From: Bacteroidota bacterium
GTDB taxonomy: Bacteria; Bacteroidota; Bacteroidia; Flavobacteriales; Flavobacteriaceae
NCBI GenBank assembly: GCA_021793375.1
Contig: JAJYSY010000003.1
Coordinates: 1 to 64,000 of the forward strand
Length of the DNA stretch: 64,000 bases
Direction: 5' to 3'
The position numbers and the translations under genes are program-made. Positions 1 to 64,000 of this stretch are shown piece by piece (within the stretch, counting starts at the first letter, position 1; each line of letters starts with the position of its first letter). The notes under the pieces are model-generated. The model did no database searches. It saw nothing but the letters and a program-made list of their open reading frames with translations, and had not been told where the DNA came from.

Positions 1-699
1 ACTTATGCACAACATGAAGATTTACTTGATGAAACTTGGTATCTTTATAAGTTAGAAATAGATGAAGAGGAATATGAATATTATAATTTAGATATTGTGT
101 CAGATAACGATAAGAGTCAAATAGAAATTGTTAATGACTCTTATGAAGAATTTACAACTTCTATTTTATTTGATGGTTGTCCTGGTTGGGAGATACTTTT
201 ATATATAGAATTTATAGAAAACGAAAATAAATTTGTCATAAAAGATGGAGTAATACTTGCACTTGAATATTGTCCATATGGATATTATGATGAGGAATAT
301 GCAATAATAGAAGATTATTTTTCACTTTTTTATCAGCTTGATTCTATTATAGAATATAATTTCATAACCATAAATGCTATTCCATTTTTAGTATTTACTG
401 ATTCTCAAAGTAATAAATTATATTACTCAACAGAAAATTTATCCACCCCTGATTTTGAAATCTTAAGCTCTTCTATTTATCCCAATCCTGTACAAGATCA
501 ATTATTTATTCGTTTAGAAGATATTTCTACAGCTGTAGATATAAAAATCTATGATTTGCAAGGCAGAGTAATCCAAAGTTTTCAAGCAAATCAAAAAGAA
601 ATTCCGTTAGATGTTTCTAATTATCACCCCGGAATGTATTTCATTAAACTAACAAATTCTTCTAATCAACAAAAGACGATGAAGTTTATAAAACAGTAA
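1..699 (+). CDS. T9SS-sorted secreted protein, 5' partial
   Basis: The reading frame is open from base 1 to the stop at 697-699, so the gene starts before the window; 232 residues are visible. The first visible residues (TYAQHEDLLDETWYL) match the mature N-terminus of the next gene, so only the signal peptide is probably missing. The GTG at 97 is just an internal codon. The last ~75 residues form a type A T9SS sorting domain (YPNPVQDQLFIRL, IKIYDLQGRVI, GMYFIKL, KFIKQ), which in this phylum directs secretion through the outer membrane and often surface anchoring. The middle is acidic, rich in Tyr/Glu/Asp, and has no domain I recognise. It is a tandem paralogue of the following gene, whose ATG overlaps this stop. 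Function unknown. Confidence 0.85.
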   Translation, partial: TYAQHEDLLDETWYLYKLEIDEEEYEYYNLDIVSDNDKSQIEIVNDSYEEFTTSILFDGCPGWEILLYIEFIENENKFVIKDGVILALEYCPYGYYDEEYAIIEDYFSLFYQLDSIIEYNFITINAIPFLVFTDSQSNKLYYSTENLSTPDFEILSSSIYPNPVQDQLFIRLEDISTAVDIKIYDLQGRVIQSFQANQKEIPLDVSNYHPGMYFIKLTNSSNQQKTMKFIKQ

Positions 700-700
700 T
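607..700 (+). repeat. 94-bp exact direct repeat, copy 1
   Basis: These bases, the 3' end of the first T9SS gene including its stop, are identical to 1407-1500, exactly 800 bases downstream. Bases 1-23 also match 789-811. The flanking middle of the genes has diverged. This marks a tandem gene duplication with conserved ends. Confidence 0.9.
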
Positions 701-1499
701 GAATATGAAAACAAAACACACAAACCCCCAACACTTATTTTTCTTGAGCATAATATTGTGTTTATCAAGCATGTTTTCTTCTTTAAAAACTTATGCACAA
801 CATGAAGATTTGTTTGATGAAACTTGGTATTTAGAAAAATTAACAATAGAAAATGATACAATTTATAATCCAACACGAGGAGATTTAAATTATGATATAG
901 CTTCCACTATATATTTTAATTCAGAAAATAACGGAATAATAGACTTTGGTGGTTGTCCTGGAGAATATAATTTTATAGAAATGGAATTTGATGAAATAGA
1001 CAACTTTTTTAATACTTCCGGAATCGGTGGTTTTCCACTTCAATTTTGCAGCGACTTTTGGGGTCATTTTGAAGGATTAGAAGAGTTTACTGATTTATAT
1101 TTTAATGATTTTTTCTATGGATATGGCACAGAAGGAGACATCCTTATTTATTATAATATTCATCAAAATAATAATTCTTCTCAAACTTTAATATTAACCA
1201 ATCCTGATAATTACAAAGCGTATTATAACAGTGTTTTCTTATCCACTCCCGATTTTGAAATCTTAAATTCTTCTATTTATCCCAATCCTGTTCAAGATCA
1301 GTTATTTATTCGTTTAGAAGATATTTCTACTGTTGTAAACATAAAAATCTATGATTTACAAGGCAGAGTAATTAAGAATTTTGAAACAGATCAAAAAGAA
1401 ACTCCATTAGATGTTTCTAATTATCACCCCGGAATGTATTTCATTAAACTAACAAATTCTTCTAATCAACAAAAGACGATGAAGTTTATAAAACAGTAA
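699..1499 (+). CDS. T9SS-sorted secreted protein, tandem paralogue
   Basis: 266 residues. The ATG at 699 overlaps the upstream stop (TAATGA), so it is probably translated by coupling; a second ATG at 705 is an equally possible start. Residues 1-34 are a signal peptide with a long basic n-region, a hydrophobic core (LFFLSIILCLSSMF) and a likely cut at YAQ|HE. The centre is acidic and aromatic, with short conserved islands (GGCPGEYNF, GLEEFTDLYFNDF) and two or three cysteines. The C-terminal ~75 residues are a type A T9SS sorting domain almost identical to the one upstream. The centre resembles small lipocalin-like Bacteroidota proteins in length and opening (DETWYLEKL), but I cannot confirm a fold. 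Secreted or surface protein of unknown function. Confidence 0.85.
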   Translation: MNMKTKHTNPQHLFFLSIILCLSSMFSSLKTYAQHEDLFDETWYLEKLTIENDTIYNPTRGDLNYDIASTIYFNSENNGIIDFGGCPGEYNFIEMEFDEIDNFFNTSGIGGFPLQFCSDFWGHFEGLEEFTDLYFNDFFYGYGTEGDILIYYNIHQNNNSSQTLILTNPDNYKAYYNSVFLSTPDFEILNSSIYPNPVQDQLFIRLEDISTVVNIKIYDLQGRVIKNFETDQKETPLDVSNYHPGMYFIKLTNSSNQQKTMKFIKQ

Positions 1500-1500
1500 T
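1407..1500 (+). repeat. 94-bp exact direct repeat, copy 2
   Basis: Second copy of the repeat at 607-700. It encodes the last ~30 residues of the sorting domain plus the stop. The silent sites are identical too, which selection on protein sequence alone does not explain. Confidence 0.9.
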
Positions 1501-1527
1501 TTTAAAATAAGATTTTCTTTTCTTGTC

Positions 1528-1550
1528 AAAGCCTTAAAGGATAGGTTTTT
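1528..1550 (+). terminator. Probable terminator of the tandem T9SS genes
   Basis: Short stem AAAGCCT / AGGTTTT (one G-U pair) with an 8-base spacer, ending in a T-run at 1545-1550. It lies 30 bases after the second T9SS gene. Confidence 0.5.
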
Positions 1551-1587
1551 AAAATCAAAAAGTCTTCTCTGATAATGCAAAATTCAT

Positions 1588-1595
1588 TAAATTTG
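1588..1595 (+). promoter_or_regulatory. Candidate -7 box for ileS
   Basis: TAAATTTG matches the Bacteroidota -7 consensus TAnnTTTG and lies 23 bases before the ileS ATG. No clear -33 TTG is seen at the usual distance. Confidence 0.4.
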
Positions 1596-1618
1596 CAATT
1601 CTTTAGAAAACAGGGATT

Positions 1619-4600
1619 ATGACAGAAAAATTTTCAGAATATCAAGGACTTAAATTATCTAAAATCGCAGAGGAAATTTTAAGTTATTGGAAAGAAAATA
1701 ACATTTTTGAGAAGAGTATTTCTACGCGTGATGAGCAAAAACCTTTCATCTTTTTTGAAGGTCCGCCTTCAGCAAATGGATTACCGGGAATTCACCACGT
1801 GATGGCGCGTTCCATCAAAGATATTTTCTGTCGTTATAAAACCCAAAAAGGTTTTCAAGTCAGCAGAAAAGCAGGTTGGGATACCCACGGACTTCCGGTG
1901 GAATTAGGTGTTGAAAAAGAATTGGGAATCACCAAAGAAGATATCGGCAAAAAAATATCTGTGGAAGAATACAACCAAGCTTGTAAAAAAGCGGTGATGA
2001 GATATACGGATATCTGGACAGACCTGACCGAAAAAATGGGATATTGGGTAAATATGGAAAACCCATACATCACTTATAAATCCAAATACATGGAAAGTGT
2101 TTGGTATTTATTGGCGGAGATTTACAAAAAAGGATTGATGTATAAAGGATATACCATTCAACCTTATTCTCCAAAAGCCGGAACAGGATTGAGTTCTCAC
2201 GAATTAAATCAACCCGGAACTTATCAAGATGTAACAGATACCACGGTAACTGCTCAGTTTAAAGCCAAGCTTGATTCTCTTCCTGAAAAACTGAAAAAAT
2301 ATGAAGAACTTTTCTTTTTAGCTTGGACAACCACTCCTTGGACATTACCTTCCAACACTGCATTGGTGGTGGGAGAAAAAATTGATTATGTAGTGGTAAA
2401 AACCTACAATCAATATACTTTTAAACCAATTGTAGTGGTTTTAGCCAAAGATTTACTCAAAGCGAATTTTGGTAAGAAATTCAAATCAACTCAAGAGGAA
2501 GAAGAATTTAAAGCTTATCAAGAAAAAGACAAGCATATTCCTTATATGATTGTCGAAGAGTTGAAAGGAACAGATTTGGTAGATATTCGTTATGAACAAC
2601 TGCTGACTTATGCTTTGCCTTATCAAAATCCTGAAAATGCTTTTCGTATAATTTCTGCAGATTTTGTTACTACAGAAGATGGAACCGGAATTGTGCATTC
2701 CGCGCCTACTTTTGGTGCAGATGACGCACAATCTGCAAAAGAAGCCACTCCTGAAATTCCGCCTTTATTAGTAAAAGATGAAAACGGAAATCCTGTTCCT
2801 TTAGTAGATTTACAAGGTCGTTTTCGTCCGGAAATGCAAGAATTGGCAGGAAAATACGTCAAAAATGAATATTATGAAGATGGAAAAGCTCCGGAAAGAT
2901 CTGTAGATGTTGAAATTGCGATAAAATTAAAAGAAGAAAACCGCGCTTTTAATGTTCAAAAATATGTGCACAGTTATCCAAATTGTTGGAGAACAGATAA
3001 ACCGATTTTATATTATCCTTTAGATTCTTGGTTTATTAAAGTTACCGAAATCCGTGATCGCATGCACGATCTGAACAAAGGCATCAATTGGAAACCTAAA
3101 TCAACCGGAGAAGGAAGATTTGGAAATTGGCTTGCCAATGCCAACGATTGGAATTTATCCCGCTCAAGATATTGGGGAACTCCGCTTCCTATTTGGAGAA
3201 CAGAAGATGGAAAAGAAGAAATCATCATCGGTTCTATGGCCGAATTCAAAGAAGAAATCAAAAAATCCATAGCTGCCGGATTGATGAAAGAAGATGTTTT
3301 TGCTGATTTTGTGGTAGGAGATTTCAGCGAAGAAAACTATGATAAAATCGATTTACATAAAAATGTTGTCGATGAAATTATCTTAGTTTCCCCTTCCGGA
3401 AAACCGATGAAAAGAGAAGTAGATTTAATTGATGTTTGGTTTGATTCCGGAGCTATGCCAACTGCACAATGGCATTATCCTTTTGAAAACAAAGAAAAAG
3501 TAGAAGAAACTTTACGCAAAGCAGATTTTATTGCAGAAGGAGTAGATCAAACCAGAGGTTGGTTTTACACCCTTCATGCGATTGCTACTTTAGTTTTTGA
3601 TGACGTTGCCTACAAAAATGTGGTTTCCAACGGATTGGTTTTAGACAAAAACGGTCAGAAAATGTCTAAGCGTTTAGGAAATGCTGTAGATCCATTTAAG
3701 ACTTTAAGCAAATATGGCCCCGATGCCACAAGATGGTATATGATTTCCAATGCAAATCCTTGGGATAATTTAAAGTTTGATCTTTCCGGATTGGAAGAAG
3801 TAAGCAGAAAATTCTTCGGAACCTTATACAACACTTATGCTTTCTTTGCTTTATATGCCAATATTGATGAATTCACTTATGCTGAAAAAGATATAGAATT
3901 GTCCAAAAGACCGGAAATCGACCGTTGGATTTTATCAGAATTACACACTTTAATCGGAAAAGTAGATGATTTTTATGATAATTATGAACCCACAAAAGCT
4001 GCGCGAGCAATTTCAGATTTCGTACAAGAAAATTTAAGTAATTGGTATGTGCGTTTGAGCAGAAGAAGATTCTGGAAAACCACCAAACAAACTGAAGATA
4101 AAATTTCAGCATATCAAACGTTATATACTTGTTTGATGAACATCACCAAACTGGCTGCGCCCATTGCTCCTTTCTACATGGAAAGACTTTATAATGATTT
4201 AAATAAAGTCACCCAAAAAGAAAAATGGGAAAGTGTTCATTTATCAGAATTTCCAAAACAAGATTCCTCTTATATCAATAAAGATTTAGAACGAAGAATG
4301 GAAAAAGCACAACGCATTTCTTCTTTGGCTTTATCCTTAAGAAAAAAGGAAAAAATCAAAGTTCGTCAACCTTTAAAACGTATTATGATTCCTGTTTTAG
4401 ACGAAACAGTAAGAGCAGATATTTCTGCTGTAGCAGATTTGATAAAATCTGAAATCAACGTTAAAGAAATTGAATTGATTGATGATGCTTCCGGAATTTT
4501 AGTGAAAAACATCAAACCTAATTTCAGAAAATTAGGTCCGCGTTTTGGCAAACAAATGAAAGAAGTTTCAAAAGCCATCAATGCTTTAACTCCTGAAGAC

Positions 4601-5026
4601 ATCAATGAAATAGAAGCTAAAAAAGAGATAGAAATAGAAGTTGCCGGAGTCAAAGAAATTTTATATCTTCAAGAAGTAGAAATAACTTCTGAAGATATTG
4701 AAGGTTGGTTGGTTGCCAGCAACGGAAACCTTACTGTAGCTTTGGATGTAGAACTTAATCCGGAGTTAATAAATGAAGGAATTGCAAGAGAATTAGTCAA
4801 CCGAATTCAGAATCTCAGAAAAGATTCTAATTTAGAAGTTACAGACAAAATAGCTTTAAAAATTAAAAAAGACGGCGTTGTAGAAAAGGCAATCGATAAA
4901 AATTTAACTTATATTAAAAGCGAAACTTTATCGGTTTCTTTAGATATGGTCGAAGATATGGAAGATGGAGAAAAAGTCGAATTTGATAACGTAAAAACTC
5001 AATTGTCTTTAACAAAACACAATTAA
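1619..5026 (+). CDS. ileS: Isoleucyl-tRNA synthetase
   Basis: 1135 residues. Charges tRNA-Ile with isoleucine in the cytoplasm. Class I features are clear: an N-terminal Rossmann catalytic core interrupted by a large editing (CP1) insertion (AWTTTPWTLPSN, then GTGIVHSAPTFGADD), the KMSKR loop at about 681-685, and an anticodon-binding domain followed by a long C-terminal extension, the length of the eukaryote-like type 2 branch. The HIGH signature at about 57-60 reads GIHH in the context PPSANGLPGIHHVMARSIKD, so the first and third positions are swapped relative to HxGH. The ATG at 1619 is chosen because the conserved N-terminus begins directly after it and a -7 box lies just upstream. The DksA-like gene follows after 11 bases and is probably co-transcribed. 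Identification is secure. Confidence 0.97.
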   Translation: MTEKFSEYQGLKLSKIAEEILSYWKENNIFEKSISTRDEQKPFIFFEGPPSANGLPGIHHVMARSIKDIFCRYKTQKGFQVSRKAGWDTHGLPVELGVEKELGITKEDIGKKISVEEYNQACKKAVMRYTDIWTDLTEKMGYWVNMENPYITYKSKYMESVWYLLAEIYKKGLMYKGYTIQPYSPKAGTGLSSHELNQPGTYQDVTDTTVTAQFKAKLDSLPEKLKKYEELFFLAWTTTPWTLPSNTALVVGEKIDYVVVKTYNQYTFKPIVVVLAKDLLKANFGKKFKSTQEEEEFKAYQEKDKHIPYMIVEELKGTDLVDIRYEQLLTYALPYQNPENAFRIISADFVTTEDGTGIVHSAPTFGADDAQSAKEATPEIPPLLVKDENGNPVPLVDLQGRFRPEMQELAGKYVKNEYYEDGKAPERSVDVEIAIKLKEENRAFNVQKYVHSYPNCWRTDKPILYYPLDSWFIKVTEIRDRMHDLNKGINWKPKSTGEGRFGNWLANANDWNLSRSRYWGTPLPIWRTEDGKEEIIIGSMAEFKEEIKKSIAAGLMKEDVFADFVVGDFSEENYDKIDLHKNVVDEIILVSPSGKPMKREVDLIDVWFDSGAMPTAQWHYPFENKEKVEETLRKADFIAEGVDQTRGWFYTLHAIATLVFDDVAYKNVVSNGLVLDKNGQKMSKRLGNAVDPFKTLSKYGPDATRWYMISNANPWDNLKFDLSGLEEVSRKFFGTLYNTYAFFALYANIDEFTYAEKDIELSKRPEIDRWILSELHTLIGKVDDFYDNYEPTKAARAISDFVQENLSNWYVRLSRRRFWKTTKQTEDKISAYQTLYTCLMNITKLAAPIAPFYMERLYNDLNKVTQKEKWESVHLSEFPKQDSSYINKDLERRMEKAQRISSLALSLRKKEKIKVRQPLKRIMIPVLDETVRADISAVADLIKSEINVKEIELIDDASGILVKNIKPNFRKLGPRFGKQMKEVSKAINALTPEDINEIEAKKEIEIEVAGVKEILYLQEVEITSEDIEGWLVASNGNLTVALDVELNPELINEGIARELVNRIQNLRKDSNLEVTDKIALKIKKDGVVEKAIDKNLTYIKSETLSVSLDMVEDMEDGEKVEFDNVKTQLSLTKHN

Positions 5027-5037
5027 ACTTATTAATT

Positions 5038-5427
5038 ATGAAAAAACAAGAATTATTAAAAGAGCGATATTCTGATGAAGACTTAGCAGAATTTAGAAAG
5101 CTCATCGAAGAAAAAATTGAAAGTGCAGAAAAGCAATTAGCTTTATACCAAAGTGTTTATAAAAACGGAAGTTTTAACGGAACAGATGATACTGCACCAA
5201 CTTTTAAGTCTTATGACGATGGAAATAAAACCATGAGTCGTGAGGCAAACAGACAATTAGCTTTGCGTTTAGAAAAATTTATTCGTGATTTAAAAAATGC
5301 TTTAATCCGAATTGAAAACAAATCTTATGGAATCTGCAGAGAAACAGGAAAACTCATCAACAAAGAACGCTTGGTTTTAGTTCCTCACGCTACTTTGAGT
5401 ATTGAAGCAAAAAACAAACAGAAATAA
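5038..5427 (+). CDS. TraR/DksA-family protein lacking zinc cysteines
   Basis: 129 residues. The N-terminal two thirds are helical and probably coiled-coil, like the DksA/TraR family, which enters the RNA polymerase secondary channel. The C-terminus keeps the family outline (YGICRETGKLINKERL, VPHATLSIEAKN), where the usual form is YGxCxxCG...C..C. Only the first of the four zinc-binding cysteines remains (C100); the others are Thr, Ser and Ala. Zinc-less variants like this are common in Bacteroidota, so this is probably a functional derivative rather than a pseudogene. It lies 11 bases after ileS. Annotation pipelines sometimes call this family DnaK suppressor. The exact role here is inferred only from family membership. 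Confidence 0.85.
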   Translation: MKKQELLKERYSDEDLAEFRKLIEEKIESAEKQLALYQSVYKNGSFNGTDDTAPTFKSYDDGNKTMSREANRQLALRLEKFIRDLKNALIRIENKSYGICRETGKLINKERLVLVPHATLSIEAKNKQK

Positions 5428-5457
5428 TCTTTTGTTGATCTAAAAATCAATAAAAAT

Positions 5458-5487
5458 AATCCCGACTTTAACATTTAAAATCGGGAT
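5458..5487 (+). terminator. Hairpin after the DksA-like gene
   Basis: Stem AATCCCGA / TCGGGATT with a 14-base loop, 30 bases after the stop. The following bases (ACTTTAATC) are only weakly T-rich, so termination strength is uncertain. Confidence 0.5.
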
Positions 5488-5585
5488 TACTTTAATCAAA
5501 CTGTTTAGTTTCAACTCTTTAAAACCTCTAAAAATCTTTAAATTAAATTCTGCTAAACAGCGAATCCTACCCTCTAAAAATTGAG

Positions 5586-5593
5586 TACATTTG
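5586..5593 (+). promoter_or_regulatory. Candidate -7 box for the glycosyltransferase operon
   Basis: TACATTTG matches TAnnTTTG, 13 bases before the ATG at 5607. This would give a very short or leaderless transcript. No -33 TTG was found. Confidence 0.35.
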
Positions 5594-5606
5594 TCAAAAC
5601 TTTTTA

Positions 5607-6335
5607 ATGGATAAACGGCTTGTCATCATTCCAACCTACAATGAGATAGAAAATATTGAACAAATTATTCGTGCAATATTTTCACAGCCTATTTCTTTAG
5701 ATATTTTAATCGTTGATGACAATTCTCCTGATGGAACCGGAGATAAAGTTCGTTTTCTACAAAAAGAATTTCCCACTTCTTTATTTTTGGAAGAAAGAAA
5801 GAAAAAATCAGGCTTAGGAACAGCTTATATTCACGGTTTTAAATGGGCACTCCAAAGAGATTATGCATATATTTTTGAAATGGATGCTGATTTTTCTCAC
5901 AATCCAAAAGACCTTGAAAGATTATATTACACCTGCAAAGAAGAAAATATAGATCTGGCAGTAGGTTCTCGTTACTCTTCAGGAATCAATGTTATCAATT
6001 GGCCGATGAGTAGAGTTTTACTCTCTTGGACTGCTTCAAAATACGTGAAATTTATCACCGGATTAGAAGTCAATGACGCTACTGCGGGATTTGTTTGTTA
6101 CAAAAGAAGAGTACTTGAAAAAATAAATCTCAACAAAATTCAATTTGTGGGATATGCCTTTCAAATAGAAATGAAATTCAAGACAAAACTATTAGGTTTT
6201 AAAATTAAAGAAGTTCCTATTATATTTACCAATCGTACAAAAGGTACCTCAAAAATGAGTTCTGGTATTTTTTCAGAAGCTTTTTTTGGTGTCATAAAAA
6301 TGAAGATAAAAAGTTTATTTACTAAAGATATATGA
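5607..6335 (+). CDS. Polyprenol-phosphate sugar transferase-like GT2
   Basis: 242 residues. Glycosyltransferase family 2, GT-A fold, of the short dolichol-phosphate mannose synthase (DPM1) type. Members transfer a hexose from a nucleotide sugar to a polyprenyl phosphate at the inner face of the cytoplasmic membrane. Visible motifs: IIPTYNEIENI at the N-terminus, VDDNSPDGTGD at about 36-46, a DAD metal motif at 93-95 (EMDADFSHNP), and GFVCYKR plus QIEMKFK further on. There is no C-terminal membrane anchor, as in soluble DPM1. The stop overlaps the pyrC start (ATGA), so the two are translationally coupled. The sugar and acceptor cannot be read from sequence. Confidence 0.88.
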   Translation: MDKRLVIIPTYNEIENIEQIIRAIFSQPISLDILIVDDNSPDGTGDKVRFLQKEFPTSLFLEERKKKSGLGTAYIHGFKWALQRDYAYIFEMDADFSHNPKDLERLYYTCKEENIDLAVGSRYSSGINVINWPMSRVLLSWTASKYVKFITGLEVNDATAGFVCYKRRVLEKINLNKIQFVGYAFQIEMKFKTKLLGFKIKEVPIIFTNRTKGTSKMSSGIFSEAFFGVIKMKIKSLFTKDI

Positions 6336-7678
6336 AAAAGTTGCTTATCAAAAATGCTAAAATCATCAATGAAGGAAAAATCTTTGATGGTGATGTTTAC
6401 GTCGAAGGAGACACCATTATTGAAGTTGCTGAAATGATCAGTGCAAAATCCCAGGATGTTAAAATCATAGATGCAGAAGGCAAATATTTACTGCCCGGAG
6501 TAATTGACGATCACGTTCATTTTCGTGAACCGGGATTAACTTATAAAGAAGATATTTACCACGGTTCAAAAGCAGCTGTCGCCGGAGGAATCACCTCTTT
6601 TATGGAAATGCCTAACACCACTCCTCCAACCACAAACATTGATTTGTTGGAACAAAAATTTGATGCTGCAGCAGAAAAATCTTTAGCTAATTATTCTTTT
6701 ATTTTTGGTGCTTCAAACAGCAATTTAGAAGAAATTAAAAAGTTAGATCCGAAAAAAGTTCCCGGCGTAAAATTATTTTTAGGATGCTCTACCGGAGATT
6801 TATATGTGAGCGATGAAAAAGCATTAAAAGATATTTTTGAACAAAGTCCGGTGTTGATTTTAACGCATTGCGAAGATCAAGACACCATGGATGCGAATTT
6901 AAAAAAATTCAAAGAAAAATACGGAGATGATATTCCTATGAAATATCACCCGGAAATCAGAAGTGAAGAAGCTTGTTATATTTCTACTTCAAAAACAGTT
7001 GAATTGGCAAAAAAAACTGGAGCCAGACTTCACGTTTTGCATATTTCTACCGCTAAAGAATTGGAATTATTTCCCAATAAAAAACCTTTAGAAGAAAGAA
7101 AAATAACCGGAGAAGTTTGTGTGCATCACCTGTGGTTTAACGATCAAGATTACGAAAGCAAAGGCACAAAAATAAAGTGGAATCCTTCTATTAAAACTGA
7201 AAAAGATCAAAAAGGATTATTAGCAGGTTTGTTGGATGACACACTTTCTGTAATCGGTACAGATCACGCTCCACACACCAAAGAAGAAAAAAATCAAGTT
7301 TATACCAAAGCCCCAAGCGGTGGACCTTTGGTTCAGCATTCTCTGCCTGCGATGTTGGAATTACACCACAAAGGAAAAATTTCTTTGGAAAAAATTGTAG
7401 AAAAAATGTGTCATAATCCTGCTTTGCTTTTCAAAATTGAAAAAAGAGGATTTATAAAAGAAGGCTATAAAGCAGATTTATGTTTGGTAGATCTCAACTC
7501 TCCTTGGACAGTTCAAGATGCTAACATTTTTTACAAATGCGAATGGTCTCCTTTTAAAGGCACAACTTTTAAATCCAGAATTACCCACACTTTTGTCAAC
7601 GGACAATTGGTATATAACAACTTTAAATTCCCTAAAGTTTCCGAAAGAAATGTACAACGTTTAAGCTTTGATTATTAA
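6332..7678 (+). CDS. pyrC: Dihydroorotase
   Basis: 448 residues. Amidohydrolase-fold enzyme that interconverts carbamoyl-aspartate and dihydroorotate in pyrimidine synthesis. The metal-binding HxH lies in DDHVHFREPG (about 61-63). Further metal ligands are probably in ILTHCED (near 178) and VLHISTAKE (near 235), and the catalytic Asp is in GTDHAPH (near 308). Length and motifs fit the class I (PyrC/PyrX-like) branch rather than the short E. coli type; a related hydantoinase or allantoinase is less likely given HVHFREPG. The start overlaps the glycosyltransferase stop by 4 bases, and the stop shares one base with the start of the next lipoprotein. Confidence 0.92.
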   Translation: MKKLLIKNAKIINEGKIFDGDVYVEGDTIIEVAEMISAKSQDVKIIDAEGKYLLPGVIDDHVHFREPGLTYKEDIYHGSKAAVAGGITSFMEMPNTTPPTTNIDLLEQKFDAAAEKSLANYSFIFGASNSNLEEIKKLDPKKVPGVKLFLGCSTGDLYVSDEKALKDIFEQSPVLILTHCEDQDTMDANLKKFKEKYGDDIPMKYHPEIRSEEACYISTSKTVELAKKTGARLHVLHISTAKELELFPNKKPLEERKITGEVCVHHLWFNDQDYESKGTKIKWNPSIKTEKDQKGLLAGLLDDTLSVIGTDHAPHTKEEKNQVYTKAPSGGPLVQHSLPAMLELHHKGKISLEKIVEKMCHNPALLFKIEKRGFIKEGYKADLCLVDLNSPWTVQDANIFYKCEWSPFKGTTFKSRITHTFVNGQLVYNNFKFPKVSERNVQRLSFDY

Positions 7679-8070
7679 TGAATTTCAATCCTTTACTTTT
7701 TATCTTGTTAAGTTTTTTTCTGCTGAGTTGTCAAAATGTTGAAAAGACAGCTGAGCCGGATAGTCTTATTCCTGAAGATAAAATGGTTGAGGTATTGGTA
7801 GATTTAGCAAAGGTTGATGCAGCCATCAGTTTGAGTTTTAAAGAATATGAGAAACGCGGAGGCGATGCACGAAAATTAATATTAGAAAAACATCAAATTG
7901 ACAGTCTTCAATTGGTGGAAAGCAATGCTTATTATGCAGATAACTTTAAAATAAACGAACGAATTTACGGAAAAGTTGAAGCTATTCTTAAAAAGGAAAA
8001 TGACAGCTTAAGTGCTCTAAATGAAAAACCTAAAAAAGAAGACGAAGAGAAAGAAGAAAAATCTGAATAA
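7678..8070 (+). CDS. DUF4296-type lipoprotein
   Basis: 130 residues. N-terminal lipoprotein signal with lipobox LLSC (Cys18). The mature part is a helical ~80-residue domain (IPEDKMVEVLVDLAKVDAAI ... ESNAYYADN) matching the DUF4296 family, followed by a charged Lys/Glu tail. The family is found almost only in Bacteroidota, often next to dihydroorotase, and its function is unknown. The lipid anchor places it in the cell envelope. The ATG overlaps the pyrC stop by one base, so it is co-translated with pyrC. Confidence 0.85.
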   Translation: MNFNPLLFILLSFFLLSCQNVEKTAEPDSLIPEDKMVEVLVDLAKVDAAISLSFKEYEKRGGDARKLILEKHQIDSLQLVESNAYYADNFKINERIYGKVEAILKKENDSLSALNEKPKKEDEEKEEKSE

Positions 8071-8126
8071 AGAAATTATTTCAAATTCAGATTTAATTTG
8101 TAACTTTCTAAGAAATAATTTAATAG

Positions 8127-8843
8127 ATGTCTTTGAAAGATTTAAATCTTCAACATATTCTTTTTTTAGATATAGAAACTGTTCCTGAAAATCAAAATTT
8201 TTCTGATTTAACAGAAGAAAAACAACTTTTATGGGAAGAGAAATCCGCTTATAAAAGAAAAGATGAATTCACACCGGAAGAATATTATAAACACGCCGGA
8301 ATTTGGGCAGAATTTGGAAAAATTATCTGTATTTCTGTTGGTTTTTTCAGAATTGAAGAAGAAAAAAGACAGCTTCGTTTAAAAACTTTTCACGGAGAGG
8401 AAAAGCAGCTTTTAATAGATTTCAAAAGTTTATTAGATCATCATTTTAATAAACCTCATCATCTGCTTTGTGCGCATAATGGAAAAGAATTTGATTTTCC
8501 TTATATCGCCCGCAGAATGTTGATTCATAATATTGTTTTGCCCAATCAATTAAATTTATTTGGCAAAAAACCTTGGGAAGTTCCGCATTTAGACACCTTA
8601 GAAATATGGAAATTCGGAGATTATAAACATTATACTTCTTTATCACTTTTGACCAATATATTAGGAATTTCCACGCCAAAAGATGATATCGACGGCAGTC
8701 AAGTCAGCGCTGTATATTATGAAGAAAAGAATCTGGATCGAATTGTTAAATACTGCGAAAAAGATGTGATTGCCATCGCACAAGTAATTTTAAAGTTAAG
8801 ACAAGAAAATCTTTTAAATTCTGCTGAAATAATTTCTGTTTAA
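8127..8843 (+). CDS. 3'-5' exonuclease, DEDDy type
   Basis: 238 residues. Ribonuclease H-like fold, close to the PolB proofreading-exonuclease branch. Exo I is FLDIETVPE (Asp15, Glu17), Exo II is in HNGKEFDFPYI, and Exo III is KYCEKDVIA, giving the YxxxD of DEDDy enzymes. There is no polymerase domain, so it probably works alone in DNA or RNA 3'-end trimming or repair. It ends one base before the next gene. The substrate is unknown. Confidence 0.85.
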   Translation: MSLKDLNLQHILFLDIETVPENQNFSDLTEEKQLLWEEKSAYKRKDEFTPEEYYKHAGIWAEFGKIICISVGFFRIEEEKRQLRLKTFHGEEKQLLIDFKSLLDHHFNKPHHLLCAHNGKEFDFPYIARRMLIHNIVLPNQLNLFGKKPWEVPHLDTLEIWKFGDYKHYTSLSLLTNILGISTPKDDIDGSQVSAVYYEEKNLDRIVKYCEKDVIAIAQVILKLRQENLLNSAEIISV

Positions 8844-8844
8844 T

Positions 8845-10530
8845 ATGAAAGAATCGCTTCTTCAAGTCAAAGATTTATCGATTTCATTTCCGGATGAAAA
8901 ATCTTATCGTCAAGTAATTCATCATATTTCTTTTGATCTTTTTCCACAAGAAATTTTAGGAATTGTTGGAGAATCCGGATCAGGAAAATCATTAACTTCT
9001 TTGGCTATTTTAGATTTATTGCCAAAAAATGCAAAAATCACTTCAGGAGAAATTCTTTTTCAACAAGAAAATTTATTAAAATTCAATAAAAAACAACTTC
9101 AAAAACTAAGAGGTCAAGGAATCTCTATGATTTTTCAAGAACCTATGAGTTCTTTAAATCCTTCTATGAAATGTGGCAAACAAGTTCAAGAAATTTTATT
9201 GCAACACACCAATTTATCAACAAAAGAAGCTGAAAAAGAAGCAATTGAACTTTTTAAAAAAGTAAAACTTCCTCGTCCTCAAGAAATATTTTCTTCTTAT
9301 CCTCATGAAATTAGCGGCGGACAAAAACAGCGGGTAATGATTGCTATGGCCATCGCTTGTAAACCCAAAATATTAATTGCTGATGAGCCCACCACCGCTT
9401 TAGATGTTACGGTTCAAAAAGAAATTTTAGTATTGTTGAAAAATCTTCAGCAAGAAACCAAGATGAGTATTTTATTCATCTCTCATGATTTGGCGTTGAT
9501 TTCTGAAATTTCTGATCGTGTTTTGGTTTTATATCAAGGAAAACTGGTGGAACAAAACACGGTAAAAGAAATTTTTAAAAATCCGCAGCAAGAATACACC
9601 AAAGCTTTAATTGCCTCCAGACCTTCAGGAGAAAAACGTTTAAAAAAACTCCCTACAATTAAGGATTTTGTGGAGAAAAATATTCAAAAAGAAATAGAAA
9701 CTAAAGCAGAAAGAGCAGCTCGTCATCAAAAAATATACAGTCAAAAACCTTTGTTGGAAGTTCGGAATGTAAAGAAAGAATTTATTTCCAACTCCGGAAT
9801 TTTTCAAAAACCCAAAACTGTAAAAGCTGTTGATGATGTAAATTTCAAACTTTATGAAGGCGAAACTTTAGGTTTGGTGGGAGAATCCGGTTGTGGAAAA
9901 TCTACTTTGGGAAATGTTATTTTACAGCTTACCCCGGCTTCTTCAGGTCAAGTTTTTTATAGAGGAAAAGATTTGACAAAGCTTTCTGACAAAGAAATCA
10001 GAAAGCTAAGAAAAGAAATCCAGCTGATTTTTCAAGATCCTTTTTCTTCTTTAAATCCGCGTATTTCTGTTGGAAATGCAATTATGGAACCGATGAAAGT
10101 TCACGGATTATATAAAAACAATGCGCAAAGAAAACAGAAAACTCTTGAATTATTAAAACAAGTTGGTTTAGCAGAAGAGCATTTTTATAGATATCCGCAT
10201 GAATTTAGTGGAGGTCAACGTCAACGAATTGGAATTGCCAGAACTATTGCAGTGGAACCCAAACTCATTATTTGTGATGAATCTGTTTCTGCTCTTGATA
10301 TTTCTGTTCAAGCACAGGTTTTAAATTTGCTGAATGATTTAAAAGAAAAATTCGGATTTACTTATATTTTTATTTCTCATGATTTAGCAGTTGTACGCTA
10401 TATGGCAGATCAACTTTTGGTAATGAATAAAGGAAAAATTGTTGAAAAAGGAGAAGCTGATAATGTTTATGAAAATCCGCAGAAAACTTATACTCAAAAG
10501 TTAATTTCAGCAATTCCAAAAGGAATTTAA
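8845..10530 (+). CDS. ABC transporter ATP-binding protein, two ATPase domains
   Basis: 561 residues, made of two oligopeptide/dipeptide-type ATPase halves, as in DppD-DppF, YejF or GsiA. Half 1: Walker A GESGSGKS at 42-49, signature ISGGQKQR, Walker B LIADEPTTALD. Half 2: Walker A GESGCGKS near 346, signature FSGGQRQR, Walker B IICDESVSALD, where Ser-Val replaces the usual Pro-Thr as is common in this family. Each half ends in the C-terminal extension typical of peptide importers (QEYTKALIASRP; QKTYTQKLISAIP). No permease or binding protein is next to it, so the partner and substrate are unknown. It probably continues the operon from the exonuclease one base upstream. Confidence 0.9.
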   Translation: MKESLLQVKDLSISFPDEKSYRQVIHHISFDLFPQEILGIVGESGSGKSLTSLAILDLLPKNAKITSGEILFQQENLLKFNKKQLQKLRGQGISMIFQEPMSSLNPSMKCGKQVQEILLQHTNLSTKEAEKEAIELFKKVKLPRPQEIFSSYPHEISGGQKQRVMIAMAIACKPKILIADEPTTALDVTVQKEILVLLKNLQQETKMSILFISHDLALISEISDRVLVLYQGKLVEQNTVKEIFKNPQQEYTKALIASRPSGEKRLKKLPTIKDFVEKNIQKEIETKAERAARHQKIYSQKPLLEVRNVKKEFISNSGIFQKPKTVKAVDDVNFKLYEGETLGLVGESGCGKSTLGNVILQLTPASSGQVFYRGKDLTKLSDKEIRKLRKEIQLIFQDPFSSLNPRISVGNAIMEPMKVHGLYKNNAQRKQKTLELLKQVGLAEEHFYRYPHEFSGGQRQRIGIARTIAVEPKLIICDESVSALDISVQAQVLNLLNDLKEKFGFTYIFISHDLAVVRYMADQLLVMNKGKIVEKGEADNVYENPQKTYTQKLISAIPKGI

Positions 10531-10576
10531 GATAAAATACTCTTTAATTTAGAATCTTTCTTAAGCTTAATATTTT

Positions 10577-10584
10577 TATATTTG
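10577..10584 (+). promoter_or_regulatory. Candidate -7 box for nadA
   Basis: TATATTTG matches TAnnTTTG. It would give a leader of about 85 bases that includes the inverted repeat at 10590-10624. Confidence 0.35.
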
Positions 10585-10589
10585 TTTTC

Positions 10590-10624
10590 TTAAAATTTCA
10601 AGAGAATTTCACCTGAAATTTTAA
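10590..10624 (+). other. Inverted repeat in the nadA leader
   Basis: Perfect 11-bp arms TTAAAATTTCA / TGAAATTTTAA with a 13-base loop, followed by A-rich sequence. It could be a weak terminator of the ABC gene or a leader structure of nadA. It is AT-only enough that chance is possible. Confidence 0.35.
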
Positions 10625-10675
10625 AAAAATCGCTCTCTCCATGATTTAATTATAATCTTTAAAATTTTATAAATT

Positions 10676-11650
10676 ATGCGAGATTACGAAATCCTTGCAA
10701 ACCCATCAGAGGTTAAAACAGATTCTGTTGTTTTACAACAAAAAATCAAAGCTTTAGCAAAACAGAAAAATGCTTTAATTCTTGCGCATTATTATCAAGA
10801 AGAAGAAATTCAGCAGGTAGCTGATTTTGTGGGAGACAGTTTAGGTTTAGCCAAAAAAGCAAAAGAAACCGATAAAGCTATAATTGTTTTTGCCGGAGTA
10901 AAATTTATGGCAGAAACAGCTAAAATATTAAATCCTGAAAAGAAAGTTTTATTACCTGATTTAGCAGCAGGATGTTCTTTAGCAGATAATTGTCCGCCGG
11001 AAGAATTTAAAAAATTCATCGACGCACATCCCGATCATTATGTGATTACTTATGTAAATACCTCAGCAGAAATAAAAGCGATGAGCGATATGATTTGCAC
11101 TTCTTCTAATGCTGAAGAGATTGTTCGTAAAATTCCTTTAGATAAAAAAATCATCTTTGCTCCGGATGCGAATTTGGGAAGATTTATTATCAATCAAACC
11201 AAAAGAGATATGGTTTTGTGGGAAGGTTCTTGTATTGTTCATGAAGCTTTTTCTATTGATAAGTTAACAAATTTGATGAGTAAATTTCCGGAAGCCAAAC
11301 TCATAGCTCACCCGGAATCTGAAGAACATATTCTTAAAATAGCTCATTTTATTGGTTCCACCGGAAAGTTGATTGATTATGTAAAAAACAGCAGAGAAGA
11401 AACTTTTATTGTTGCCACAGAAGCAGGTATTTTATTTGAAATGCAACAAGTAGCTCCAGATAAAAAGTTGATTGCTGCTCCTTCTCATGAAGATAATACT
11501 TGCGCTTGCAGCGAATGTGCCTTTATGAAAGTAAATACTTTAGAAAAACTTTATCAATGTTTATTAAAAGAAACTCCTGCTATAGAATTAGAGAAAGATT
11601 TAATTGAAAAAGCGAATATTCCCCTAACGAAAATGTTCGAATTATCTTGA
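10676..11650 (+). CDS. nadA: Quinolinate synthase A
   Basis: 324 residues. Condenses iminoaspartate with dihydroxyacetone phosphate to quinolinate, the first committed intermediate of de novo NAD synthesis. It uses a [4Fe-4S] cluster held by three cysteines, here most likely C100 (AAGCSLADNC), C186 (EGSCIVHEAF) and one of C276/C278/C281 (NTCACSECAFM). Other family motifs are ALILAHYYQEEEIQ, MAETAKILNPEKKVLLPD and the closing NTLEKLYQCL. nadB and nadC are not adjacent. The enzyme depends on Fe-S assembly, which the suf operon at 26-33 kb would supply. Confidence 0.96.
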   Translation: MRDYEILANPSEVKTDSVVLQQKIKALAKQKNALILAHYYQEEEIQQVADFVGDSLGLAKKAKETDKAIIVFAGVKFMAETAKILNPEKKVLLPDLAAGCSLADNCPPEEFKKFIDAHPDHYVITYVNTSAEIKAMSDMICTSSNAEEIVRKIPLDKKIIFAPDANLGRFIINQTKRDMVLWEGSCIVHEAFSIDKLTNLMSKFPEAKLIAHPESEEHILKIAHFIGSTGKLIDYVKNSREETFIVATEAGILFEMQQVAPDKKLIAAPSHEDNTCACSECAFMKVNTLEKLYQCLLKETPAIELEKDLIEKANIPLTKMFELS

Positions 11651-11731
11651 TAATCTTATTTTTTAACATAATCACCTCAAAATCATATAAGTAAACTGAT
11701 AAATATCATAGTTTTCATCTTATTAAATGGT

Positions 11732-11739
11732 TATTTTTG
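11732..11739 (+). promoter_or_regulatory. Candidate -7 box for the SDR gene
   Basis: TATTTTTG matches TAnnTTTG, 24 bases before the ATG at 11764. No -33 TTG was found. Confidence 0.35.
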
Positions 11740-11763
11740 AAGAACACTAAAAACCATTAAACT

Positions 11764-12516
11764 ATGAAAGCTTTAGAAAATAAAATAGCTATTATCACCG
11801 GAGCGGGTTCCGGAATTGGTAAAGCAACAGCAGAATTATTTGCCAAAGAAGGTGCAAAATTAATTTTGACAGATCTCAACGAAGAAAATACTCAAAAAGT
11901 AGTTTCATCACTTACCGAAAAAGGAGCTGAAGCTTATTTTTTAAAAGCTGATGCCGGCAGTGCAAAAGATGCTAAAAAAACAGTGGATTTTGCCATAGAA
12001 AAATTCGGGAGGTTAGACATTGCAGTAAACAACGCAGGAATTGGCGGAGACACTTCTCCTACTGCAGAACACGCTATAGATTCTTGGGATAAAACGATTA
12101 ATATTAATTTATCCGGTGTTTTTTATGGCACGCATTATCAAATAAAAGCTATGTTAGAGAACTCTAATTCAGGTTCTATTATTAATATAGCTTCCATTTT
12201 AGGACAAGTAGGATTTGCAAATTCTCCTGCTTATGTTGCTGCTAAACACGGTGTGGTAGGGTTAACAAAAACAGCCGCCCTTGAATACAGCGCCAAAGGA
12301 ATTAGAGTAAATGCTGTAGGTCCGGCTTTTATAGATACCCCATTGCTTGAAAACTTAGACAAAGAAGTTTATGATCAATTGGTGGGATTACATCCTATTG
12401 GAAGATTAGGAAAATCTGAAGAAGTAGCCGAATTGATTTTATGGTTGGCTGGTGAAAAATCCTCTTTTGTAACTGGTTCTTATTATGCGGTAGATGGAGG
12501 GTATTTAGCACAATAA
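11764..12516 (+). CDS. Short-chain dehydrogenase/reductase
   Basis: 250 residues, classical SDR. NAD(P)-binding TGAGSGIG at 12-19, NNAG near 89-92, catalytic Ser in NIASILG, YxxxK as YVAAK (Tyr157, Lys161), and the closing SSFVTGSYYAVDGGY. The Asp after the second strand (LTDLNEEN) suggests NAD(H) preference. Similar proteins are often named glucose 1-dehydrogenase or 3-oxoacyl-ACP reductase, but the substrate cannot be deduced. It is a single gene with its own promoter-like box and a strong terminator. Confidence 0.9.
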   Translation: MKALENKIAIITGAGSGIGKATAELFAKEGAKLILTDLNEENTQKVVSSLTEKGAEAYFLKADAGSAKDAKKTVDFAIEKFGRLDIAVNNAGIGGDTSPTAEHAIDSWDKTININLSGVFYGTHYQIKAMLENSNSGSIINIASILGQVGFANSPAYVAAKHGVVGLTKTAALEYSAKGIRVNAVGPAFIDTPLLENLDKEVYDQLVGLHPIGRLGKSEEVAELILWLAGEKSSFVTGSYYAVDGGYLAQ

Positions 12517-12534
12517 AATTGTGAAATAGAAATA

Positions 12535-12581
12535 AATTCCTCTTGTGTGAAACTAACTTACACAAGAGGAATTCTTTTTTT
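12535..12581. terminator. Bidirectional terminator, SDR versus beta-barrel gene
   Basis: Perfect 14-bp stem AATTCCTCTTGTGT / ACACAAGAGGAATT with an 11-base loop, then T7 at 12575-12581 on the plus strand. It sits between convergent genes and can serve both. Confidence 0.85.
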
Positions 12582-13350
12582 AAAATAAATAAGCAAATCC
12601 TAAATCTAAATAAATATTATGCAAGCTGAAAGAAATAGCTTCAAAGTCTTTATTTAAAACTCCATTGAAATTATAACTTAACTGCGGAAAAAGCTTAAAA
12701 TGCTTATTCATTTGCCATTCTGCTCCTAAATGCGCTCCCCACTGAAAAGTATTTACTTCACTTGAAAAGTCATAAGCTGCTTTCCCGTTTTTATCAAAAG
12801 TTATTTTTGGACCAACCGGAGTGTCTTTTCTTAAATATCCATCGCTTACATAGCCTTCAAATTGTTTGTCAATAGCAAAAGAAAAAGACAATCCTCCGTA
12901 TAAATTCCATCTTTTAGAAAGATCATATACTGCAGAAACTGGTATATTTACATAAGTATTACTCACTTTTGTCTGCACCAATCCTGTAAAATATCCTTGA
13001 ATTTGTTCATTTCCTTGAATAATTCTGGTAAGATATCGCTCCACTCTTGCTTTGGTTTTCATACCTCTTCCTTCTACTCCAACTCCTAATCGGATTCCCC
13101 ACTTTGAGTTTTCTTCAAACCATTTTGTGGCATTTGCTTCTAAACCCAATTGCAAACCCGGATTATAGCTTTCTATCTTTTTTATTTCACTCGGCATTCC
13201 TAAAGGAGTGCTTCCGCCTATACCGAAGTAAGCGTGAAGCTGATAATCCATATTATCTTTAAAGAAATTTTTTCTCGTTTTTTCTTGTCCGTAAACTGTA
13301 AAATTAAACAAGCAAAAAACCGATATTAAAACGATGAATTGTTTTTTCAT
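12580..13350 (-). CDS. Outer membrane beta-barrel protein
   Basis: 256 residues. Signal peptide at about 1-21 (FIVLISVFCLFNFTVYGQ). The rest shows alternating hydrophobic/polar strands with aromatic girdles (GIRLGVGVEGRG, YVNIPVSAVYDLSKRWNLYG, FQWGAHLGAEWQMNKHFKLFP) and ends in an aromatic residue (FAYLF), as expected of a small PorT/OmpW-like outer membrane barrel. It starts 12 bases after the lipoprotein gene upstream, so the two probably form an operon and may act together at the surface. The ligand or role is unknown. Confidence 0.75.
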   Translation of the reverse strand: MKKQFIVLISVFCLFNFTVYGQEKTRKNFFKDNMDYQLHAYFGIGGSTPLGMPSEIKKIESYNPGLQLGLEANATKWFEENSKWGIRLGVGVEGRGMKTKARVERYLTRIIQGNEQIQGYFTGLVQTKVSNTYVNIPVSAVYDLSKRWNLYGGLSFSFAIDKQFEGYVSDGYLRKDTPVGPKITFDKNGKAAYDFSSEVNTFQWGAHLGAEWQMNKHFKLFPQLSYNFNGVLNKDFEAISFSLHNIYLDLGFAYLF

Positions 13351-13362
13351 ATCATCTAAATA

Positions 13363-14496
13363 TTATTCAGGATTTTCCATCAATAATTCCACTTCATCTA
13401 TATGTAAAACACTTCCTACAGCTCCGTTAAAAAGATCTCCTTCTTTACTTGCCGTAAAAACAATGGTGTACATATATTCTTTTGAAGAATCAAAAGATTT
13501 TCCTTCCACAAATTCAAAAGGAATAGAAAAAGCTGTCCAATCTTCTGCTTCCACTCGTTGGTCTTCAGGTAACATTGCTATGCTTACAATTCTCGGGTCA
13601 TCTAAAGTGAAATCTCCTCTTAAGAAATTATCATCTTCTGTTTTTTCAAACAAAATTCCATAAGCATTCCAACCATCTTCTGTCAAGCTTGAACCTTCTT
13701 CTGAGTTTACTTGAAAATCCTCTCCTCTTTTATATTTAAAATATCCTTTAAGTGTTTTTGGTGCAGTTTCATAAGCATAATTTCTTCCAAAGAAAACACC
13801 TTGACGCGGATCAGGTTGTGTAATTTCTTGAAATTCTCCTAAAAATAAATTTCCTGCAGCCAAAGGAGCTCCAAAAGCAGCTCCTAATTCTCCGGTAGAT
13901 TTTGTTTCCATTCTCACTCCTTTTCCTTCATAACCTGTTGTTTGGTATGTAGGATAAGCTTCAGGAATCAATTCTTCTTCATTTATCGCCAAAGTGACTG
14001 AAAAACCAGGGTTTCCTGTTCCCCAGTTATAGATTTTTTGATTAGAAGAATTGGTTTCATAAAATTCGTGATAATTCCCTTCATTATCTGAGCTGACTTC
14101 TTCAAATGAAAATAATCTGTAATTATCAGTATTTGATTCTTCATCATATACAAAAGATATGGTGTAAGTTTTACTATATTGTTGATCTTCTGAAGTTACC
14201 ACATAAGTTTGATCATTGGTAAAGTCTAACTCTACTCCATTTCCCGGTTCAATACTTGCTCCGGAAGAAAGCGTAAATTCCGGAGAAAAATTATAATTCT
14301 CAGGAGAATTTTTTAAGGTAAAAGTTACTTTTTCATTTGTAATAGAAGGCGTATTTTGTAAAAGCTCTTCTTGATTTTCTATGCTTGCTTCAATTATATC
14401 TGCTTCAGAGTTTAAGTTATCATCATCACTGCTACAAGCAGTTAAAGCAAATAAACTCCCCAATAATATTATGGTAAAAAGATTATGTAATTTCAT
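13363..14496 (-). CDS. PCMD-type surface lipoprotein
   Basis: 377 residues. Lipobox LTAC (Cys21) followed by Ser and a run of Asp, the acidic signal typical of Bacteroidota surface-exposed lipoproteins. An N-terminal Ig-like region (about 30-120; FTLKNSPENYNFSPEF, YVVTSEDQQYSKTYTI) precedes a C-terminal domain (about 130-375; YNWGTGNPGF, GYEGKGVRMETKS, AAGNLFLGEF, LKGYFKYKRGEDF, HIDEVELLME) that fits the PCMD (putative carbohydrate metabolism) family. By analogy it may bind glycans. The downstream gene is a beta-barrel protein. Confidence 0.8.
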   Translation of the reverse strand: MKLHNLFTIILLGSLFALTACSSDDDNLNSEADIIEASIENQEELLQNTPSITNEKVTFTLKNSPENYNFSPEFTLSSGASIEPGNGVELDFTNDQTYVVTSEDQQYSKTYTISFVYDEESNTDNYRLFSFEEVSSDNEGNYHEFYETNSSNQKIYNWGTGNPGFSVTLAINEEELIPEAYPTYQTTGYEGKGVRMETKSTGELGAAFGAPLAAGNLFLGEFQEITQPDPRQGVFFGRNYAYETAPKTLKGYFKYKRGEDFQVNSEEGSSLTEDGWNAYGILFEKTEDDNFLRGDFTLDDPRIVSIAMLPEDQRVEAEDWTAFSIPFEFVEGKSFDSSKEYMYTIVFTASKEGDLFNGAVGSVLHIDEVELLMENPE

Positions 14497-14650
14497 GTTT
14501 TAAATTTTTAAAATCAAACAGAATTATTTATTCCGTTTGAAAAATTTTCCAAATATAATTAAATTTCCACAGGAATTTATTTTTTTATGATTATCACAAC
14601 ATCATCTTAGTTGTTGAAAATCAAAATAAAAGCCTGGATTTCATTCATAA

Positions 14651-14682
14651 AAAAATCCTGTTATTTCATCAACAGGATTTTT
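14651..14682. terminator. Terminator after the CoA-transferase genes
   Basis: Perfect 12-bp stem AAAAATCCTGTT / AACAGGATTTTT with an 8-base loop, 24 bases past the scoB stop. The minus strand continues into T-rich sequence. Confidence 0.8.
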
Positions 14683-14706
14683 ATAAACTTTTATATCTAT
14701 TGTTTT

Positions 14707-15360
14707 TTACAATTTCATTTCAGGAATATCTCCTTCTACAATCAAAGTTCCTTCTGTGGCTTTCTTGATTTCTTCTACACTTACTCCAGGGGCGCGCTCC
14801 ATCAATTTAAAACCTTCTTCTGTTACTTTTAAAACTGCCATATCTGTAACAATTGTTTTTACGCATTGTACACCGGTTAAAGGAAGATTACATCTTTTTA
14901 GCAATTTTGAATCTCCATATTTATTCATATGTGTCATGGCTACAATAATATTTTTTGCAGATCCGACCAAATCCATTGCTCCTCCCATTCCTTTTACCAA
15001 TTTCCCCGGAATTTTCCAGCTGGCGATATCTCCATTTTGTGCTACTTCCATTGCGCCTAAAATAGTTAAATCTACATGTTGCCCTCTAATCATTCCAAAA
15101 CTCATAGCAGAATCAAAAAAACTTGCTCCCGGTAAAGCGGTGATGGTTTGTTTTCCTGCATTGATTAAATCAGGATCTTCCTCTCCTTTTATAGGGAAAG
15201 GTCCCATGCCTAAAATTCCGTTTTCACTTTGAAATTCTACTTGTATATCATCGCGCACATAGTTTGCCACCAAAGTAGGAATTCCAATTCCTAAATTCAC
15301 ATAATATCCATCTTTGACTTCTTTTGCAATACGTTGTGCTATTCCATTTTTATCTAACAT
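14707..15360 (-). CDS. scoB: 3-oxoacid CoA-transferase subunit B
   Basis: 217 residues. Beta subunit of succinyl-CoA:3-oxoacid (acetoacetate) CoA-transferase, which moves CoA between succinate and acetoacetate or related acids. NLGIGIPTLVANYV is the family opening, and the catalytic glutamate that forms the CoA thioester lies in QSENGILGMGP. GGAMDLV and MTHMNKYG also fit. Subunit A is 46 bases upstream on the same strand. Its likely role is ketone body, leucine or fatty acid catabolism. The exact acid specificity is not readable. Confidence 0.92.
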   Translation of the reverse strand: MLDKNGIAQRIAKEVKDGYYVNLGIGIPTLVANYVRDDIQVEFQSENGILGMGPFPIKGEEDPDLINAGKQTITALPGASFFDSAMSFGMIRGQHVDLTILGAMEVAQNGDIASWKIPGKLVKGMGGAMDLVGSAKNIIVAMTHMNKYGDSKLLKRCNLPLTGVQCVKTIVTDMAVLKVTEEGFKLMERAPGVSVEEIKKATEGTLIVEGDIPEMKL

Positions 15361-15406
15361 AATTTCTTCTTTTCTAAACTTTTAATCAAAAAATTTTCTG
15401 CTGCTT

Positions 15407-16105
15407 TTAAGCTTCTCTAACGGTTAATTGCTCAATGCGTTTTTCATAATCTTTTCCTTGGAAAATTCGTTGAACGAAAATTCCGGGAATATGAATTTGA
15501 TTAGGATCTAATTTTCCTGGTTTTACCAATTCTTCTACTTCAACCACCGTTATTTTTGCAGCTCCGCACATTATCGGATTAAAGTTTCTTGCTGTTCCAT
15601 TAAAAATTAAATTTCCTGCTTCATCTCCTTTCCAAGCTTTGATAAAAGCAAAATCTGCTTTGTATGCGTGTTCCATCACATACATTTTGCCGTCAAACAT
15701 TCTTGTTTCTTTGTTTAGAGCTACTTCTGTTCCGTATCCTGCAGGCGTGTAAATAGCGGGATAACCTTGTTGAGCAGCTTGACATTTTGCAGCTAAGGTT
15801 CCTTGCGGAGTGAGTTCTACTTCCATTTCTCCGCTGAGCATTTGACGTTCGAATTCAGCGTTTTCTCCCACATAAGAAGCAATCATTTTTTTGATTTGCT
15901 TTTGTTTTAGTAAAAGTCCGAGTCCAAAATCATCTACACCTGCATTATTAGAAATACAAGTTAAATTTTGCACATTTCTTTTTACCAACTCTGCTATACT
16001 ATTTTCCGGAATTCCACAAAGACCAAAACCACCTAACATCAAGGTCATATTATCTTCAACCCCTTCTAATGCTTCTTCAACATTTGCTACTGTCTTTTTT
16101 ATCAT
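15407..16105 (-). CDS. scoA: 3-oxoacid CoA-transferase subunit A
   Basis: 232 residues. Alpha subunit of the CoA-transferase. [16 protein letters not shown] at the N-terminus is the family hallmark, followed by [37 protein letters not shown] and [17 protein letters not shown]. It forms an operon with scoB downstream. A promoter-like TTG-N20-TATTTTTA lies just upstream. Confidence 0.93.
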
Positions 16106-16121
16106 AACTTAAAATTTTGTT

Positions 16122-16152
16122 TAAAAATAGAAAATTTAATACGCTATAACAA
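16122..16152 (-). promoter_or_regulatory. Candidate promoter of scoAB
   Basis: Minus strand: TTG (16152-16150), 20-base spacer, TATTTTTA (16129-16122). It differs from TTG-N17-23-TAnnTTTG only in the last base and is 16 bases before the scoA start. Confidence 0.45.
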
Positions 16153-16160
16153 TACTTTGA

Positions 16161-18497
16161 TTAATTTAATCTTAAGTCGTCAAGAATATCTTTATCTTCT
16201 TCTGAATTATCTCCTTCTTCAAGGCTATCACAATCTACATTGATGTTTAATTCTTCCGGTTCTTCAAAATCATCTTGAGAAATTCCCAATTCTTCATCTG
16301 CATAAAGCGATTTCATATATCCTCCCCAAATCGGTAAAGCCATAGTTGCTCCTTGACCATATTGTAAGGTATTAAAATGTATAGATCGGTTTTCTCCTCC
16401 AACCCAAACTCCGGTTGCTAAATTGGGGACTACTCCCATAAACCAACCATCACTTTGATTTTGTGTTGTTCCTGTTTTTCCGGCAATAGGGTTTTTAAAA
16501 TCATAAGGATATCCGGTGACCATCTTTTGATAAAATGCATTATTGACTGCCCAATTTCCTCTTAATCTTGCTCCGGAACCATGTTGGGTAACACCTTCCA
16601 TCAATTTCATGATTACATACGCACTTTCTTCACTTAAAACATCCTGAGTTTGCGGTTGATTTTGATATAAAATAGTTCCGTTTTTATCGGTTATATTGGT
16701 AACAACCACCGGTTCTATATAAACTCCTTTGTTGGCAAATGTGCTATAAGCAGAAACCATTTCATAAACACTCATATCTACAGATCCTAAAGCAATTGCC
16801 GGAGCAGGAGGAATTCCGGTAGTATCTATACTGAGTTTTCCTAATAAATCTATCACCGGTTGAGGACCGGTTTTATCTATTAATCTTGCTGTTACAGTAT
16901 TTAAAGATTTTGCCAATGCTTCTTTTATGGTAACCATTCCGCCATAAGTATCTCCCGCATTTTTGGGCGTCCAATCTTCTAAAAGATTATATCTTCCTTT
17001 AGGAATGGTATAAGGACTGTTAGGGTATTGTTTACAAGGCGAATAATGCAGTTGATCTATGGCTGTTCCATATACATAAGGTTTAAAAGTTGACCCCACC
17101 TGACGACGACCTTGTTTTACGTGATCATATTTAAAATGTTTATAATTAATTCCACCAACCCAAGTTTTTACTTCTCCGGTTTGTGGCACCATTGACATCA
17201 TTCCGGCGTTTAAAAAAGATTTGTAATAGTAAATGGAATCCAACGGTGTCATTACTGTGTCAATTGCTCGCTCATCATTCCAAGCAAAAACACGCATTTC
17301 TTGTTCTTTTTCAAAAGCTGCCAATATTTCTTCTTCAGATTTATTCTGCAGTTTCATTCTTTGATAACGATCACTTGAACGCATTTCTCTATTGATAATT
17401 TTATCTATTTCTTTTTGAGAAATATCTCTAAAAGGAGCTGTGCTAACTCTTTTATTTTCTTCTTCAAATGCTTTTTGAAGATTTTTCATGTGTGCGTTTA
17501 CCGCATTTTCTGCGTGAGATTGTAATCTGGAATCTAAAGTGGTATAAACTTTTAATCCATCTCTATAAATATTATAAGTGCTTCCGTCCGGTTTTGGATT
17601 ATCTTTTGCCCAATCTTTTAAGAATTTACTTAAATATCCTCTGAAATATGTAGCAATTCCGGATTGATGGCTTTCCGGATGATAATTGATTACCAACTTT
17701 AATTGTTGAAGTGAATCTTTTTCTTTTTCAGAAATATATCCTGCTTTTTCCATTTGATGCAGTACTACATTTCTTCTGTTGGTTACGCCTTCTTCATTTC
17801 TCAACGGATTATATAAAGAAGAATTTTTAAACATTCCTGCTAAAACTGCTGCTTCTTCCACAGCTAACTCTTTGGGTTCTTTTCCGAAATAAATTCTTGA
17901 TGCAGAACGAATTCCATCAGCATTATTACTGAAATCATAAACATTATAATACATGGCTATGATTTCATTTTTGGTATAATTTTTTTCTAATCTAACTGCA
18001 ATAATCCACTCTTTAATTTTTTGTAAAACTCGTTTTACAGGATTTCTGGAACCTTCTCCATGAAATAATTGTTTTGCCAATTGCTGAGAAATAGTACTTG
18101 CTCCGCCTTTTTTTCCCATATACACCACTGCGCGAAGTGTTCCTTTAATATCAATTCCGGAGTGTTTATAATAACGAACATCTTCTGTAGCTATCAATGC
18201 TTCCAAAGCTTCGTTCGGCAATTCATCATAAGTTACCGGCGTACGGTTTTCCTGATAATATTTTCCTATGGTTTCTCCATCTGCAGAAATTACTTCTGTT
18301 GCCAAATTAGTTTCCGGATTTTCCAACTGTTCAAAACTGGGCATTTCCCCAAAAACTCCTTGATCTGCCAAGAAGAAAACAAAAGCTATGCTTAAAATTC
18401 CTATCAGATAAACAATCCAAAAGTAGAAAACCCATCTTCTTTTAGAAATTCCTTTTCGTTTTTTTTCTGTTGTTTTATTATTTTTTTTCTTACTCAC
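16161..18497 (-). CDS. Penicillin-binding protein 1A, bifunctional
   Basis: 778 residues. Class A PBP that polymerises and crosslinks peptidoglycan. A basic cytoplasmic tail precedes one membrane segment (about 23-44). The GT51 transglycosylase domain shows TEDVRYYKHSGID (catalytic Glu105) and GGASTISQQLAKQLF. The transpeptidase domain shows STFKPYVYG (catalytic Ser near 469), SLNTVTARL and KTGTTQNQSDGWF (near 674). The C-terminal tail is acidic. It lies 15 bases downstream of gldH, so ricT, gldH and this gene look like one transcript. Confidence 0.95.
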   Translation of the reverse strand: MSKKKNNKTTEKKRKGISKRRWVFYFWIVYLIGILSIAFVFFLADQGVFGEMPSFEQLENPETNLATEVISADGETIGKYYQENRTPVTYDELPNEALEALIATEDVRYYKHSGIDIKGTLRAVVYMGKKGGASTISQQLAKQLFHGEGSRNPVKRVLQKIKEWIIAVRLEKNYTKNEIIAMYYNVYDFSNNADGIRSASRIYFGKEPKELAVEEAAVLAGMFKNSSLYNPLRNEEGVTNRRNVVLHQMEKAGYISEKEKDSLQQLKLVINYHPESHQSGIATYFRGYLSKFLKDWAKDNPKPDGSTYNIYRDGLKVYTTLDSRLQSHAENAVNAHMKNLQKAFEEENKRVSTAPFRDISQKEIDKIINREMRSSDRYQRMKLQNKSEEEILAAFEKEQEMRVFAWNDERAIDTVMTPLDSIYYYKSFLNAGMMSMVPQTGEVKTWVGGINYKHFKYDHVKQGRRQVGSTFKPYVYGTAIDQLHYSPCKQYPNSPYTIPKGRYNLLEDWTPKNAGDTYGGMVTIKEALAKSLNTVTARLIDKTGPQPVIDLLGKLSIDTTGIPPAPAIALGSVDMSVYEMVSAYSTFANKGVYIEPVVVTNITDKNGTILYQNQPQTQDVLSEESAYVIMKLMEGVTQHGSGARLRGNWAVNNAFYQKMVTGYPYDFKNPIAGKTGTTQNQSDGWFMGVVPNLATGVWVGGENRSIHFNTLQYGQGATMALPIWGGYMKSLYADEELGISQDDFEEPEELNINVDCDSLEEGDNSEEDKDILDDLRLN

Positions 18498-18512
18498 TTT
18501 TTTCAGATAAGA

Positions 18513-18992
18513 TTAGTTTGATTTTTCTATTCTTAAGCCCACTTCTGTAATTCCTTTTAACTCTTCAACGCCTTCTCGTTCTCCATTTTTTCTCATGGCT
18601 TGACGTATTTTAAAAGTATATGTTCCTTCTTCTTTAAAGTGAACTGCTTTTTTATACCAAAGTTTAGAAGATTTTGCTTCTCCAATACCAACCCCCAACC
18701 ATTCTCCGTTTGGTTTTGCCATTTGATATTCCAAAGTGTCTTCTACTACTTTTCCGTGTGGAAAACTCATACTGGTGATTAAATAAAGATTGCTGTATGG
18801 ATAATCGTTGGTATTTCTAATATTGATAAACAGATCATAGGGTTGAAGACTGTCCATATCCTTTACTTCAAAAGAAATTATGGAATCTTTATTCCATTGT
18901 CCCGGAAGCGTTTCATATTTGTCAAAAGCGCTGTCTTTATCGCAAGCAATGAATCCAAAAACTATGATAAATAGACTTAATATTTTTCTCAT
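18513..18992 (-). CDS. gldH: Gliding motility lipoprotein GldH
   Basis: 159 residues. Lipoprotein signal with lipobox FIAC (Cys17). The mature part is one beta-rich domain (QPYDLFINIRNTNDYPYSNLY, FPHGKVVEDTLEYQMA, GEWLGVGIGEAKSSKLWYKK) matching GldH. In Flavobacterium johnsoniae GldH is a membrane lipoprotein required for gliding motility. Its start overlaps the ricT stop by 4 bases. Together with the T9SS sorting domains in this window it suggests a gliding-capable, or ancestrally gliding, flavobacterium. Confidence 0.92.
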   Translation of the reverse strand: MRKILSLFIIVFGFIACDKDSAFDKYETLPGQWNKDSIISFEVKDMDSLQPYDLFINIRNTNDYPYSNLYLITSMSFPHGKVVEDTLEYQMAKPNGEWLGVGIGEAKSSKLWYKKAVHFKEEGTYTFKIRQAMRKNGEREGVEELKGITEVGLRIEKSN

Positions 18993-20149
18993 TTTCTTTT
19001 GCGATATTGGTTTTTTCTTCTTTTTCGACGTTTTTTTCTTTCTTTTTTAGGCTTGTCGAATCGGGTTAAACTATCTTGACCTACAACGTTTCCAAACTTG
19101 CTTTTATTATCATTTTCCATTTCAATCTGTGCAGAAAATTCTTCTAAGCTTTCAACAATTTTATTTTTTTCTGCAGCTTTTACAATGGTTTTCACCTGAT
19201 CGGTGGAGAGCTGATGCCAATTCATCGGGTCTTTATCATAAGCAAACCACATTCTTGACTTGAAAATATCTATTTTCTGACAAGTTGCTCTTCCTTTTTT
19301 AGTTTCTAATTTGGTATCTTTTTTGGGAAATCCTTTTAAAGCATCTAAATAAGAATCCAATTCAAAGTTTAAACAACATTTCAGTTTTCCGCATTGTCCG
19401 GTTAATTTTTGTGGATTTAAAGAAAGTTGCTGATAACGAGCTGCTTTGGTAGAAACAGATCTAAAATCTGTCATCCAAGAAGAACAACACAATTCTCGTC
19501 CGCAAACTCCGATTCCTCCTAATCTTGCGGCTTCTTGTCTTAAACCAATTTGTCTCATTTCTATACGCGTTCTAAATTCTCGCGCAAATTCTTTAATCAA
19601 TTGTCTGAAATCAATTCGATTATCAGCGGTGTAATAAAAAGTTGCTTTTGAGGCATCTCCTTGAAATTCTACATCGCTGATTTTCATTTTCAGGTGTAAT
19701 CTTTTGGCAATTTTTCTTGCTTGAAGCATGATATCATGTTCGCGTTTTCTTGCTTCTTGCCAAATATCAATATCTTTTTGTGTGGCTCGACGATAGATTT
19801 TCGGGATTTTCTCATAAGGATCTACGTTCTTTTTTCGCATTTGAACTTTCACCAATTCTCCTGTAAGCGAAATCACTCCTACATCATGTCCCGGAGAAGC
19901 TTCTGTTGCTACAACATCTCCGATTTTAAGATGTAAGTTTTCTGTATCCCTAAAAAAACCTTTTCTTCCATTTTTAAATCTAACTTCTACGCCATCAAAT
20001 TTTTCTTGTCCGTTTGGCAATTCCATATTAGAAAGCCAATCAAAAACTGCAAATGGTCCTTGAAAACTGGTACATCCTCCTGAACTGCAAGAACCTCCGC
20101 AGCCTTTTGAACTTCCATTACTTCCACTTCCACAGCCTGCACATCCCAT
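18989..20149 (-). CDS. ricT: PSP1-domain protein RicT (YaaT-like)
   Basis: 386 residues. The PSP1 core has the diagnostic cysteine pairs GVCGRELCCSSW and GQCGKLKCCLNFELD. In Bacillus the homologue (YaaT) joins RicA and RicF in an Fe-S-containing complex acting on RNase Y and phosphorelay output. Here the N-terminus is a striking Gly/Ser/Cys-rich stretch (residues 2-29, seven cysteines) and the C-terminus is highly basic (Lys/Arg run near the stop), suggesting nucleic acid or RNase contact. It is first in the ricT-gldH-PBP1A cluster. The role in Bacteroidota is not established. Confidence 0.9.
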   Translation of the reverse strand: MGCAGCGSGSNGSSKGCGGSCSSGGCTSFQGPFAVFDWLSNMELPNGQEKFDGVEVRFKNGRKGFFRDTENLHLKIGDVVATEASPGHDVGVISLTGELVKVQMRKKNVDPYEKIPKIYRRATQKDIDIWQEARKREHDIMLQARKIAKRLHLKMKISDVEFQGDASKATFYYTADNRIDFRQLIKEFAREFRTRIEMRQIGLRQEAARLGGIGVCGRELCCSSWMTDFRSVSTKAARYQQLSLNPQKLTGQCGKLKCCLNFELDSYLDALKGFPKKDTKLETKKGRATCQKIDIFKSRMWFAYDKDPMNWHQLSTDQVKTIVKAAEKNKIVESLEEFSAQIEMENDNKSKFGNVVGQDSLTRFDKPKKERKKRRKRRKNQYRKRK

Positions 20150-20361
20150 AAAATTCTATATATCTATAATATAAATCCTTCTTTATCAACTCTTTTTAAA
20201 AAGCAAAAGGATTTTATTGTCTATTAATAATTTATTTGAAAGCTGTAAAGATATTAAATAATATGCGCTTGAATTAAATTCTATTTCAATTTAACCCGGA
20301 TTAAAGTTTAAATCCAATCAGTTTAAACTGTTTTCTGAAGGTTTTTCGTTTTCTTAAAAAC

Positions 20362-20400
20362 AAAAAATCCATCAATCTTTAAATTATTTGATGGATTTTT
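20362..20400. terminator. Terminator after trhO
   Basis: 13-bp stem AAAAATCCATCAA / TTGATGGATTTTT with a 12-base loop, 22 bases beyond the trhO stop. T-rich sequence flanks both sides. Confidence 0.8.
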
Positions 20401-20421
20401 CTTTATTATTTTTTTAGCTTT

Positions 20422-21465
20422 TTATGCTAAACTACAACTCTTAAAAGTCAGATCCGGAGATCTTCCTTTTCTGAATTTTTTATTGCTGTATTTTTTACCT
20501 TTTCTTAAACGCTTTTGTTCTTCATAAGGTAAATTGTAAATTTCTTGGCATTCTGTTGTACAACAACCTTGCATTTTCTCTGCACATTCTTCGCATTGAA
20601 TAAACAACAAATGACAGGCATCATTTGCGCAATTGGTGTGTGTATCACAAGGTTTTCCACATTGGTGACAGGAAGCGATGATATCATCTGAAATACGTTC
20701 TCCTAAACGATTATCAAAAACAAAGTTTTTTCCGATAAATTTATTATCTAAACCTTTTTCTTCTGCTTGACGGGCATATTCAATAATTCCACCTTGCATT
20801 TGATAAACATTTTTAAATCCTTTATGCTTAAAATATGCACTGGCTTTTTCACAACGAATTCCCCCGGTGCAATACATCAACAGGTTTTTATCTTCCTTAT
20901 GCTCTTTTAAATCGTTTTCAATAATGGGCAAAGATTCTCTAAATGTATCTACATCCGGAGTTACTGCTCCTTTAAAATGTCCGATTTCACTTTCATAATG
21001 ATTTCTCATGTCAATGCAAATCGTGTTCGGATTGTTTAATAATTCATTAAATTCTTCTGCATTAACATGTTTCCCTCTGTTAGTCACATCAAAAGTTTCA
21101 TCGTTTAAGCCGTCTGCCACAATCTTTTTGCGAACTTTTACTTTTAATTTCAAAAAGGATTTTAAATCGTGTTCGATCGCAATATTGAGATGTACACCTT
21201 TTAAGAAGTAAATTCCGTCTAAGAAGTTTTTAAATTCTTCGAAATTTTCTTGAGGAACAGATAATTGTGCGTTGATTCCTTCGTGGGCTACATAAATTCT
21301 GCCTAATACTTGCATTTTATCCCAAGCGATGAAAAGATGATTTCTAAACAATTCGGGATTTCCAATTTTGGCGTACTTATAGAAAGAAAGCGTCAAACGT
21401 TTTTGTTTGGCTTTTTCAAGCAATTCAGCTCTTTCTTCAGCACTTAATTTGTTGTACAGTTGCAT
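20422..21465 (-). CDS. trhO: tRNA uridine(34) hydroxylase TrhO
   Basis: 347 residues. Rhodanese-fold enzyme of the YceA/TrhO family, which hydroxylates U34 of certain tRNAs using oxygen. The N-terminal acylphosphatase-like domain includes YVAHEGINAQLSVP. The rhodanese domain has CIDMRNHYESEIGHFKGA and the active-site loop MYCTGGIRCEKA (Cys199). The C-terminal ~80 residues contain many cysteines in zinc-ribbon-like pairs (CHQCGKPC, CHLLFIQCEECA, CCTTEC). It is a single gene with a -7 box upstream and a terminator downstream. Confidence 0.92.
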   Translation of the reverse strand: MQLYNKLSAEERAELLEKAKQKRLTLSFYKYAKIGNPELFRNHLFIAWDKMQVLGRIYVAHEGINAQLSVPQENFEEFKNFLDGIYFLKGVHLNIAIEHDLKSFLKLKVKVRKKIVADGLNDETFDVTNRGKHVNAEEFNELLNNPNTICIDMRNHYESEIGHFKGAVTPDVDTFRESLPIIENDLKEHKEDKNLLMYCTGGIRCEKASAYFKHKGFKNVYQMQGGIIEYARQAEEKGLDNKFIGKNFVFDNRLGERISDDIIASCHQCGKPCDTHTNCANDACHLLFIQCEECAEKMQGCCTTECQEIYNLPYEEQKRLRKGKKYSNKKFRKGRSPDLTFKSCSLA

Positions 21466-21501
21466 GCTATACTTGTTTTTAAGTTAAAGAAATATTTTTT
21501 G

Positions 21502-21534
21502 CAAAGATAGATAAAAAAGAATATTAATCGATAA
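21502..21534 (-). promoter_or_regulatory. Candidate promoter of trhO
   Basis: Minus strand TATCTTTG (21509-21502) is a perfect TAnnTTTG. A TTA (21534-21532) lies 22 bases upstream in place of the TTG. Confidence 0.45.
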
Positions 21535-21550
21535 TTTGTTGATTATGAAT

Positions 21551-22243
21551 TCACTTCTCTGCGTTTAACTCTTCAATCTTTTTTAAAGTTTTAATATCTT
21601 TCAAAAGTTGATTCACCTCATCTTCATCTGTTCCGTCATAATAACCTCGAATTCTTTTTTTAGAATCGATTAAAGCCAAATTTTCAGTGTGAATCATATC
21701 AAATTCTCCACCATCTCCATCTTCTTGAACCACACAATAGGCTTTTCTTGCCAATTCATAAATCTCTTTTTTGGGTCCGGTGACTAAATTCCATTTCTGA
21801 TCATCGACTTCATGTTTTATCGCATAATCTTTAAGTTGAGAAACAGAATCTATTTCGGGAGTTACCGTGTGCGATAATAAAAATACTTTATCATCATTTT
21901 TTATTTCCTTTTGAATTCTTTGAAAAGAGGCAGTGAGATCTGCACAAAAAGACGGACAAGTAGTATAGAAAAAATCTGCTACATAAATTTTCCCCTCATA
22001 ATTTGCCTGCGTAATAGTATCTCCATTTTGGTTGATCAGTTTAAAATCAGGGATTTTATGATATTTTCTAACATACTGTATATCTGGATCTACCAAAGAT
22101 TCATCCAACATATTTGGCGCATAAATCGGTAAAGAAGGAGGGGGTTGGTATAATTTATAAATCGAATATAAAAGCGCTGCGGAAATTATTCCTAAAGTTA
22201 AAACAAGCTTCCAATAACGCTTCCAAATTTTTTGAAAACTCAT
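21551..22243 (-). CDS. SCO1/SenC-family copper chaperone
   Basis: 230 residues. One N-terminal membrane anchor (about 12-28) and a thioredoxin-fold domain facing the periplasm. The copper-binding CxxxC is TTCPSFC (Cys96, Cys100), and the distal His ligand is probably in DMIHTENLALID. Members deliver copper to the CuA site of cytochrome c oxidase or act as thiol reductases. It is divergent from rseP. No oxidase genes are nearby. Confidence 0.92.
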   Translation of the reverse strand: MSFQKIWKRYWKLVLTLGIISAALLYSIYKLYQPPPSLPIYAPNMLDESLVDPDIQYVRKYHKIPDFKLINQNGDTITQANYEGKIYVADFFYTTCPSFCADLTASFQRIQKEIKNDDKVFLLSHTVTPEIDSVSQLKDYAIKHEVDDQKWNLVTGPKKEIYELARKAYCVVQEDGDGGEFDMIHTENLALIDSKKRIRGYYDGTDEDEVNQLLKDIKTLKKIEELNAEK

Positions 22244-22333
22244 GCTTTTTTATTTGCAGACAAAATTACAACTTTACAACGACATGCTATTATAGAAATA
22301 AAGCTTTATCAATCTTTTAAACTCCTTTATGGA

Positions 22334-22381
22334 ATAGGTTTAACTTCCTTAAAAGCAAACCTATACTTAATTCTTTTTTTT
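22334..22381 (+). other. Hairpin plus T-run upstream of rseP
   Basis: 8-bp stem ATAGGTTT (22334-22341) / AAACCTAT (22357-22364), 15-base loop, then ACTTAATTC and T8. It resembles a weak terminator on the plus strand, but no plus-strand gene precedes it. Confidence 0.3.
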
Positions 22382-22397
22382 AGAAACAGGAAACTCC

Positions 22398-22405
22398 TAT
22401 TTTTG
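22398..22405 (+). promoter_or_regulatory. Candidate -7 box for rseP
   Basis: TATTTTTG matches TAnnTTTG, 27 bases before the chosen ATG at 22433. It supports that start over the longer frame, whose first 67 codons would lie upstream of or across the promoter. Confidence 0.4.
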
Positions 22406-22432
22406 TCCGATTTTTGTATAAAAAAATATATT

Positions 22433-23749
22433 ATGAGTGCATTCTGGATTAAGGCTCTTCAATTATTTTTGAGTTTATCTATTCTTATTGTCTTACACGA
22501 AGGCGGACATTATGTTGCTGCAAGAATATTCAAAACTCGAGTAGAGAAATTCTTCTTATTCTTTGATGTCAAATTTGCTTTGTTCAAAAAGAAAATCGGC
22601 GATACCGTTTATGGAATCGGTTGGTTGCCTTTGGGAGGGTATGTAAAAATCTCCGGAATGATTGATGAAAGCATGGATACAGAACAGATGGCAAAACCTC
22701 CTCAACCCTGGGAGTTTAGAAGCAAACCCGCTTGGCAAAGATTGATTATCATGTTGGGAGGAGTTACTGTAAACTTAATATTAGGATTTTTCATTTTTAT
22801 GATGATTCAATTCTATTGGGGAAAAAATGTAGTTCCCGTAGATGGATTGCCCAATGGTTTTGAAGTTTCTCAACACATGAAAGATTTGGGTTTTCAAGAT
22901 GGTGATTTGATTTTAAAAGTAGATGGAGAAGAACTTGAAAGTCAACTGGAAATCAGCTCTCATATTATGCTGAGAAATGCTGAAATTATCACCACAAAAC
23001 ATCAAAATGGAGATATTGAAGATATTTCTATTCCTAAAGATTACAGCAAAACTTTATTTGCTGCAGGAGAAATGGTTCCTTTCAATCCGATTATTCCTTC
23101 TGTTATAGATAGTGTTTTTGCGGATACTCCGGCTGAAAAAGCAGGTTTAAAGAAAGGAGATAAAATCCTTGAAATAAACGGACAAGAAATCACCCAATGG
23201 AATGAACTCAACAAAATTAAAGCTGAATCTGAAGGAAGCACTTTAAGTTTGGCTTATCTGTCTGATGGAGAACTTAAAAACATTGAATTGACTCCTGATC
23301 AGAATGGTAATATCGGAATCACACCACAAAGAAATTATAAATTTAAACACCTGAGTTATAGTTTTGGAGAAAGTATTGGCGAAGGTTTTTCTTATACTTA
23401 CTGGACTTTAAAAGATTATGTAGCGCAATTTAAATTTGTTTTCACGAAAAAAGGAGCTTCTCAATTAGGTGGATTTGGAACTATTGGTAGTCTTTTTACA
23501 CCAGTTTGGGATTGGCAAAGCTTTTGGCACACCACTGCTTTTATTTCTATTATTTTAGCGTTTATGAATATTCTTCCTATCCCCGCTTTGGATGGAGGTC
23601 ATGTTATGTTTTTGTTATATGAAATGATCACCGGAAGAAAACCCAACGAAAAAGTGTTGGAAGTCGCTCAGATGATTGGAATTTTAATTCTTTTGACTTT
23701 AGTGGTTTACGCCAACGGAAATGATATTTACAGGTATTTCTTTAAGTAG
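22433..23749 (+). CDS. rseP: RIP metalloprotease RseP (site-2 protease)
   Basis: 438 residues from the ATG at 22433. An upstream in-frame ATG at 22232 is rejected because it adds 67 unrelated residues and overlaps the divergent SCO gene. Intramembrane zinc protease: HEGGH at 22-26 in the first membrane segment, a PDZ domain in the middle (DTPAEKAGLKKGDKILEING), and the third zinc ligand in PIPALDGGHVMFLLYE near the C-terminus. It cleaves membrane-bound anti-sigma factors or signal-peptide remnants. It is transcribed alone and ends in a bidirectional terminator. Confidence 0.94.
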   Translation: MSAFWIKALQLFLSLSILIVLHEGGHYVAARIFKTRVEKFFLFFDVKFALFKKKIGDTVYGIGWLPLGGYVKISGMIDESMDTEQMAKPPQPWEFRSKPAWQRLIIMLGGVTVNLILGFFIFMMIQFYWGKNVVPVDGLPNGFEVSQHMKDLGFQDGDLILKVDGEELESQLEISSHIMLRNAEIITTKHQNGDIEDISIPKDYSKTLFAAGEMVPFNPIIPSVIDSVFADTPAEKAGLKKGDKILEINGQEITQWNELNKIKAESEGSTLSLAYLSDGELKNIELTPDQNGNIGITPQRNYKFKHLSYSFGESIGEGFSYTYWTLKDYVAQFKFVFTKKGASQLGGFGTIGSLFTPVWDWQSFWHTTAFISIILAFMNILPIPALDGGHVMFLLYEMITGRKPNEKVLEVAQMIGILILLTLVVYANGNDIYRYFFK

Positions 23750-23775
23750 AATACCTTAAGCAGAAAACTTATTTT

Positions 23776-23821
23776 AAACTTATAGAGGATTTGTTTTTTT
23801 CATTTTCTCTATAAGTTTTTT
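23776..23821. terminator. Bidirectional terminator after rseP
   Basis: 12-bp stem AAACTTATAGAG / CTCTATAAGTTT with a 19-base loop and T-rich flank, between convergent genes. Confidence 0.75.
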
Positions 23822-23823
23822 AT

Positions 23824-24393
23824 TTAAAACCGATATCCAATTCGTAAATGTAAATTCAGATCAACTTCGCCTTTATTACTATTGTCTATAAATCCTGTAT
23901 TTTTAGCAAAAATATAGTGATATCCTACACCAAAACCTGCTTCATAATTAAAGTGATTGCCAAGATTTCTTCTAATTCCCCAAGTGGGAATAATTGAAAT
24001 ATCACTAATTATATTGACATTACTATAATTTGAAATTACAAACCAATCCGGATGATAACTGGTTTTTAAAGCGATGAAGTTTCCGCTGTTGTTTTCAATT
24101 GTTTTTGATTTCTTTACTCTTTTATTCAAGTTATAATACCAACGCGGCTCTACAGTGATAACAGGTGTTAGTAAAAATCCTGTTTTTTCATAAAAATCTC
24201 CACCCCATATTCCACTGTCAAAACCTATTTCTGTTCTTAAGACAATAGCATTATAAAGTTTGGCTTCGTGGTGCCCCCAAATGCCTAAAAATCCGGTTTG
24301 AATTTCAAAAATAGATTTTTCAACACTTTTATTTTGCGCTTTCAAAGATAGGGTTAAGCCACAAAGAATTAGACAAAGTAGCGTTTTTCTCAT
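23824..24393 (-). CDS. Predicted secreted/outer membrane protein
   Basis: 189 residues. Signal peptide at about 1-19 (LLCLILCGLTLSLKAQ). The mature part has alternating strands (FEIQTGFLGIWGHHEAKLY, ISDISIIPTWGIRRNLGN, FNYEAGFGVGYHYIF) and ends LNLHLRIGYRF, so it is probably a small eight-stranded outer membrane barrel. I do not recognise a named family. It is a single gene between rseP and tRNA-Asn. Confidence 0.65.
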   Translation of the reverse strand: MRKTLLCLILCGLTLSLKAQNKSVEKSIFEIQTGFLGIWGHHEAKLYNAIVLRTEIGFDSGIWGGDFYEKTGFLLTPVITVEPRWYYNLNKRVKKSKTIENNSGNFIALKTSYHPDWFVISNYSNVNIISDISIIPTWGIRRNLGNHFNYEAGFGVGYHYIFAKNTGFIDNSNKGEVDLNLHLRIGYRF

Positions 24394-24476
24394 ACGTCCT
24401 TATTTTAAAAAAATATCTTTTTTTGTTTAGAATTCAGAAAAAAACTGATATCTATGATATATATGCAAATAAAAAA

Positions 24477-24503
24477 AAGGGCTTGCTGTTTTAGCAAGCC
24501 CTT
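24477..24503 (-). terminator. Terminator of tRNA-Asn
   Basis: 11-bp stem AAGGGCTTGCT / AGCAAGCCCTT with a 5-base loop. On the minus strand it is followed by a run of T. Textbook intrinsic terminator 13 bases after the tRNA. Confidence 0.9.
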
Positions 24504-24516
24504 ATAATGATTAACG

Positions 24517-24590
24517 CTCCTCCTGCTGGGCTCGAACCAGCGACAACCTGATTAACAGTCAGGTGCTCTAACCAACTGAGCTAAGGAGGA
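24517..24590 (-). tRNA. tRNA-Asn (GTT)
   Basis: 74-nt cloverleaf on the minus strand: acceptor TCCTCCT / AGGAGGA, anticodon stem CCTGA / TCAGG with loop CTGTTAA, and T-loop TTCGAGC. The anticodon GTT gives Asn. CCA is not encoded. Confidence 0.95.
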
Positions 24591-24629
24591 ATGTATTTCA
24601 AAAACGCACTAACTTTTGTAATGCGGATG

Positions 24630-24658
24630 CAAATATATATCTTTTTTTTGATTCACAA
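24630..24658 (-). promoter_or_regulatory. Promoter of tRNA-Asn
   Basis: Minus strand TTG (24658-24656), 18-base spacer, TATATTTG (24637-24630). This is a full match to TTG-N17-23-TAnnTTTG, 39 bases upstream of the mature tRNA. Confidence 0.7.
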
Positions 24659-24750
24659 AACATTTTTATTCAATTATTTTAAAAAAAATATTTTTGATTT
24701 TAAAACCTGTATTTACAACAAGTTAAATTTTATTCCTTCTTGCGAATGCT

Positions 24751-24758
24751 TAACTTTG
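24751..24758 (+). promoter_or_regulatory. Candidate -7 box for the acyl-CoA dehydrogenase
   Basis: TAACTTTG matches TAnnTTTG, 31 bases before the ATG at 24790. No TTG at the expected -33 distance. Confidence 0.4.
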
Positions 24759-24789
24759 TCAGCCTTATTAGATTATAGATTATAAATTT

Positions 24790-25968
24790 ATGAAAACCGA
24801 CAACTTTCAATCTCCGGATTATTATAATTTGGATGCTTTATTAAGCGATGAACATAAAATGGTGCGCGATGCTGCACGTGAATGGGTAAAACGTGAAGTT
24901 TCTCCTATTATTGAAGAAGCTGCTCAAAAAGCAGAATTTCCTAAGCAATTGATTAACGGATTAGCAGACATTGGTGCTTTTGGCCCTTATATTCCTGAAG
25001 AATACGGTGGTGCAGGATTAGATCAGATTTCTTATGGTTTAATCATGCAAGAAATTGAACGCGGAGACAGCGGAGTGCGCTCTACTGCTTCTGTCCAGTC
25101 TTCTTTGGTAATGTATCCCATTTATGCTTTTGGAACAGAAGAACAGCGTAAAAAATACTTACCTAAATTGGCATCAGGAGAATGGATTGGAGCTTTTGGT
25201 TTAACAGAACCTGATCACGGTTCAAATCCGGGAGGAATGCTTTCCAAGTTTGAAGACAAAGGAGATCATTACCTTTTAAACGGGGCTAAAATGTGGATTT
25301 CAAATGCTCCTTTTGCTGATATTGCCGTGGTATGGGCAAAAAATGAAAAAGGAAGAATCCAAGGATTGGTTGTGGAACGCGGAATGGAAGGCTTTACCAC
25401 TCCTGAAACCCACAACAAATGGTCTTTGCGTGCTTCTGCAACAGGAGAACTAATCTTCAATAATGTAAAAGTTCCTAAAGAGAATTTATTACCCGGAAAA
25501 GATGGACTCGGAGCTCCTTTGATGTGTTTAGATTCTGCAAGATTTGGAATTGCTTGGGGAGCAATTGGGGCAGCGATGGACTGTTATGACACTGCTTTAA
25601 ATTACGCTAAAGAACGTATTCAATTCGGAAAACCTATTGGTGCTTATCAATTACAACAAAAAAAATTAGCTGAAATGATTACTGAAATCACCAAAGCGCA
25701 ATTGTTGACTTTCCGTTTAGGACAACTTCGCAACGAAGGAAAAGCTACCACTGCACAGATTTCTATGGCAAAAAGAAATAATGTGGCTATGGCCAAAAAG
25801 ATTGCCAGCGATGCCCGACAAATGTTAGGCGGAATGGGAATTACCGGAGAATACAGCATTATGCGTCATATGATGAACTTAGAAAGTGTAATTACTTATG
25901 AAGGAACTCATGACATTCACTTGTTGATTACCGGAGCAGATATCACAGGAATTCCAGCTTTTAAATAA
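24790..25968 (+). CDS. Acyl-CoA dehydrogenase, glutaryl-CoA type
   Basis: 392 residues. FAD-dependent dehydrogenase most like glutaryl-CoA dehydrogenase, which oxidatively decarboxylates glutaryl-CoA to crotonyl-CoA in Lys/Trp breakdown. RSTASVQSSLVMYPI carries the Arg typical of that subfamily. GLTEPDHGSNPGGM is the substrate/FAD loop, and ITYEGTHDIHLLI contains the catalytic base Glu371. Usual length, no signal peptide. It is a single gene with its own promoter-like box and a terminator. A different acyl-CoA specificity cannot be excluded. Confidence 0.9.
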   Translation: MKTDNFQSPDYYNLDALLSDEHKMVRDAAREWVKREVSPIIEEAAQKAEFPKQLINGLADIGAFGPYIPEEYGGAGLDQISYGLIMQEIERGDSGVRSTASVQSSLVMYPIYAFGTEEQRKKYLPKLASGEWIGAFGLTEPDHGSNPGGMLSKFEDKGDHYLLNGAKMWISNAPFADIAVVWAKNEKGRIQGLVVERGMEGFTTPETHNKWSLRASATGELIFNNVKVPKENLLPGKDGLGAPLMCLDSARFGIAWGAIGAAMDCYDTALNYAKERIQFGKPIGAYQLQQKKLAEMITEITKAQLLTFRLGQLRNEGKATTAQISMAKRNNVAMAKKIASDARQMLGGMGITGEYSIMRHMMNLESVITYEGTHDIHLLITGADITGIPAFK

Positions 25969-26011
25969 ATTTTTAAAAGTTTATTTAAGATGTATAAAAC
26001 CAACATATAAA

Positions 26012-26043
26012 AAAAGCCTATTTTCGTTTGAAAATAGGCTTTT
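26012..26043. terminator. Bidirectional terminator, acyl-CoA dehydrogenase versus suf operon
   Basis: Perfect 14-bp stem AAAAGCCTATTTTC / GAAAATAGGCTTTT with a 4-base loop between convergent transcripts. It closes the suf operon on the minus strand. Confidence 0.9.
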
Positions 26044-26067
26044 ATAATTTTAATAGATTTTATTACT

Positions 26068-26400
26068 TTACAGTAATCCCAGTTCTAATCTTCCTTCTTC
26101 ACTGATCAATTCTTGGCTCCAAGGCGGATCAAAAGTCAACTCTAATTCAACCTCATTAACGTTGTCAACAGCTCTGACTTTTTCTTTCACCTCAGCCGGC
26201 AAACTTTCTGCAACCGGGCAATTAGGCGTTGTTAAAGTCATAATGATTTTCACATCTAATGTATCTTCATTGACCATAACATCATAAATCAATCCTAATT
26301 CATAAACGTCTATTGGAATTTCAGGATCATAAACGGTTTTTATGGCGCCTATAATTTGCTCTCCCAATTGATTTATATTCACATCTTTTGTAGCTGACAT
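26068..26400 (-). CDS. DUF59/MIP18-family SUF-associated protein
   Basis: 110 residues. MIP18 fold (YDPEIPIDVYELGLIYDV, MTLTTPNCPVAESLP) with the conserved Cys61. Homologues, including SufT and PaaD-like proteins, help insert or mature Fe-S clusters. It is the last gene of the suf operon, 13 bases after sufE. It lacks the N-terminal extension of Firmicute SufT, so no symbol is given. Confidence 0.88.
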   Translation of the reverse strand: MSATKDVNINQLGEQIIGAIKTVYDPEIPIDVYELGLIYDVMVNEDTLDVKIIMTLTTPNCPVAESLPAEVKEKVRAVDNVNEVELELTFDPPWSQELISEEGRLELGLL

Positions 26401-26413
26401 AATTCTGTAGTTT

Positions 26414-26839
26414 TTAGTTCATTTTTGCTTGAAAAGCAATAGCATAATGTTTTAATTGCTTAATCATACTCACCAAACCATTTGCACGGGTTGGAGATAA
26501 GTGTTCTTTCAGTCCGATTTCGTCAATAAATCTTATGCTGGATTGCGCAATATCTTGCGGAGTTTGATTTGAAAAAACTCTGATCAGAAGTGCTATAATT
26601 CCTTTGGTGATAATCGCATCTGAATCTGCAGTAAAAATCAATTTATCTTCTTTCATTTCTGCGTGAACCCAAACTTGGCTTTGACAACCTTTGATTAATC
26701 GCTCTTCTGTTTTATCTTCTTCCTTAATAAGTGGTAGAGATTTTCCAAGATCAATTAAATACTCATAGCGTTGCATCCAATCATCAAACATGGAAAATTC
26801 ATCGACAATCTCGTCTTGTATTTCCTCAATTCCCATCAA
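26414..26839 (-). CDS. sufE: SufE-family sulfur acceptor
   Basis: 141 residues. Takes persulfide from the cysteine desulfurase SufS and passes it to the SufBCD scaffold. The catalytic cysteine is Cys52 in ERLIKGCQSQVWVHA, and DIAQSSIRFIDEIGL and SPTRANGLVSMI are family motifs. The first two codons are both ATG, so the start could be one codon later. It lies 6 bases downstream of the META lipoprotein gene. Confidence 0.94.
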   Translation of the reverse strand: MMGIEEIQDEIVDEFSMFDDWMQRYEYLIDLGKSLPLIKEEDKTEERLIKGCQSQVWVHAEMKEDKLIFTADSDAIITKGIIALLIRVFSNQTPQDIAQSSIRFIDEIGLKEHLSPTRANGLVSMIKQLKHYAIAFQAKMN

Positions 26840-26845
26840 TAATTA

Positions 26846-27589
26846 TTATTTTACTAATTCTGCTGAAATCAAAATATTTCCTTCAGCTGACTTTAACTCT
26901 AATACATCTTTTTTATAACCAAATGCTTCTGCTCTTGAAAAGTTTTTAAGGAAATCTCTTTCAAATTCCATCTTTCCTTCACAATACATTTTGGTTACTC
27001 TGGCAAGACTCATTTCTATTTTATCGCCATTTACTTCAAATTCATTTCCAAAAGTATTACAACCTGTTGTTCCTGAAATACGATTTTGCTCAGTATTAAT
27101 TTCAAAAGTTGCTTCTTTATCATCAGCACTTTCTCCGCCTACTGTCAATACTTTATAAGTTCCGTTTCTCAATTTACTTTGCATAAGAGTTGCTTTAATA
27201 AGCGTTTTTCCTTTTTTATCTAACAGAGAAAGTTCTTCATTTTCCAAATGATAAGCAGTTGCGTTTTCTAAATTATCCAGAAAACTTCTTTCTATATCCA
27301 TTTTTCCTTCACAGTGTTTTAAAGTAGCAATAGCTCCTCCTGTTTCTATTGAATTTTCATCAGTTTTTAATTCTGCTGAAAAATTATTACACCCGGAAAA
27401 TCCTGAAATGGTATTTTTTTCCAAGTCGATATGTAAACTTACTCCTTCTTCAGAAATATTTTCTCCATCAAGATTTACTACTTGATAATCTCCTGAAGCC
27501 AATGGCTCTGATTTTGAAGTGTTAGTTTTTTGACTTTTACAAGAAACCATAAAGGCGATTAAAATTAAACTTAAAAATTTCATTTTCAT
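26846..27589 (-). CDS. Double META-domain lipoprotein
   Basis: 247 residues. Lipobox FMVSC (Cys17; the second codon pair allows a start at either Met). Two tandem META repeats follow: one with SGFSGCNNFSAELK and HCEGKMDIERSFLDNL, the other with SGTTGCNTFGNEFE and YCEGKMEFERDFLKNF. Each half keeps one Cys in the GCNxF motif and one in the CEGKM motif, so each domain could form a disulfide. META/HslJ proteins are linked to envelope stress, but the function is not established. Its start overlaps the sufS stop by 4 bases, so it is translationally coupled inside the suf operon. Confidence 0.85.
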   Translation of the reverse strand: MKMKFLSLILIAFMVSCKSQKTNTSKSEPLASGDYQVVNLDGENISEEGVSLHIDLEKNTISGFSGCNNFSAELKTDENSIETGGAIATLKHCEGKMDIERSFLDNLENATAYHLENEELSLLDKKGKTLIKATLMQSKLRNGTYKVLTVGGESADDKEATFEINTEQNRISGTTGCNTFGNEFEVNGDKIEMSLARVTKMYCEGKMEFERDFLKNFSRAEAFGYKKDVLELKSAEGNILISAELVK

Positions 27590-28815
27590 AATAACATAGT
27601 TTTTGCGCGTTTAACTGCTTTTACAAAATTGTCTATTTCTTTTTTAGTATTGTAAAAAGCAAAAGAAGCACGAACGGTTCCAGGAATCTGGTAGTAATCC
27701 ATTATAGGTTGTGTACAATGATGTCCTGTTCGTACAGCTATTCCTAACTTATCAATAATCGAGCCAATATCATACGGATGAAGACTTTCAATATTAAAAG
27801 AAATCACAGCAGCTTTATTTGCTGAGGTTCCATATATTTTTAAACCTTCTATTTCCTGTAGTTTTTCAGTTGCATATTTCAACAATTCCTCTTCATAAGC
27901 TGCAATATTGTCTAATCCGATATTGTTGATATAATTTATGGCTTCACCAAAGGCGATTGCTCCACAAATATTAGGAGTTCCTGCTTCAAATTTATGAGGC
28001 AAAGGAGCATAAGTACTTTTTTCTAAAGTAACTTGGTCAATCATTTCTCCTCCTGCTTGATAAGGAGGGAGTTTGTTTAACCATTCCTCTTTTCCGTAAA
28101 GCATTCCAATTCCTGTCGGCCCATACATTTTATGAGCTGAAGCTACATAAAAGTCTGCATCTAATTGTTGCAAATCAACTTTCATATGCGGAGTTGCTTG
28201 TGCTCCGTCAAGCAATACAGCTGCACCGTGTTGATGTGCTTTTGCAATGATTTCTTTTACCGGATTTATCGTTCCTAAAGCATTGGACACGTGAGCTACA
28301 AAAACTAATTTAGTTTTATTTGAAAATAACTTTTCAAAAGCTGCCATATCCAGTTTTCCTTCCTGGGTTATGGGGATAACTTTTAGTTTTGCGCCGGTTT
28401 TTTCGCATAAAATTTGCCAAGGAACAATGTTGGAATGATGTTCTAATGCTGAAATAATAATTTCATCTCCTTTTTGAAGAATTGCTGAAAAACCATTAGC
28501 AATTAGGTTTATTCCTTCTGTTGTTCCTTTGGTAAAAATTATTTCTTCACGTTTTTTTGCATTGAAATGCTCTTTTATGATATCGCGAGCATTTTCAATC
28601 ATATCCGTAGCTTCCTGAGATATTTGATGCACTCCTCTATGCACATTTGAATTATGAAATTCATAATAATTCACTATGGCATCTACCACTTGTTTTGGAG
28701 TTTGTGAGGTGGCTGCATTATCGAAATAAATCAAAGGATGCCCATTTACTTTTCTGGAAAGTATTGGGAAATCTGCACGGATTTTTTCGATATTTAAAAT
28801 TTCTTCAGTAAGCAT
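27586..28815 (-). CDS. sufS: Cysteine desulfurase SufS
   Basis: 409 residues. PLP-dependent group II desulfurase that takes sulfur from cysteine. The Schiff-base lysine is Lys229 in ASAHKMYGPTGIG, and the persulfide cysteine is Cys367 in RTGHHCTQPIMDYY. IYFDNAATSQTP is the family opening and EHHSNIVPWQ a further motif. It is 12 bases after sufD. Full length, nothing missing. Confidence 0.96.
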   Translation of the reverse strand: MLTEEILNIEKIRADFPILSRKVNGHPLIYFDNAATSQTPKQVVDAIVNYYEFHNSNVHRGVHQISQEATDMIENARDIIKEHFNAKKREEIIFTKGTTEGINLIANGFSAILQKGDEIIISALEHHSNIVPWQILCEKTGAKLKVIPITQEGKLDMAAFEKLFSNKTKLVFVAHVSNALGTINPVKEIIAKAHQHGAAVLLDGAQATPHMKVDLQQLDADFYVASAHKMYGPTGIGMLYGKEEWLNKLPPYQAGGEMIDQVTLEKSTYAPLPHKFEAGTPNICGAIAFGEAINYINNIGLDNIAAYEEELLKYATEKLQEIEGLKIYGTSANKAAVISFNIESLHPYDIGSIIDKLGIAVRTGHHCTQPIMDYYQIPGTVRASFAFYNTKKEIDNFVKAVKRAKTMLL

Positions 28816-28827
28816 ATTTTCTTTTAA

Positions 28828-30138
28828 TTAATCATGAAATCCCATATCTACACCAAGTTTTGCTGCTATCCAAGCATCAGCATTTTTCTGTAATTCCGGA
28901 ATGGTAACAGAAGTAAGAACGCTACTGCAGAAAGCATACATCATTAGTGCATAAGCTTCTTTTTGTGGGATTCCTCTTGTTCTTAAATAACGCAGAGCGT
29001 CTTTATCTACCTGACCAACTGTACATCCATGACTACACAATACATCATCTGCGTAAATCTCTAATTGAGGTTTTGCGTGGGCAATTGCTCTGTCACTCAA
29101 CAAAATGTTATCACTTTTTTGATATCCATTTGTTTTTTGTGCAATTTTATCTACTAAAATATATCCGTCAAACACCCCTTTTGATTTGTCGTCAAACATT
29201 CCTTTAAAGTCTTGATGACTTTCGTTGTTGGGTTGTGCATGATGAACTAAAGTAACGTGATCTACTTGTTGTTTCCCGTTGAGCAAAGTAACTCCTTTAA
29301 AAGTAGTGTCAATACGTTCTCCATTTTGGGCTGCTTTCCAATGATTTCTAATCAGTTTTCCTCCTAAAGAAAAAGTTTGAATAGAAACATTGCTGTTGTC
29401 AGCTTGATCAACATAAGTATTGTCTATTAGAGTGGAATTCTCTTTATCTTTCTGGATTTTATAGTAATCCACCACGGCATATTTATCTGCAAAAATTTCT
29501 GTTACCGAGTTGGTAAAAACAGGATTTTCATTAAGTGATTGGTGTCTTTCTATAATTTTTGCCTGTGCATTTTCTCCTATCACCACCAAATTTCTTGGTT
29601 GAAGCATCATCGCTGATTCATTGGCTGTAGATAAGTATAAAAGCTGAACAGGTTTATCTAAAGCTTGCCCTCTTTTGATATAAATAAAAGCTCCTTCTCT
29701 GCTAAAAGCTGTATTTAAAGCACTCAAACTATCGTCTTGCGGACGAATTTTATTGAAGTGTTTTTTAATAATTTCTTCATACTTTTCATTTTGAAAAGCA
29801 GCAGACAAAGCGGAAACTTCAAATTTATCTTCTGTAAGCTGAGAGAGTTTTTCAGAAAAAACTCCATCTACAAAAATCATTCGATAAGCATCTAAATCAT
29901 CGACCAGGTATTTTTCAATTTCTTCAAAGCTTAGATTTTGTTCTGTTTTTGGAAACAGATTATAGTCTTCTTTTATCACCGGTCTGAGCGAAGTATATCT
30001 CCATGTTTCCTCTTTTTTAGTAGGAAATCCTTTTGTTTCAAAGATTTTTAAAGCTTCGTTTCTTATCGTAAGCAACTCTTTATCTCCTTGATTTTCAAGA
30101 GATGAATAAGATGAGATTAATTTATCTTTTAAGTCCAT
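28828..30138 (-). CDS. sufD: Fe-S assembly protein SufD
   Basis: 436 residues. Forms the SufBC2D scaffold that builds [4Fe-4S] clusters. The SufB/D right-handed beta-helix core includes KQQVDHVTLVHHAQPNNESHQDFKG, NILLSDRAIAHAKPQLEIYADDVLCSHGCTVG and YLRTRGIPQKEAYALMMYAF. The conserved Cys/His in CSHGCTVG near the end is the expected cluster-site region. A 122-base gap with a hairpin separates it from sufC. Confidence 0.95.
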   Translation of the reverse strand: MDLKDKLISSYSSLENQGDKELLTIRNEALKIFETKGFPTKKEETWRYTSLRPVIKEDYNLFPKTEQNLSFEEIEKYLVDDLDAYRMIFVDGVFSEKLSQLTEDKFEVSALSAAFQNEKYEEIIKKHFNKIRPQDDSLSALNTAFSREGAFIYIKRGQALDKPVQLLYLSTANESAMMLQPRNLVVIGENAQAKIIERHQSLNENPVFTNSVTEIFADKYAVVDYYKIQKDKENSTLIDNTYVDQADNSNVSIQTFSLGGKLIRNHWKAAQNGERIDTTFKGVTLLNGKQQVDHVTLVHHAQPNNESHQDFKGMFDDKSKGVFDGYILVDKIAQKTNGYQKSDNILLSDRAIAHAKPQLEIYADDVLCSHGCTVGQVDKDALRYLRTRGIPQKEAYALMMYAFCSSVLTSVTIPELQKNADAWIAAKLGVDMGFHD

Positions 30139-30158
30139 AATTAAATTTCTACTTGTTG

Positions 30159-30180
30159 AAGGGAATTTTATTTTTCCCTT
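30159..30180. other. Hairpin in the sufC-sufD gap
   Basis: 7-bp stem AAGGGAA / TTCCCTT with an 8-base loop in the longest gap inside the suf operon. It has no T-run in the direction of transcription, so it is more likely an mRNA processing or stability element than a terminator, if functional. Confidence 0.35.
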
Positions 30181-30260
30181 TGATAAAAATTACAACAATT
30201 AAAATTCCATTTTCACAAATCGAATTTCTATTGTTTTTTACTGATTTTTTAAAGGTTTTC

Positions 30261-31013
30261 TTATGCGTTTTGCATTTCCTTTAACCAGTCGTAGCCTTTG
30301 TCTTCGAGTTTTAAAGCCAATTCTTTTCCTCCTGTTTTGACAATTTTTCCGTCCATCAAAACATGTACATAATCAGGAACAATATAATCCAACAATCTTT
30401 GGTAATGCGTAATTAACAGTGTAGCATTATCATCTCTGCGTAGTTTGTTTACGCCATCGGCAACAACTCTTAGTGCATCAATATCAAGTCCTGAATCTGT
30501 TTCGTCAAGAATAGCCAACTTCGGGTCCATCATTGCCAATTGGAAAATCTCATTTCTCTTTTTCTCTCCTCCTGAGAATCCTTCGTTAAGAGAACGCTGA
30601 AGAAATTTTTGATCAATACCTAATAAAGCGGCATTTTCACGCATTAATTTCAGCATTTCTTTTCCTGACATTTTTTCTTGCTTTCTTGCTTTTCTTGTTT
30701 CGTTGATAGCAGTTCTAACAAAGTTCATTACAGAAACTCCGGGAATTTCTATCGGATATTGAAAAGAAAGGAAAATCCCTTTGTGTGCTCTTTCTTCAGG
30801 AGCCAATTCAGAGATTTCTTCATTTTCCATAATGATTTCTCCTTCTGTTACTTCATAATCTTCATTTCCTGTAACTACTGAAGCCAAGGTACTTTTTCCT
30901 GATCCGTTAGGCCCCATAATTGCATGAATTTCTCCGGGTTTTATTTCAAGATTAATCCCTTTTAAGATTTCATGTCCTTCCACATTTACATGCAAGTTTT
31001 TTATCTTTAACAT
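30261..31013 (-). CDS. sufC: Fe-S assembly ATPase SufC
   Basis: 250 residues. ABC-type ATPase that drives conformational change of SufB/SufD; there is no membrane domain. Walker A GPNGSGKST at 34-42, signature FSGGEKKRNE, Walker B LAILDETDSGLD, and ITHYQRLLDYI with the switch His. It starts 3 bases after the small lipoprotein gene. Confidence 0.97.
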   Translation of the reverse strand: MLKIKNLHVNVEGHEILKGINLEIKPGEIHAIMGPNGSGKSTLASVVTGNEDYEVTEGEIIMENEEISELAPEERAHKGIFLSFQYPIEIPGVSVMNFVRTAINETRKARKQEKMSGKEMLKLMRENAALLGIDQKFLQRSLNEGFSGGEKKRNEIFQLAMMDPKLAILDETDSGLDIDALRVVADGVNKLRRDDNATLLITHYQRLLDYIVPDYVHVLMDGKIVKTGGKELALKLEDKGYDWLKEMQNA

Positions 31014-31016
31014 AAC

Positions 31017-31451
31017 TTATAAACTTTTTTGATCGCTATTAATCTCAATAGCTTCTTGATTTGATTTTGATTTAGATATTTTGATGATTTTTGTAATTTC
31101 TACTACTTCATCCCAACCGTCATCATTCGGATTGGGTTTTACTTTTCCTTTTATTGCAACAGGAATCATATCGTATTCATCTTCTTTAAACGGCTCTACT
31201 TTTTCTATTAAAACTCTTGCCATTGAATCCAGCTCAACTCCATAAATAAACTTTTTTCCGTTGATTACTGCAGCTTCATCACTATAGATAAAGTCGCCTA
31301 TTAAAACCTGACCATCATCAGAATTCTTTTGTTTTTCTTCTGTAGAAAGTTCAGTATTTTCTGTTTCAGCGTTTTCTTTGTTTTGACTTTCATTTTTACA
31401 GCTTGCAAAAATGAATAGTATTAAGCTTAAGATTAGAAGATGTTTTTTCAT
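31017..31451 (-). CDS. Small lipoprotein inside the suf operon
   Basis: 144 residues. Lipobox FASC (Cys18), then an acidic, low-complexity Glu/Asn/Lys linker to about 50, then a compact domain (GDFIYSDEAAVINGKKFIYGVELDSMARVLIEKVEPFKEDEYDMIPV, EVVEITKIIKIS). I do not recognise a family. It sits between sufB and sufC with gaps of 31 and 3 bases, so it is co-transcribed with cytoplasmic Fe-S assembly genes although predicted to be in the envelope. Confidence 0.75.
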   Translation of the reverse strand: MKKHLLILSLILFIFASCKNESQNKENAETENTELSTEEKQKNSDDGQVLIGDFIYSDEAAVINGKKFIYGVELDSMARVLIEKVEPFKEDEYDMIPVAIKGKVKPNPNDDGWDEVVEITKIIKISKSKSNQEAIEINSDQKSL

Positions 31452-31482
31452 AAGTCGATATCTATAAATTCCTGTTTTATTT

Positions 31483-32934
31483 TTATCCTACAGATCCTTC
31501 AAGGGTGATCTCAAGTAGTTTTTGTGCTTCTATAGCAAATTCCATAGGAAGTTTATTTAAAACTTCTTTTCCAAAACCGTTTACAATTAAAGCGATAGCT
31601 TTTTCAATATCAATTCCTCTTTGATTACAATAGAAAATTTGATCTTCTCCAATTTTACTGGTGGTTGCTTCGTGTTCTAATTGTGCAGTTTTATTTTTAA
31701 TATCTATATAAGGAAAAGTATGTGCTCCACATTTATCTCCTAACAACAAGGAATCACACTCGGTAAAGTTTCTTGCATTTTCTGCATTTCTTCCAATACT
31801 TACCAATCCACGGTAGGTGTTGTGCGAATATCCGGCAGAAATTCCTTTTGAAATAATGGTACTCTTGGTGTTTTTTCCAAGGTGTTCCATTTTTGTTCCG
31901 GTATCTGCTTGTTGGTGATTATTGGTTACTGCAATGGAGTAAAATTCTCCTACAGAGTTATCTCCTTTAAGAATACAGCTTGGATATTTCCAAGTAACTG
32001 CACTTCCTGTTTCAACTTGTGTCCAGCTGATTTTTGCGTTTTTCTCACAAAGTCCGCGTTTGGTTACTAAGTTATAAACTCCTCCTTTCCCGTCTTTATC
32101 TCCAGGATACCAGTTTTGAATTGTACTGTATTTTATCTCTGCTCCTTCTAAAGCAATTAATTCTACAACTGCTGCGTGCAATTGATTTTCATCTCTCATC
32201 GGAGCGGTACATCCTTCCAAATAACTTACATAGCTATCTTTGTCAGCAATTACCAAAGTTCTTTCAAACTGTCCTGTTCCTGCTTGATTAATTCGGAAAT
32301 AGGTTGATAATTCCATCGGACACTTCACTCCTTTTGGAATATAACAGAAAGAACCATCACTAAATACTGCAGAGTTTAAAGCTGCTTGGAAGTTATCTGT
32401 TTTAGGAACTACTGTTCCAATATATTTTCTTACTAATTCCGGATATTTTTGTACTGCTTCTGAAATCGGGCAGAAAATAATTCCTTTTTCTGCTAAAGTA
32501 TCTTGGAAAGTGGTTGCCACAGAAGTGGAATCCATTACTACATCCATAGCTACTCCTGCCAATCTTTTTTGTTCTTCCAAAGAAATTCCCAATCTTTCAA
32601 AAGTATTGAGTAATTCCGGATCTACTTCATCTAAGCTTTTGTATTTAGGCCCTCCTTTTCCGGGAGCAGAATAATATGAAATCGCCTGGTAATCAGGCTC
32701 TTTAAAATCAAGTTTCGCCCAATCTGGCATTTCCATTTCTTGCCAAATTCTAAAAGCGTCTAAACGCCATTCTGTCAACCATTCCGGTTCATTTTTCTTT
32801 TTCGAAATCAAACGAATGGTGTCTTCATTTAACCCAGGAGGAATAGTATCTGACTCTATATCTGTATAAAATCCATATTTATATTCTTGAGTTTCCAACT
32901 CCTTCTTTAGTTCATTTTCAGTGTACTTAGCCAT
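31483..32934 (-). CDS. sufB: Fe-S scaffold protein SufB
   Basis: 483 residues. Core scaffold of the SUF system. Motifs: [15 protein letters not shown] near the N-terminus, [104 protein letters not shown], and the C-terminal [20 protein letters not shown]. First gene of the operon, with a promoter-like sequence upstream. No sufA/HesB gene is adjacent. Confidence 0.97.
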
Positions 32935-32997
32935 AATCTAAATTCTAACTTTAAGAATTGAAAAATATAAGGTTTTTCCCTATGTTTTTATCGGGTG

Positions 32998-33032
32998 CAA
33001 ATATACGGTTTAGATTTGTGAATTCCATACAA
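32998..33032 (-). promoter_or_regulatory. Candidate promoter of the suf operon
   Basis: Minus strand TTG (33032-33030), 24-base spacer, TATATTTG (33005-32998), giving a leader of about 57 bases before sufB. The spacer is one base longer than usual. No IscR- or Fur-like operator was recognised. Confidence 0.45.
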
Positions 33033-33250
33033 TTTAGAAGTATTCTAATTAAAGAAGGATTCAACTCAAAAATCAATCTTAACAACTGATATGCAACAAC
33101 ATATATTGGGATAGAAAATATTTTAAGTAAAGTTTAGCAGAAAGAAAGGGAAAGAAGAAAAAAACTAATAATATTTTTTTTGAGTTTTTCTGCATTAAAT
33201 GAATTCTTTTTTGAAGAAAACATTTCATGATTTTTATCTAAAAAACAAAA
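33033..33250. other. Gene-free AT-rich stretch
   Basis: Part of the 490-base gene-free region between sufB and the hydrolase, which otherwise holds the suf promoter, tRNA-Ala and its terminator. I see no ORF, repeat or conserved structure here beyond A- and T-tracts. Confidence 0.5.
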
Positions 33251-33282
33251 AATCCATCATTTTAACTTTAAAACGATGGATT
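33251..33282 (-). terminator. Terminator of tRNA-Ala
   Basis: Outer stem AATCCATC / GATGGATT with an inner TTTTAA / TTAAAA pairing. On the minus strand it is followed by TTTTTTG. It starts 5 bases after the tRNA. Confidence 0.75.
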
Positions 33283-33287
33283 GGAGG

Positions 33288-33361
33288 TGGAGAATATCGG
33301 ATTCGAACCGATGACCTCTTGCCTGCCAGGCAAGCGCTCTAGCCAACTGAGCTAATCCCCC
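33288..33361 (-). tRNA. tRNA-Ala (GGC)
   Basis: 74-nt cloverleaf on the minus strand: acceptor GGGGGAT / ATTCTCC with the G3-U70 wobble that identifies alanine tRNAs, anticodon stem CTTGC / GCAAG with loop CTGGCAG, and T-loop TTCGAAT. The anticodon is GGC. CCA is not fully encoded. Confidence 0.95.
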
Positions 33362-33376
33362 TTGATTTTAGAACTG

Positions 33377-33384
33377 CAAAAATA
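33377..33384 (-). promoter_or_regulatory. Candidate -7 box for tRNA-Ala
   Basis: TATTTTTG on the minus strand, 15 bases before the mature tRNA 5' end. No -33 TTG was recognised. Confidence 0.4.
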
Positions 33385-33424
33385 ACCATATTTTTGAATT
33401 TGAGTAGTGTTTTTCAGTTGAAAA

Positions 33425-34267
33425 CTATTTTTTGATAAAGTTTATGGTTTTTTCTATGGCTTGATCAAGTGCTTCCGGAAGGGAATTTTTATCCCAAGGA
33501 TGTTTTGCTCCAAAAGTATGTCCGCCTTTGGGGAGTATAAATATTTCACTATTTGTATTCCATTGGTGTAATTTTTCTGCGTCATCAATTTTTACGGTAG
33601 TATCATCTTTGGCGTGAACAATAAGATGAGACGTTTTCTTTTGACGCAAAGATTTTTTTAAATTAAAACGATTTTCATTTTCCTTATAATCCAAATAAAA
33701 CTGAAAATGATGAGGAAGCTGTTGTTTTGTTCTCGAATTTTCTACATAAAAAACATCTTCTTCCTGCCAAGTTTTTAGTTTTTCTCCTTTAGGAAAAGCG
33801 CGCTCAAAATCACTTACTCCTCCCCAAGAAATCACTTTTGAAACCTGTTTGCTTTCTCCTGATTTCAACAATACAATTCCTCCGCCTCTACTGTGTCCCA
33901 AAAGATTTAAATCTTGTACATTGGCTTCGTTTACAAATTGTTTTGTAGTTAAAATCCAATCCATAACACTTTGCAAATCATCTAATTGTTTTGAGAAATT
34001 ATCTTCCGCAAAAGCTTCTAAATCCGGAAAATCTATAGGGTTTTCCATAGTTCCTCCGTTGTGTGAAAAATTGAATTTTATAAAAAAGAAATTCTGTTCT
34101 GCAAATTTTTGTGCTGCTAAATTCCAAGCTCCCCAATCTTTAAAGCCTTTATACCCATGACAAAAAATAATAATGGGTTTAGGTTGATAAGTATTTTTAT
34201 AAGATACATCGATTAAAATAGGCCTCGAATGCTGACCTTCAATAACAAATTCTTTTTTACTCAACAT
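33425..34267 (-). CDS. Alpha/beta hydrolase
   Basis: 280 residues. Alpha/beta-hydrolase fold with nucleophile Ser126 in LGHSRGGG, the oxyanion region IIIFCHGYKGFKDWG, a probable acid in VHAKDDTTVK and a catalytic His in PKGGHTFGAKHPW. No signal peptide, so cytoplasmic. Similar to dienelactone hydrolase/acyl-peptidase-like esterases; the substrate is unknown. Its ATG lies one base after the stop of the AddB-like gene, so the two are co-transcribed. Confidence 0.88.
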   Translation of the reverse strand: MLSKKEFVIEGQHSRPILIDVSYKNTYQPKPIIIFCHGYKGFKDWGAWNLAAQKFAEQNFFFIKFNFSHNGGTMENPIDFPDLEAFAEDNFSKQLDDLQSVMDWILTTKQFVNEANVQDLNLLGHSRGGGIVLLKSGESKQVSKVISWGGVSDFERAFPKGEKLKTWQEEDVFYVENSRTKQQLPHHFQFYLDYKENENRFNLKKSLRQKKTSHLIVHAKDDTTVKIDDAEKLHQWNTNSEIFILPKGGHTFGAKHPWDKNSLPEALDQAIEKTINFIKK

Positions 34268-34268
34268 A

Positions 34269-36992
34269 TTACTCTTCTCTTTCTTTAAAAGGAATATTCG
34301 GATTAAATATCTCTCGAATTAATGATTTTAATTCATTTTGGAATAAATCTAAGGTATTTTCATCAATTTCCGTAAGGTTTTTCCCCTTCTCTTTATCCGC
34401 ATACTTAAAAGGCATAAATCCGGATTTTAAATTTTTAAAAGAAATTATTCCTGCTTGAATATTTTCTAATTTTCTTTTGCTTTGCAACATGGATGCATAA
34501 CACAACACTTGAAAAGCCTGATTGTATTTGTTTTCTGTAGTCAGAAATTCAAAATCTTTTAAGTTTAAATTAGAAGTCTTTACTTTTCCTGTTTTGTAAT
34601 CCACTACTCTGATTTGTTTGTGAAGCTCATCTACTCTATCTACTTTTCCTGAAATATAAATCGGAAAATCAAAATCAGGAATTTCTATTTTTTGTCTTAG
34701 GTGATCACTTTCTATATGTAAAATCTTCAGCTTTTTCTTTTTGATAATTTCTTTTTCATAACTCAAAAAATTATATAAAAACCTTTTAGCAACTTCAAAG
34801 ATGATTAAGTTTTTTCCTTCTGAAAGTGGAGTTTTTTGGTATTTTTCTTTAAACTTATTTTTGACCTTTATATCGATTTTTTTTAGCATTTGATCAAGGT
34901 CTTGCTCTTCGATATTTCTTCCTTCAAAAGGTTTATAAAAATCTTCTAAAACATCGTGAACCACTGTTCCTAAAGTTCTGGCTGTTACAATTTCTTCTAC
35001 CTCATCTTCTTCTTTAATTCCCAATACATAGTTTTTATAAAAATCAAGTGGATTCCTAATATAAGTGGTCAAAGCAGAAGGCGAAAATCCATATTCAGCT
35101 CTTTTTCTAAGAATTTCTAAAACTTCCGGAGTTTTTTTAATCTCTTCTTTTTCTGTTTTTTTTGTCTTAATTTTCGGATTGACTGTTTGAAAAGTTATTT
35201 GATGATTTTTTGGGCTTTCTACTTCTAATTGGGTAATAAATCTACTTTTTTCTCCGGCACCCAATCCTGAAGTTTCCGCATTGTATAGAATATAAATGTT
35301 TTTGGCTCTTTGTAATAATCTGTAAAAATGATAAGTGTAAACTGCATCTTTTTCTTTATAAGTCGGCAATCCATATTGGAATTTTAAATCATTGGGAATA
35401 AAAGAATTGGTAGATTTTCCTCCCGGTAGAATTCCTTCATTTACTGAAGTTAAAATCACTGTTTCAAAATCTAAAACTCGAGATTCCAACATTCCCATAA
35501 TTTGTAGTCCATCAAAAGGAGTTCCGCTGAAATCTAAAGATTCTGTTTCTAAAATATCCTTATAAATCCGTTGAAATGACTTCATGTTTGTCAACGGATT
35601 ATATTTTTTCAACAGATTGACTATTTTTTTAAACCCCTTATTGAAATGATAAAGGTATTGAATTTCCAATTCATTTTTTTCTTCTTTTTCAGGACGAAGA
35701 AGTTCTGTCAATAAAATCAGTTCAGCTATAAATTTTTCTATGTTTTCATGTTTTGTAAAACATATTTCAAGGATTTTTTGCTCTTTTTCTGTGGTGTTTA
35801 ATAAAAGTTCTTCTTTTTTGACAAACACTTGGTTTTGAGAAATAATTTTTTCTCTAATTTTATAAGCTGTGTTTTTTAAACTTCTTTTTATTGTTGGATG
35901 CGTTAAAACATCTAAAACATTTTTATAATATGTTTTTTCATTTTCTTCATTTTGAATTTTAAACAGAACTTCAAAAAGTGAAGCCGGAGGGGTTTTGCTC
36001 AACGCCAATCCCATGGTGATATTGACTTTTTTTACTTTATCCGGCAAAGAATTTAAAACAGGAAAAAGCAAACCTTCTTCATTTAAAACTACTGCTGTAT
36101 TTTTTAAATCTGAATTTTGTAAAATTTGTCCTACATATTTTGCTTGTCCGATGTTTTGCGGAATTCCAATAACTTGAATGTTTTTATCTTTTTGATAATT
36201 TGCAGAAGCCCACTTAAAAGTGGAATTTTCTTCTTGATAATAAGCCCAGTTTTTATATTTATTGATAAATCTTGCTGTTTGATGGTTTTTATAATTCAAA
36301 AAATGCTGATCTATATCCCAAAAAATATCTCCTCTATTTTGATTTAAAATTTCCTGAATTATCTTTTGCTCTGCATTATTAAGCGCATTAAATCCAATAA
36401 AAATAAAATGATTGTGATTAGTCTTTAAAAAGTCATTTATCAATTCAGCAGATTTTCGATAACTCAAACCTTGATAAGCTTCTTGATTTTGTAAAAGTTT
36501 TTCCACAAAATTGGCATGGTATTTTGGGAGTTTATTCCAAAAATTAAGATAATTTTTCACCAATTCTGTTTGTGGTTGAGCTACTGACCAATGTTCAATA
36601 TTTTTAATTTCTCCCAAATAGTTAAAAAAAGGTTGTGTTGGAATAAGATATCTGTCGATTTCATTAAAATCATAAATCAACGTTTGCGCCCATCCATAAA
36701 AAGTTTCAAAATCTTCTTGCTCTTCTTTAGGAGTCAACTGAAGATAAGATTGATAAAACTGAAATAAGGTATTGGTATTATCCAAGTTTTTTAATCCTGA
36801 AATCTGTGTTATAAGTTCTTCAATACTTAAGACTTCAGGTGTAAATCCTTGGTAATCGGTTTGTGTTTTCAACAAGTGTTTTAAGAAGTTTCCGGCTCTT
36901 TTTCCCGGTAATATAAAAGTGGTTTTTTTCAGTTTTATATGGGTTTGTTTTAAACAATACTCCAAGACATCTTTTAAGAAACTTTGCATCAT
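34269..36992 (-). CDS. AddB-like PD-(D/E)XK nuclease
   Basis: 907 residues. Resembles AddB, the nuclease subunit of AddAB recombination-repair helicase-nucleases. The N-terminal part (FILPGKRAGNFLKHLL) is helicase-like but without a clear Walker A. The centre has helicase-fold motifs (FETVILTSVNEGILPGG, FYRLLQRAKNIYILYN). The C-terminus is a RecB-type nuclease domain (SPSALTTYIRNPLDFYKNYVL, GTVVHDVLEDFY, RVVDYKTGKVK with Asp798, Lys800, and YNQAFQVLCYASML). The AddB iron-sulfur cysteines are not evident. The probable AddA partner lies 3 kb away on the same strand with ompA and kbl in between. Confidence 0.85.
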   Translation of the reverse strand: MMQSFLKDVLEYCLKQTHIKLKKTTFILPGKRAGNFLKHLLKTQTDYQGFTPEVLSIEELITQISGLKNLDNTNTLFQFYQSYLQLTPKEEQEDFETFYGWAQTLIYDFNEIDRYLIPTQPFFNYLGEIKNIEHWSVAQPQTELVKNYLNFWNKLPKYHANFVEKLLQNQEAYQGLSYRKSAELINDFLKTNHNHFIFIGFNALNNAEQKIIQEILNQNRGDIFWDIDQHFLNYKNHQTARFINKYKNWAYYQEENSTFKWASANYQKDKNIQVIGIPQNIGQAKYVGQILQNSDLKNTAVVLNEEGLLFPVLNSLPDKVKKVNITMGLALSKTPPASLFEVLFKIQNEENEKTYYKNVLDVLTHPTIKRSLKNTAYKIREKIISQNQVFVKKEELLLNTTEKEQKILEICFTKHENIEKFIAELILLTELLRPEKEEKNELEIQYLYHFNKGFKKIVNLLKKYNPLTNMKSFQRIYKDILETESLDFSGTPFDGLQIMGMLESRVLDFETVILTSVNEGILPGGKSTNSFIPNDLKFQYGLPTYKEKDAVYTYHFYRLLQRAKNIYILYNAETSGLGAGEKSRFITQLEVESPKNHQITFQTVNPKIKTKKTEKEEIKKTPEVLEILRKRAEYGFSPSALTTYIRNPLDFYKNYVLGIKEEDEVEEIVTARTLGTVVHDVLEDFYKPFEGRNIEEQDLDQMLKKIDIKVKNKFKEKYQKTPLSEGKNLIIFEVAKRFLYNFLSYEKEIIKKKKLKILHIESDHLRQKIEIPDFDFPIYISGKVDRVDELHKQIRVVDYKTGKVKTSNLNLKDFEFLTTENKYNQAFQVLCYASMLQSKRKLENIQAGIISFKNLKSGFMPFKYADKEKGKNLTEIDENTLDLFQNELKSLIREIFNPNIPFKEREE

Positions 36993-37007
36993 AAGAAATT
37001 CAAAATA

Positions 37008-37043
37008 AAAACGCCTCCCAATTTACAAATTGAGGAGGCGTTT
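37008..37043 (-). terminator. Terminator of the OmpA-family gene
   Basis: Stem AAACGCCTCC / GGAGGCGTTT extended by CAATTT / AAATTG. On the minus strand a T-run follows. It separates ompA from the AddB-like gene. Confidence 0.9.
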
Positions 37044-37076
37044 ATCAAATTATTATCTGATAAAGAATTCAGAATA

Positions 37077-38486
37077 TTATTTCATATTTTTTTCTAAATC
37101 TTCTTTATCTTTTTTCAACATGATTTCCACACGTCTGTTTTTCTGACGTCCTTCTTCAGTTTTATTAGTTGCGATAGGGTTTTTCGGACCATAACCTTTT
37201 GAGGTTAAACGATCAGATTTAATTCCTAATTTATCAACTAAGTAATCACGAACAGATTTTGCACGCTCATTAGATAATTTCTCGTTAATTGCAGCGCTTC
37301 CTGTGCTGTCTGTAAATCCAGCTAAATGGAAATCAGCAGTAGGATATTTTTTCATTACTTCTGCAATAGATTCTAATGCGTCATAAGATTCCGGACGAAT
37401 AGTTGCTTTACTTAAATCGAACTCAATAGATCTTGAGTAATCGTTAAGTTTTTTCACAACCGGTGCTTCCGGTTCTTCAGGACATCCGTTGTTAGATTCA
37501 GGCCCAGGAAGATCTGGGCAATCATCTAAGTGGTCAGGGATTCCGTCTCCGTCTCTATCAGGCCAAGGACAACCATTGTTTTCTTTTGGACCTGCTTCTT
37601 CAGGACAATCATCTAAGTGATCAGGAACTCCATCTCCGTCTGTATCAGGACATCCATCATGCTCAGGTAAACCTGGCTCTGTAGGACACTCATCTAAATG
37701 GTCCGGAACACCGTCTCCATCTGTATCAGGACATCCATCAAACTCAGGTAATCCTGGTTCGTTTGGACATTCGTCTAAGTGGTCAGGAATTCCATCTCCG
37801 TCTGTATCAGGACATCCGTTAAATTCTGGTAATCCCGGTTCATTCGGACAATCATCATATTTGTCATAAATTCCATCTCCATCTGTATCAACTCCACCAA
37901 AGGCAAATTTGATACCTGCTGAATGTTGGAAGTGATTATAGTTCGTATAATTATGGTTAAATGCACCATTATAAGTAGAACTAATAGTTAATCCAAAATG
38001 ATCATTGATCCAGAAGTTAAATCCTAATCCTACAGTTCCTAAGAATTCAGCTTTTCCATCAAGCCAAGTAGAGTTAGCTCCTGCAGAAAGGTATGGGTCA
38101 AACCAACCTCCCATTTCATCATAAATTAAATGTTTGAAGCTGTATTGCAATCCTCCACCAGCAGAGTAGTAAGAGAATTTATCAACTTCTTGATCTCCAA
38201 ATTTGTCAATTTTGTTGACAGACCCTTCAATTCCTACAGAGAATCCAGATCCTAAATATCTCATAAGAGATAATTTGGAAGCCGCCGGAACGTAATTCCA
38301 GTGATCTTCTAAGTCAACAAACTTGCTAAATAAGCTTCCTTGTGGAGAGCTTGCTCCAACAGGGTAAAAATCAACTACGTTTGTTTCGATACCAACCGCC
38401 CAAGGGTTATTGTTATCTTGTGCAGATACAAAAGTACTACTAAAGACAAAAACCATGAGTAATAGTATCTTGCTAAGATGTTTCAT
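37077..38486 (-). CDS. OmpA-family outer membrane protein with TSP3 repeats
   Basis: 469 residues. Signal peptide to about residue 22 (VFVFSSTFVSAQ), an N-terminal eight-strand barrel (about 25-195), five Asp-rich thrombospondin type 3 repeats of 27 residues (about 200-337; DTDGDGIPDHLDECP), and an OmpA peptidoglycan-binding domain (about 345-460; IEFDLSKATIRPESYDAL, LAGFTDSTGS, RRVEIML). It should tether the outer membrane to peptidoglycan, with the calcium-binding repeats as a stiff periplasmic spacer. It has its own promoter and strong terminator, suggesting abundant expression. Confidence 0.93.
   Translation of the reverse strand: MKHLSKILLLMVFVFSSTFVSAQDNNNPWAVGIETNVVDFYPVGASSPQGSLFSKFVDLEDHWNYVPAASKLSLMRYLGSGFSVGIEGSVNKIDKFGDQEVDKFSYYSAGGGLQYSFKHLIYDEMGGWFDPYLSAGANSTWLDGKAEFLGTVGLGFNFWINDHFGLTISSTYNGAFNHNYTNYNHFQHSAGIKFAFGGVDTDGDGIYDKYDDCPNEPGLPEFNGCPDTDGDGIPDHLDECPNEPGLPEFDGCPDTDGDGVPDHLDECPTEPGLPEHDGCPDTDGDGVPDHLDDCPEEAGPKENNGCPWPDRDGDGIPDHLDDCPDLPGPESNNGCPEEPEAPVVKKLNDYSRSIEFDLSKATIRPESYDALESIAEVMKKYPTADFHLAGFTDSTGSAAINEKLSNERAKSVRDYLVDKLGIKSDRLTSKGYGPKNPIATNKTEEGRQKNRRVEIMLKKDKEDLEKNMK
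37479..37889 (-). repeat. Five tandem 81-bp TSP3 coding repeats
   Basis: In-frame repeats of 27 codons (one with two extra codons) encoding DTDGDGxPDHLDxCPxxPG...GCP. Neighbouring units are highly similar at DNA level, so copy number could vary by slippage or recombination. Confidence 0.85.
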
Positions 38487-38513
38487 AGTGAATAAAATTA
38501 AATGTTATAATTG

Positions 38514-38546
38514 CAAAAATAATTTCTTTTTCGATTAATATTCCAA
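38514..38546 (-). promoter_or_regulatory. Promoter of the OmpA-family gene
   Basis: Minus strand TTG (38546-38544), 22-base spacer, TATTTTTG (38521-38514). Full match to the Bacteroidota consensus, 27 bases before the ATG. Confidence 0.65.
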
Positions 38547-38595
38547 AAAAAATATTAAAAAGATTAAATTACGCCTTATTTAAAGTGATTTTAAG

Positions 38596-39792
38596 TTAAA
38601 TCACCTTCAACTCCTTCCCTACTTTAGTAAATGCTGCAACTGCTTTATCAATTTGTTCACGTGTGTGAGCTGCAGAAAGTTGAACGCGAATTCTTGCTAA
38701 TCCTTTTGGCACAACAGGATAGAAGAATCCTATTACATAAATTCCTTCTTCCAAGAGTTTGTCTGCCATCACTTGAGAGAGTTTAGCATCGTTTAACATT
38801 ACCGGAACAATAGCTGAATTTCCATCAATAATATCAAATCCGGCTTCTAAAACTCCTTTTTTGAAATATTCTGTATTTTCTTTTACGCGTTTTTGTAGAT
38901 CGCTGTTTTTATCTAATAATTCAAATACTTTTAAAGAAGCTCCTACAATAGTTGGCGCTAAAGAGTTTGAGAATAAATAAGGTCTTGAGCGCTGACGAAG
39001 CATCTCAATTATTTCTTTTTTTCCTGTGGTAAATCCACCCATAGCCCCACCAAGTGCTTTTCCTAAAGTTCCGGTGATAAGGTCAACTCTACCCATCACA
39101 TTTTTTTCTTCGATGGTTCCTCTTCCGGTTTCTCCCATAAATCCGGCTGCATGACAATCATCAACCATTACAAGAGCATCATATTTATCAGCTAAATCAC
39201 AGATTTCGTCTAAAGGAGCCATCAATCCATCCATAGAGAAAACACCATCTGTAACAATCAACTTAAAGCGAGCATTATTTTTATCTGCTTCTTTTAGCTG
39301 TGCTTCCAAATCGGCCATATTTCCATTTTCATAGCGATAACGAGCAGCTTTACACAATCTTACCCCGTCAATAATAGATGCGTGGTTTAGAGAATCTGAA
39401 ATAATAGCATCTTCTTGAGTTAATAATGGTTGAAAAATTCCACCGTTTGCATCAAAAGCTGCAGCATATAAAATCGTGTCTTCCGTTTCGTGGAATTCAG
39501 CGATTTTTCTTTCTAATTCTTTGTGAATATCTTGAGTTCCGCAAATAAATCTTACACTGCTCATTCCATATCCATGAGAATCTAATGTGTCTTTTGCAGC
39601 TTGCACAACTTCAGGGTGTGATGAAAGTCCTAAGTAATTGTTTGCACAAAAGTTAAGCACTTTTTCTCCTGTGCTGATTTCTATTTCTGCTCCTTGCACA
39701 GAAGTGATGATGCGTTCTTCTTTATAAAGTCCATCATCTTTAATGTTTTGTAATTCTTCTTCTAAATGTTTTTTAAATTTTTCACTATACAT
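38596..39792 (-). CDS. kbl: Glycine C-acetyltransferase (KBL)
   Basis: 398 residues. PLP enzyme of the alpha-oxoamine synthase family that cleaves 2-amino-3-ketobutyrate with CoA to glycine and acetyl-CoA in threonine degradation. [57 protein letters not shown], and the PLP lysine Lys245 in [14 protein letters not shown]. Length and N-terminus fit KBL better than BioF or serine palmitoyltransferase. Threonine dehydrogenase is not adjacent. Confidence 0.94.
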
Positions 39793-39856
39793 ATTACGTA
39801 AATTATTTTCGGTTTTTTATTATTAATTATTTCATTTTCTGTCGAAAAAATATTTT

Positions 39857-39885
39857 CAAAAATACAACATTTTAAATTGGTTTAA
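39857..39885 (-). promoter_or_regulatory. Candidate promoter of kbl
   Basis: Minus strand TTA (39885-39883), 18-base spacer, TATTTTTG (39864-39857). It overlaps the last codons of the AddA-like gene and gives a leader of about 60 bases. Confidence 0.4.
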
Positions 39886-42800
39886 GAAACTCGATAAAGA
39901 CGGATTTCTTCCTCAATATAAACCAATAGTTTTTCTTGTATTTGATAATTCATTTTTTCTAATGCATTTGCATAAGTATTTATTTGTTTTTCATGAGTTG
40001 GATTATAATTTCCTGTTTTATAATCTATTATCACTGCATTTTTATCTTTTATGCAAAGTCTATCCAATCTTTTGTATTCTCGTTGAATTAAAATTTCTTT
40101 TTCTGTAAAAATTTCATATTCTTTTGAAAAATACGGTTTTAACTCCGGATGAAATACTATGTTTTTTATCTTTTCAACATAATCTTCATATTCTTCGCTT
40201 AAGATTTCTCCTGCCAAAACTGCTTCTTCAAGAACTTTATTGATGTCTTCTGCTGTAAATATTTTTTGCAGCAAATTATGAATCAGTTTTCCTTTTTCTA
40301 TAGCTTTTTCTTGAATGCTTCCCCAAATCATTCCGGGAGTGGTGATTACTGCTATTCCATGTTTTTCCGGAGCAGAAGAAATAAAATTTTCCAGCTTCAG
40401 CTGATCTGTTTGTTTTTCTTTACTTTTTTTCAATAAAGGCAATTTTCCAAAATGATATTGAAGTTGATCTTTTTGCCAAAGATTTTTTGACTTTAAATAA
40501 TGTATTAATAATCCGGAAAAAAGATTTGATTTTTCATTTCCATTTTTATCTACCTCATATTTTGACAAGATATAAAGTTGTTTTTCTGCTCTTGTCATAG
40601 CCACATAAAACACATTAAAAACATCTAATTCTTTCTGAATTAATAAATCTTGATAAACCGCAGCGGTATTTTCACTCAGCTTTTCTAATTCCTGACTTGC
40701 TTTTAAATAAGTGATTGGAATTTTACTTTCTTCAAGGTTTACCCAAACTTTATCTTTACTGGTGTCGTCAATTTTTTCATTGGCAAAAGGATAAATCACA
40801 ATCGGAAATTCTAACCCTTTGGCTTTATGAATTGTCATAATTTGCACCGCATTATTTCCTTCCGGAAGGGTGATGCTCAACTTGTCTTTTTTGATTTCCC
40901 ACAAAGTTAAGAAACCGGTTAATCCACCGCTGTGTTTTTCGGTATAATCAAAAACAAAATCCAAGAAAAATTGAAGATAAGCATCAGCTGTTTTTTCTAA
41001 TTTAAAAGAACGCAAACTGTATTCTATTGCATCATAAAATGGCAAAGCTTGAAATTTATTTAATTCAAAATGAATATCTAAAGATTTTAAGCTTTTAAAG
41101 AAATCCTTTTCTGTTAAGTTTAATTTGGAATACAGAAAACTGAAAATATCTTCTTCGACTTTAAAGTGTTTATACAGAAAATTTAAAAGTTCAAACTTTA
41201 AAGTTTTATCTGTCGGATTTAAAGAAAAATTCATCAAAGCTATTAAAAACTGAATTTCATCAGATTTTTCTAACAACAGCGTTTCTGAAGAAGTAATTGG
41301 AATATTATTTTCACTTAAAAAATCTGCAATTACTACACCTTCATCTTTTTTTCTCACTAAAATACAAATCTCTTCATATTCATGGTTTTTAGATTTTAAG
41401 TTGTTGATAATCTCCAAGATTTTTTCCGGATAAATTTCATTTTCTTCCGTTTTATTTTTTGCTTCTATGAAATTTATTTCTACATATCCTCCTTCATTTT
41501 TGGCTATTTTTTGCTCAGCATTTTTAAATAATTCTTTATAAGGTTGATATTTTATAAATTCAGCAGAAGTTTTAAAAAACTCATTATTAAATTCAACAAC
41601 TTCTTTTAAGCTTCTATAATTAAAAGGAAGTTTTTCTCTAAATTTTTCTCTGTTAAACGGATTTTCCTCTGCGTTTAAATCCATGAATTGTTCTGCTTTT
41701 CCTCCTCTCCATCTATAAATAGATTGTTTTGCGTCTCCTACTAAAGTCAACTGTCCTTTTTCTGCAGCTAAACTATTTTCTATTAAAGGCATCAAGTTTT
41801 TCCATTGTAAAACAGAAGTATCTTGAAATTCATCTATATAATAAATGTGATAACGCTCGCCTAAACGTTCATAAATAAAAGGAGCAGGTTCGTTTTTAAT
41901 GCTTTCATAAATCCTTTTATTAAAATCTGAAATCAGCAATAAATTTCGTTCTTCTTTAATAGCATTTACTTCTTTTTGAATGGCTGTTAATAAAGATAAA
42001 GACGGATTTACTTTTACAATTCTTTTGTAAAGTTTAATTTCAAGTATAGCTTTTAGGGTTTGAAAATACAGCTGAGCAATTTGTGGTAAAATCTGATCAA
42101 TAGTTTGTTTTATTTCCGGGCTTTCAGCTTTTTTATAATGTTTTCCATATTCTGGATTGTCTATATTTTCAGCCCATGCAGGTGTTTTTAGGGGAGGAAT
42201 ATTCTTAAGATTTTTCTGTTGAAGTTTTTTAAAATAATTAGGAATAGATCCTCTCATAAAATTTTTAGGATTTACTCCATTTGCTTGAATTAATGCAAAA
42301 AAATCTTCTGCTTTTTCTACACAAAAATTAATTTTGCTTTCTATTTTTTTGTATAATTCTTTTGTAAAATCAGCAAAATCTTTGGTAGAAATATTTTCTA
42401 ATTGAGTAGTAAATTCAAGGTGGTTATCATTTACTAAAAGCTTTGCGATTTCATTTAAATCATAAGCAATATCCCAACTTCTGTCATCATCTGCTTTTGA
42501 AAGTGCAAAATCAATCATTGCTTTTGTCAGTTCTTTTTCTTCTTTTTTTCCGGCTTTGGCAATCACACGATCCACTGCTTCATTCAAGATTTCTTCGGTG
42601 TCCAGCTGAACTTCAAAATTTATGGGAATATTTAAATCTTTGGCAAAAGTTCGTAAAATACGATGCGTAAAACTATCTATGGTAGAAACTTCAAAAGCAG
42701 CATAATTATGTAAAATACTTTTGAGAATTATCGCTGATTTTTCTTGAATTTCTACTTTGGTTAATTTTGTTTTGTCTTGAACAGCACTAAAAAGATCTAA

Positions 42801-43025
42801 ATGATTTTCAGGAATTGGATTTGCAGAAAAAGCTTTTAAACTTTCAAGAATTCTGTTTTTCATTTCTGCCACAGCTTTATTGGTAAAAGTAAGTGCCAAA
42901 ATATGTTTATAAGCTGTGATATTAGGCGAAAGCAGTAAAGTTGAAATATAATTTCTGACTAAGGTAAAAGTTTTTCCTGAACCTGCAGAAGCATCATAAA
43001 TGATAAAAGAAGGTTGTTTTTCCAC
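39882..43025 (-). CDS. AddA-like UvrD helicase-nuclease
   Basis: 1047 residues. Superfamily 1A helicase with a C-terminal PD-(D/E)XK nuclease, as in AddA/RecB. Walker A YDASAGSGKTFTLV near the N-terminus, ILALTFTNKAVAEMKNRI, DEFQDTSVLQW (motif II), LVGDAKQSIYRWRGG (motif III), TIHKAKGLEFPIVIYPF (motif V), NVFYVAMTRAEKQLYIL (motif VI), and nuclease motif AVIIDYKTGNYNP (Asp1001, Lys1003). It probably works with the AddB-like protein in double-strand break end processing. Its stop region contains the kbl promoter. Confidence 0.9.
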   Translation of the reverse strand: MEKQPSFIIYDASAGSGKTFTLVRNYISTLLLSPNITAYKHILALTFTNKAVAEMKNRILESLKAFSANPIPENHLDLFSAVQDKTKLTKVEIQEKSAIILKSILHNYAAFEVSTIDSFTHRILRTFAKDLNIPINFEVQLDTEEILNEAVDRVIAKAGKKEEKELTKAMIDFALSKADDDRSWDIAYDLNEIAKLLVNDNHLEFTTQLENISTKDFADFTKELYKKIESKINFCVEKAEDFFALIQANGVNPKNFMRGSIPNYFKKLQQKNLKNIPPLKTPAWAENIDNPEYGKHYKKAESPEIKQTIDQILPQIAQLYFQTLKAILEIKLYKRIVKVNPSLSLLTAIQKEVNAIKEERNLLLISDFNKRIYESIKNEPAPFIYERLGERYHIYYIDEFQDTSVLQWKNLMPLIENSLAAEKGQLTLVGDAKQSIYRWRGGKAEQFMDLNAEENPFNREKFREKLPFNYRSLKEVVEFNNEFFKTSAEFIKYQPYKELFKNAEQKIAKNEGGYVEINFIEAKNKTEENEIYPEKILEIINNLKSKNHEYEEICILVRKKDEGVVIADFLSENNIPITSSETLLLEKSDEIQFLIALMNFSLNPTDKTLKFELLNFLYKHFKVEEDIFSFLYSKLNLTEKDFFKSLKSLDIHFELNKFQALPFYDAIEYSLRSFKLEKTADAYLQFFLDFVFDYTEKHSGGLTGFLTLWEIKKDKLSITLPEGNNAVQIMTIHKAKGLEFPIVIYPFANEKIDDTSKDKVWVNLEESKIPITYLKASQELEKLSENTAAVYQDLLIQKELDVFNVFYVAMTRAEKQLYILSKYEVDKNGNEKSNLFSGLLIHYLKSKNLWQKDQLQYHFGKLPLLKKSKEKQTDQLKLENFISSAPEKHGIAVITTPGMIWGSIQEKAIEKGKLIHNLLQKIFTAEDINKVLEEAVLAGEILSEEYEDYVEKIKNIVFHPELKPYFSKEYEIFTEKEILIQREYKRLDRLCIKDKNAVIIDYKTGNYNPTHEKQINTYANALEKMNYQIQEKLLVYIEEEIRLYRVS

Positions 43026-43047
43026 AAATGTGTTTTTTAAAGCTGAT

Positions 43048-43680
43048 TTATAAATTTATGATTTTAATCCTGTTGTGTTTTAGCTCAATATGATTTTCAT
43101 TTTCTAATTTTTTCAACAATCTGGAAATTACCACTCTTGAAGAGTTAAGATTTTTAGCAATTTCTTGATGTGTGATTTTAATTTCATTTTTATTGTTGAT
43201 TTCTTGTTTATTCTTTAAAAATATTTTTAAACGCTCATCAAGTTTAGAAAACGCAATAATATCAATGGTTTCAAAAGCATCCATCAGTTGTTTGTGATAA
43301 CTTTTCATCACAAAATCTCTCCAGCTTTTATATTTACTCGACCATTGTTCTATTTTTTGCACCGGCACAACAATCATTTCTACTTCTGTTTCTGTCATTG
43401 CTCTAATTTGACTTTTTGTATGACCAATACAGCAAGACAAAGCCATGGCGCAAGTTTCTCCGGGGTGTAAAAAATACAATAAAAGTTCATTTCCTTCTTC
43501 ATCAATTCTGATGATTTTTACTGTTCCTGAAATTACTAAAGGAACAGATCTGATGTAAGTTCCAGATTCTATCAAGGTGGCTTCTGAAGGCGTTTTTCTG
43601 TATTCTCCTACTTCTTCAATTTCTTGAAGTAATTCCGGTTCAAAATGATCTCGATAGAGATTTTGAAATGTTTTGTCCAT
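43048..43680 (-). CDS. Crp/Fnr-family transcriptional regulator
   Basis: 210 residues. N-terminal cyclic-nucleotide-binding-like beta-barrel (SGTVKIIRIDEEGNELLLYFLHPGETC), dimerisation helix, and a C-terminal winged helix (ITHQEIAKNLNSSRVVISRLLKKLENENHIEL). Three cysteines at 77, 83 and 84 (ETCAMALSCC) are in the effector domain. They do not match the E. coli Fnr cluster arrangement, though a metal or redox role is possible. cAMP-binding residues are not obvious. It lies 22 bases upstream of the AddA-like gene. A short palindrome precedes it (43703-43716). Confidence 0.88.
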   Translation of the reverse strand: MDKTFQNLYRDHFEPELLQEIEEVGEYRKTPSEATLIESGTYIRSVPLVISGTVKIIRIDEEGNELLLYFLHPGETCAMALSCCIGHTKSQIRAMTETEVEMIVVPVQKIEQWSSKYKSWRDFVMKSYHKQLMDAFETIDIIAFSKLDERLKIFLKNKQEINNKNEIKITHQEIAKNLNSSRVVISRLLKKLENENHIELKHNRIKIINL

Positions 43681-43702
43681 GGTTTTATTATTAGTGAAAA
43701 AG

Positions 43703-43716
43703 CGTTTTTGAAAACG
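43703..43716. promoter_or_regulatory. Short palindrome upstream of the Crp/Fnr gene
   Basis: Inverted repeat CGTTTT-TG-AAAACG, 22 bases before the start codon and just downstream of a minus-strand TATTTTTG box (43737-43730). It is placed where an autoregulatory operator could sit, but shorter than typical Crp/Fnr sites. Confidence 0.3.
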
Positions 43717-43775
43717 AAAAATTCTTTCTCAAAAATATAAAATTGTTTTCTTTAAAAGTATTCTTTTAATAAAAT

Positions 43776-45092
43776 TCAATTTTCATCATACAATAAAATC
43801 CAATCATTATGGCCAAAATAATTCCACTTTGCTTCCGCCATATCTACCTCCGGATCGATGAGTAGTTTTGCGTCATGACCATTTACTCTGGTATAAGCTT
43901 TAACATAAACAGCGATATCTTTTCCTTTTTCAGCGTATTCTTTTTTTAAGTGTTGAGCAAATTGCCAAATAATATCAGGTTTTGTGGCCGTTGCTGTAAT
44001 TTGTCTTGAAGTGAGATAATCTTTTTTATCGATAATTTTTTCTTTTCCTGTTTTTTTATCCACGATTTTAAAAGTGCTGTATCCTCCTCTGTTTCGTAGC
44101 ATCATTCGCCAACTCATTCTGTGTCCTTCTTCTGTCCATAAAACATCTCCTTTGATAAACCAATGCCTGAGCGGAAGAAATAATTGCACAGCAAACCAAA
44201 TGAATAAAAAATAAATTAAAGTGTTTTTATATTTTGGCAAGTGAATTTCTCCTTGATCATAAAAATCTTTTTGTTTAAAAAATATTTGTTGTAAAGTTTT
44301 CGGTGGAAAAAAGAAAAGAAATAATCCTATTCCCAAATAGGGGAAAATTCCAATTTGAAAAACTACACTATTAAACAAGTGAAAGAAAACCGCTGCGATA
44401 AAAGCAAATTTTCTTGTTTTTTTCCATAGCATTAAAGGAACAATCAGAAAATCAAAGAAAATTCCGAAATAAACTATACTCCAAATCACCCATTTTTGTT
44501 GAAGTATAGATCCTATCAAAAAATAATCTGATTTACTTCTCATCAAGTTTGTGGCTACTGTCCCGTCTAACCAATCAGGATATAGTTTTGCTATTGCAGC
44601 AAAAGTGTAAAAAACTCCCATTTGAAGAATAAATACAATGGGAACCCAATTGGGCATGGAATTGCTTTTTAATTCCGGATTTTTTTTAGCATCGATAGAA
44701 AAATATCGATTTGCCGGAACAATCATCATAAAAACACAAAGTAAAATCAGTAAATAATAATGATTATTATATCCTGTTTTTTGCATGAGATAGGTATAAA
44801 GCCACATTACAGTAAACATGGTTATAGAAATCCTGTATTTATAGCCCAACATTACACCCAATCCGAAAATTCCCATCAAGATAAAAAAGAGATACATCCA
44901 AATTCCGGGCAGCGGTTGGATAAAATCAAAACCAATAAAGTTAAAAGTGAATTTTGCGGGAAGAATTCTATTTTTCACATATCCTGTAAAAATTGATCCC
45001 CAAGATTGCGCCACAATTAAAAATCCGAAAATTATTCGAAAAACAATAAGTGCGGAATTGTCAATTCTTTTAAAAATCCACTGATTCAACAT
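43776..45092 (-). CDS. HTTM-domain membrane protein
   Basis: 438 residues. Horizontally transferred transmembrane (HTTM) domain, related to vitamin K-dependent gamma-glutamyl carboxylase. The N-terminal two thirds hold several membrane segments (LIVFRIIFGFLIVAQSW, WMYLFFILMGIFGLGVML, YYLLILLCVFMMIV, PYLGIGLFLFFFP), followed by a soluble C-terminal part (GHRMSWRMMLRNRGGYSTFKIVDKKTG). The conserved HxxxRM-type motif in EEGHRMSWRMM fits this family. A carboxylase or lipid-modifying activity is possible but unproven. It ends 3 bases... see neighbours: its start codon lies 3 bases after the ribF stop, so the two are co-transcribed. Confidence 0.85.
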   Translation of the reverse strand: MLNQWIFKRIDNSALIVFRIIFGFLIVAQSWGSIFTGYVKNRILPAKFTFNFIGFDFIQPLPGIWMYLFFILMGIFGLGVMLGYKYRISITMFTVMWLYTYLMQKTGYNNHYYLLILLCVFMMIVPANRYFSIDAKKNPELKSNSMPNWVPIVFILQMGVFYTFAAIAKLYPDWLDGTVATNLMRSKSDYFLIGSILQQKWVIWSIVYFGIFFDFLIVPLMLWKKTRKFAFIAAVFFHLFNSVVFQIGIFPYLGIGLFLFFFPPKTLQQIFFKQKDFYDQGEIHLPKYKNTLIYFLFIWFAVQLFLPLRHWFIKGDVLWTEEGHRMSWRMMLRNRGGYSTFKIVDKKTGKEKIIDKKDYLTSRQITATATKPDIIWQFAQHLKKEYAEKGKDIAVYVKAYTRVNGHDAKLLIDPEVDMAEAKWNYFGHNDWILLYDEN

Positions 45093-45095
45093 TTT

Positions 45096-46034
45096 TTATT
45101 TCATCTTAAATTTTTGAAGATATTTTTTTGTGAATATTTCATCTTCTTTCATCGCTGTGATTAATTCTGTTGTATTTGCAAATTTTTTCTCATCACGAAT
45201 ACGTTTTAAAAGATGAATTTGCAATGTTTTCCCATAAAGATCAGCATCTAAGTCAAAGAAAAAAGTTTCTATGGTTTGCTCCATTCCTCCAACTGTTGGA
45301 TTGGTTCCGATATTCATCATTCCAAAATACTCTTTTTCTTCAATTTTTGATTTTACAATATATACCCCTTGTTTCGGAATGAGTTTATATTTTTCTTCAA
45401 TAAATAAATTAGCTGTTGGATAACCTAATTTTTTTCCTAATTGTCTTCCTTTTACTACTTCTCCGGTTAACATAAAAGGTTTCCCCAAATAACGATTTGC
45501 TTTTTCTATATTTCCATTTTTTAAAGCTTTTCTAATTTTGGTAGAGCTCACACTTACATCATCAATATCTTGTTTAGAGATTTCTTCTACTTCAAAATCA
45601 TACTTTTCACCAAACTTTTTTAAATCTTCAATATCTGCGGTTCTATTTTTCCCGAAATGATGATCATAGCCAATAATTACGCGTTTTGCATTTAGTTTTC
45701 CTTTTAAGATTTTTTCAATATATTCTTGTGCATGCAAACGCGAAAATTCTTTTGAAAAAGGATAAACAATTAAATTATCTATTCCTGAATTTTTTAATAT
45801 TTCTATGCGTTCAGCAATGGTATTAATCAACTTTAAATCTACATTTTGTTGTAAAACCATTCTGGGATGAGGAAAAAAAGTCAAGATAGTAGATTCTAAA
45901 TTTCTCTGTTTTGCAGCATCCACTAATCTTTCTATTATTTTTTGATGTCCAATATGCACCCCATCAAAAGTTCCTATGGTGATAGCAGTAGGATTTTTTA
46001 ACGATATTTCAGTTTTATTTATGCTAAAATTCAT
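45096..46034 (-). CDS. ribF: Bifunctional riboflavin kinase/FAD synthetase
   Basis: 312 residues. Makes FMN and then FAD from riboflavin. N-terminal adenylyltransferase domain with GTFDGVHIGH at 21-30 (HxGH) and SSTKIRKAL; C-terminal riboflavin kinase domain with GRQLGKKLGYPTANL and MNIGTNPTVGG. Usual length. It starts divergently from the metalloprotease gene and is followed within 3 bases by the HTTM gene. Confidence 0.96.
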   Translation of the reverse strand: MNFSINKTEISLKNPTAITIGTFDGVHIGHQKIIERLVDAAKQRNLESTILTFFPHPRMVLQQNVDLKLINTIAERIEILKNSGIDNLIVYPFSKEFSRLHAQEYIEKILKGKLNAKRVIIGYDHHFGKNRTADIEDLKKFGEKYDFEVEEISKQDIDDVSVSSTKIRKALKNGNIEKANRYLGKPFMLTGEVVKGRQLGKKLGYPTANLFIEEKYKLIPKQGVYIVKSKIEEKEYFGMMNIGTNPTVGGMEQTIETFFFDLDADLYGKTLQIHLLKRIRDEKKFANTTELITAMKEDEIFTKKYLQKFKMK

Positions 46035-46041
46035 TTTAGAA

Positions 46042-46071
46042 TTAAAAAAGTGTGTAAAATTGTTAACTTTG
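46042..46071 (+). promoter_or_regulatory. Candidate promoter of the metalloprotease gene
   Basis: TTA (46042-46044), 19-base spacer, TAACTTTG (46064-46071), 17 bases before the chosen ATG at 46089. The upstream in-frame ATG at 46050 would lie inside this promoter, which argues for the later start. Confidence 0.5.
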
Positions 46072-46088
46072 GTAAAAATAATAATCTT

Positions 46089-48377
46089 ATGCGTACAAAT
46101 TTAAAGCAACTTATTACTCTTTTGCTGTTTTTTGTCTTTTTTTCAGGACTTACAGCACAAAATAATTATTGGACACTGATAAAAGAAGGAGATGTCCGAG
46201 AAAAAGAAAAATTAGACAGAAATACCACTCCGGAAAATTATCAATTATATAGGTTGAATTTAGAAGCTTTTAAACAAGAACTTGAAAATGCTCCCGTACG
46301 CGGAAAAATTCAAGGAAAATCTTCACATGTTATTTTATTTCCTACTCCTGAAGGAGAAATGCAACAATATAGAGTAACAGAATCCCCTATTATGCCTGAA
46401 GGTTTGTCTTCAAGATACGCAAATATCAAAACTTACAGCGCTGTTGGAATTGATGATCCTACAGCTACCATGCGTTTCAGTATTACACAATTCGGCTTGC
46501 ATAATATGTTAATGTCCGGTAGAGATGGGCAAAGTTTTATTGATCCTTACACCACAGATTTAGAGGATTATATTGTTTATTATAAAAGAAATCTTCCTGC
46601 TGATAAGCGTGAATTCAATTGTTATACAGAAGAAGGGCATATAGAAGCTCCTGAAGCTAATTTTGACGGAAAACCAAAAGCTTTAAGCACTGATGATTCC
46701 ACTTTAAGAACCTATCGTTTAGCACTTTCTGCCCATAAAGACTATGGAGATGTTTTTGCTGCTGATTCAGAAGAAGGAGAAGAAAAAGCAGATATTATGG
46801 CACAAATGGTAATTGCCATAAATCGTGTAAATGAAATTTATGAAAGAGATTTAGGAATCACTTTAGAATTTGTTGAAAATAATGATGATTTAATATTCCA
46901 CTCCGGAATTTCTGAAAATCCTTGGCAAGGATCTGATGGCGTTTGGGATTATATGATGGGAACTTTTAATGATAAAACCCAAGAAGTTCACGATGAAATT
47001 ATTGGTGATGAAAACTATGATGTTGGACACAACTTTAATACCTCTGAAGGAGGAAATGCAGGTTGTTTAACTTGTGTTTGCAGCTCCGGAGAAAAAGGAA
47101 GTGCGTACACCGGATTACCAAATCCACTTGGAGATGCTTTTTATGTTGATTTTGTTGCTCACGAATTTGGCCATCAATTTGGAGGGTGGCACGTGATGAA
47201 CACTTGCAGCAGAAGTGGGAGTGGACAAACAGAGGTTGAACCTGCCAGTGGAAGCACTATAATGGGATATGCTGGGTACTGTGAAATAAATATTCAATAC
47301 CAAAGTGATTCTCATTTTAATTATGTAAACATCAGAGATATTTCTGCTAATATTCAAGATGGTTCCAGCAGTGCTTGTCCTGAATTAATAGAAATTGAAA
47401 ATCAACTACCAACTGCTGATGCCGGAGAAGATTATACTATTCCTAAATCAACTGCTTTTGTATTGGTTGGAGAAGGAAGCGACCCTGATGGTGAAGAAGA
47501 AACGCTAACTTATGAATGGGCACAAAATGATCCGGAACAAGCTTACACCAACGGACCTTTAAATTCTGAATTGACCAGCGGAGCTATCTATAGATCATAT
47601 ACCCCGAAAGAAACTCCTGAGCGTTATTTTCCAGAAATCAACCAAGTCTTGGCAGGAAACTTAACCCCGGCCTGGGAAATGACTCCTGCTGTGGGTCGTG
47701 AATTAAATTTCTCTTTTGTGGTAAGAGATAACGGAAGTGGTTTTGCTGATGCTATTGGACAAACAGCTTCAGATGTAATGAAAATTACTGTTGATGGAGA
47801 TGCTGGACCTTTTGAGGTCACTTCTCAAAATGACTCAGATTTAGAAGTAGAATTTAATGCAACAGAAGAAATCACTTGGGAGGTTGCCAACACCGACAAT
47901 CAAGATATCAATGCACAAGAAGTAGATATTTTCTTGTCTGTTGACGGCGGTGATTTTGATATTGTTTTGGCTGAAGGCGTTCCAAATAATGGATCAGCAG
48001 AAATCACAATTCCTGAAATTGAAACCACTAATGCAAGAATTATGGTGAAAGCAAGTGATAATGTTTTCTTTGCTGTAAATCAGAAAAAATTTACCATTAC
48101 AGATGAATTAAGTGTAGAGAAAAATGAACTTGATAAACTCACTTTTTATCCTAACCCAAGCGATGGAAACTTTACAGTAAGCTTTAATCCTGTTTATGGA
48201 GACGAAGTAAATATTGAAGTTTATAGTTTAGAAGGAAAACTTGTTTTCAATCAGAACTTTGAAGGAGGAGCTAATTTTGAAAAAGAAATAAACTTAAAAA
48301 GTGCAAATGCAGGATTATATATTCTTCGTGTAAAAAATGGAAGTCATACAGTAAATAAAAAATTAATTATTCACTAA
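46089..48377 (+). CDS. T9SS-secreted reprolysin-like metalloprotease
   Basis: 762 residues from the ATG at 46089. The in-frame ATG at 46050 is rejected because signal peptide features begin only after the second Met. Signal peptide about 1-24 (LITLLLFFVFFSGLTAQ). A propeptide-like region precedes a metzincin domain with zinc motif HEFGHQFGGWH (His358, His362, His368) and Met-turn TIMGYAG. Then come Ig/PKD-like beta domains (ADAGEDYTIPKSTAFVLVGE, WEVANTDNQDINAQEVDIFL) and a type A T9SS sorting domain (LTFYPNPSDGNFTVSF ... NKKLIIH). Secreted protease for extracellular protein breakdown. Single gene with a terminator. Confidence 0.92.
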   Translation: MRTNLKQLITLLLFFVFFSGLTAQNNYWTLIKEGDVREKEKLDRNTTPENYQLYRLNLEAFKQELENAPVRGKIQGKSSHVILFPTPEGEMQQYRVTESPIMPEGLSSRYANIKTYSAVGIDDPTATMRFSITQFGLHNMLMSGRDGQSFIDPYTTDLEDYIVYYKRNLPADKREFNCYTEEGHIEAPEANFDGKPKALSTDDSTLRTYRLALSAHKDYGDVFAADSEEGEEKADIMAQMVIAINRVNEIYERDLGITLEFVENNDDLIFHSGISENPWQGSDGVWDYMMGTFNDKTQEVHDEIIGDENYDVGHNFNTSEGGNAGCLTCVCSSGEKGSAYTGLPNPLGDAFYVDFVAHEFGHQFGGWHVMNTCSRSGSGQTEVEPASGSTIMGYAGYCEINIQYQSDSHFNYVNIRDISANIQDGSSSACPELIEIENQLPTADAGEDYTIPKSTAFVLVGEGSDPDGEEETLTYEWAQNDPEQAYTNGPLNSELTSGAIYRSYTPKETPERYFPEINQVLAGNLTPAWEMTPAVGRELNFSFVVRDNGSGFADAIGQTASDVMKITVDGDAGPFEVTSQNDSDLEVEFNATEEITWEVANTDNQDINAQEVDIFLSVDGGDFDIVLAEGVPNNGSAEITIPEIETTNARIMVKASDNVFFAVNQKKFTITDELSVEKNELDKLTFYPNPSDGNFTVSFNPVYGDEVNIEVYSLEGKLVFNQNFEGGANFEKEINLKSANAGLYILRVKNGSHTVNKKLIIH

Positions 48378-48397
48378 TAATTTTTCAACAAAATAAG

Positions 48398-48431
48398 AAA
48401 GCCTTGCAGTGAAATTTGCAAGGCTTTTTTT
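48398..48431. terminator. Bidirectional terminator, metalloprotease versus pth
   Basis: 11-bp stem AAAGCCTTGCA / TGCAAGGCTTT with an 8-base loop and a T-run that reaches into the pth stop codon. Confidence 0.88.
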
Positions 48432-48996
48432 ATTGTCCGTTAAAAAAATTCATTGTTCTTTCTAATCCTATAGTTCCAAAGGATTTAATAGCTTCAACAG
48501 ATTTTTCCATTCTTTCTTTCAAAGCTTCTCTTTCCTCTGTATTCCATTCTCCCAAAACAAAATCCACTTGTCTTCCTCGAGAATAATCTGCTCCGATTCC
48601 AAAACGAAAACGCGGATATTTAGAAGTATTCAAAACTGCTTGTATATCTTTTAATCCATTATGTCCGCCATCGCTTCCTCTTGCTTTTATGCGAATTTCT
48701 CCAAAAGGAATATTGACATCATCTACAAGCACCAATAAATTTTCTGAAGAAATTTTTTCTTCATCCAACCAATACCTCACTGCTTTTCCGCTGAGATTCA
48801 TCATAGTGTTGGGTTTTATCAGAATAAAAGTTCTCCCTTTAAACTTATATTCTGCTCGATCAGCCAAACGCTCTGTTTCAAAAGAAATATTTTCTTTTTT
48901 TGCTAAATGATCTAAGATTTTAAAACCGATATTATGTCGAGTTTCTTCATATTTTTCGCCAATATTTCCTAAACCAACTATCAAAAACTTTCTCAT
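48430..48996 (-). CDS. pth: Peptidyl-tRNA hydrolase
   Basis: 188 residues. Releases tRNA from prematurely dropped peptidyl-tRNA. VGLGNIGEKYEETRHNIGF with catalytic His21, KPNTMMNLSGKAV (substrate Asn), VDDVNIPFGEIRIKARGSDGGHNGLKDI (Asp93). It follows rplY on the same strand, but a terminator hairpin lies in the 88-base gap. Confidence 0.96.
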   Translation of the reverse strand: MRKFLIVGLGNIGEKYEETRHNIGFKILDHLAKKENISFETERLADRAEYKFKGRTFILIKPNTMMNLSGKAVRYWLDEEKISSENLLVLVDDVNIPFGEIRIKARGSDGGHNGLKDIQAVLNTSKYPRFRFGIGADYSRGRQVDFVLGEWNTEEREALKERMEKSVEAIKSFGTIGLERTMNFFNGQ

Positions 48997-49034
48997 ATTA
49001 ATTTATTTTTCGATAAAATTATATTTAAAAAAAT

Positions 49035-49064
49035 AAAGCATCCGTTTTTAGCGGATGCTTTTTT
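49035..49064. terminator. Terminator between rplY and pth
   Basis: Stem AAGCATCCG / CGGATGCTT with a short T-rich loop and T-runs on both sides, 21 bases beyond the rplY stop. pth, further along the same strand, may therefore depend partly on read-through. Confidence 0.85.
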
Positions 49065-49084
49065 ATGATAAAACTCAAAAGAGT

Positions 49085-49738
49085 TTAGTTTTCTTCTTCA
49101 GAAGCTTCTTCTGTCTCTTCTGCTTCTTCTGTTTGTTCAGTTGCCGGCACTTCCGCATCTTCTTCTTCAACATCAGCTTCAAGTGCTTCAAGGTCTCTTG
49201 GAGCATTAACCATACAAATTACCTCGTCATCATCGTGAAGAATTTCGTATTTATCACTTGCTGCTTCCGTTACATATAGGTTATCACCAATTTCAAGTTT
49301 ACTAATATCTACCTCGATATAATCCGGCAAATCACTAACCAATCCACGAACATCCATTCTTCTTAAGTTCGTTAAGAATAAACCTCCACTCTTCACACCA
49401 ATTGGCTGACCAACTGTTTGAACAGGGATTGTCATTGTAATCGGCTCTTCATCATCAAACTGATAGAAGTCCATATGAAGGATGCTATCTGTAACCGGAT
49501 GAAATTGAATGTCTTGAAGAACAGCATTAATTGTTTTTTCTCCAAGCTTTAACTTAACGGTATGAACGTCAGAGGTATAAACTAAAGGTTCAAAATCGAT
49601 TTCTGATGCTGAGAAATGTATTACATTGTCATGTCCTCCGTATAATACGCAAGGAACCTGTCCAGCATCGCGTAAGGCTCTTGTTGCTTTTTTACCTACG
49701 CTTTCTCTTTTAGATCCATTGATCGTAATTGACTTCAT
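49085..49738 (-). CDS. rplY: 50S ribosomal protein L25 (Ctc/TL5 type)
   Basis: 217 residues. Binds 5S rRNA. N-terminal L25 domain (RESVGKKATRALRDAGQVPCVLYGG) and a C-terminal TL5/Ctc beta domain (MTIPVQTVGQPIGVKSGG, RRMDVRGLVSDLPDYIEVDISKLEIGDNL). The tail after about residue 180 is a run of Glu and Ala/Thr, often seen in Bacteroidota L25. It lies 65 bases after prs, an arrangement (prs-rplY-pth) shared by many bacteria. Confidence 0.96.
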   Translation of the reverse strand: MKSITINGSKRESVGKKATRALRDAGQVPCVLYGGHDNVIHFSASEIDFEPLVYTSDVHTVKLKLGEKTINAVLQDIQFHPVTDSILHMDFYQFDDEEPITMTIPVQTVGQPIGVKSGGLFLTNLRRMDVRGLVSDLPDYIEVDISKLEIGDNLYVTEAASDKYEILHDDDEVICMVNAPRDLEALEADVEEEDAEVPATEQTEEAEETEEASEEEN

Positions 49739-49803
49739 TCTAAAATATTTAGATTAAAATTTATAATTATTTCCTCATTTTTCTCCTTGAGGAAGAAGGA
49801 GTA

Positions 49804-50748
49804 TTACATTAAAAATTTAACACTGATGGATTCGTGTTCATGAACTCTTTTCATCACATCAGCAAATAAAGGTGCGCAAGATACAACTTTAATTTTATTT
49901 GACTGCTTTTTAAGTGGAATAGAATCTGTTACAATCAATTCTTGTAATTTGGATTTCTCCAATCTTTCATAAGCATTTCCGGAAAGTACAGGATGCGTAC
50001 AAATAGCACGCACGCTTTTGGCTCCTCTATCCATCATTAAATCTGCTGCTCTGGTCAGGGTTCCGGCGGTATCTACCATATCATCCACAATGATGACATC
50101 TTTATTTTCTACCTTTCCTATTAATTCCATATGCGAAATCACATTGGCTTGCTCTCGTTGTTTATAGCAAATTACCACATCACTTCCCAATTCTTTGGAA
50201 TAGGCATAAGCTCTTTTAGAACCGCCCATATCCGGAGAAGCCATAGTTAGATCTGATAAGTTTAACTTTCTTAGATGCGGTAAAAATATGGTTGAAGCAT
50301 ACAAATGATCTACAGGAACTTCAAAAAAGCCTTGAATTTGATCAGCGTGCAAATCCATTGTAATAATTCTTGTAGCTCCTGCTGTTTCCAGCATTTTTGC
50401 CATAAGCTTAGCAGCAATTGGTACACGAGGCTTGTCTTTTCGATCTTGACGAGCCCATCCAAAATAAGGGATTACAGCATTTATATGCAATGCTGAAGCG
50501 CGTTTTGCCGCATCGAGCATCAACAGCATTTCCATTAAATTTTCACTACTCGGAAAAGTAGAACCAATTATAAAAACACGAGCTCCGCGCAGAGATTCTT
50601 CAAAAGAAGGCTGGAATTCTCCGTCGCTATACCTTGAAATAATTACGTTTCCTAATTCAACTCCGTATGATTTTGCGATTTTTTCAGCCAAATCTTTGCT
50701 TTGTGTACAAGAAAAGATTTTGACTTTGGACATCTGTGGTGAAGACAT
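49804..50748 (-). CDS. prs: Ribose-phosphate pyrophosphokinase
   Basis: 314 residues from the ATG at 50748. A longer frame begins at 50787 but that ATG falls in the -7 box, and homologues start near MSSPQMSKVKIFSC. Makes PRPP for purine, pyrimidine, NAD, His and Trp synthesis. Motifs: DGEFQPSFEESLRG, WARQDRKDKPRVPIAAKL, TMDLHADQIQGFF, and the PRPP loop VIVDDMVDTAGTL. Confidence 0.95.
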   Translation of the reverse strand: MSSPQMSKVKIFSCTQSKDLAEKIAKSYGVELGNVIISRYSDGEFQPSFEESLRGARVFIIGSTFPSSENLMEMLLMLDAAKRASALHINAVIPYFGWARQDRKDKPRVPIAAKLMAKMLETAGATRIITMDLHADQIQGFFEVPVDHLYASTIFLPHLRKLNLSDLTMASPDMGGSKRAYAYSKELGSDVVICYKQREQANVISHMELIGKVENKDVIIVDDMVDTAGTLTRAADLMMDRGAKSVRAICTHPVLSGNAYERLEKSKLQELIVTDSIPLKKQSNKIKVVSCAPLFADVMKRVHEHESISVKFLM

Positions 50749-50784
50749 TGTGAGTTTTTTATGTTGTCTATTTATAATAGATTG

Positions 50785-50792
50785 CAAAGGTA
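50785..50792 (-). promoter_or_regulatory. -7 box of prs
   Basis: TACCTTTG on the minus strand, a perfect TAnnTTTG, 36 bases before the ATG at 50748. No TTG at the -33 position. Confidence 0.5.
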
Positions 50793-50835
50793 TAAATTAA
50801 TTTAGTTTATGTTGAATATTATTTTGCATAAATCA

Positions 50836-50865
50836 TTAATTAATAAAAAATATTATTTACTTTTG
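50836..50865 (+). promoter_or_regulatory. Candidate promoter of tRNA-Leu
   Basis: TTA (50836-50838), 19-base spacer, TACTTTTG (50858-50865), 18 bases before the mature tRNA. Confidence 0.5.
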
Positions 50866-50883
50866 CCTCGCATTTACAAATTT

Positions 50884-50967
50884 GCTCGAGTGGCGGAATT
50901 GGTAGACGCGTTGGATTCAAAATCCAATATCTTCACCGATGTGTGGGTTCGATTCCCACCTCGAGTA
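50884..50967 (+). tRNA. tRNA-Leu (CAA)
   Basis: 84-nt class II tRNA with a long variable arm. Acceptor GCTCGAG / CTCGAGT (first pair G-U), anticodon stem TTGGA / TCCAA with loop TTCAAAA, T-stem GTGGG / CCCAC with loop TTCGATT. The anticodon CAA reads UUG. CCA is not encoded. Confidence 0.94.
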
Positions 50968-50974
50968 CTAAATC

Positions 50975-51028
50975 AAACGCTAACTGGTTGATTTCCAATA
51001 AATTGACTTTTTAGCGTTTTGTTTTTTA
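50975..51028 (+). terminator. Terminator of tRNA-Leu
   Basis: 9-bp stem AAACGCTAA / TTAGCGTTT with a 27-base loop, then GTTTTTT. Confidence 0.65.
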
Positions 51029-51058
51029 TACGATTACTCATACTTTTCTTCTAAAAAC

Positions 51059-52579
51059 TTACATCCAAGCTTTTGTAGAACTTTCAATTTTGTACAACAT
51101 ATAGTTGAGGTCTTTTAGAAAATCTGTTGACATTGCCCGCATTTTTAAACCTCCGCCGGCGGTATGAAAAGTTATATTATAAAGTCCTCTTCGCTTATAC
51201 CAAAAAGGTTGTTGAACACTGATGCCTTCCATTTTAAACAATTCTATGATTTCAGTTTTTTGCGTCCATAACCCTTGATTTATCACTAAAAAATCTTCTG
51301 AAATACTGAGCTTTATTGTTTTGTAAAGAAAATATTGATAAGGCAATAACACCAATAAAATTATTGCTGTAATAATAGATAGTCCTATTATGTTTTTTAA
51401 ATCATACATCAAGTAATTTAAAATCCAAACTGCTAAAATTCCCAATCCGATTAAAATATATCTTCTGTTAATCCACACTAAATGTGGTGTTATGTGTTTA
51501 GATTGAACAGATAAATTTTTGGTATATAAAAATGATTTCACTTTTTCTAAAATCTCAATTCCCAATCCCGGAGTAATGATTTTACTTTTTCCTAAATCAT
51601 TTTGACTGCTCGCCAAGAAAAACTGAGCTTCAAATAAATTTAATTTCTTTTGAATAGGGTTGGTTATTATTTTTAAAACCTGAAGTCGTTTAGCTTGAAA
51701 AGAAACTTTTGTGTTGGTTTTTAATCCCATTTCTATTTCCAAGTTTTTCGGATTTTGCTTGAGATTTAAATTAAAATGACGAATTACTACTTCTCCAATA
51801 GTGACTAAAATACTCAGCAGAAAAATAAAGGAAATAGAAAACAGTAAAATCAATAAATCTCCGGAAACATTTTCATAAAAATTATCAAATTCATTTTCTG
51901 TGGGCAGATAAGAACTAAAATAACTTTCCACTTGATTATAAATAGAAGAAGCAAACACAAAAATCAATAAAAATCCTCTGAGATAACTTCGGGTTAATCC
52001 GATTTTTATCAAGGTAAACAAACTGACTTGATATTTCCAAAATTCTTTGGATGTAGAGGAAGTTTTTTCTGCTGTATTTTCCGTGGAACTCTCCTCCTCT
52101 TCAAAGGATTCATTTTTAAGATGGGTTAATATTTCTGCTATTTTTTTAGCCTCTTTTTCTTGTAGAGCATGAATATGAATTTCATCTTTTTTACTTCCGG
52201 CAGTATCGATATTTAATCCGTAAACTTTTATTAAGCGTTGAAGAATAGAGCGTTTTAAATCTACTTGTTGAATTTTATCAAAAGGAATTCTAATCGATTC
52301 CGAAGAAAAAACTCCTTTTTCTAAAACAAACTTTTGGTCTTTATAATCTATATAAAAAGTAAAATTTCGATAATAAAAGAAGCTGTAAATCACTCCTAAA
52401 ACTCCCAAAACAGGTAAAGCTAAAAAGCTGTAAAATCGAACTTCTTCAGAACTGCTTACAAAAGCCAAAACCAAAAACGGCCAAAAAGCTCTTATAAATC
52501 TATAAGAAGATTTGAAAAATATCAATAAAACTCCTGAAACCTCTTGTTTTTTAGGCTGTTGAAATTCTTGTTCAAGCAT
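51059..52579 (-). CDS. PH-domain membrane protein, YdbT-like
   Basis: 506 residues. Several membrane helices (AFWPFLVLAFVSSSEEV, FLALPVLGVLGVIYSFFYY, LLILLFSISFIFLLSILVTIG, ILIGLGILAVWILNYLM, IIGLSIITAIILLVLLPYQYFLY) alternate with three bacterial PH (bPH2) modules marked by FDKIQQVDLKRSILQRL-type strands, SFQAKRLQVLKIITNPIQKKL and ISVQQPFWYKRRGLYNITFHTAGG. It resembles Bacillus YdbT, which pairs with YdbS. Its start overlaps the YdbS-like gene stop by 8 bases. The family is linked to resistance to certain bacteriocins in Bacillus; the role here is unknown. Confidence 0.85.
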   Translation of the reverse strand: MLEQEFQQPKKQEVSGVLLIFFKSSYRFIRAFWPFLVLAFVSSSEEVRFYSFLALPVLGVLGVIYSFFYYRNFTFYIDYKDQKFVLEKGVFSSESIRIPFDKIQQVDLKRSILQRLIKVYGLNIDTAGSKKDEIHIHALQEKEAKKIAEILTHLKNESFEEEESSTENTAEKTSSTSKEFWKYQVSLFTLIKIGLTRSYLRGFLLIFVFASSIYNQVESYFSSYLPTENEFDNFYENVSGDLLILLFSISFIFLLSILVTIGEVVIRHFNLNLKQNPKNLEIEMGLKTNTKVSFQAKRLQVLKIITNPIQKKLNLFEAQFFLASSQNDLGKSKIITPGLGIEILEKVKSFLYTKNLSVQSKHITPHLVWINRRYILIGLGILAVWILNYLMYDLKNIIGLSIITAIILLVLLPYQYFLYKTIKLSISEDFLVINQGLWTQKTEIIELFKMEGISVQQPFWYKRRGLYNITFHTAGGGLKMRAMSTDFLKDLNYMLYKIESSTKAWM

Positions 52580-53090
52580 TTTCAGAAACTTTTTGTGATA
52601 AAGTCTGATTTAATTGTACAGCAAGGTCAGGGAATAATCCCGGAATGTGCATATCGCTTCCGGTTCCTCCGGCGGTGTAAATTTTCAAAGAAGAAATTCC
52701 GAATATTTTATCTAAAAAAGAACGATTTATCGCTGAATGTTGAATTCTATTAAAAGGAATGATAGTTATTTTTGAAGAAATATATCCACTTCTAAACAAA
52801 ATATCTTTTTCGCGAATGGCAAATCCATAAAATTGCTGCTTCAATATAATATCTATCAAACGAATCAGCAGAAATAAAGCAATTACTCCTATTCCTATAA
52901 AAGTAAATGCGCTGAATTCTTCTTTCACAAAAAAGAAAGCTCCTATACCGGCAGAAAATAAAACGGTTAAGATAATCCATTGTAAAATGGATTTGGTTCT
53001 TAATTTTAAAGATACTTTTTGAAAATCAACTTTCTCAAACTGAGGTAAATCAGAAAACTTCAATTGTTGATTTGAAAAATCTTCCCGCAT
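52572..53090 (-). CDS. PH-domain membrane protein, YdbS-like
   Basis: 172 residues. Two membrane helices (ILQWIILTVLFSAGIGAFFFV, AFTFIGIGVIALFLLIRLID) followed by one bPH2 domain (IIPFNRIQHSAINRSFLDKIFGISSLKIYTAGG). Partner of the YdbT-like gene, with which it overlaps by 8 bases. The AGGTGSDMHIPGL loop is typical of this family. It faces the mevalonate kinase gene divergently. Confidence 0.85.
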   Translation of the reverse strand: MREDFSNQQLKFSDLPQFEKVDFQKVSLKLRTKSILQWIILTVLFSAGIGAFFFVKEEFSAFTFIGIGVIALFLLIRLIDIILKQQFYGFAIREKDILFRSGYISSKITIIPFNRIQHSAINRSFLDKIFGISSLKIYTAGGTGSDMHIPGLFPDLAVQLNQTLSQKVSENA

Positions 53091-53250
53091 TTTTAGTTCG
53101 TTTAAAACAGCTAACGAATATACGGAAAAAGTAATAGAGGAAAACTTCTAATTTTTAAAAATCTTATATTTTCAATCTATTGTCACCATTTATTTCCCGC
53201 TCAAATTCCGGAAACCTAAACTCAAAACTTTTTATTTCAATTTTTATCCG

Positions 53251-53258
53251 TACTTTTG
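53251..53258 (+). promoter_or_regulatory. Candidate -7 box for the mevalonate kinase gene
   Basis: TACTTTTG matches TAnnTTTG, 37 bases before the ATG. No -33 TTG was seen. Confidence 0.4.
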
Positions 53259-53295
53259 TTTATTCTTATGTTTTGAAAACTAACCGATTCAGCTT

Positions 53296-54234
53296 ATGAA
53301 AGGTCCTTTATTTTATTCAAAAATCCTCTTGTTTGGAGAATATGGAATCATTAAAGATTCTAAAGGTTTGTCCATTCCTTACAACTCTTATAATGGAGCG
53401 CTTCAAATTGATGAGGAATTATCAGAAGAGCATCAAAAATCAAATGCTGGTTTAAAACGTTTTGCAGATTATTTAGCAAAATTGGATTCTGATCAAATGA
53501 TTGAGGTTTCTTTTGACATTAAACGTATGTATAAAGATATTGAAAAAGGACTTTATTTTGATAGCAGCATTCCGCAAGGTTATGGAATTGGCAGTAGCGG
53601 TGCTTTGGTGGCAGCGGTTTACGATAAATATGCGCAACATAAAATCACGGTTTTAGAAAATTTAACTCGCGAAAAACTTTTAAAACTTAAAAGTATTTTT
53701 GCCGAAATGGAAAGTTTTTTCCACGGACAATCCTCCGGTTTGGATCCTTTAAACAGTTATTTGAGTTTGCCGATTTTGATCAATTCTAAAGAACATATCG
53801 AAATGGCGGGAATTCCGCTGCAAACAAAATCCGGAAAAGGAGGCGTTTTCTTATTAGATAGTGGAAGTGTTGGCGAAACTGCTCCTTTGGTAAATCTTTT
53901 TATGGAAAACCTGAAACAAGAAGGTTTTCGAAAAATGTTGAAAGACAAATTTGTAAAGCACACCGATGCTTGTGTGGAAGATTTCTTGAAGGGAGATGTA
54001 AAATCTTTGTTTGGAAACTTAAAACAGCTTTCTCATACGGTTTTAAACAATTTTAAACCTATGATTCCCAAACAGTTTCACCAATTATGGAAAAAAGGAA
54101 TTGAAAGCAATGCATATTACCTCAAACTTTGTGGTTCCGGTGGTGGTGGTTATATTTTAGGGTTTACCCAAGATATGGAAAAAGCCAAAGCTGCCCTCAA
54201 AGATTATAAGCTTGAGGTGGTTTATAATTTCTAA
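53296..54234 (+). CDS. Mevalonate kinase-like GHMP kinase
   Basis: 312 residues. GHMP kinase fold: KILLFGEYGIIKDSKG at the N-terminus, the phosphate loop IPQGYGIGSSGALVAAVYDKY near residues 92-112, and the C-terminal LKLCGSGGGGYILGF. FHGQSSGLDPLNSYLSLP contains the probable catalytic Asp region. It fits mevalonate kinase of the Flavobacteria mevalonate pathway; phosphomevalonate kinase is a less likely alternative. The prenyltransferase gene follows after 15 bases, so the two form a small isoprenoid operon. Confidence 0.85.
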   Translation: MKGPLFYSKILLFGEYGIIKDSKGLSIPYNSYNGALQIDEELSEEHQKSNAGLKRFADYLAKLDSDQMIEVSFDIKRMYKDIEKGLYFDSSIPQGYGIGSSGALVAAVYDKYAQHKITVLENLTREKLLKLKSIFAEMESFFHGQSSGLDPLNSYLSLPILINSKEHIEMAGIPLQTKSGKGGVFLLDSGSVGETAPLVNLFMENLKQEGFRKMLKDKFVKHTDACVEDFLKGDVKSLFGNLKQLSHTVLNNFKPMIPKQFHQLWKKGIESNAYYLKLCGSGGGGYILGFTQDMEKAKAALKDYKLEVVYNF

Positions 54235-54249
54235 AAGTTAATACTTCTG

Positions 54250-55167
54250 ATGTTATCAAGAAAAAACAAGCTCTTTTTGCTAAAATTAATGAGTTTGTTT
54301 TCTGTGGTGCGCGGCTACAACATCGCAATTCTTGTTTTGGCGCAATATTTGGCGGCAATTTATATTTTTGCGCCACAACGCCAAACCTCAACCGTTTTAT
54401 TTGATCCTTATTTATTTTTAATTGTTTTAGCTTCTGCGTTATCTATTGCTTCAGGATATATTATCAACAATTTTTATGATGCTGAAAAAGATTTGATCAA
54501 TCGGCCGCACAAAAGTATTTTAGATAATTATATCAGTCAACGGTCTAAATTAACCACTTATTTTCTGCTTAATTTTTCTGCAGTTATTCTTGCCAGTGCC
54601 GTGTCTTTTAGAGCGGTAGCTTTTTTTGCGGTTTATATATTTCTGTTGTGGTTTTATTCGCACAAATTGAAAAAAATTCCTTTGTTAGGAAACATCACCG
54701 CAGCTTCTTTAGCTATTTTTCCTTTTTTCGGAATTTTTATTTATTACAAAAACTTCGATTGGATAATTTTTGTGCACGCTACTTTTTTAATGTTGATTTT
54801 AGTAATCAGAGAATTGGTAAAAGATTTAGAAAACATCAAAGGAGATTTTACACAAAACTACCCTACTATTCCGGTGGTTTATGGAGAAAAAGCAACTAAA
54901 ATTATTATTAGTTTGGCTTTTTTGCTGACCATTGTTCCGGTGTATTTCCTCTTATCAGACAGGATGGAAGTGGGGTATATGTTTTATTATTTTATGTTGA
55001 GTTTTGTCTTATTGACAATTTTCTTAATCCTGCTTTGGCAGTCTAAATCTCAACTGCATTATCGACTTTTACATCTCTTATTAAGATTGATTTTGGTATT
55101 GGGTGTTTTCAGTATTATCTTGATTAATATAGATCATTTTTTAGAAAAGATTTCTTCTTATTTTTAA
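54250..55167 (+). CDS. UbiA-type geranylgeranylglycerol-phosphate prenyltransferase-like
   Basis: 305 residues. About eight or nine membrane helices. The first Asp-rich motif NNFYDAEKDLINRP (about 73-86) binds prenyl diphosphate and Mg; a second motif is around RELVKDLENIKGDF. Flavobacteria members are named geranylgeranylglycerol-phosphate geranylgeranyltransferase after the archaeal ether-lipid enzymes. The acceptor in bacteria is not settled and could be a quinone precursor. It is linked to the mevalonate kinase gene 15 bases upstream. Confidence 0.82.
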   Translation: MLSRKNKLFLLKLMSLFSVVRGYNIAILVLAQYLAAIYIFAPQRQTSTVLFDPYLFLIVLASALSIASGYIINNFYDAEKDLINRPHKSILDNYISQRSKLTTYFLLNFSAVILASAVSFRAVAFFAVYIFLLWFYSHKLKKIPLLGNITAASLAIFPFFGIFIYYKNFDWIIFVHATFLMLILVIRELVKDLENIKGDFTQNYPTIPVVYGEKATKIIISLAFLLTIVPVYFLLSDRMEVGYMFYYFMLSFVLLTIFLILLWQSKSQLHYRLLHLLLRLILVLGVFSIILINIDHFLEKISSYF

Positions 55168-55171
55168 TCAT

Positions 55172-55220
55172 AAATAAACCTTCAGCAATTATTTTAATCA
55201 TTACTGAAGGTTTATTTTTT
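55172..55220. terminator. Bidirectional terminator, prenyltransferase versus efflux operon
   Basis: 14-bp stem AAATAAACCTTCAG / CTGAAGGTTTATTT with an 18-base loop and a T-run, between convergent operons. Confidence 0.88.
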
Positions 55221-56387
55221 TTAATGATCATGCCCGCCCAATCCTTTTTGTGCTTCTGCTAATAAATAATACGCATTATTATAAGCAAACAGAGTGTTTT
55301 TAGGAATTTCTCTTAAAAACTGAATTGAGACCCAATCTTCATCTGTTGGATTTATTTTCACTTCTTCAGCAGAAAACTCCCAATCTCCTTGTGGATTTTC
55401 CACTCCTATAAAAGCATAATTTTTATCTTCTACTTCTACTATAGCAGATTCCGGTAAAGCGATTACAGGTTTTTTCTCTTTTCTGATTTTGGCTTTTACA
55501 AAAGTTCCGGGAAAAAGATTAAAGTCCGTATTTTCTATTTTTGCTAACACTTGAATTGTTTTAGAAGTAGAATTGAAAGCTTTTCCTACAGCATACACTA
55601 CAGCTTCTACTTCTTGCTCAGCTGCAGAAAGAAGTTTTAAACTTACTTCTTGTCCTGCTGAAATCTGAGCAGCTTCTTTTTCATAAACTTTTAATTCAGC
55701 ATAAATATCTTTAGGGTTTATCAATTCAAACATCGCAGTTTGTGGTTCGATGAATTGTCCGGTTCTGATATTGATTTCTTGAATAAATCCATTTATAGGA
55801 CTAACCACCGGGATTTCTTCATGAATTTTTCCGTTTGCTATAGATTTAGGATTTAAATTTAATAATCGAAGTTTTGCTTCTAATCCTTTGGATTGTTCTT
55901 TTGCAGAAGTATATTTCTCTTTTGCTTGTTGAAAAATCATTCCGGCAGCTACACCTTCTTCATACAGTTTTTTTTGTCTGTTGAATTCTTTTTCTAAATA
56001 ATTGAGTTCATTTTTTACTTTGCTGTATTCCGTTTGTAAGCTGATTAAATCCGGATGAGAAAGATAAGCCAAGACTTGATTTTCTTTAACTTCTTCTCCT
56101 TCTCCAACAGTTATTTTACGGATGTTTGCTCCCAAAATACTGGTGATTATTGCTTGATTTTGAGGCGGAACTTTTAAAGTTCCGTTTACTTCTACGGCAG
56201 CTCCCAAATTTCGTTGTTTTAACGTATCTGTTTTAATGGCTAAAGCTGCTGCTTGAACAGCAGAAATATGAATATTCTCTAATACTTCTGTATGATTTTC
56301 TTCTTCATGATGCTCATTTTCTGCTTTGTTTTCTTGACAAGAAACTAAAAGAAAAAGAGGAATTATAATATAAATTAATGATTTCAT
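55221..56387 (-). CDS. RND efflux periplasmic adaptor (CzcB/CusB-like)
   Basis: 388 residues. Lipobox LLVSC (Cys17), then His/Glu-rich residues (EHHEEENH), a likely metal-binding segment. Membrane-fusion-protein layout: barrel-sandwich hybrid (AAVEVNGTLKVPPQNQAII), a long helical hairpin (about 125-180; EYSKVKNELNYLEKEFNRQKKLYEEG), the second lipoyl half (EIPVVSPINGFIQEINIRTGQFIEP), a beta-barrel and a membrane-proximal domain. The C-terminus ends GGHDH. It links the inner-membrane pump to the outer-membrane channel. 10 bases downstream of the pump gene. Confidence 0.92.
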   Translation of the reverse strand: MKSLIYIIIPLFLLVSCQENKAENEHHEEENHTEVLENIHISAVQAAALAIKTDTLKQRNLGAAVEVNGTLKVPPQNQAIITSILGANIRKITVGEGEEVKENQVLAYLSHPDLISLQTEYSKVKNELNYLEKEFNRQKKLYEEGVAAGMIFQQAKEKYTSAKEQSKGLEAKLRLLNLNPKSIANGKIHEEIPVVSPINGFIQEINIRTGQFIEPQTAMFELINPKDIYAELKVYEKEAAQISAGQEVSLKLLSAAEQEVEAVVYAVGKAFNSTSKTIQVLAKIENTDFNLFPGTFVKAKIRKEKKPVIALPESAIVEVEDKNYAFIGVENPQGDWEFSAEEVKINPTDEDWVSIQFLREIPKNTLFAYNNAYYLLAEAQKGLGGHDH

Positions 56388-56397
56388 GATTTTCTAA

Positions 56398-59300
56398 TTA
56401 ATTGTTTTCAAAATATTGTGTTGCTATAACTGCTAATAGGTAATTCTCTAAGCTTTCTAATGCTGCTAATCTGGTTTGAACAGCTTGAGAAAGAATTTGG
56501 CTGAAAGTTGTTTGCCCAATAGCTCCTTCTTGATAAGCCAATAAAGCACCTTCTTCTTGTTCTATTGCTAAAGGCAATGCTTCTTCTTTATAAAAAGAAT
56601 AAGCTTTTTTCCATTTTTCTAAATCTCGAATTGTTTTTTGATATTCTACTTCTAAGCTTTTTCTTTTAAAATTTTCTTCATTTTCAACTATTTCTTGAGC
56701 AATGAATTTTTTACGTTTTTCAGCTTTAGAATTCCCTGAAAATAAAGGAACAGAAACCCCGGCTTGGTAAGAGAAATATCCATTATCTCCTGCTAATCTT
56801 TGTATTCCGTATTCCACATTAAATTTGGGTAATCGCTCCGATCTGGATTGTTGATATTCTGCTTTTACTTGAGCAATTTTTGTTTCTATTTTTCTTAACT
56901 CAGGGTGATTTTCTATAGAAATATTTGGTGTTATTTCTTCTAAAAAATGTAATTCTGAAGAAACTTCATATCTCGAATCTGCAGAAAACCATAAATTGAG
57001 TTTATCTAATTCAAGCTGATATTCTTCAAAAGCTTGTTCTCTTTTTAAGTTTGCTTCTAAAGATTCTTTTTTGGCTTCATTATAAGCTAATCGAGAAATA
57101 AGTTCTACTTCATAATTCAAATGAGCAGCATTTTTATATTCTTTATAAATAGAATCCAATTTTTGGTAAAGCCGGTATTCTTGTCTTTTCACAAAAGCGT
57201 GCGTCCAAGCTTTTTTGACTTCCTGTTCTACTTCTAAAACAGTTAAGTCTTTTTGAGCAAGTGCTGCTTCTATCTTAGCTTGATGTGTTTTCTTTTTGGC
57301 AGAAATTCCTAATAAATCAATGTTTTGTTGACCTATTCCTACAAGTGTATAAATTCCTGTATTATTTTTTATTTCTTCTCCTCCGGTAAATATTTCTGTT
57401 TCTCCAAAATCCCAAATATTACTTTTTTGGACTTTTTCCTGTTCTATTTTTAATTCGCTATTTTTTAATAAATAATGGTTTTCTTTAGCGTATTTCACCG
57501 CTTCTTCCATATTTATTTCTTTCGGATTTTCTTGAGCAGAAGTTGAAAAACCTATAAATAATCCGATAAATAACAAAGCTAATTTTGGTTGAACATTAAG
57601 TTTAGGTTTACTTTTACTCTCCAACCATTTATATAAAACAGGCAATACAAACAGCGTTAACAGCGTAGCTGAAAAAAGACCTCCAATTACTACTGTTGCC
57701 AATGGACGCTGCACCTCTGCTCCTGCAGAAGTTGAAATTGCCATAGGCAAAAATCCAAAAATATCTACTAAAGCTGTCAGTAAAATTGGGCGAACTCTCC
57801 TAACGGATCCGGTGATAATTCTTTGATTTAAATCGGTTACTCCTTCTTCTTTAAGTTCGTTTAATCCGGTGAGTAAAACCAATCCGTTCATCACAGCAAC
57901 GCCAAAAAGAACAATAAATCCTACTCCTGCAGAAATGCTGAAATCCATTCCTCTTAACCAAAGGGCAAAAACCCCTCCGATTACAGACATTGGAATTGCC
58001 AGATAAATGATAGCTGTTTCTTTAAATGATTTTAATGCAAAATAAATCAACATAAAGATTAAAATTAAAGCTGCCGGAACAACTACTTTTAATTGATTTT
58101 TTGCGTTTTCATAATTCTCAAAAGTTCCACCATAATTGAGGTAATATCCCGGTGGAAGTTTGAGCTCTTTTAATTTATTCTGAATATCATCTACCACAGA
58201 TTTTACATCTCTATTTCTGATATTTATACCAACATAAGTTCTTCTGTTGGTGTTTTCTCTACTGATTTGCATTGGTGCAGATTGATATCCTACGCTTGCC
58301 AATTCTTTTAAAGGAATTGAATTTCCATCGGAAGTAGCTACATAAAGATTTTCTAAATCAGAGAGATCTTTTCTGTTTTCTTCTGATAACCTCACCATTA
58401 AATCAAAACGTTTTTCTCCTTCAAAAATAACTCCGGCTTGTCCTCCTGCAAAAGCAGTTTGAATCATTTTATTTACAGAAGCTATATCTACTCCATATTT
58501 TGCCAGTTTATTTCTGTCATATTCAATATTTATTTGTGGTAATCCGCTGGTGGCCTCAACACTCATGTCTCCAATTCCTTCTACATCAGCAATTAACTTT
58601 TCTATTTCCTGAGCTTTTTCAGCTAAAATATTGAGATCTTCTCCAAATATTTTGATAGCAACATCTTCTCTAACTCCGGTGAGTAATTCATTAAATCTCA
58701 TTTCTATAGGTTGAGTAAACTCATAAGAAACTCCGGGTAAAATACTGACAGCTTCTTTCATTTTCTCAATTAATTCTTCTTTACTTTTAGCAGAAACCCA
58801 CTCTTTTTCAGGTTTTAATCTTACAATAACATCTGCTAAATCCATTGGCATGGGGTCTGTAGGCACATCGGCAACACCAATACGACTGACAATTTCTTCT
58901 ACTTCAGGAAATTGTTCGATTACGATTTTTTCTATTTTTGTGGTGGTTTCCACAGCTTCTGTCAAAGAACTTCCAGGTTTTAATATGGCGTGAAAAGCAA
59001 TATCTCCTTCATCTAATTGCGGAATAAATTCTCCTCCTAAACGAGAAAAAACTGCTAAAGAAATTCCTAAAACAACTACTGCTCCAATAATTAATATTTT
59101 TCCTTTTTCTAAAGCTTTGATAAGTAGTTTTTTATAGAAATTTTCTACTTTATAAATAATCTTATCTCCAAAACTCTTTTTTGGGGTTTTTGGAATTCTG
59201 ATGAATAAAGCTGAAACAGCAGGAATATAAGTCAAACAAAGAATCATTGCTCCCAACATGGCAAATACAAAAGTTAATGCCATGGGTTTAAACATTTTAC

Positions 59301-60711
59301 CTTCAATTCCTTCTAACAGCAATATTGGAATGAACACAATAATAATGATGAGTTGCCCGAAAAAAGCCGGATTCATCATTTTTTTAGCTGAGTTTAAAGT
59401 AATTTTATCTCGTAATTTTTGGGTGTCTGTTGTTTTTTTCTTTTGATTTACAAAGAGTTTAAAAACAGTGGCTTCTACAATAATAACTGCTCCATCTACA
59501 ATTATTCCAAAATCTAAAGCTCCCAAACTCATCAGGTTTGCCCACACATCAAAGATATGCATCATTATAAATGCAAAAAGTAAAGAAAGTGGAATTGCCG
59601 AAGCAACTATCAAACCTCCTCTCCAGTTTCCTAAAAATAAAACAAGAATGAAAATAACTATCAGTCCTCCTTCTATTAAGTTTTTGGCTATGGTGTTTGT
59701 TGTTTTATCAATCAGCTCGCTTCTATCAATAAAGGGTTTAAGCTTAACGCCTTCAGGTAAAGAGTTTTCTATTTGAATCATTCTTTCTTTTACCAAATCT
59801 ATCACCTCATGAGAGTTTGCTCCTTTCAGCATTAAAATCATTCCGCCAACAGCTTCTCCTGTTCCATTTTTTGTCAACGCTCCATATCTGGTTGCTTTTC
59901 CTTCATCAACCTGAGCTACATCTTGAATGGTAATAGGATTTCCTCCTACATTTTTAATGACAATTTGCTTGAGGTCTTTGGTGTTTTTGGCCAATCCTTC
60001 TCCTCTTATAAAGTAAGCTTGATGATTTTTTTCTATATAAGCCCCTCCTGTATTTTGATTGTTTTTTTCTAAAGCTTCAAACACTTCTGAAAGCGTAATT
60101 CCTAAAGCATTGATTTGATCAGGATTTACAGCTACTTCATATTGTTTAATATTTCCTCCAAAAGAATTGACTTCTACTACTCCGGGAACCAATGCCATTT
60201 GACGACTAACAATCCAATTTTGGATTTCTCTTAGTTCTGTCAAAGAATATGTTTTATTTGAAGTTGAATCTACTTCAAGTGTAAATTGATAAATCTCTCC
60301 TAATCCTGTAGTAATTGGTCCCATTTCAGGTTTTCCAAATCCTTGAGGAATTTGATCTTCTATATCTGCTAATTTTTCTGATACCAATTGGCGTGGTAAA
60401 TATGTTCCTGCCTTATCTTTAAATACAACAGTTACAACAGATAATCCAAATCTGGATATAGATCTGATGTGTTCTACTTCCGGAAGATTGCTCATGGCTA
60501 ATTCTACCGGAAAAGTTACAAATTGCTCAATATCTTCTGTACTGAGATTTGGTGCTTGTGTGATTATTTGTACTTGGTTGTCCGTGATATCCGGCGTTGC
60601 ATCTATAGGTACTTTTTGCATACTCCAAATTCCTAAACCAATCCAAGCGATGATGAACAACCCGATAATAAATTTATTTCGGATTGAAAATTCGATGATT
60701 TTGTTTAACAT
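56398..60711 (-). CDS. CzcA/CusA-family RND pump fused to TolC-like channel
   Basis: 1437 residues. Residues 1 to about 1030 are a complete heavy-metal RND pump: 12 membrane helices, periplasmic porter loops, and the helix 4 motif DFGIIVDGAVIIVEA (Asp400, Asp406, Glu413), which fits the divalent-cation (Zn/Co/Cd) group more than the Cu/Ag CusA group. Residues about 1042-1059 (LALLFIGLFIGFSTSAQ) look like a signal peptide with an A-Q cleavage site. Residues about 1065-1437 are a TolC/CzcC outer-membrane factor (MEEAVKYAKENHYLL, KAWTHAFVKRQEYRLY, FSYQAGVSVPLFSG). No frameshift or stop separates the parts. RND-TolC fusions of this length recur in Bacteroidota. It may be processed into two proteins after export. 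Confidence 0.93.
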   Translation of the reverse strand: MLNKIIEFSIRNKFIIGLFIIAWIGLGIWSMQKVPIDATPDITDNQVQIITQAPNLSTEDIEQFVTFPVELAMSNLPEVEHIRSISRFGLSVVTVVFKDKAGTYLPRQLVSEKLADIEDQIPQGFGKPEMGPITTGLGEIYQFTLEVDSTSNKTYSLTELREIQNWIVSRQMALVPGVVEVNSFGGNIKQYEVAVNPDQINALGITLSEVFEALEKNNQNTGGAYIEKNHQAYFIRGEGLAKNTKDLKQIVIKNVGGNPITIQDVAQVDEGKATRYGALTKNGTGEAVGGMILMLKGANSHEVIDLVKERMIQIENSLPEGVKLKPFIDRSELIDKTTNTIAKNLIEGGLIVIFILVLFLGNWRGGLIVASAIPLSLLFAFIMMHIFDVWANLMSLGALDFGIIVDGAVIIVEATVFKLFVNQKKKTTDTQKLRDKITLNSAKKMMNPAFFGQLIIIIVFIPILLLEGIEGKMFKPMALTFVFAMLGAMILCLTYIPAVSALFIRIPKTPKKSFGDKIIYKVENFYKKLLIKALEKGKILIIGAVVVLGISLAVFSRLGGEFIPQLDEGDIAFHAILKPGSSLTEAVETTTKIEKIVIEQFPEVEEIVSRIGVADVPTDPMPMDLADVIVRLKPEKEWVSAKSKEELIEKMKEAVSILPGVSYEFTQPIEMRFNELLTGVREDVAIKIFGEDLNILAEKAQEIEKLIADVEGIGDMSVEATSGLPQINIEYDRNKLAKYGVDIASVNKMIQTAFAGGQAGVIFEGEKRFDLMVRLSEENRKDLSDLENLYVATSDGNSIPLKELASVGYQSAPMQISRENTNRRTYVGINIRNRDVKSVVDDIQNKLKELKLPPGYYLNYGGTFENYENAKNQLKVVVPAALILIFMLIYFALKSFKETAIIYLAIPMSVIGGVFALWLRGMDFSISAGVGFIVLFGVAVMNGLVLLTGLNELKEEGVTDLNQRIITGSVRRVRPILLTALVDIFGFLPMAISTSAGAEVQRPLATVVIGGLFSATLLTLFVLPVLYKWLESKSKPKLNVQPKLALLFIGLFIGFSTSAQENPKEINMEEAVKYAKENHYLLKNSELKIEQEKVQKSNIWDFGETEIFTGGEEIKNNTGIYTLVGIGQQNIDLLGISAKKKTHQAKIEAALAQKDLTVLEVEQEVKKAWTHAFVKRQEYRLYQKLDSIYKEYKNAAHLNYEVELISRLAYNEAKKESLEANLKREQAFEEYQLELDKLNLWFSADSRYEVSSELHFLEEITPNISIENHPELRKIETKIAQVKAEYQQSRSERLPKFNVEYGIQRLAGDNGYFSYQAGVSVPLFSGNSKAEKRKKFIAQEIVENEENFKRKSLEVEYQKTIRDLEKWKKAYSFYKEEALPLAIEQEEGALLAYQEGAIGQTTFSQILSQAVQTRLAALESLENYLLAVIATQYFENN

Positions 60712-60892
60712 TAATAAAGTTTAATTCAGTGAATATTTTAGGTGAAAATGAATAGAAAACACCAAACTAAATTTCATAAACAATCCATATATCTATAGCT
60801 TCTAAAACGATTTCTATAAATATATTTCTTATTTAAAAACAAGTTTTAAACCCTCTTAAAATGAGGTGTTTGGTGTTTTAAAAAAATCTGAA

Positions 60893-61198
60893 TTAAACTC
60901 GTGGAGGTTTGAATAAGGATTGATAAATATCTTTCCCATCTTGATTATTATAGGAAAAATAAGCGGTAGAAATTTCTTTTTTAAGTGGTTTTTCTATTAC
61001 AACACTTTCAAATTCTGTCACTTGAACTTGACAACATTGGCAAGCACAAAAAGGAGAGCAATAATCTTGAGTAGAAGAGTGTGCCCTGTCAATTTTTGAA
61101 ATGGTTTCTGTTTTCGTTTTATCAATAAATATATCTGTACAAGGAATAGCAGCTAATCCTAAAACAAAAATAGAGATTATGAAAACAAATATTTTCAA
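60893..61198 (-). CDS. Cys-rich DUF6660-like exported protein
   Basis: 101 residues. N-terminal hydrophobic signal (VFIISIFVLGLAAIPC). A dense cysteine cluster, CSPFCACQCCQ, lies at about 47-57, then a short beta-rich tail. It matches small Bacteroidota proteins (DUF6660) usually found just upstream of CusA/CzcA-type pumps. The cluster could bind Cu or Zn in the periplasm, as a sensor or carrier, but this is not shown. It is first in the efflux operon, 181 bases before the pump gene. Confidence 0.78.
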   Translation of the reverse strand: MKIFVFIISIFVLGLAAIPCTDIFIDKTKTETISKIDRAHSSTQDYCSPFCACQCCQVQVTEFESVVIEKPLKKEISTAYFSYNNQDGKDIYQSLFKPPRV

Positions 61199-61217
61199 GT
61201 GAAAAATAATTTATCAG

Positions 61218-61225
61218 CAAAAATA
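61218..61225 (-). promoter_or_regulatory. Candidate -7 box of the efflux operon
   Basis: TATTTTTG on the minus strand, 19 bases before the start of the Cys-rich gene. No -33 TTG and no recognisable metal-regulator operator. Confidence 0.4.
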
Positions 61226-61269
61226 CTAAATTTACTACTAATGGTATATTTAATTATTTCATAAATCAT

Positions 61270-61304
61270 AAAAACCTCATCATTTTTTAAGCTGATAAGG
61301 TTTT
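61270..61304. terminator. Terminator after the fasciclin gene
   Basis: Imperfect 12-bp stem AAAACCTCATCA / TGATAAGGTTTT (one mismatch or G-U) with T-rich flanks, 22 bases beyond the fasciclin stop. Confidence 0.7.
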
Positions 61305-61325
61305 ATAATTAATTTTAAATCGATT

Positions 61326-62762
61326 TTAATTTGCTCGCAAAACTCTGTTGATTACGTGAACGACTCCATTGGCGGTTTGGATATTTGTGTCAATAATATC
61401 GCTTTCTTTTCCTATGGGATCGATTAATTTATTTTCATCTGCATTTAATTCAATATCTTCTCCAAGGGTATTTAAAGTTTGATTGGAAAAATCTTCACTT
61501 CTTAAAGATTGATTTTTTAAAATATGTAAATTCAATATCGTTGTTAATTCCTCCGGATCAATATTTTCTATTTCTGCTAATTCTTCCTCTTCTTCGTCAA
61601 ACAATTCTTCCAGCAAACCCTCAAAAGCTTGATTGTCTGGCGAAAAAACAGTAATTGGGATATCATTATCTTCTATGGATGCAGCTAAAAGTTCAAAATA
61701 ATTTTCTGCGGATTGTTCTTCTTGAGAAAGTGCATTTTCAAAATCTGTAAATCTGCTGTCTGCCTTGATAAAAGTTTCTACGGTTGGCAAATTCAAAACT
61801 TGATCTATCACTTGAATATTTCCATTTATGGTCATCAAATCCGAAATTACAATAGTGGTTTCTCCATTTAAAGCTAAACCTGAATCTGTGTTGAGATATA
61901 AATCCAAAGTATGATTTTCTCCGGAATATTCTTCTCTTGCTTTTGTGGGTAAATATCCTGAGCTGAGATTTTGTGCAAGTTTTACAGTATCTAATAGGTG
62001 ATATCGATAAATTTCATTTAATTCTGTTGCAGTCATATTTGCTCCTTCTTCAGCAAAAAAAGTTTCCACAGCAAATTCATTAGGTACCAAAACTGTTGAT
62101 TTTTGATCAGGATTTGCCAATATATCTTCAAAATCTGTAGAGATATCTTCTGCTGTTATTTTTTCATAATACAAATTGAGGTTTTCATCTGCATCTATAA
62201 AAGTTTTCAACGTAGGAAGACTAAGAGTATGATCAATTTTATGTAAAATTCCATTATCTAATTCAATATCACTTTCTGTTATTTTGGCTTTTCCGTTAAA
62301 CTCAACTTCATCAACTGTGTTTTTCACATAAAGACTTAAGTTGGTGTCAACACTATCGTTTACGGCAATTGCAGCAAGTGTAGGAGAATATCCGGTGGTA
62401 AAAGCTTCAAAAGGAGTAAGAATTTCTAAAATGTGATAATCGATTAATTGCATTAATTCTTCTTCTGGGATATCGGCTATATTTTCTATTTGATTTTCTG
62501 CCAGGTAATTTTCCATCGCTTCATTGTCTGGCGCCATAACAGTATATGTTCCGGAGTTTCCATCCAGTATTCCATATAAATCTGCTTGGTTGATGGCTTC
62601 TAAAAACAGGCTGAATTCCTCTTGATTATTTTCTAAGTAATTTACTATAGAATTCGTTCCGAAAATGTATTCGTTATTATCATCTTTCTCACAAGAAAAA
62701 AGTAATAACAAAAATGGAATTATCAATAAAAATATTTTTTTTTGCGATAAAATATTTTGCAT
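61326..62762 (-). CDS. Fasciclin-domain lipoprotein, three domains
   Basis: 478 residues. Lipobox LLFSC (Cys24) followed by Glu-Lys-Asp-Asp. Three fasciclin (FAS1) repeats: about 35-185 (TYTVMAPDNEAMENYL, DYHILE, GILHKIDHTLSLP), about 190-325 (STVLVPNEFAVETFF, YRYHLLDT, GNIQVIDQVLNLP) and about 330-478 (ITVFSPDNQAFEGLL, LNLHILK, GVVHVINRVLRAN). FAS1 proteins are usually cell-surface adhesion or ligand-binding proteins. The Asp-rich start of the mature protein suggests surface exposure. It precedes no obvious partner; the SusD-like gene upstream on the same strand has its own terminator. Confidence 0.92.
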   Translation of the reverse strand: MQNILSQKKIFLLIIPFLLLLFSCEKDDNNEYIFGTNSIVNYLENNQEEFSLFLEAINQADLYGILDGNSGTYTVMAPDNEAMENYLAENQIENIADIPEEELMQLIDYHILEILTPFEAFTTGYSPTLAAIAVNDSVDTNLSLYVKNTVDEVEFNGKAKITESDIELDNGILHKIDHTLSLPTLKTFIDADENLNLYYEKITAEDISTDFEDILANPDQKSTVLVPNEFAVETFFAEEGANMTATELNEIYRYHLLDTVKLAQNLSSGYLPTKAREEYSGENHTLDLYLNTDSGLALNGETTIVISDLMTINGNIQVIDQVLNLPTVETFIKADSRFTDFENALSQEEQSAENYFELLAASIEDNDIPITVFSPDNQAFEGLLEELFDEEEEELAEIENIDPEELTTILNLHILKNQSLRSEDFSNQTLNTLGEDIELNADENKLIDPIGKESDIIDTNIQTANGVVHVINRVLRAN

Positions 62763-62922
62763 TTCAATTGATTTATTTTTTTATAAAGAAGTGTAAAGAT
62801 ATAAAAATATAGCTTTGTCTTTGAGTCAAAAACGGAATTAGCTATAGTTTTATTTCATTTGCTGAGTAAGGAATTTAGTTTAAAAAACTCTTTTTGATTT
62901 AGGCTTAATCCAAAGAAACAAC

Positions 62923-62957
62923 AAAACGGCTGTTTTTATTAAAGAAACAGCCGTTTT
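62923..62957. terminator. Terminator after the SusD-like gene
   Basis: Perfect 13-bp stem AAAACGGCTGTTT / AAACAGCCGTTTT with a 9-base loop, 38 bases past the SusD-like stop. Confidence 0.85.
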
Positions 62958-62994
62958 AGCACTAAGAGTGAAGCTTCTTAAAAGTCACACAAAA

Positions 62995-64000
62995 TTAATC
63001 TGCCCACCAAAGTTTGCTATCAATTTCGTCTCCATTACTCAATCCGCTTGCTGCTTCTTGATAATTAGAAGTATTTAAAGTTTGCTCATTTTGTGGATAT
63101 CTCACTCGATCCGGAAGATCTGTCGGAGTTACATTTCCGGATTTCAAAGGTGTCATAGTGTAATCATCTCCATAAATATCTACACCTTGGTCTCCGGGAA
63201 GCAATAATACATCTCCGTTAGGATAACCTGTTCTTCTGTACTCTCTCCAGGCTTCTTGTGGTTGCATAAAAAGTGCAATGTATTTTTGGGTTAATACATT
63301 TTCTTTATCTGCTGCCGGCAAATCATTGATATAATCATCTATATCATCTCCTTCAACACCCCATTTTTCCATAGAAGCTCTAACCCCTTCTTCATATTCA
63401 GCTTGACTCCATCCGTTGAGTTCTGATTGGATAAATTGCACTTCAGGATATCCTAAAAGCACTTCTCCGAAGTCAGGTTTCATAATATGATAAGACATAT
63501 AAGAAGTTAATTTATTTTCACTATTATCATCAACCATATCTCCTGGAAGACCGCTTGGCATTCCTACATAATCATCTACATCTATATTGCTCATTGTAGC
63601 TTCTTCATAATCTCTATTTTCCACCTCATATCCTGTGTATCCTATAGGAGCAGCCATTTTTGGGAGTCTTGGATCTAAAGAGAAGTTTCCGGTATTTCCT
63701 TTTAAAAGTTCAATAAAAGCTTGTCCGGTAACAAAGTCTTGTCTTTTTCCTACCATAAATGTTTGCCAAAAAGGTGAACCTTCAGAAGAGGTTGTACCAA
63801 AATCTTGAATTGCACTGTCTTCATTTGAGGTAAAAACACCATCTGACAAAGCTTCTGAAATATGAGCATTGGCTTCAGGATAAACGTCTTTTATTCTGTT
63901 TGCTATTCTTAGTCTAAGAGAATTTGCAAATTTTTTCCATTTAGCTGCATCTCCATCATAGATATTATCTCCGGAATCAAACACTGCTTCATCTTCATTT
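62995..64000 (-). CDS. SusD/RagB-like nutrient-binding lipoprotein, 5' partial
   Basis: The frame is open to the window edge, so the gene starts beyond base 64000; about 335 residues of its C-terminal part are visible. The GTG at 63984 is an internal codon. KWKKFANSLRLRIANRI, VQFIQSELNGWSQAEYEEGVRASMEKWGV, TQKYIALFMQPQEAWREYRRTGYP and LPDRVRYPQNEQTLN match the SusD-like_2 / SusD-RagB outer membrane lipoprotein family, which pairs with a SusC-type TonB-dependent transporter (expected just outside the window). Substrate may be glycans or peptides. Ends at its own terminator. Confidence 0.9.
   Translation of the reverse strand, partial: NEDEAVFDSGDNIYDGDAAKWKKFANSLRLRIANRIKDVYPEANAHISEALSDGVFTSNEDSAIQDFGTTSSEGSPFWQTFMVGKRQDFVTGQAFIELLKGNTGNFSLDPRLPKMAAPIGYTGYEVENRDYEEATMSNIDVDDYVGMPSGLPGDMVDDNSENKLTSYMSYHIMKPDFGEVLLGYPEVQFIQSELNGWSQAEYEEGVRASMEKWGVEGDDIDDYINDLPAADKENVLTQKYIALFMQPQEAWREYRRTGYPNGDVLLLPGDQGVDIYGDDYTMTPLKSGNVTPTDLPDRVRYPQNEQTLNTSNYQEAASGLSNGDEIDSKLWWAD

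Follow-up and report, generated by a model that had tools for sequence, protein, structure and literature searches.

Results

The window, the whole 64,000-nucleotide stretch of DNA analysed here, contains on its reverse strand a single frame (56398–60711) that begins with ATG and encodes 1437 amino acids without an internal stop. Three profile matches lie on this one chain: ACR_tran at residues 5–1029 (943 bits), the CusA/CzcA family TIGR00914 at residues 1–1036 (1201.9 bits, cut-off 701.45), which places the pump part among the HME-RND transporters over its full length, and OEP in two stretches (90 bits, cut-off 22). The claim made in a preliminary description of this DNA, that pump and channel form one 1437-residue frame, is thereby borne out. 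The solved structures nearest to the pump part were ZneA and CusA. At the positions of the Cu(I)/Ag(I) Met triad of CusA-type pumps (M573/M623/M672, as given in the available text of PMC11213822) the pump has H, L and E, counted by hand on the alignment and assuming a 7-residue PDB-chain offset. For the channel part, the predicted structure (pLDDT 83.8) shows long helices and a total of four beta strands, arranged as two repeats, and its best fold matches include OprM, CmeC, CusC and TolC (TolC 1ek9, TMt 0.70; CusC 3pik, TMt 0.69); as modelled, it is a complete two-repeat channel of the TolC/OEP type. Features are listed in Table 1.

Table 1. Features of the fused frame and its neighbours, in window positions.
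Feature	Residues	Position	Strand	Basis
Periplasmic adaptor, CusB/HlyD type		55221..56387	(-)	HlyD_D23, RND_mfp; 10 bases after fused gene
Outer-membrane channel part, TolC/OEP family, complete two-repeat fold (as modelled)	1060-1437	56401..57534	(-)	Pfam OEP, model
Predicted signal peptidase I site, S-T-S-A1059 / Q1060		57532..57546	(-)	sequence, alignment columns
Hydrophobic core of internal signal peptide, LALLFIGLFIGF	1044-1055	57547..57582	(-)	sequence, hydropathy
Cytoplasmic loop / n-region of internal signal peptide, LESKSKPKLNVQPK	1030-1043	57583..57624	(-)	sequence
RND pump part, CusA/CzcA heavy-metal family	1-1036	57604..60711	(-)	Pfam, TIGR00914, structure matches
Cys-rich small protein DUF6660, upstream of fused gene		60893..61198	(-)	PF20365

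Judged by its sequence, the joint between the two parts is a signal peptide, with a positive loop, a hydrophobic core and T-S-A/Q at 1059/1060. Its h-region is followed by a small −1 residue and a +1 Gln, as expected of a substrate of the ‘Bacteroidetes Q-rule’, under which Gln follows the signal peptidase I (SPI) cut in a species mean of 71% of cases in Bacteroidetes (available text of PMC5837995) and is cyclised once released (available text of PMC10653852). The window’s −3 residue, Thr, is allowed, yet only the fifth commonest among relatives. A signal peptide-like core had earlier been placed at residues 1042–1059; the span was right to within two residues at its start, the core itself being 1044–1055, and the A-Q site described with it, A1059/Q1060, is present and strongly conserved, as detailed below.

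Fused relatives were collected from genomes of the window’s own phylum. A first set of 140 loci gave 130 fused frames, 118 of them unique; a scan of species genomes contributed the best 80 of at least 590 confirmed loci; and a combined set, which overlaps the other two, held 220 fused frames (195 unique) from Bacteroidota and near relatives. Membership of the combined set demanded a BLAST match to the window’s channel part, which left out three loci (L110, L130 and L131) that are fused frames of 1450–1460 aa with S-Q or A-Q. That such fusions exist in Bacteroidota, as had been asserted, is amply confirmed by these frames. Since there are 195 unique ones, 192 with an adaptor frame directly downstream, the fusion is not a sequencing error. 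The window does come from a draft of 101 contigs that is 88.9% complete, but the joining of two genes by a sequencing or assembly error, which the preliminary description had named as a refuting condition, is refuted by fused relatives in many separate assemblies, among them a complete chromosome (L158), and by a copy on a plasmid of Pontibacter actiniarum DSM 19842, where the annotation has one gene of 4410 bases; its probability is negligible. Among plasmids, a single match region spanned ≥80% of the query in 31/4353 matching records, and the 33 best rows (≥73% covered, three in two pieces) all bore Bacteroidota genus names.

The cut site is the constant feature of the joint. [AGS]-Q followed the core in 115/118 unique fused frames of the first set, against 47.5 (sd 5.0, maximum 63) in 1000 shuffles; the runner-up behind [AGS] in that stretch was L, in 66/118 frames. 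As this count picks the site by its Gln, a blind choice and an alignment column are also given: with the site picked from −1/−3 alone and +1 hidden, Q stood at +1 in 158/193, and the column of Q1060 was Q in 190/195 unique fused frames. [AGS]-Q was likewise found behind the core in 190/195 unique frames of the combined set and in 78/80 named fused loci (the best 80 of at least 590). The A1059 column read A169 S14 G8 T3 E1, that is A/S/G/T in 194/195. In the first set, entropy at −1 was 0.84 bits, compared with at least 2.17 bits at every other tabulated position except Q itself. T-Q occupied the site in three of the 195, and just two offered no +1 Q however the site was read (L119, A-E-A-C; L097, L-Y-G-K). 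The 195 frames share ancestry and are thus not 195 independent trials. Elsewhere the linker drifts; the list of nearly invariant positions from an alignment of 39 sequences has Q1060 as its sole linker residue. A smaller alignment of 15 left the Q unaligned and does not count it among the conserved residues. Core hydropathy (top 12 residues) was ≥1.95 in 118/118 fused frames, and the net charge of the loop had a median of +4 (range −5 to +7, 115 frames). A periplasmic protease other than SPI might make the cut, which the sequence taken alone would allow; the position of the site, its −1/−3 residues and the +1 Gln all fit SPI and the Q-rule, however, making another protease highly improbable.

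From Q1060 to the start of helix 1 there is a median of five residues and at most 21 (190 frames). RND pumps are ~70 Å high. Helix H1 sits in the equatorial belt, half-way (~50 Å) along a channel domain of ~100 Å, according to the available text of PMC8277102. The two heights put H1 roughly 120 Å from the inner membrane, while ≤21 residues reach ~75 Å, so that an uncut chain could not cross the periplasm, in agreement with the earlier contention that it could hardly span both layers. It is accordingly very unlikely that the fusion functions whole with segment 13 as a permanent membrane anchor: the frame is open, the hydrophobicity of the core would suffice for a transmembrane helix and the cutting is deduced, but an anchor would need no A/Q, whereas it is −1 and +1 that are conserved. 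Under the Q-rule, Gln exposed by an SPI cut is cyclised, and conservation of Gln at +1 is therefore explicable only if cutting occurs.

Some relatives have pump and channel as separate genes. A systematic scan for pump-then-channel neighbours listed L102 and L236, and L260 came from a separate look. In L102 and L260 a similar channel signal peptide, each with A/Q, stands at a true N-terminus; their channel genes begin just ahead of the core, in L102 15 bases after the pump stop. In two loci where pump and channel are neighbours in a different gene order (L255, L267), the start of the channel lacks A/Q. The tails of unfused pumps differ from the joint, 19/22 unique tails being shorter than 12 residues or of hydropathy ≤1.1, against ≥1.95 for fused cores; the remaining three began upstream of the last helix, the motif having matched too early, and by eye end soon after.

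The split relatives also bear on whether translation of the channel begins, additionally or mainly, at its own start codon inside the frame, which would make the fused chain a by-product. They begin just before the core, and an in-frame ATG precedes the core in 90/195 fused frames, so some separate initiation is possible there. By composition alone, though, ~80/195 frames would have Met in that stretch, which lacks ATG in 105/195 and all of ATG, GTG and TTG in 51/195; the window offers, across residues 1024–1059, only TTG, at 1030 and 1046. We regard such internal initiation, whether additional or main, as very improbable.

L102 and L260 nest inside the fused group in a FastTree tree, on which the fused label needs four changes. 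As this is FastTree alone, with 29/93 forks open, a single fusion event is the simplest reading of the tree and not a proof. One frame of 1777 aa (G135:C78, L251) was considered as a triple fusion and rejected, its first ~690 residues being Arg/Pro/Ala-rich and without a Pfam match, as in a spurious frame.

Discussion

Cleavage of the fused chain, as proposed in the preliminary description, is supported at the level of sequence by the conserved +1 Gln, the short linker, the split relatives, and the presence in the same draft genome of genes of the type I signal peptidase family and the glutaminyl cyclase family (a clear PF05096 match; six Peptidase_M28 matches are only candidates). It is highly probable, in our judgement, that the frame encodes a polyprotein cut by SPI to give pump and channel 1:1, with the adaptor as a separate gene. 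The fusion, its domains and predicted fold, the conserved site, the order of the genes, the split relatives and the genes for both enzyme families are observed; the cut, the cyclisation, the metal and the benefit of a 1:1 ratio we infer. The product would be the polyprotein of a tripartite exporter, probably for a divalent metal. The 12-helix RND pump would insert in the inner membrane with its C-terminus in the cytoplasm; the positive loop and the 13th hydrophobic segment would then serve as a signal peptide within the chain, sending the channel part to the periplasm, where type I signal peptidase would cleave at A1059/Q1060. The freed Gln could be converted to pyroglutamate by glutaminyl cyclase, and the released channel would pass to the outer membrane and trimerise, leaving the pump trimer in the inner membrane with the spent signal peptide kept as a C-terminal helix or trimmed. 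The adaptor, of which two copies are needed per pump, would come from the next gene. If one chain is cut, pump and channel arise 1:1, and this ratio may be what selection keeps. From their lengths the two products would have masses of ~117 kDa (pump) and ~42 kDa (channel), against ~160 kDa for the whole chain.

A wider and more tentative proposal, possible but less probable than its converse, is a phylum-wide polyprotein strategy. One ancient fusion would have joined exactly those two partners that are needed in three copies each, while the adaptor, required in six, stayed a gene apart. An internal signal peptide of the Q-rule kind would have been kept ever since, to set each channel chain free next to the pump chain with which it is to pair; the spent signal peptide, as a 13th pump helix, may serve some separate function.

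In Bradyrhizobium the FbcH precursor of cytochrome b-c1 is cut into two subunits of one complex. Like FbcH, the window frame combines, by its sequence features, a polytopic inner-membrane protein, an internal signal peptide and an exported protein; the complex is another one, however, and the FbcH product stays at the inner membrane whereas the window’s channel must reach the outer. Among exporters, CzcCBA, CusCBA and ZneCBA (HME-RND) have the same three parts as the window locus, whose pump is near ZneA/CusA and whose channel has a CusC/OprM/TolC-like fold, but their channel is a separate gene where the window has pump and channel in one chain. A Pseudomonas putida plasmid has TolC, adaptor and RND as three genes. 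Q-rule substrates share A/Q after a signal peptide with the window joint, where, in contrast, the signal peptide lies inside the chain and follows a membrane protein of 12 helices; the available text of PMC5837995 makes no mention of internal signal peptides, and no such case is treated there or in that of PMC10653852. Pump–channel fusions or internal signal peptides of this kind were not found described in the open literature, in line with the earlier remark that their processing is little studied, and such a fusion goes unmentioned in the available text of PMC8277102, PMC4446572, PMC11213822 and PMC10434189.

If the scheme holds, many Bacteroidota make a two-membrane machine from one cut chain, with the subunit ratio fixed by genetics alone, and offer a natural system for testing how a pump and its channel come together. 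The fused gene would also allow the Q-rule to be tested cleanly at an internal position, near the inner-membrane cases left open by the authors of the rule, who describe pyroglutamate on proteins of the inner membrane as still to be tested (available text). For annotation, 27/33 of the best plasmid matches carry, as long-form entries, the RefSeq product name ‘CusA/CzcA family heavy metal efflux RND transporter’, which names the pump only and leaves the fused channel unnamed. On the proposed scheme, entries called only ‘RND transporter’ conceal an outer-membrane channel, and an operon of this kind that seems to lack its channel would in fact have one.

The upstream DUF6660 gene is probably part of the same metal locus, and relatives of it lie upstream in 31/80 named fused loci (the best 80 of at least 590). 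On the other side of the fused gene, the start of the adaptor looks lipoprotein-like by eye.

Pump and channel in one frame

Beside the family match given in the table, the Pfam model ACR_tran matches residues 5–1029 of the fused protein, and ZneA and CusA are the solved structures closest to its pump part. An AlphaFold2 model of residues 950–1437 (alignment of the window's sequence with 38 relatives; mean pLDDT 83.8, pTM 0.69) is arranged like a channel protomer, showing the matching pattern of helices and four beta strands, with TOprJ1, OprM, CmeC, CusC and TolC among the best fold matches of the modelled channel. The pump contains the motif DFGIIVDGA, which we take to be of the divalent type. 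CusA handles copper by a Met triad (PMC11213822), whereas the aligned residues in the window's pump are H, L and E. This replacement and the motif together make a divalent metal the probable substrate, as judged from sequence. Relatives of the DUF6660 protein lie upstream in 31/80 named fused loci, so this protein is probably a member of the metal operon, perhaps with a metal-binding or sensing role.

Features of the fused gene and its neighbours (residues are those of the 1437-residue protein)
Feature	Position	Strand	Basis or context
Fused gene	56398–60711	(-)	single open frame, 1437 residues, ATG start, TAA stop
CusA/CzcA heavy-metal RND pump	residues 1–1036		TIGR00914, 1201.9 bits against cut-off 701.45
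Positively charged loop (LESKSKPKLNVQPK)	after last pump helix		sequence
Hydrophobic core (LALLFIGLFIGF)	residues 1044–1055		sequence
Predicted cut site S-T-S-A1059/Q1060	directly after core		sequence
TolC-type channel	residues 1060–1437		Pfam OEP, two stretches
Periplasmic adaptor	55221–56387		next gene, 10 bases past fused gene
DUF6660, small Cys-rich protein (YCSPFCACQCCQ)	60893–61198	(-)	upstream of fused gene

The pump–channel fusion is not rare. At least about 150 matches were listed from 392 same-phylum genomes, most of them crossing the joint, their open frames measuring about 1437–1537 residues. The 150 listed TIGR00914 matches (148 genomes) formed two size heaps, 65 at 1430–1530 and 83 at 1025–1090 residues, with two outside both. 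All of the best 80 of 590 confirmed loci in a scan of species genomes (the 80 named) were fused, their titles giving Bacteroidota, one Melioribacteraceae and one Chlorobiota; the 33 best plasmid rows bore Bacteroidota genus names throughout, 27 being annotated ‘CusA/CzcA family heavy metal efflux RND transporter’. With these matches and 195 unique fused frames, the preliminary description was right that such fusions exist in Bacteroidota. The adaptor frame lay directly downstream in 192/195; it was not found downstream at one locus (L125), and two others were too short to judge. A sequencing error joining two genes is ruled out by the open fused frames in many relatives. At two further loci, L267 and L269, unfused CusA-like pump genes each occupy two frames (949+227 and 428+648 aa, respectively), perhaps through gene decay or assembly error.

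The predicted cut site

The hydrophobic core forms a short helix in the model, with pLDDT below 50 in the loop (1036–1041) and at 1054–1060; such low confidence suits a flexible cut site, though it may simply reflect poor modelling. An initial set comprised 118 unique fused frames (median pairwise identity 33% over the C-terminal 520 residues). There, [A/S/G]-Q stood 11–20 residues past the core start in 115, against a shuffle mean of 47.5 (sd 5.0, max 63; n=1000), and in 26/27 once reduced to one sequence per 40%-identity cluster. Entropy was 0.84 bits at −1 and at least 2.17 bits at the other tabulated positions except Q itself. Since this count selects the site by its Gln, a plain alignment of all 195 frames was also read: the column of A1059 held A in 169, S in 14, G in 8, T in 3 and E in 1, and that of Q1060 held Q in 190, bearing out the internal signal peptide with an A-Q site proposed earlier. 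When the site was chosen from −1 and −3 alone, Q stood at +1 in 158/193. Five frames lacked [A/G/S]-Q, three having T-Q (L124, L215, L182) and two no Gln (L119, L097). The joint of L119, A-E-A-C, is the sole one of 195 with Cys at or beside the expected +1, and might be cut at another place or represent a lipoprotein variant. Fused frames share kinship, so these counts are not independent trials; the case for selection is that adjacent positions drift while −1 and +1 stay. On this comparison, the predicted cut site is the part of the joint that selection keeps.

In Bacteroidetes, Gln is mostly the first residue after signal peptidase I cuts, the ‘Q-rule’ (species mean 71%; above 48% in 332/334 species; PMC5837995), whose authors left inner-membrane proteins as an untested case. 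The new N-terminal Gln is converted to pyroglutamate by glutaminyl cyclase (PMC10653852). Unless the chain is cut at this internal spot, a Gln fixed there would make no sense. Both enzyme families are represented in the window's genome, type I signal peptidase by a Peptidase_S26 gene and glutaminyl cyclase by a strong match to Glu_cyclase_2 (E 2.6e-91), presumably the plant-type enzyme.

In some species the channel may be started separately at an internal codon, an in-frame ATG occurring after the last pump helix and ahead of the core in 90/195 frames. That number, however, is close to the composition-based expectation (80), and 51/195 frames have no ATG, GTG or TTG in this stretch, which together argue that separate initiation is not a kept feature; the window itself offers, within residues 1024–1059, TTG only (at 1030 and 1046). 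Nor could the whole chain readily fill the pump and channel places uncut. Q1060 is followed by at most 21 residues (median 5; 190 frames) before H1, the first channel helix, begins; fully stretched, these would reach about 75 Å. The periplasmic part of the pump, below the channel, measures about 70 Å. H1 itself lies midway down a periplasmic domain of some 100 Å, in the equatorial belt (PMC8277102). An uncut chain would hardly serve, its linker being too short to reach both places.

Cutting by signal peptidase I at A1059/Q1060 would release the two partners. The prevailing models have three pump, six adaptor and three channel subunits (PMC4446572). The fusion joins precisely the two 1:1 partners, the adaptor remaining a separate gene, and a 1:1 pump-to-channel ratio may be its benefit. 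In the FbcH cytochrome b-c1 precursor a membrane protein is reportedly cut from its exported partner by signal peptidase, a precedent for such a separation. Pump, channel, signal peptide and the Q-rule are each already known; in keeping with the earlier remark that processing is little studied, no description of the fusion or its cutting was found in the open literature, outside which most subscription journals lie.

Split relatives

At L102, from the window's own family, the pump stop is followed by 15 bases and then a channel starting MKTSISTIFLLLISSFSLA/Q; similar peptides lie within the chain in fused relatives, for example MTKPIVTVLLLLVSSFSFA/Q at L056. At L260 the pump and channel genes share an ATGA overlap, the channel begins with MRVFISVLLVLVSYTVWA/Q and the adaptor comes next. 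By eye, a 13th hydrophobic segment was absent from 22 unique tails of unfused pumps, indicating that the segment belongs to the channel. In a tree built with FastTree from 92 pumps plus four outgroup rows, L102 and L260 (represented by its twin locus L241) nest within the fused group and the fused or split label needs four changes. Read most simply, this points to one old fusion followed by at least two splits. Pump and channel are also neighbours at L255 and L267, with adaptor-first gene order and a channel start without A/Q; L226, twin of L255, was placed outside the fused group.

A second CusA-like pump in the window's own genome (L002, contig C69) is 36% identical and unfused, with an adaptor frame just upstream and no channel match in the 6 kb examined. 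Elsewhere in the window, two adjoining membrane proteins (506 and 172 aa; 51059–53090, reverse strand) resemble, by eye, paired bacterial PH-domain membrane proteins.
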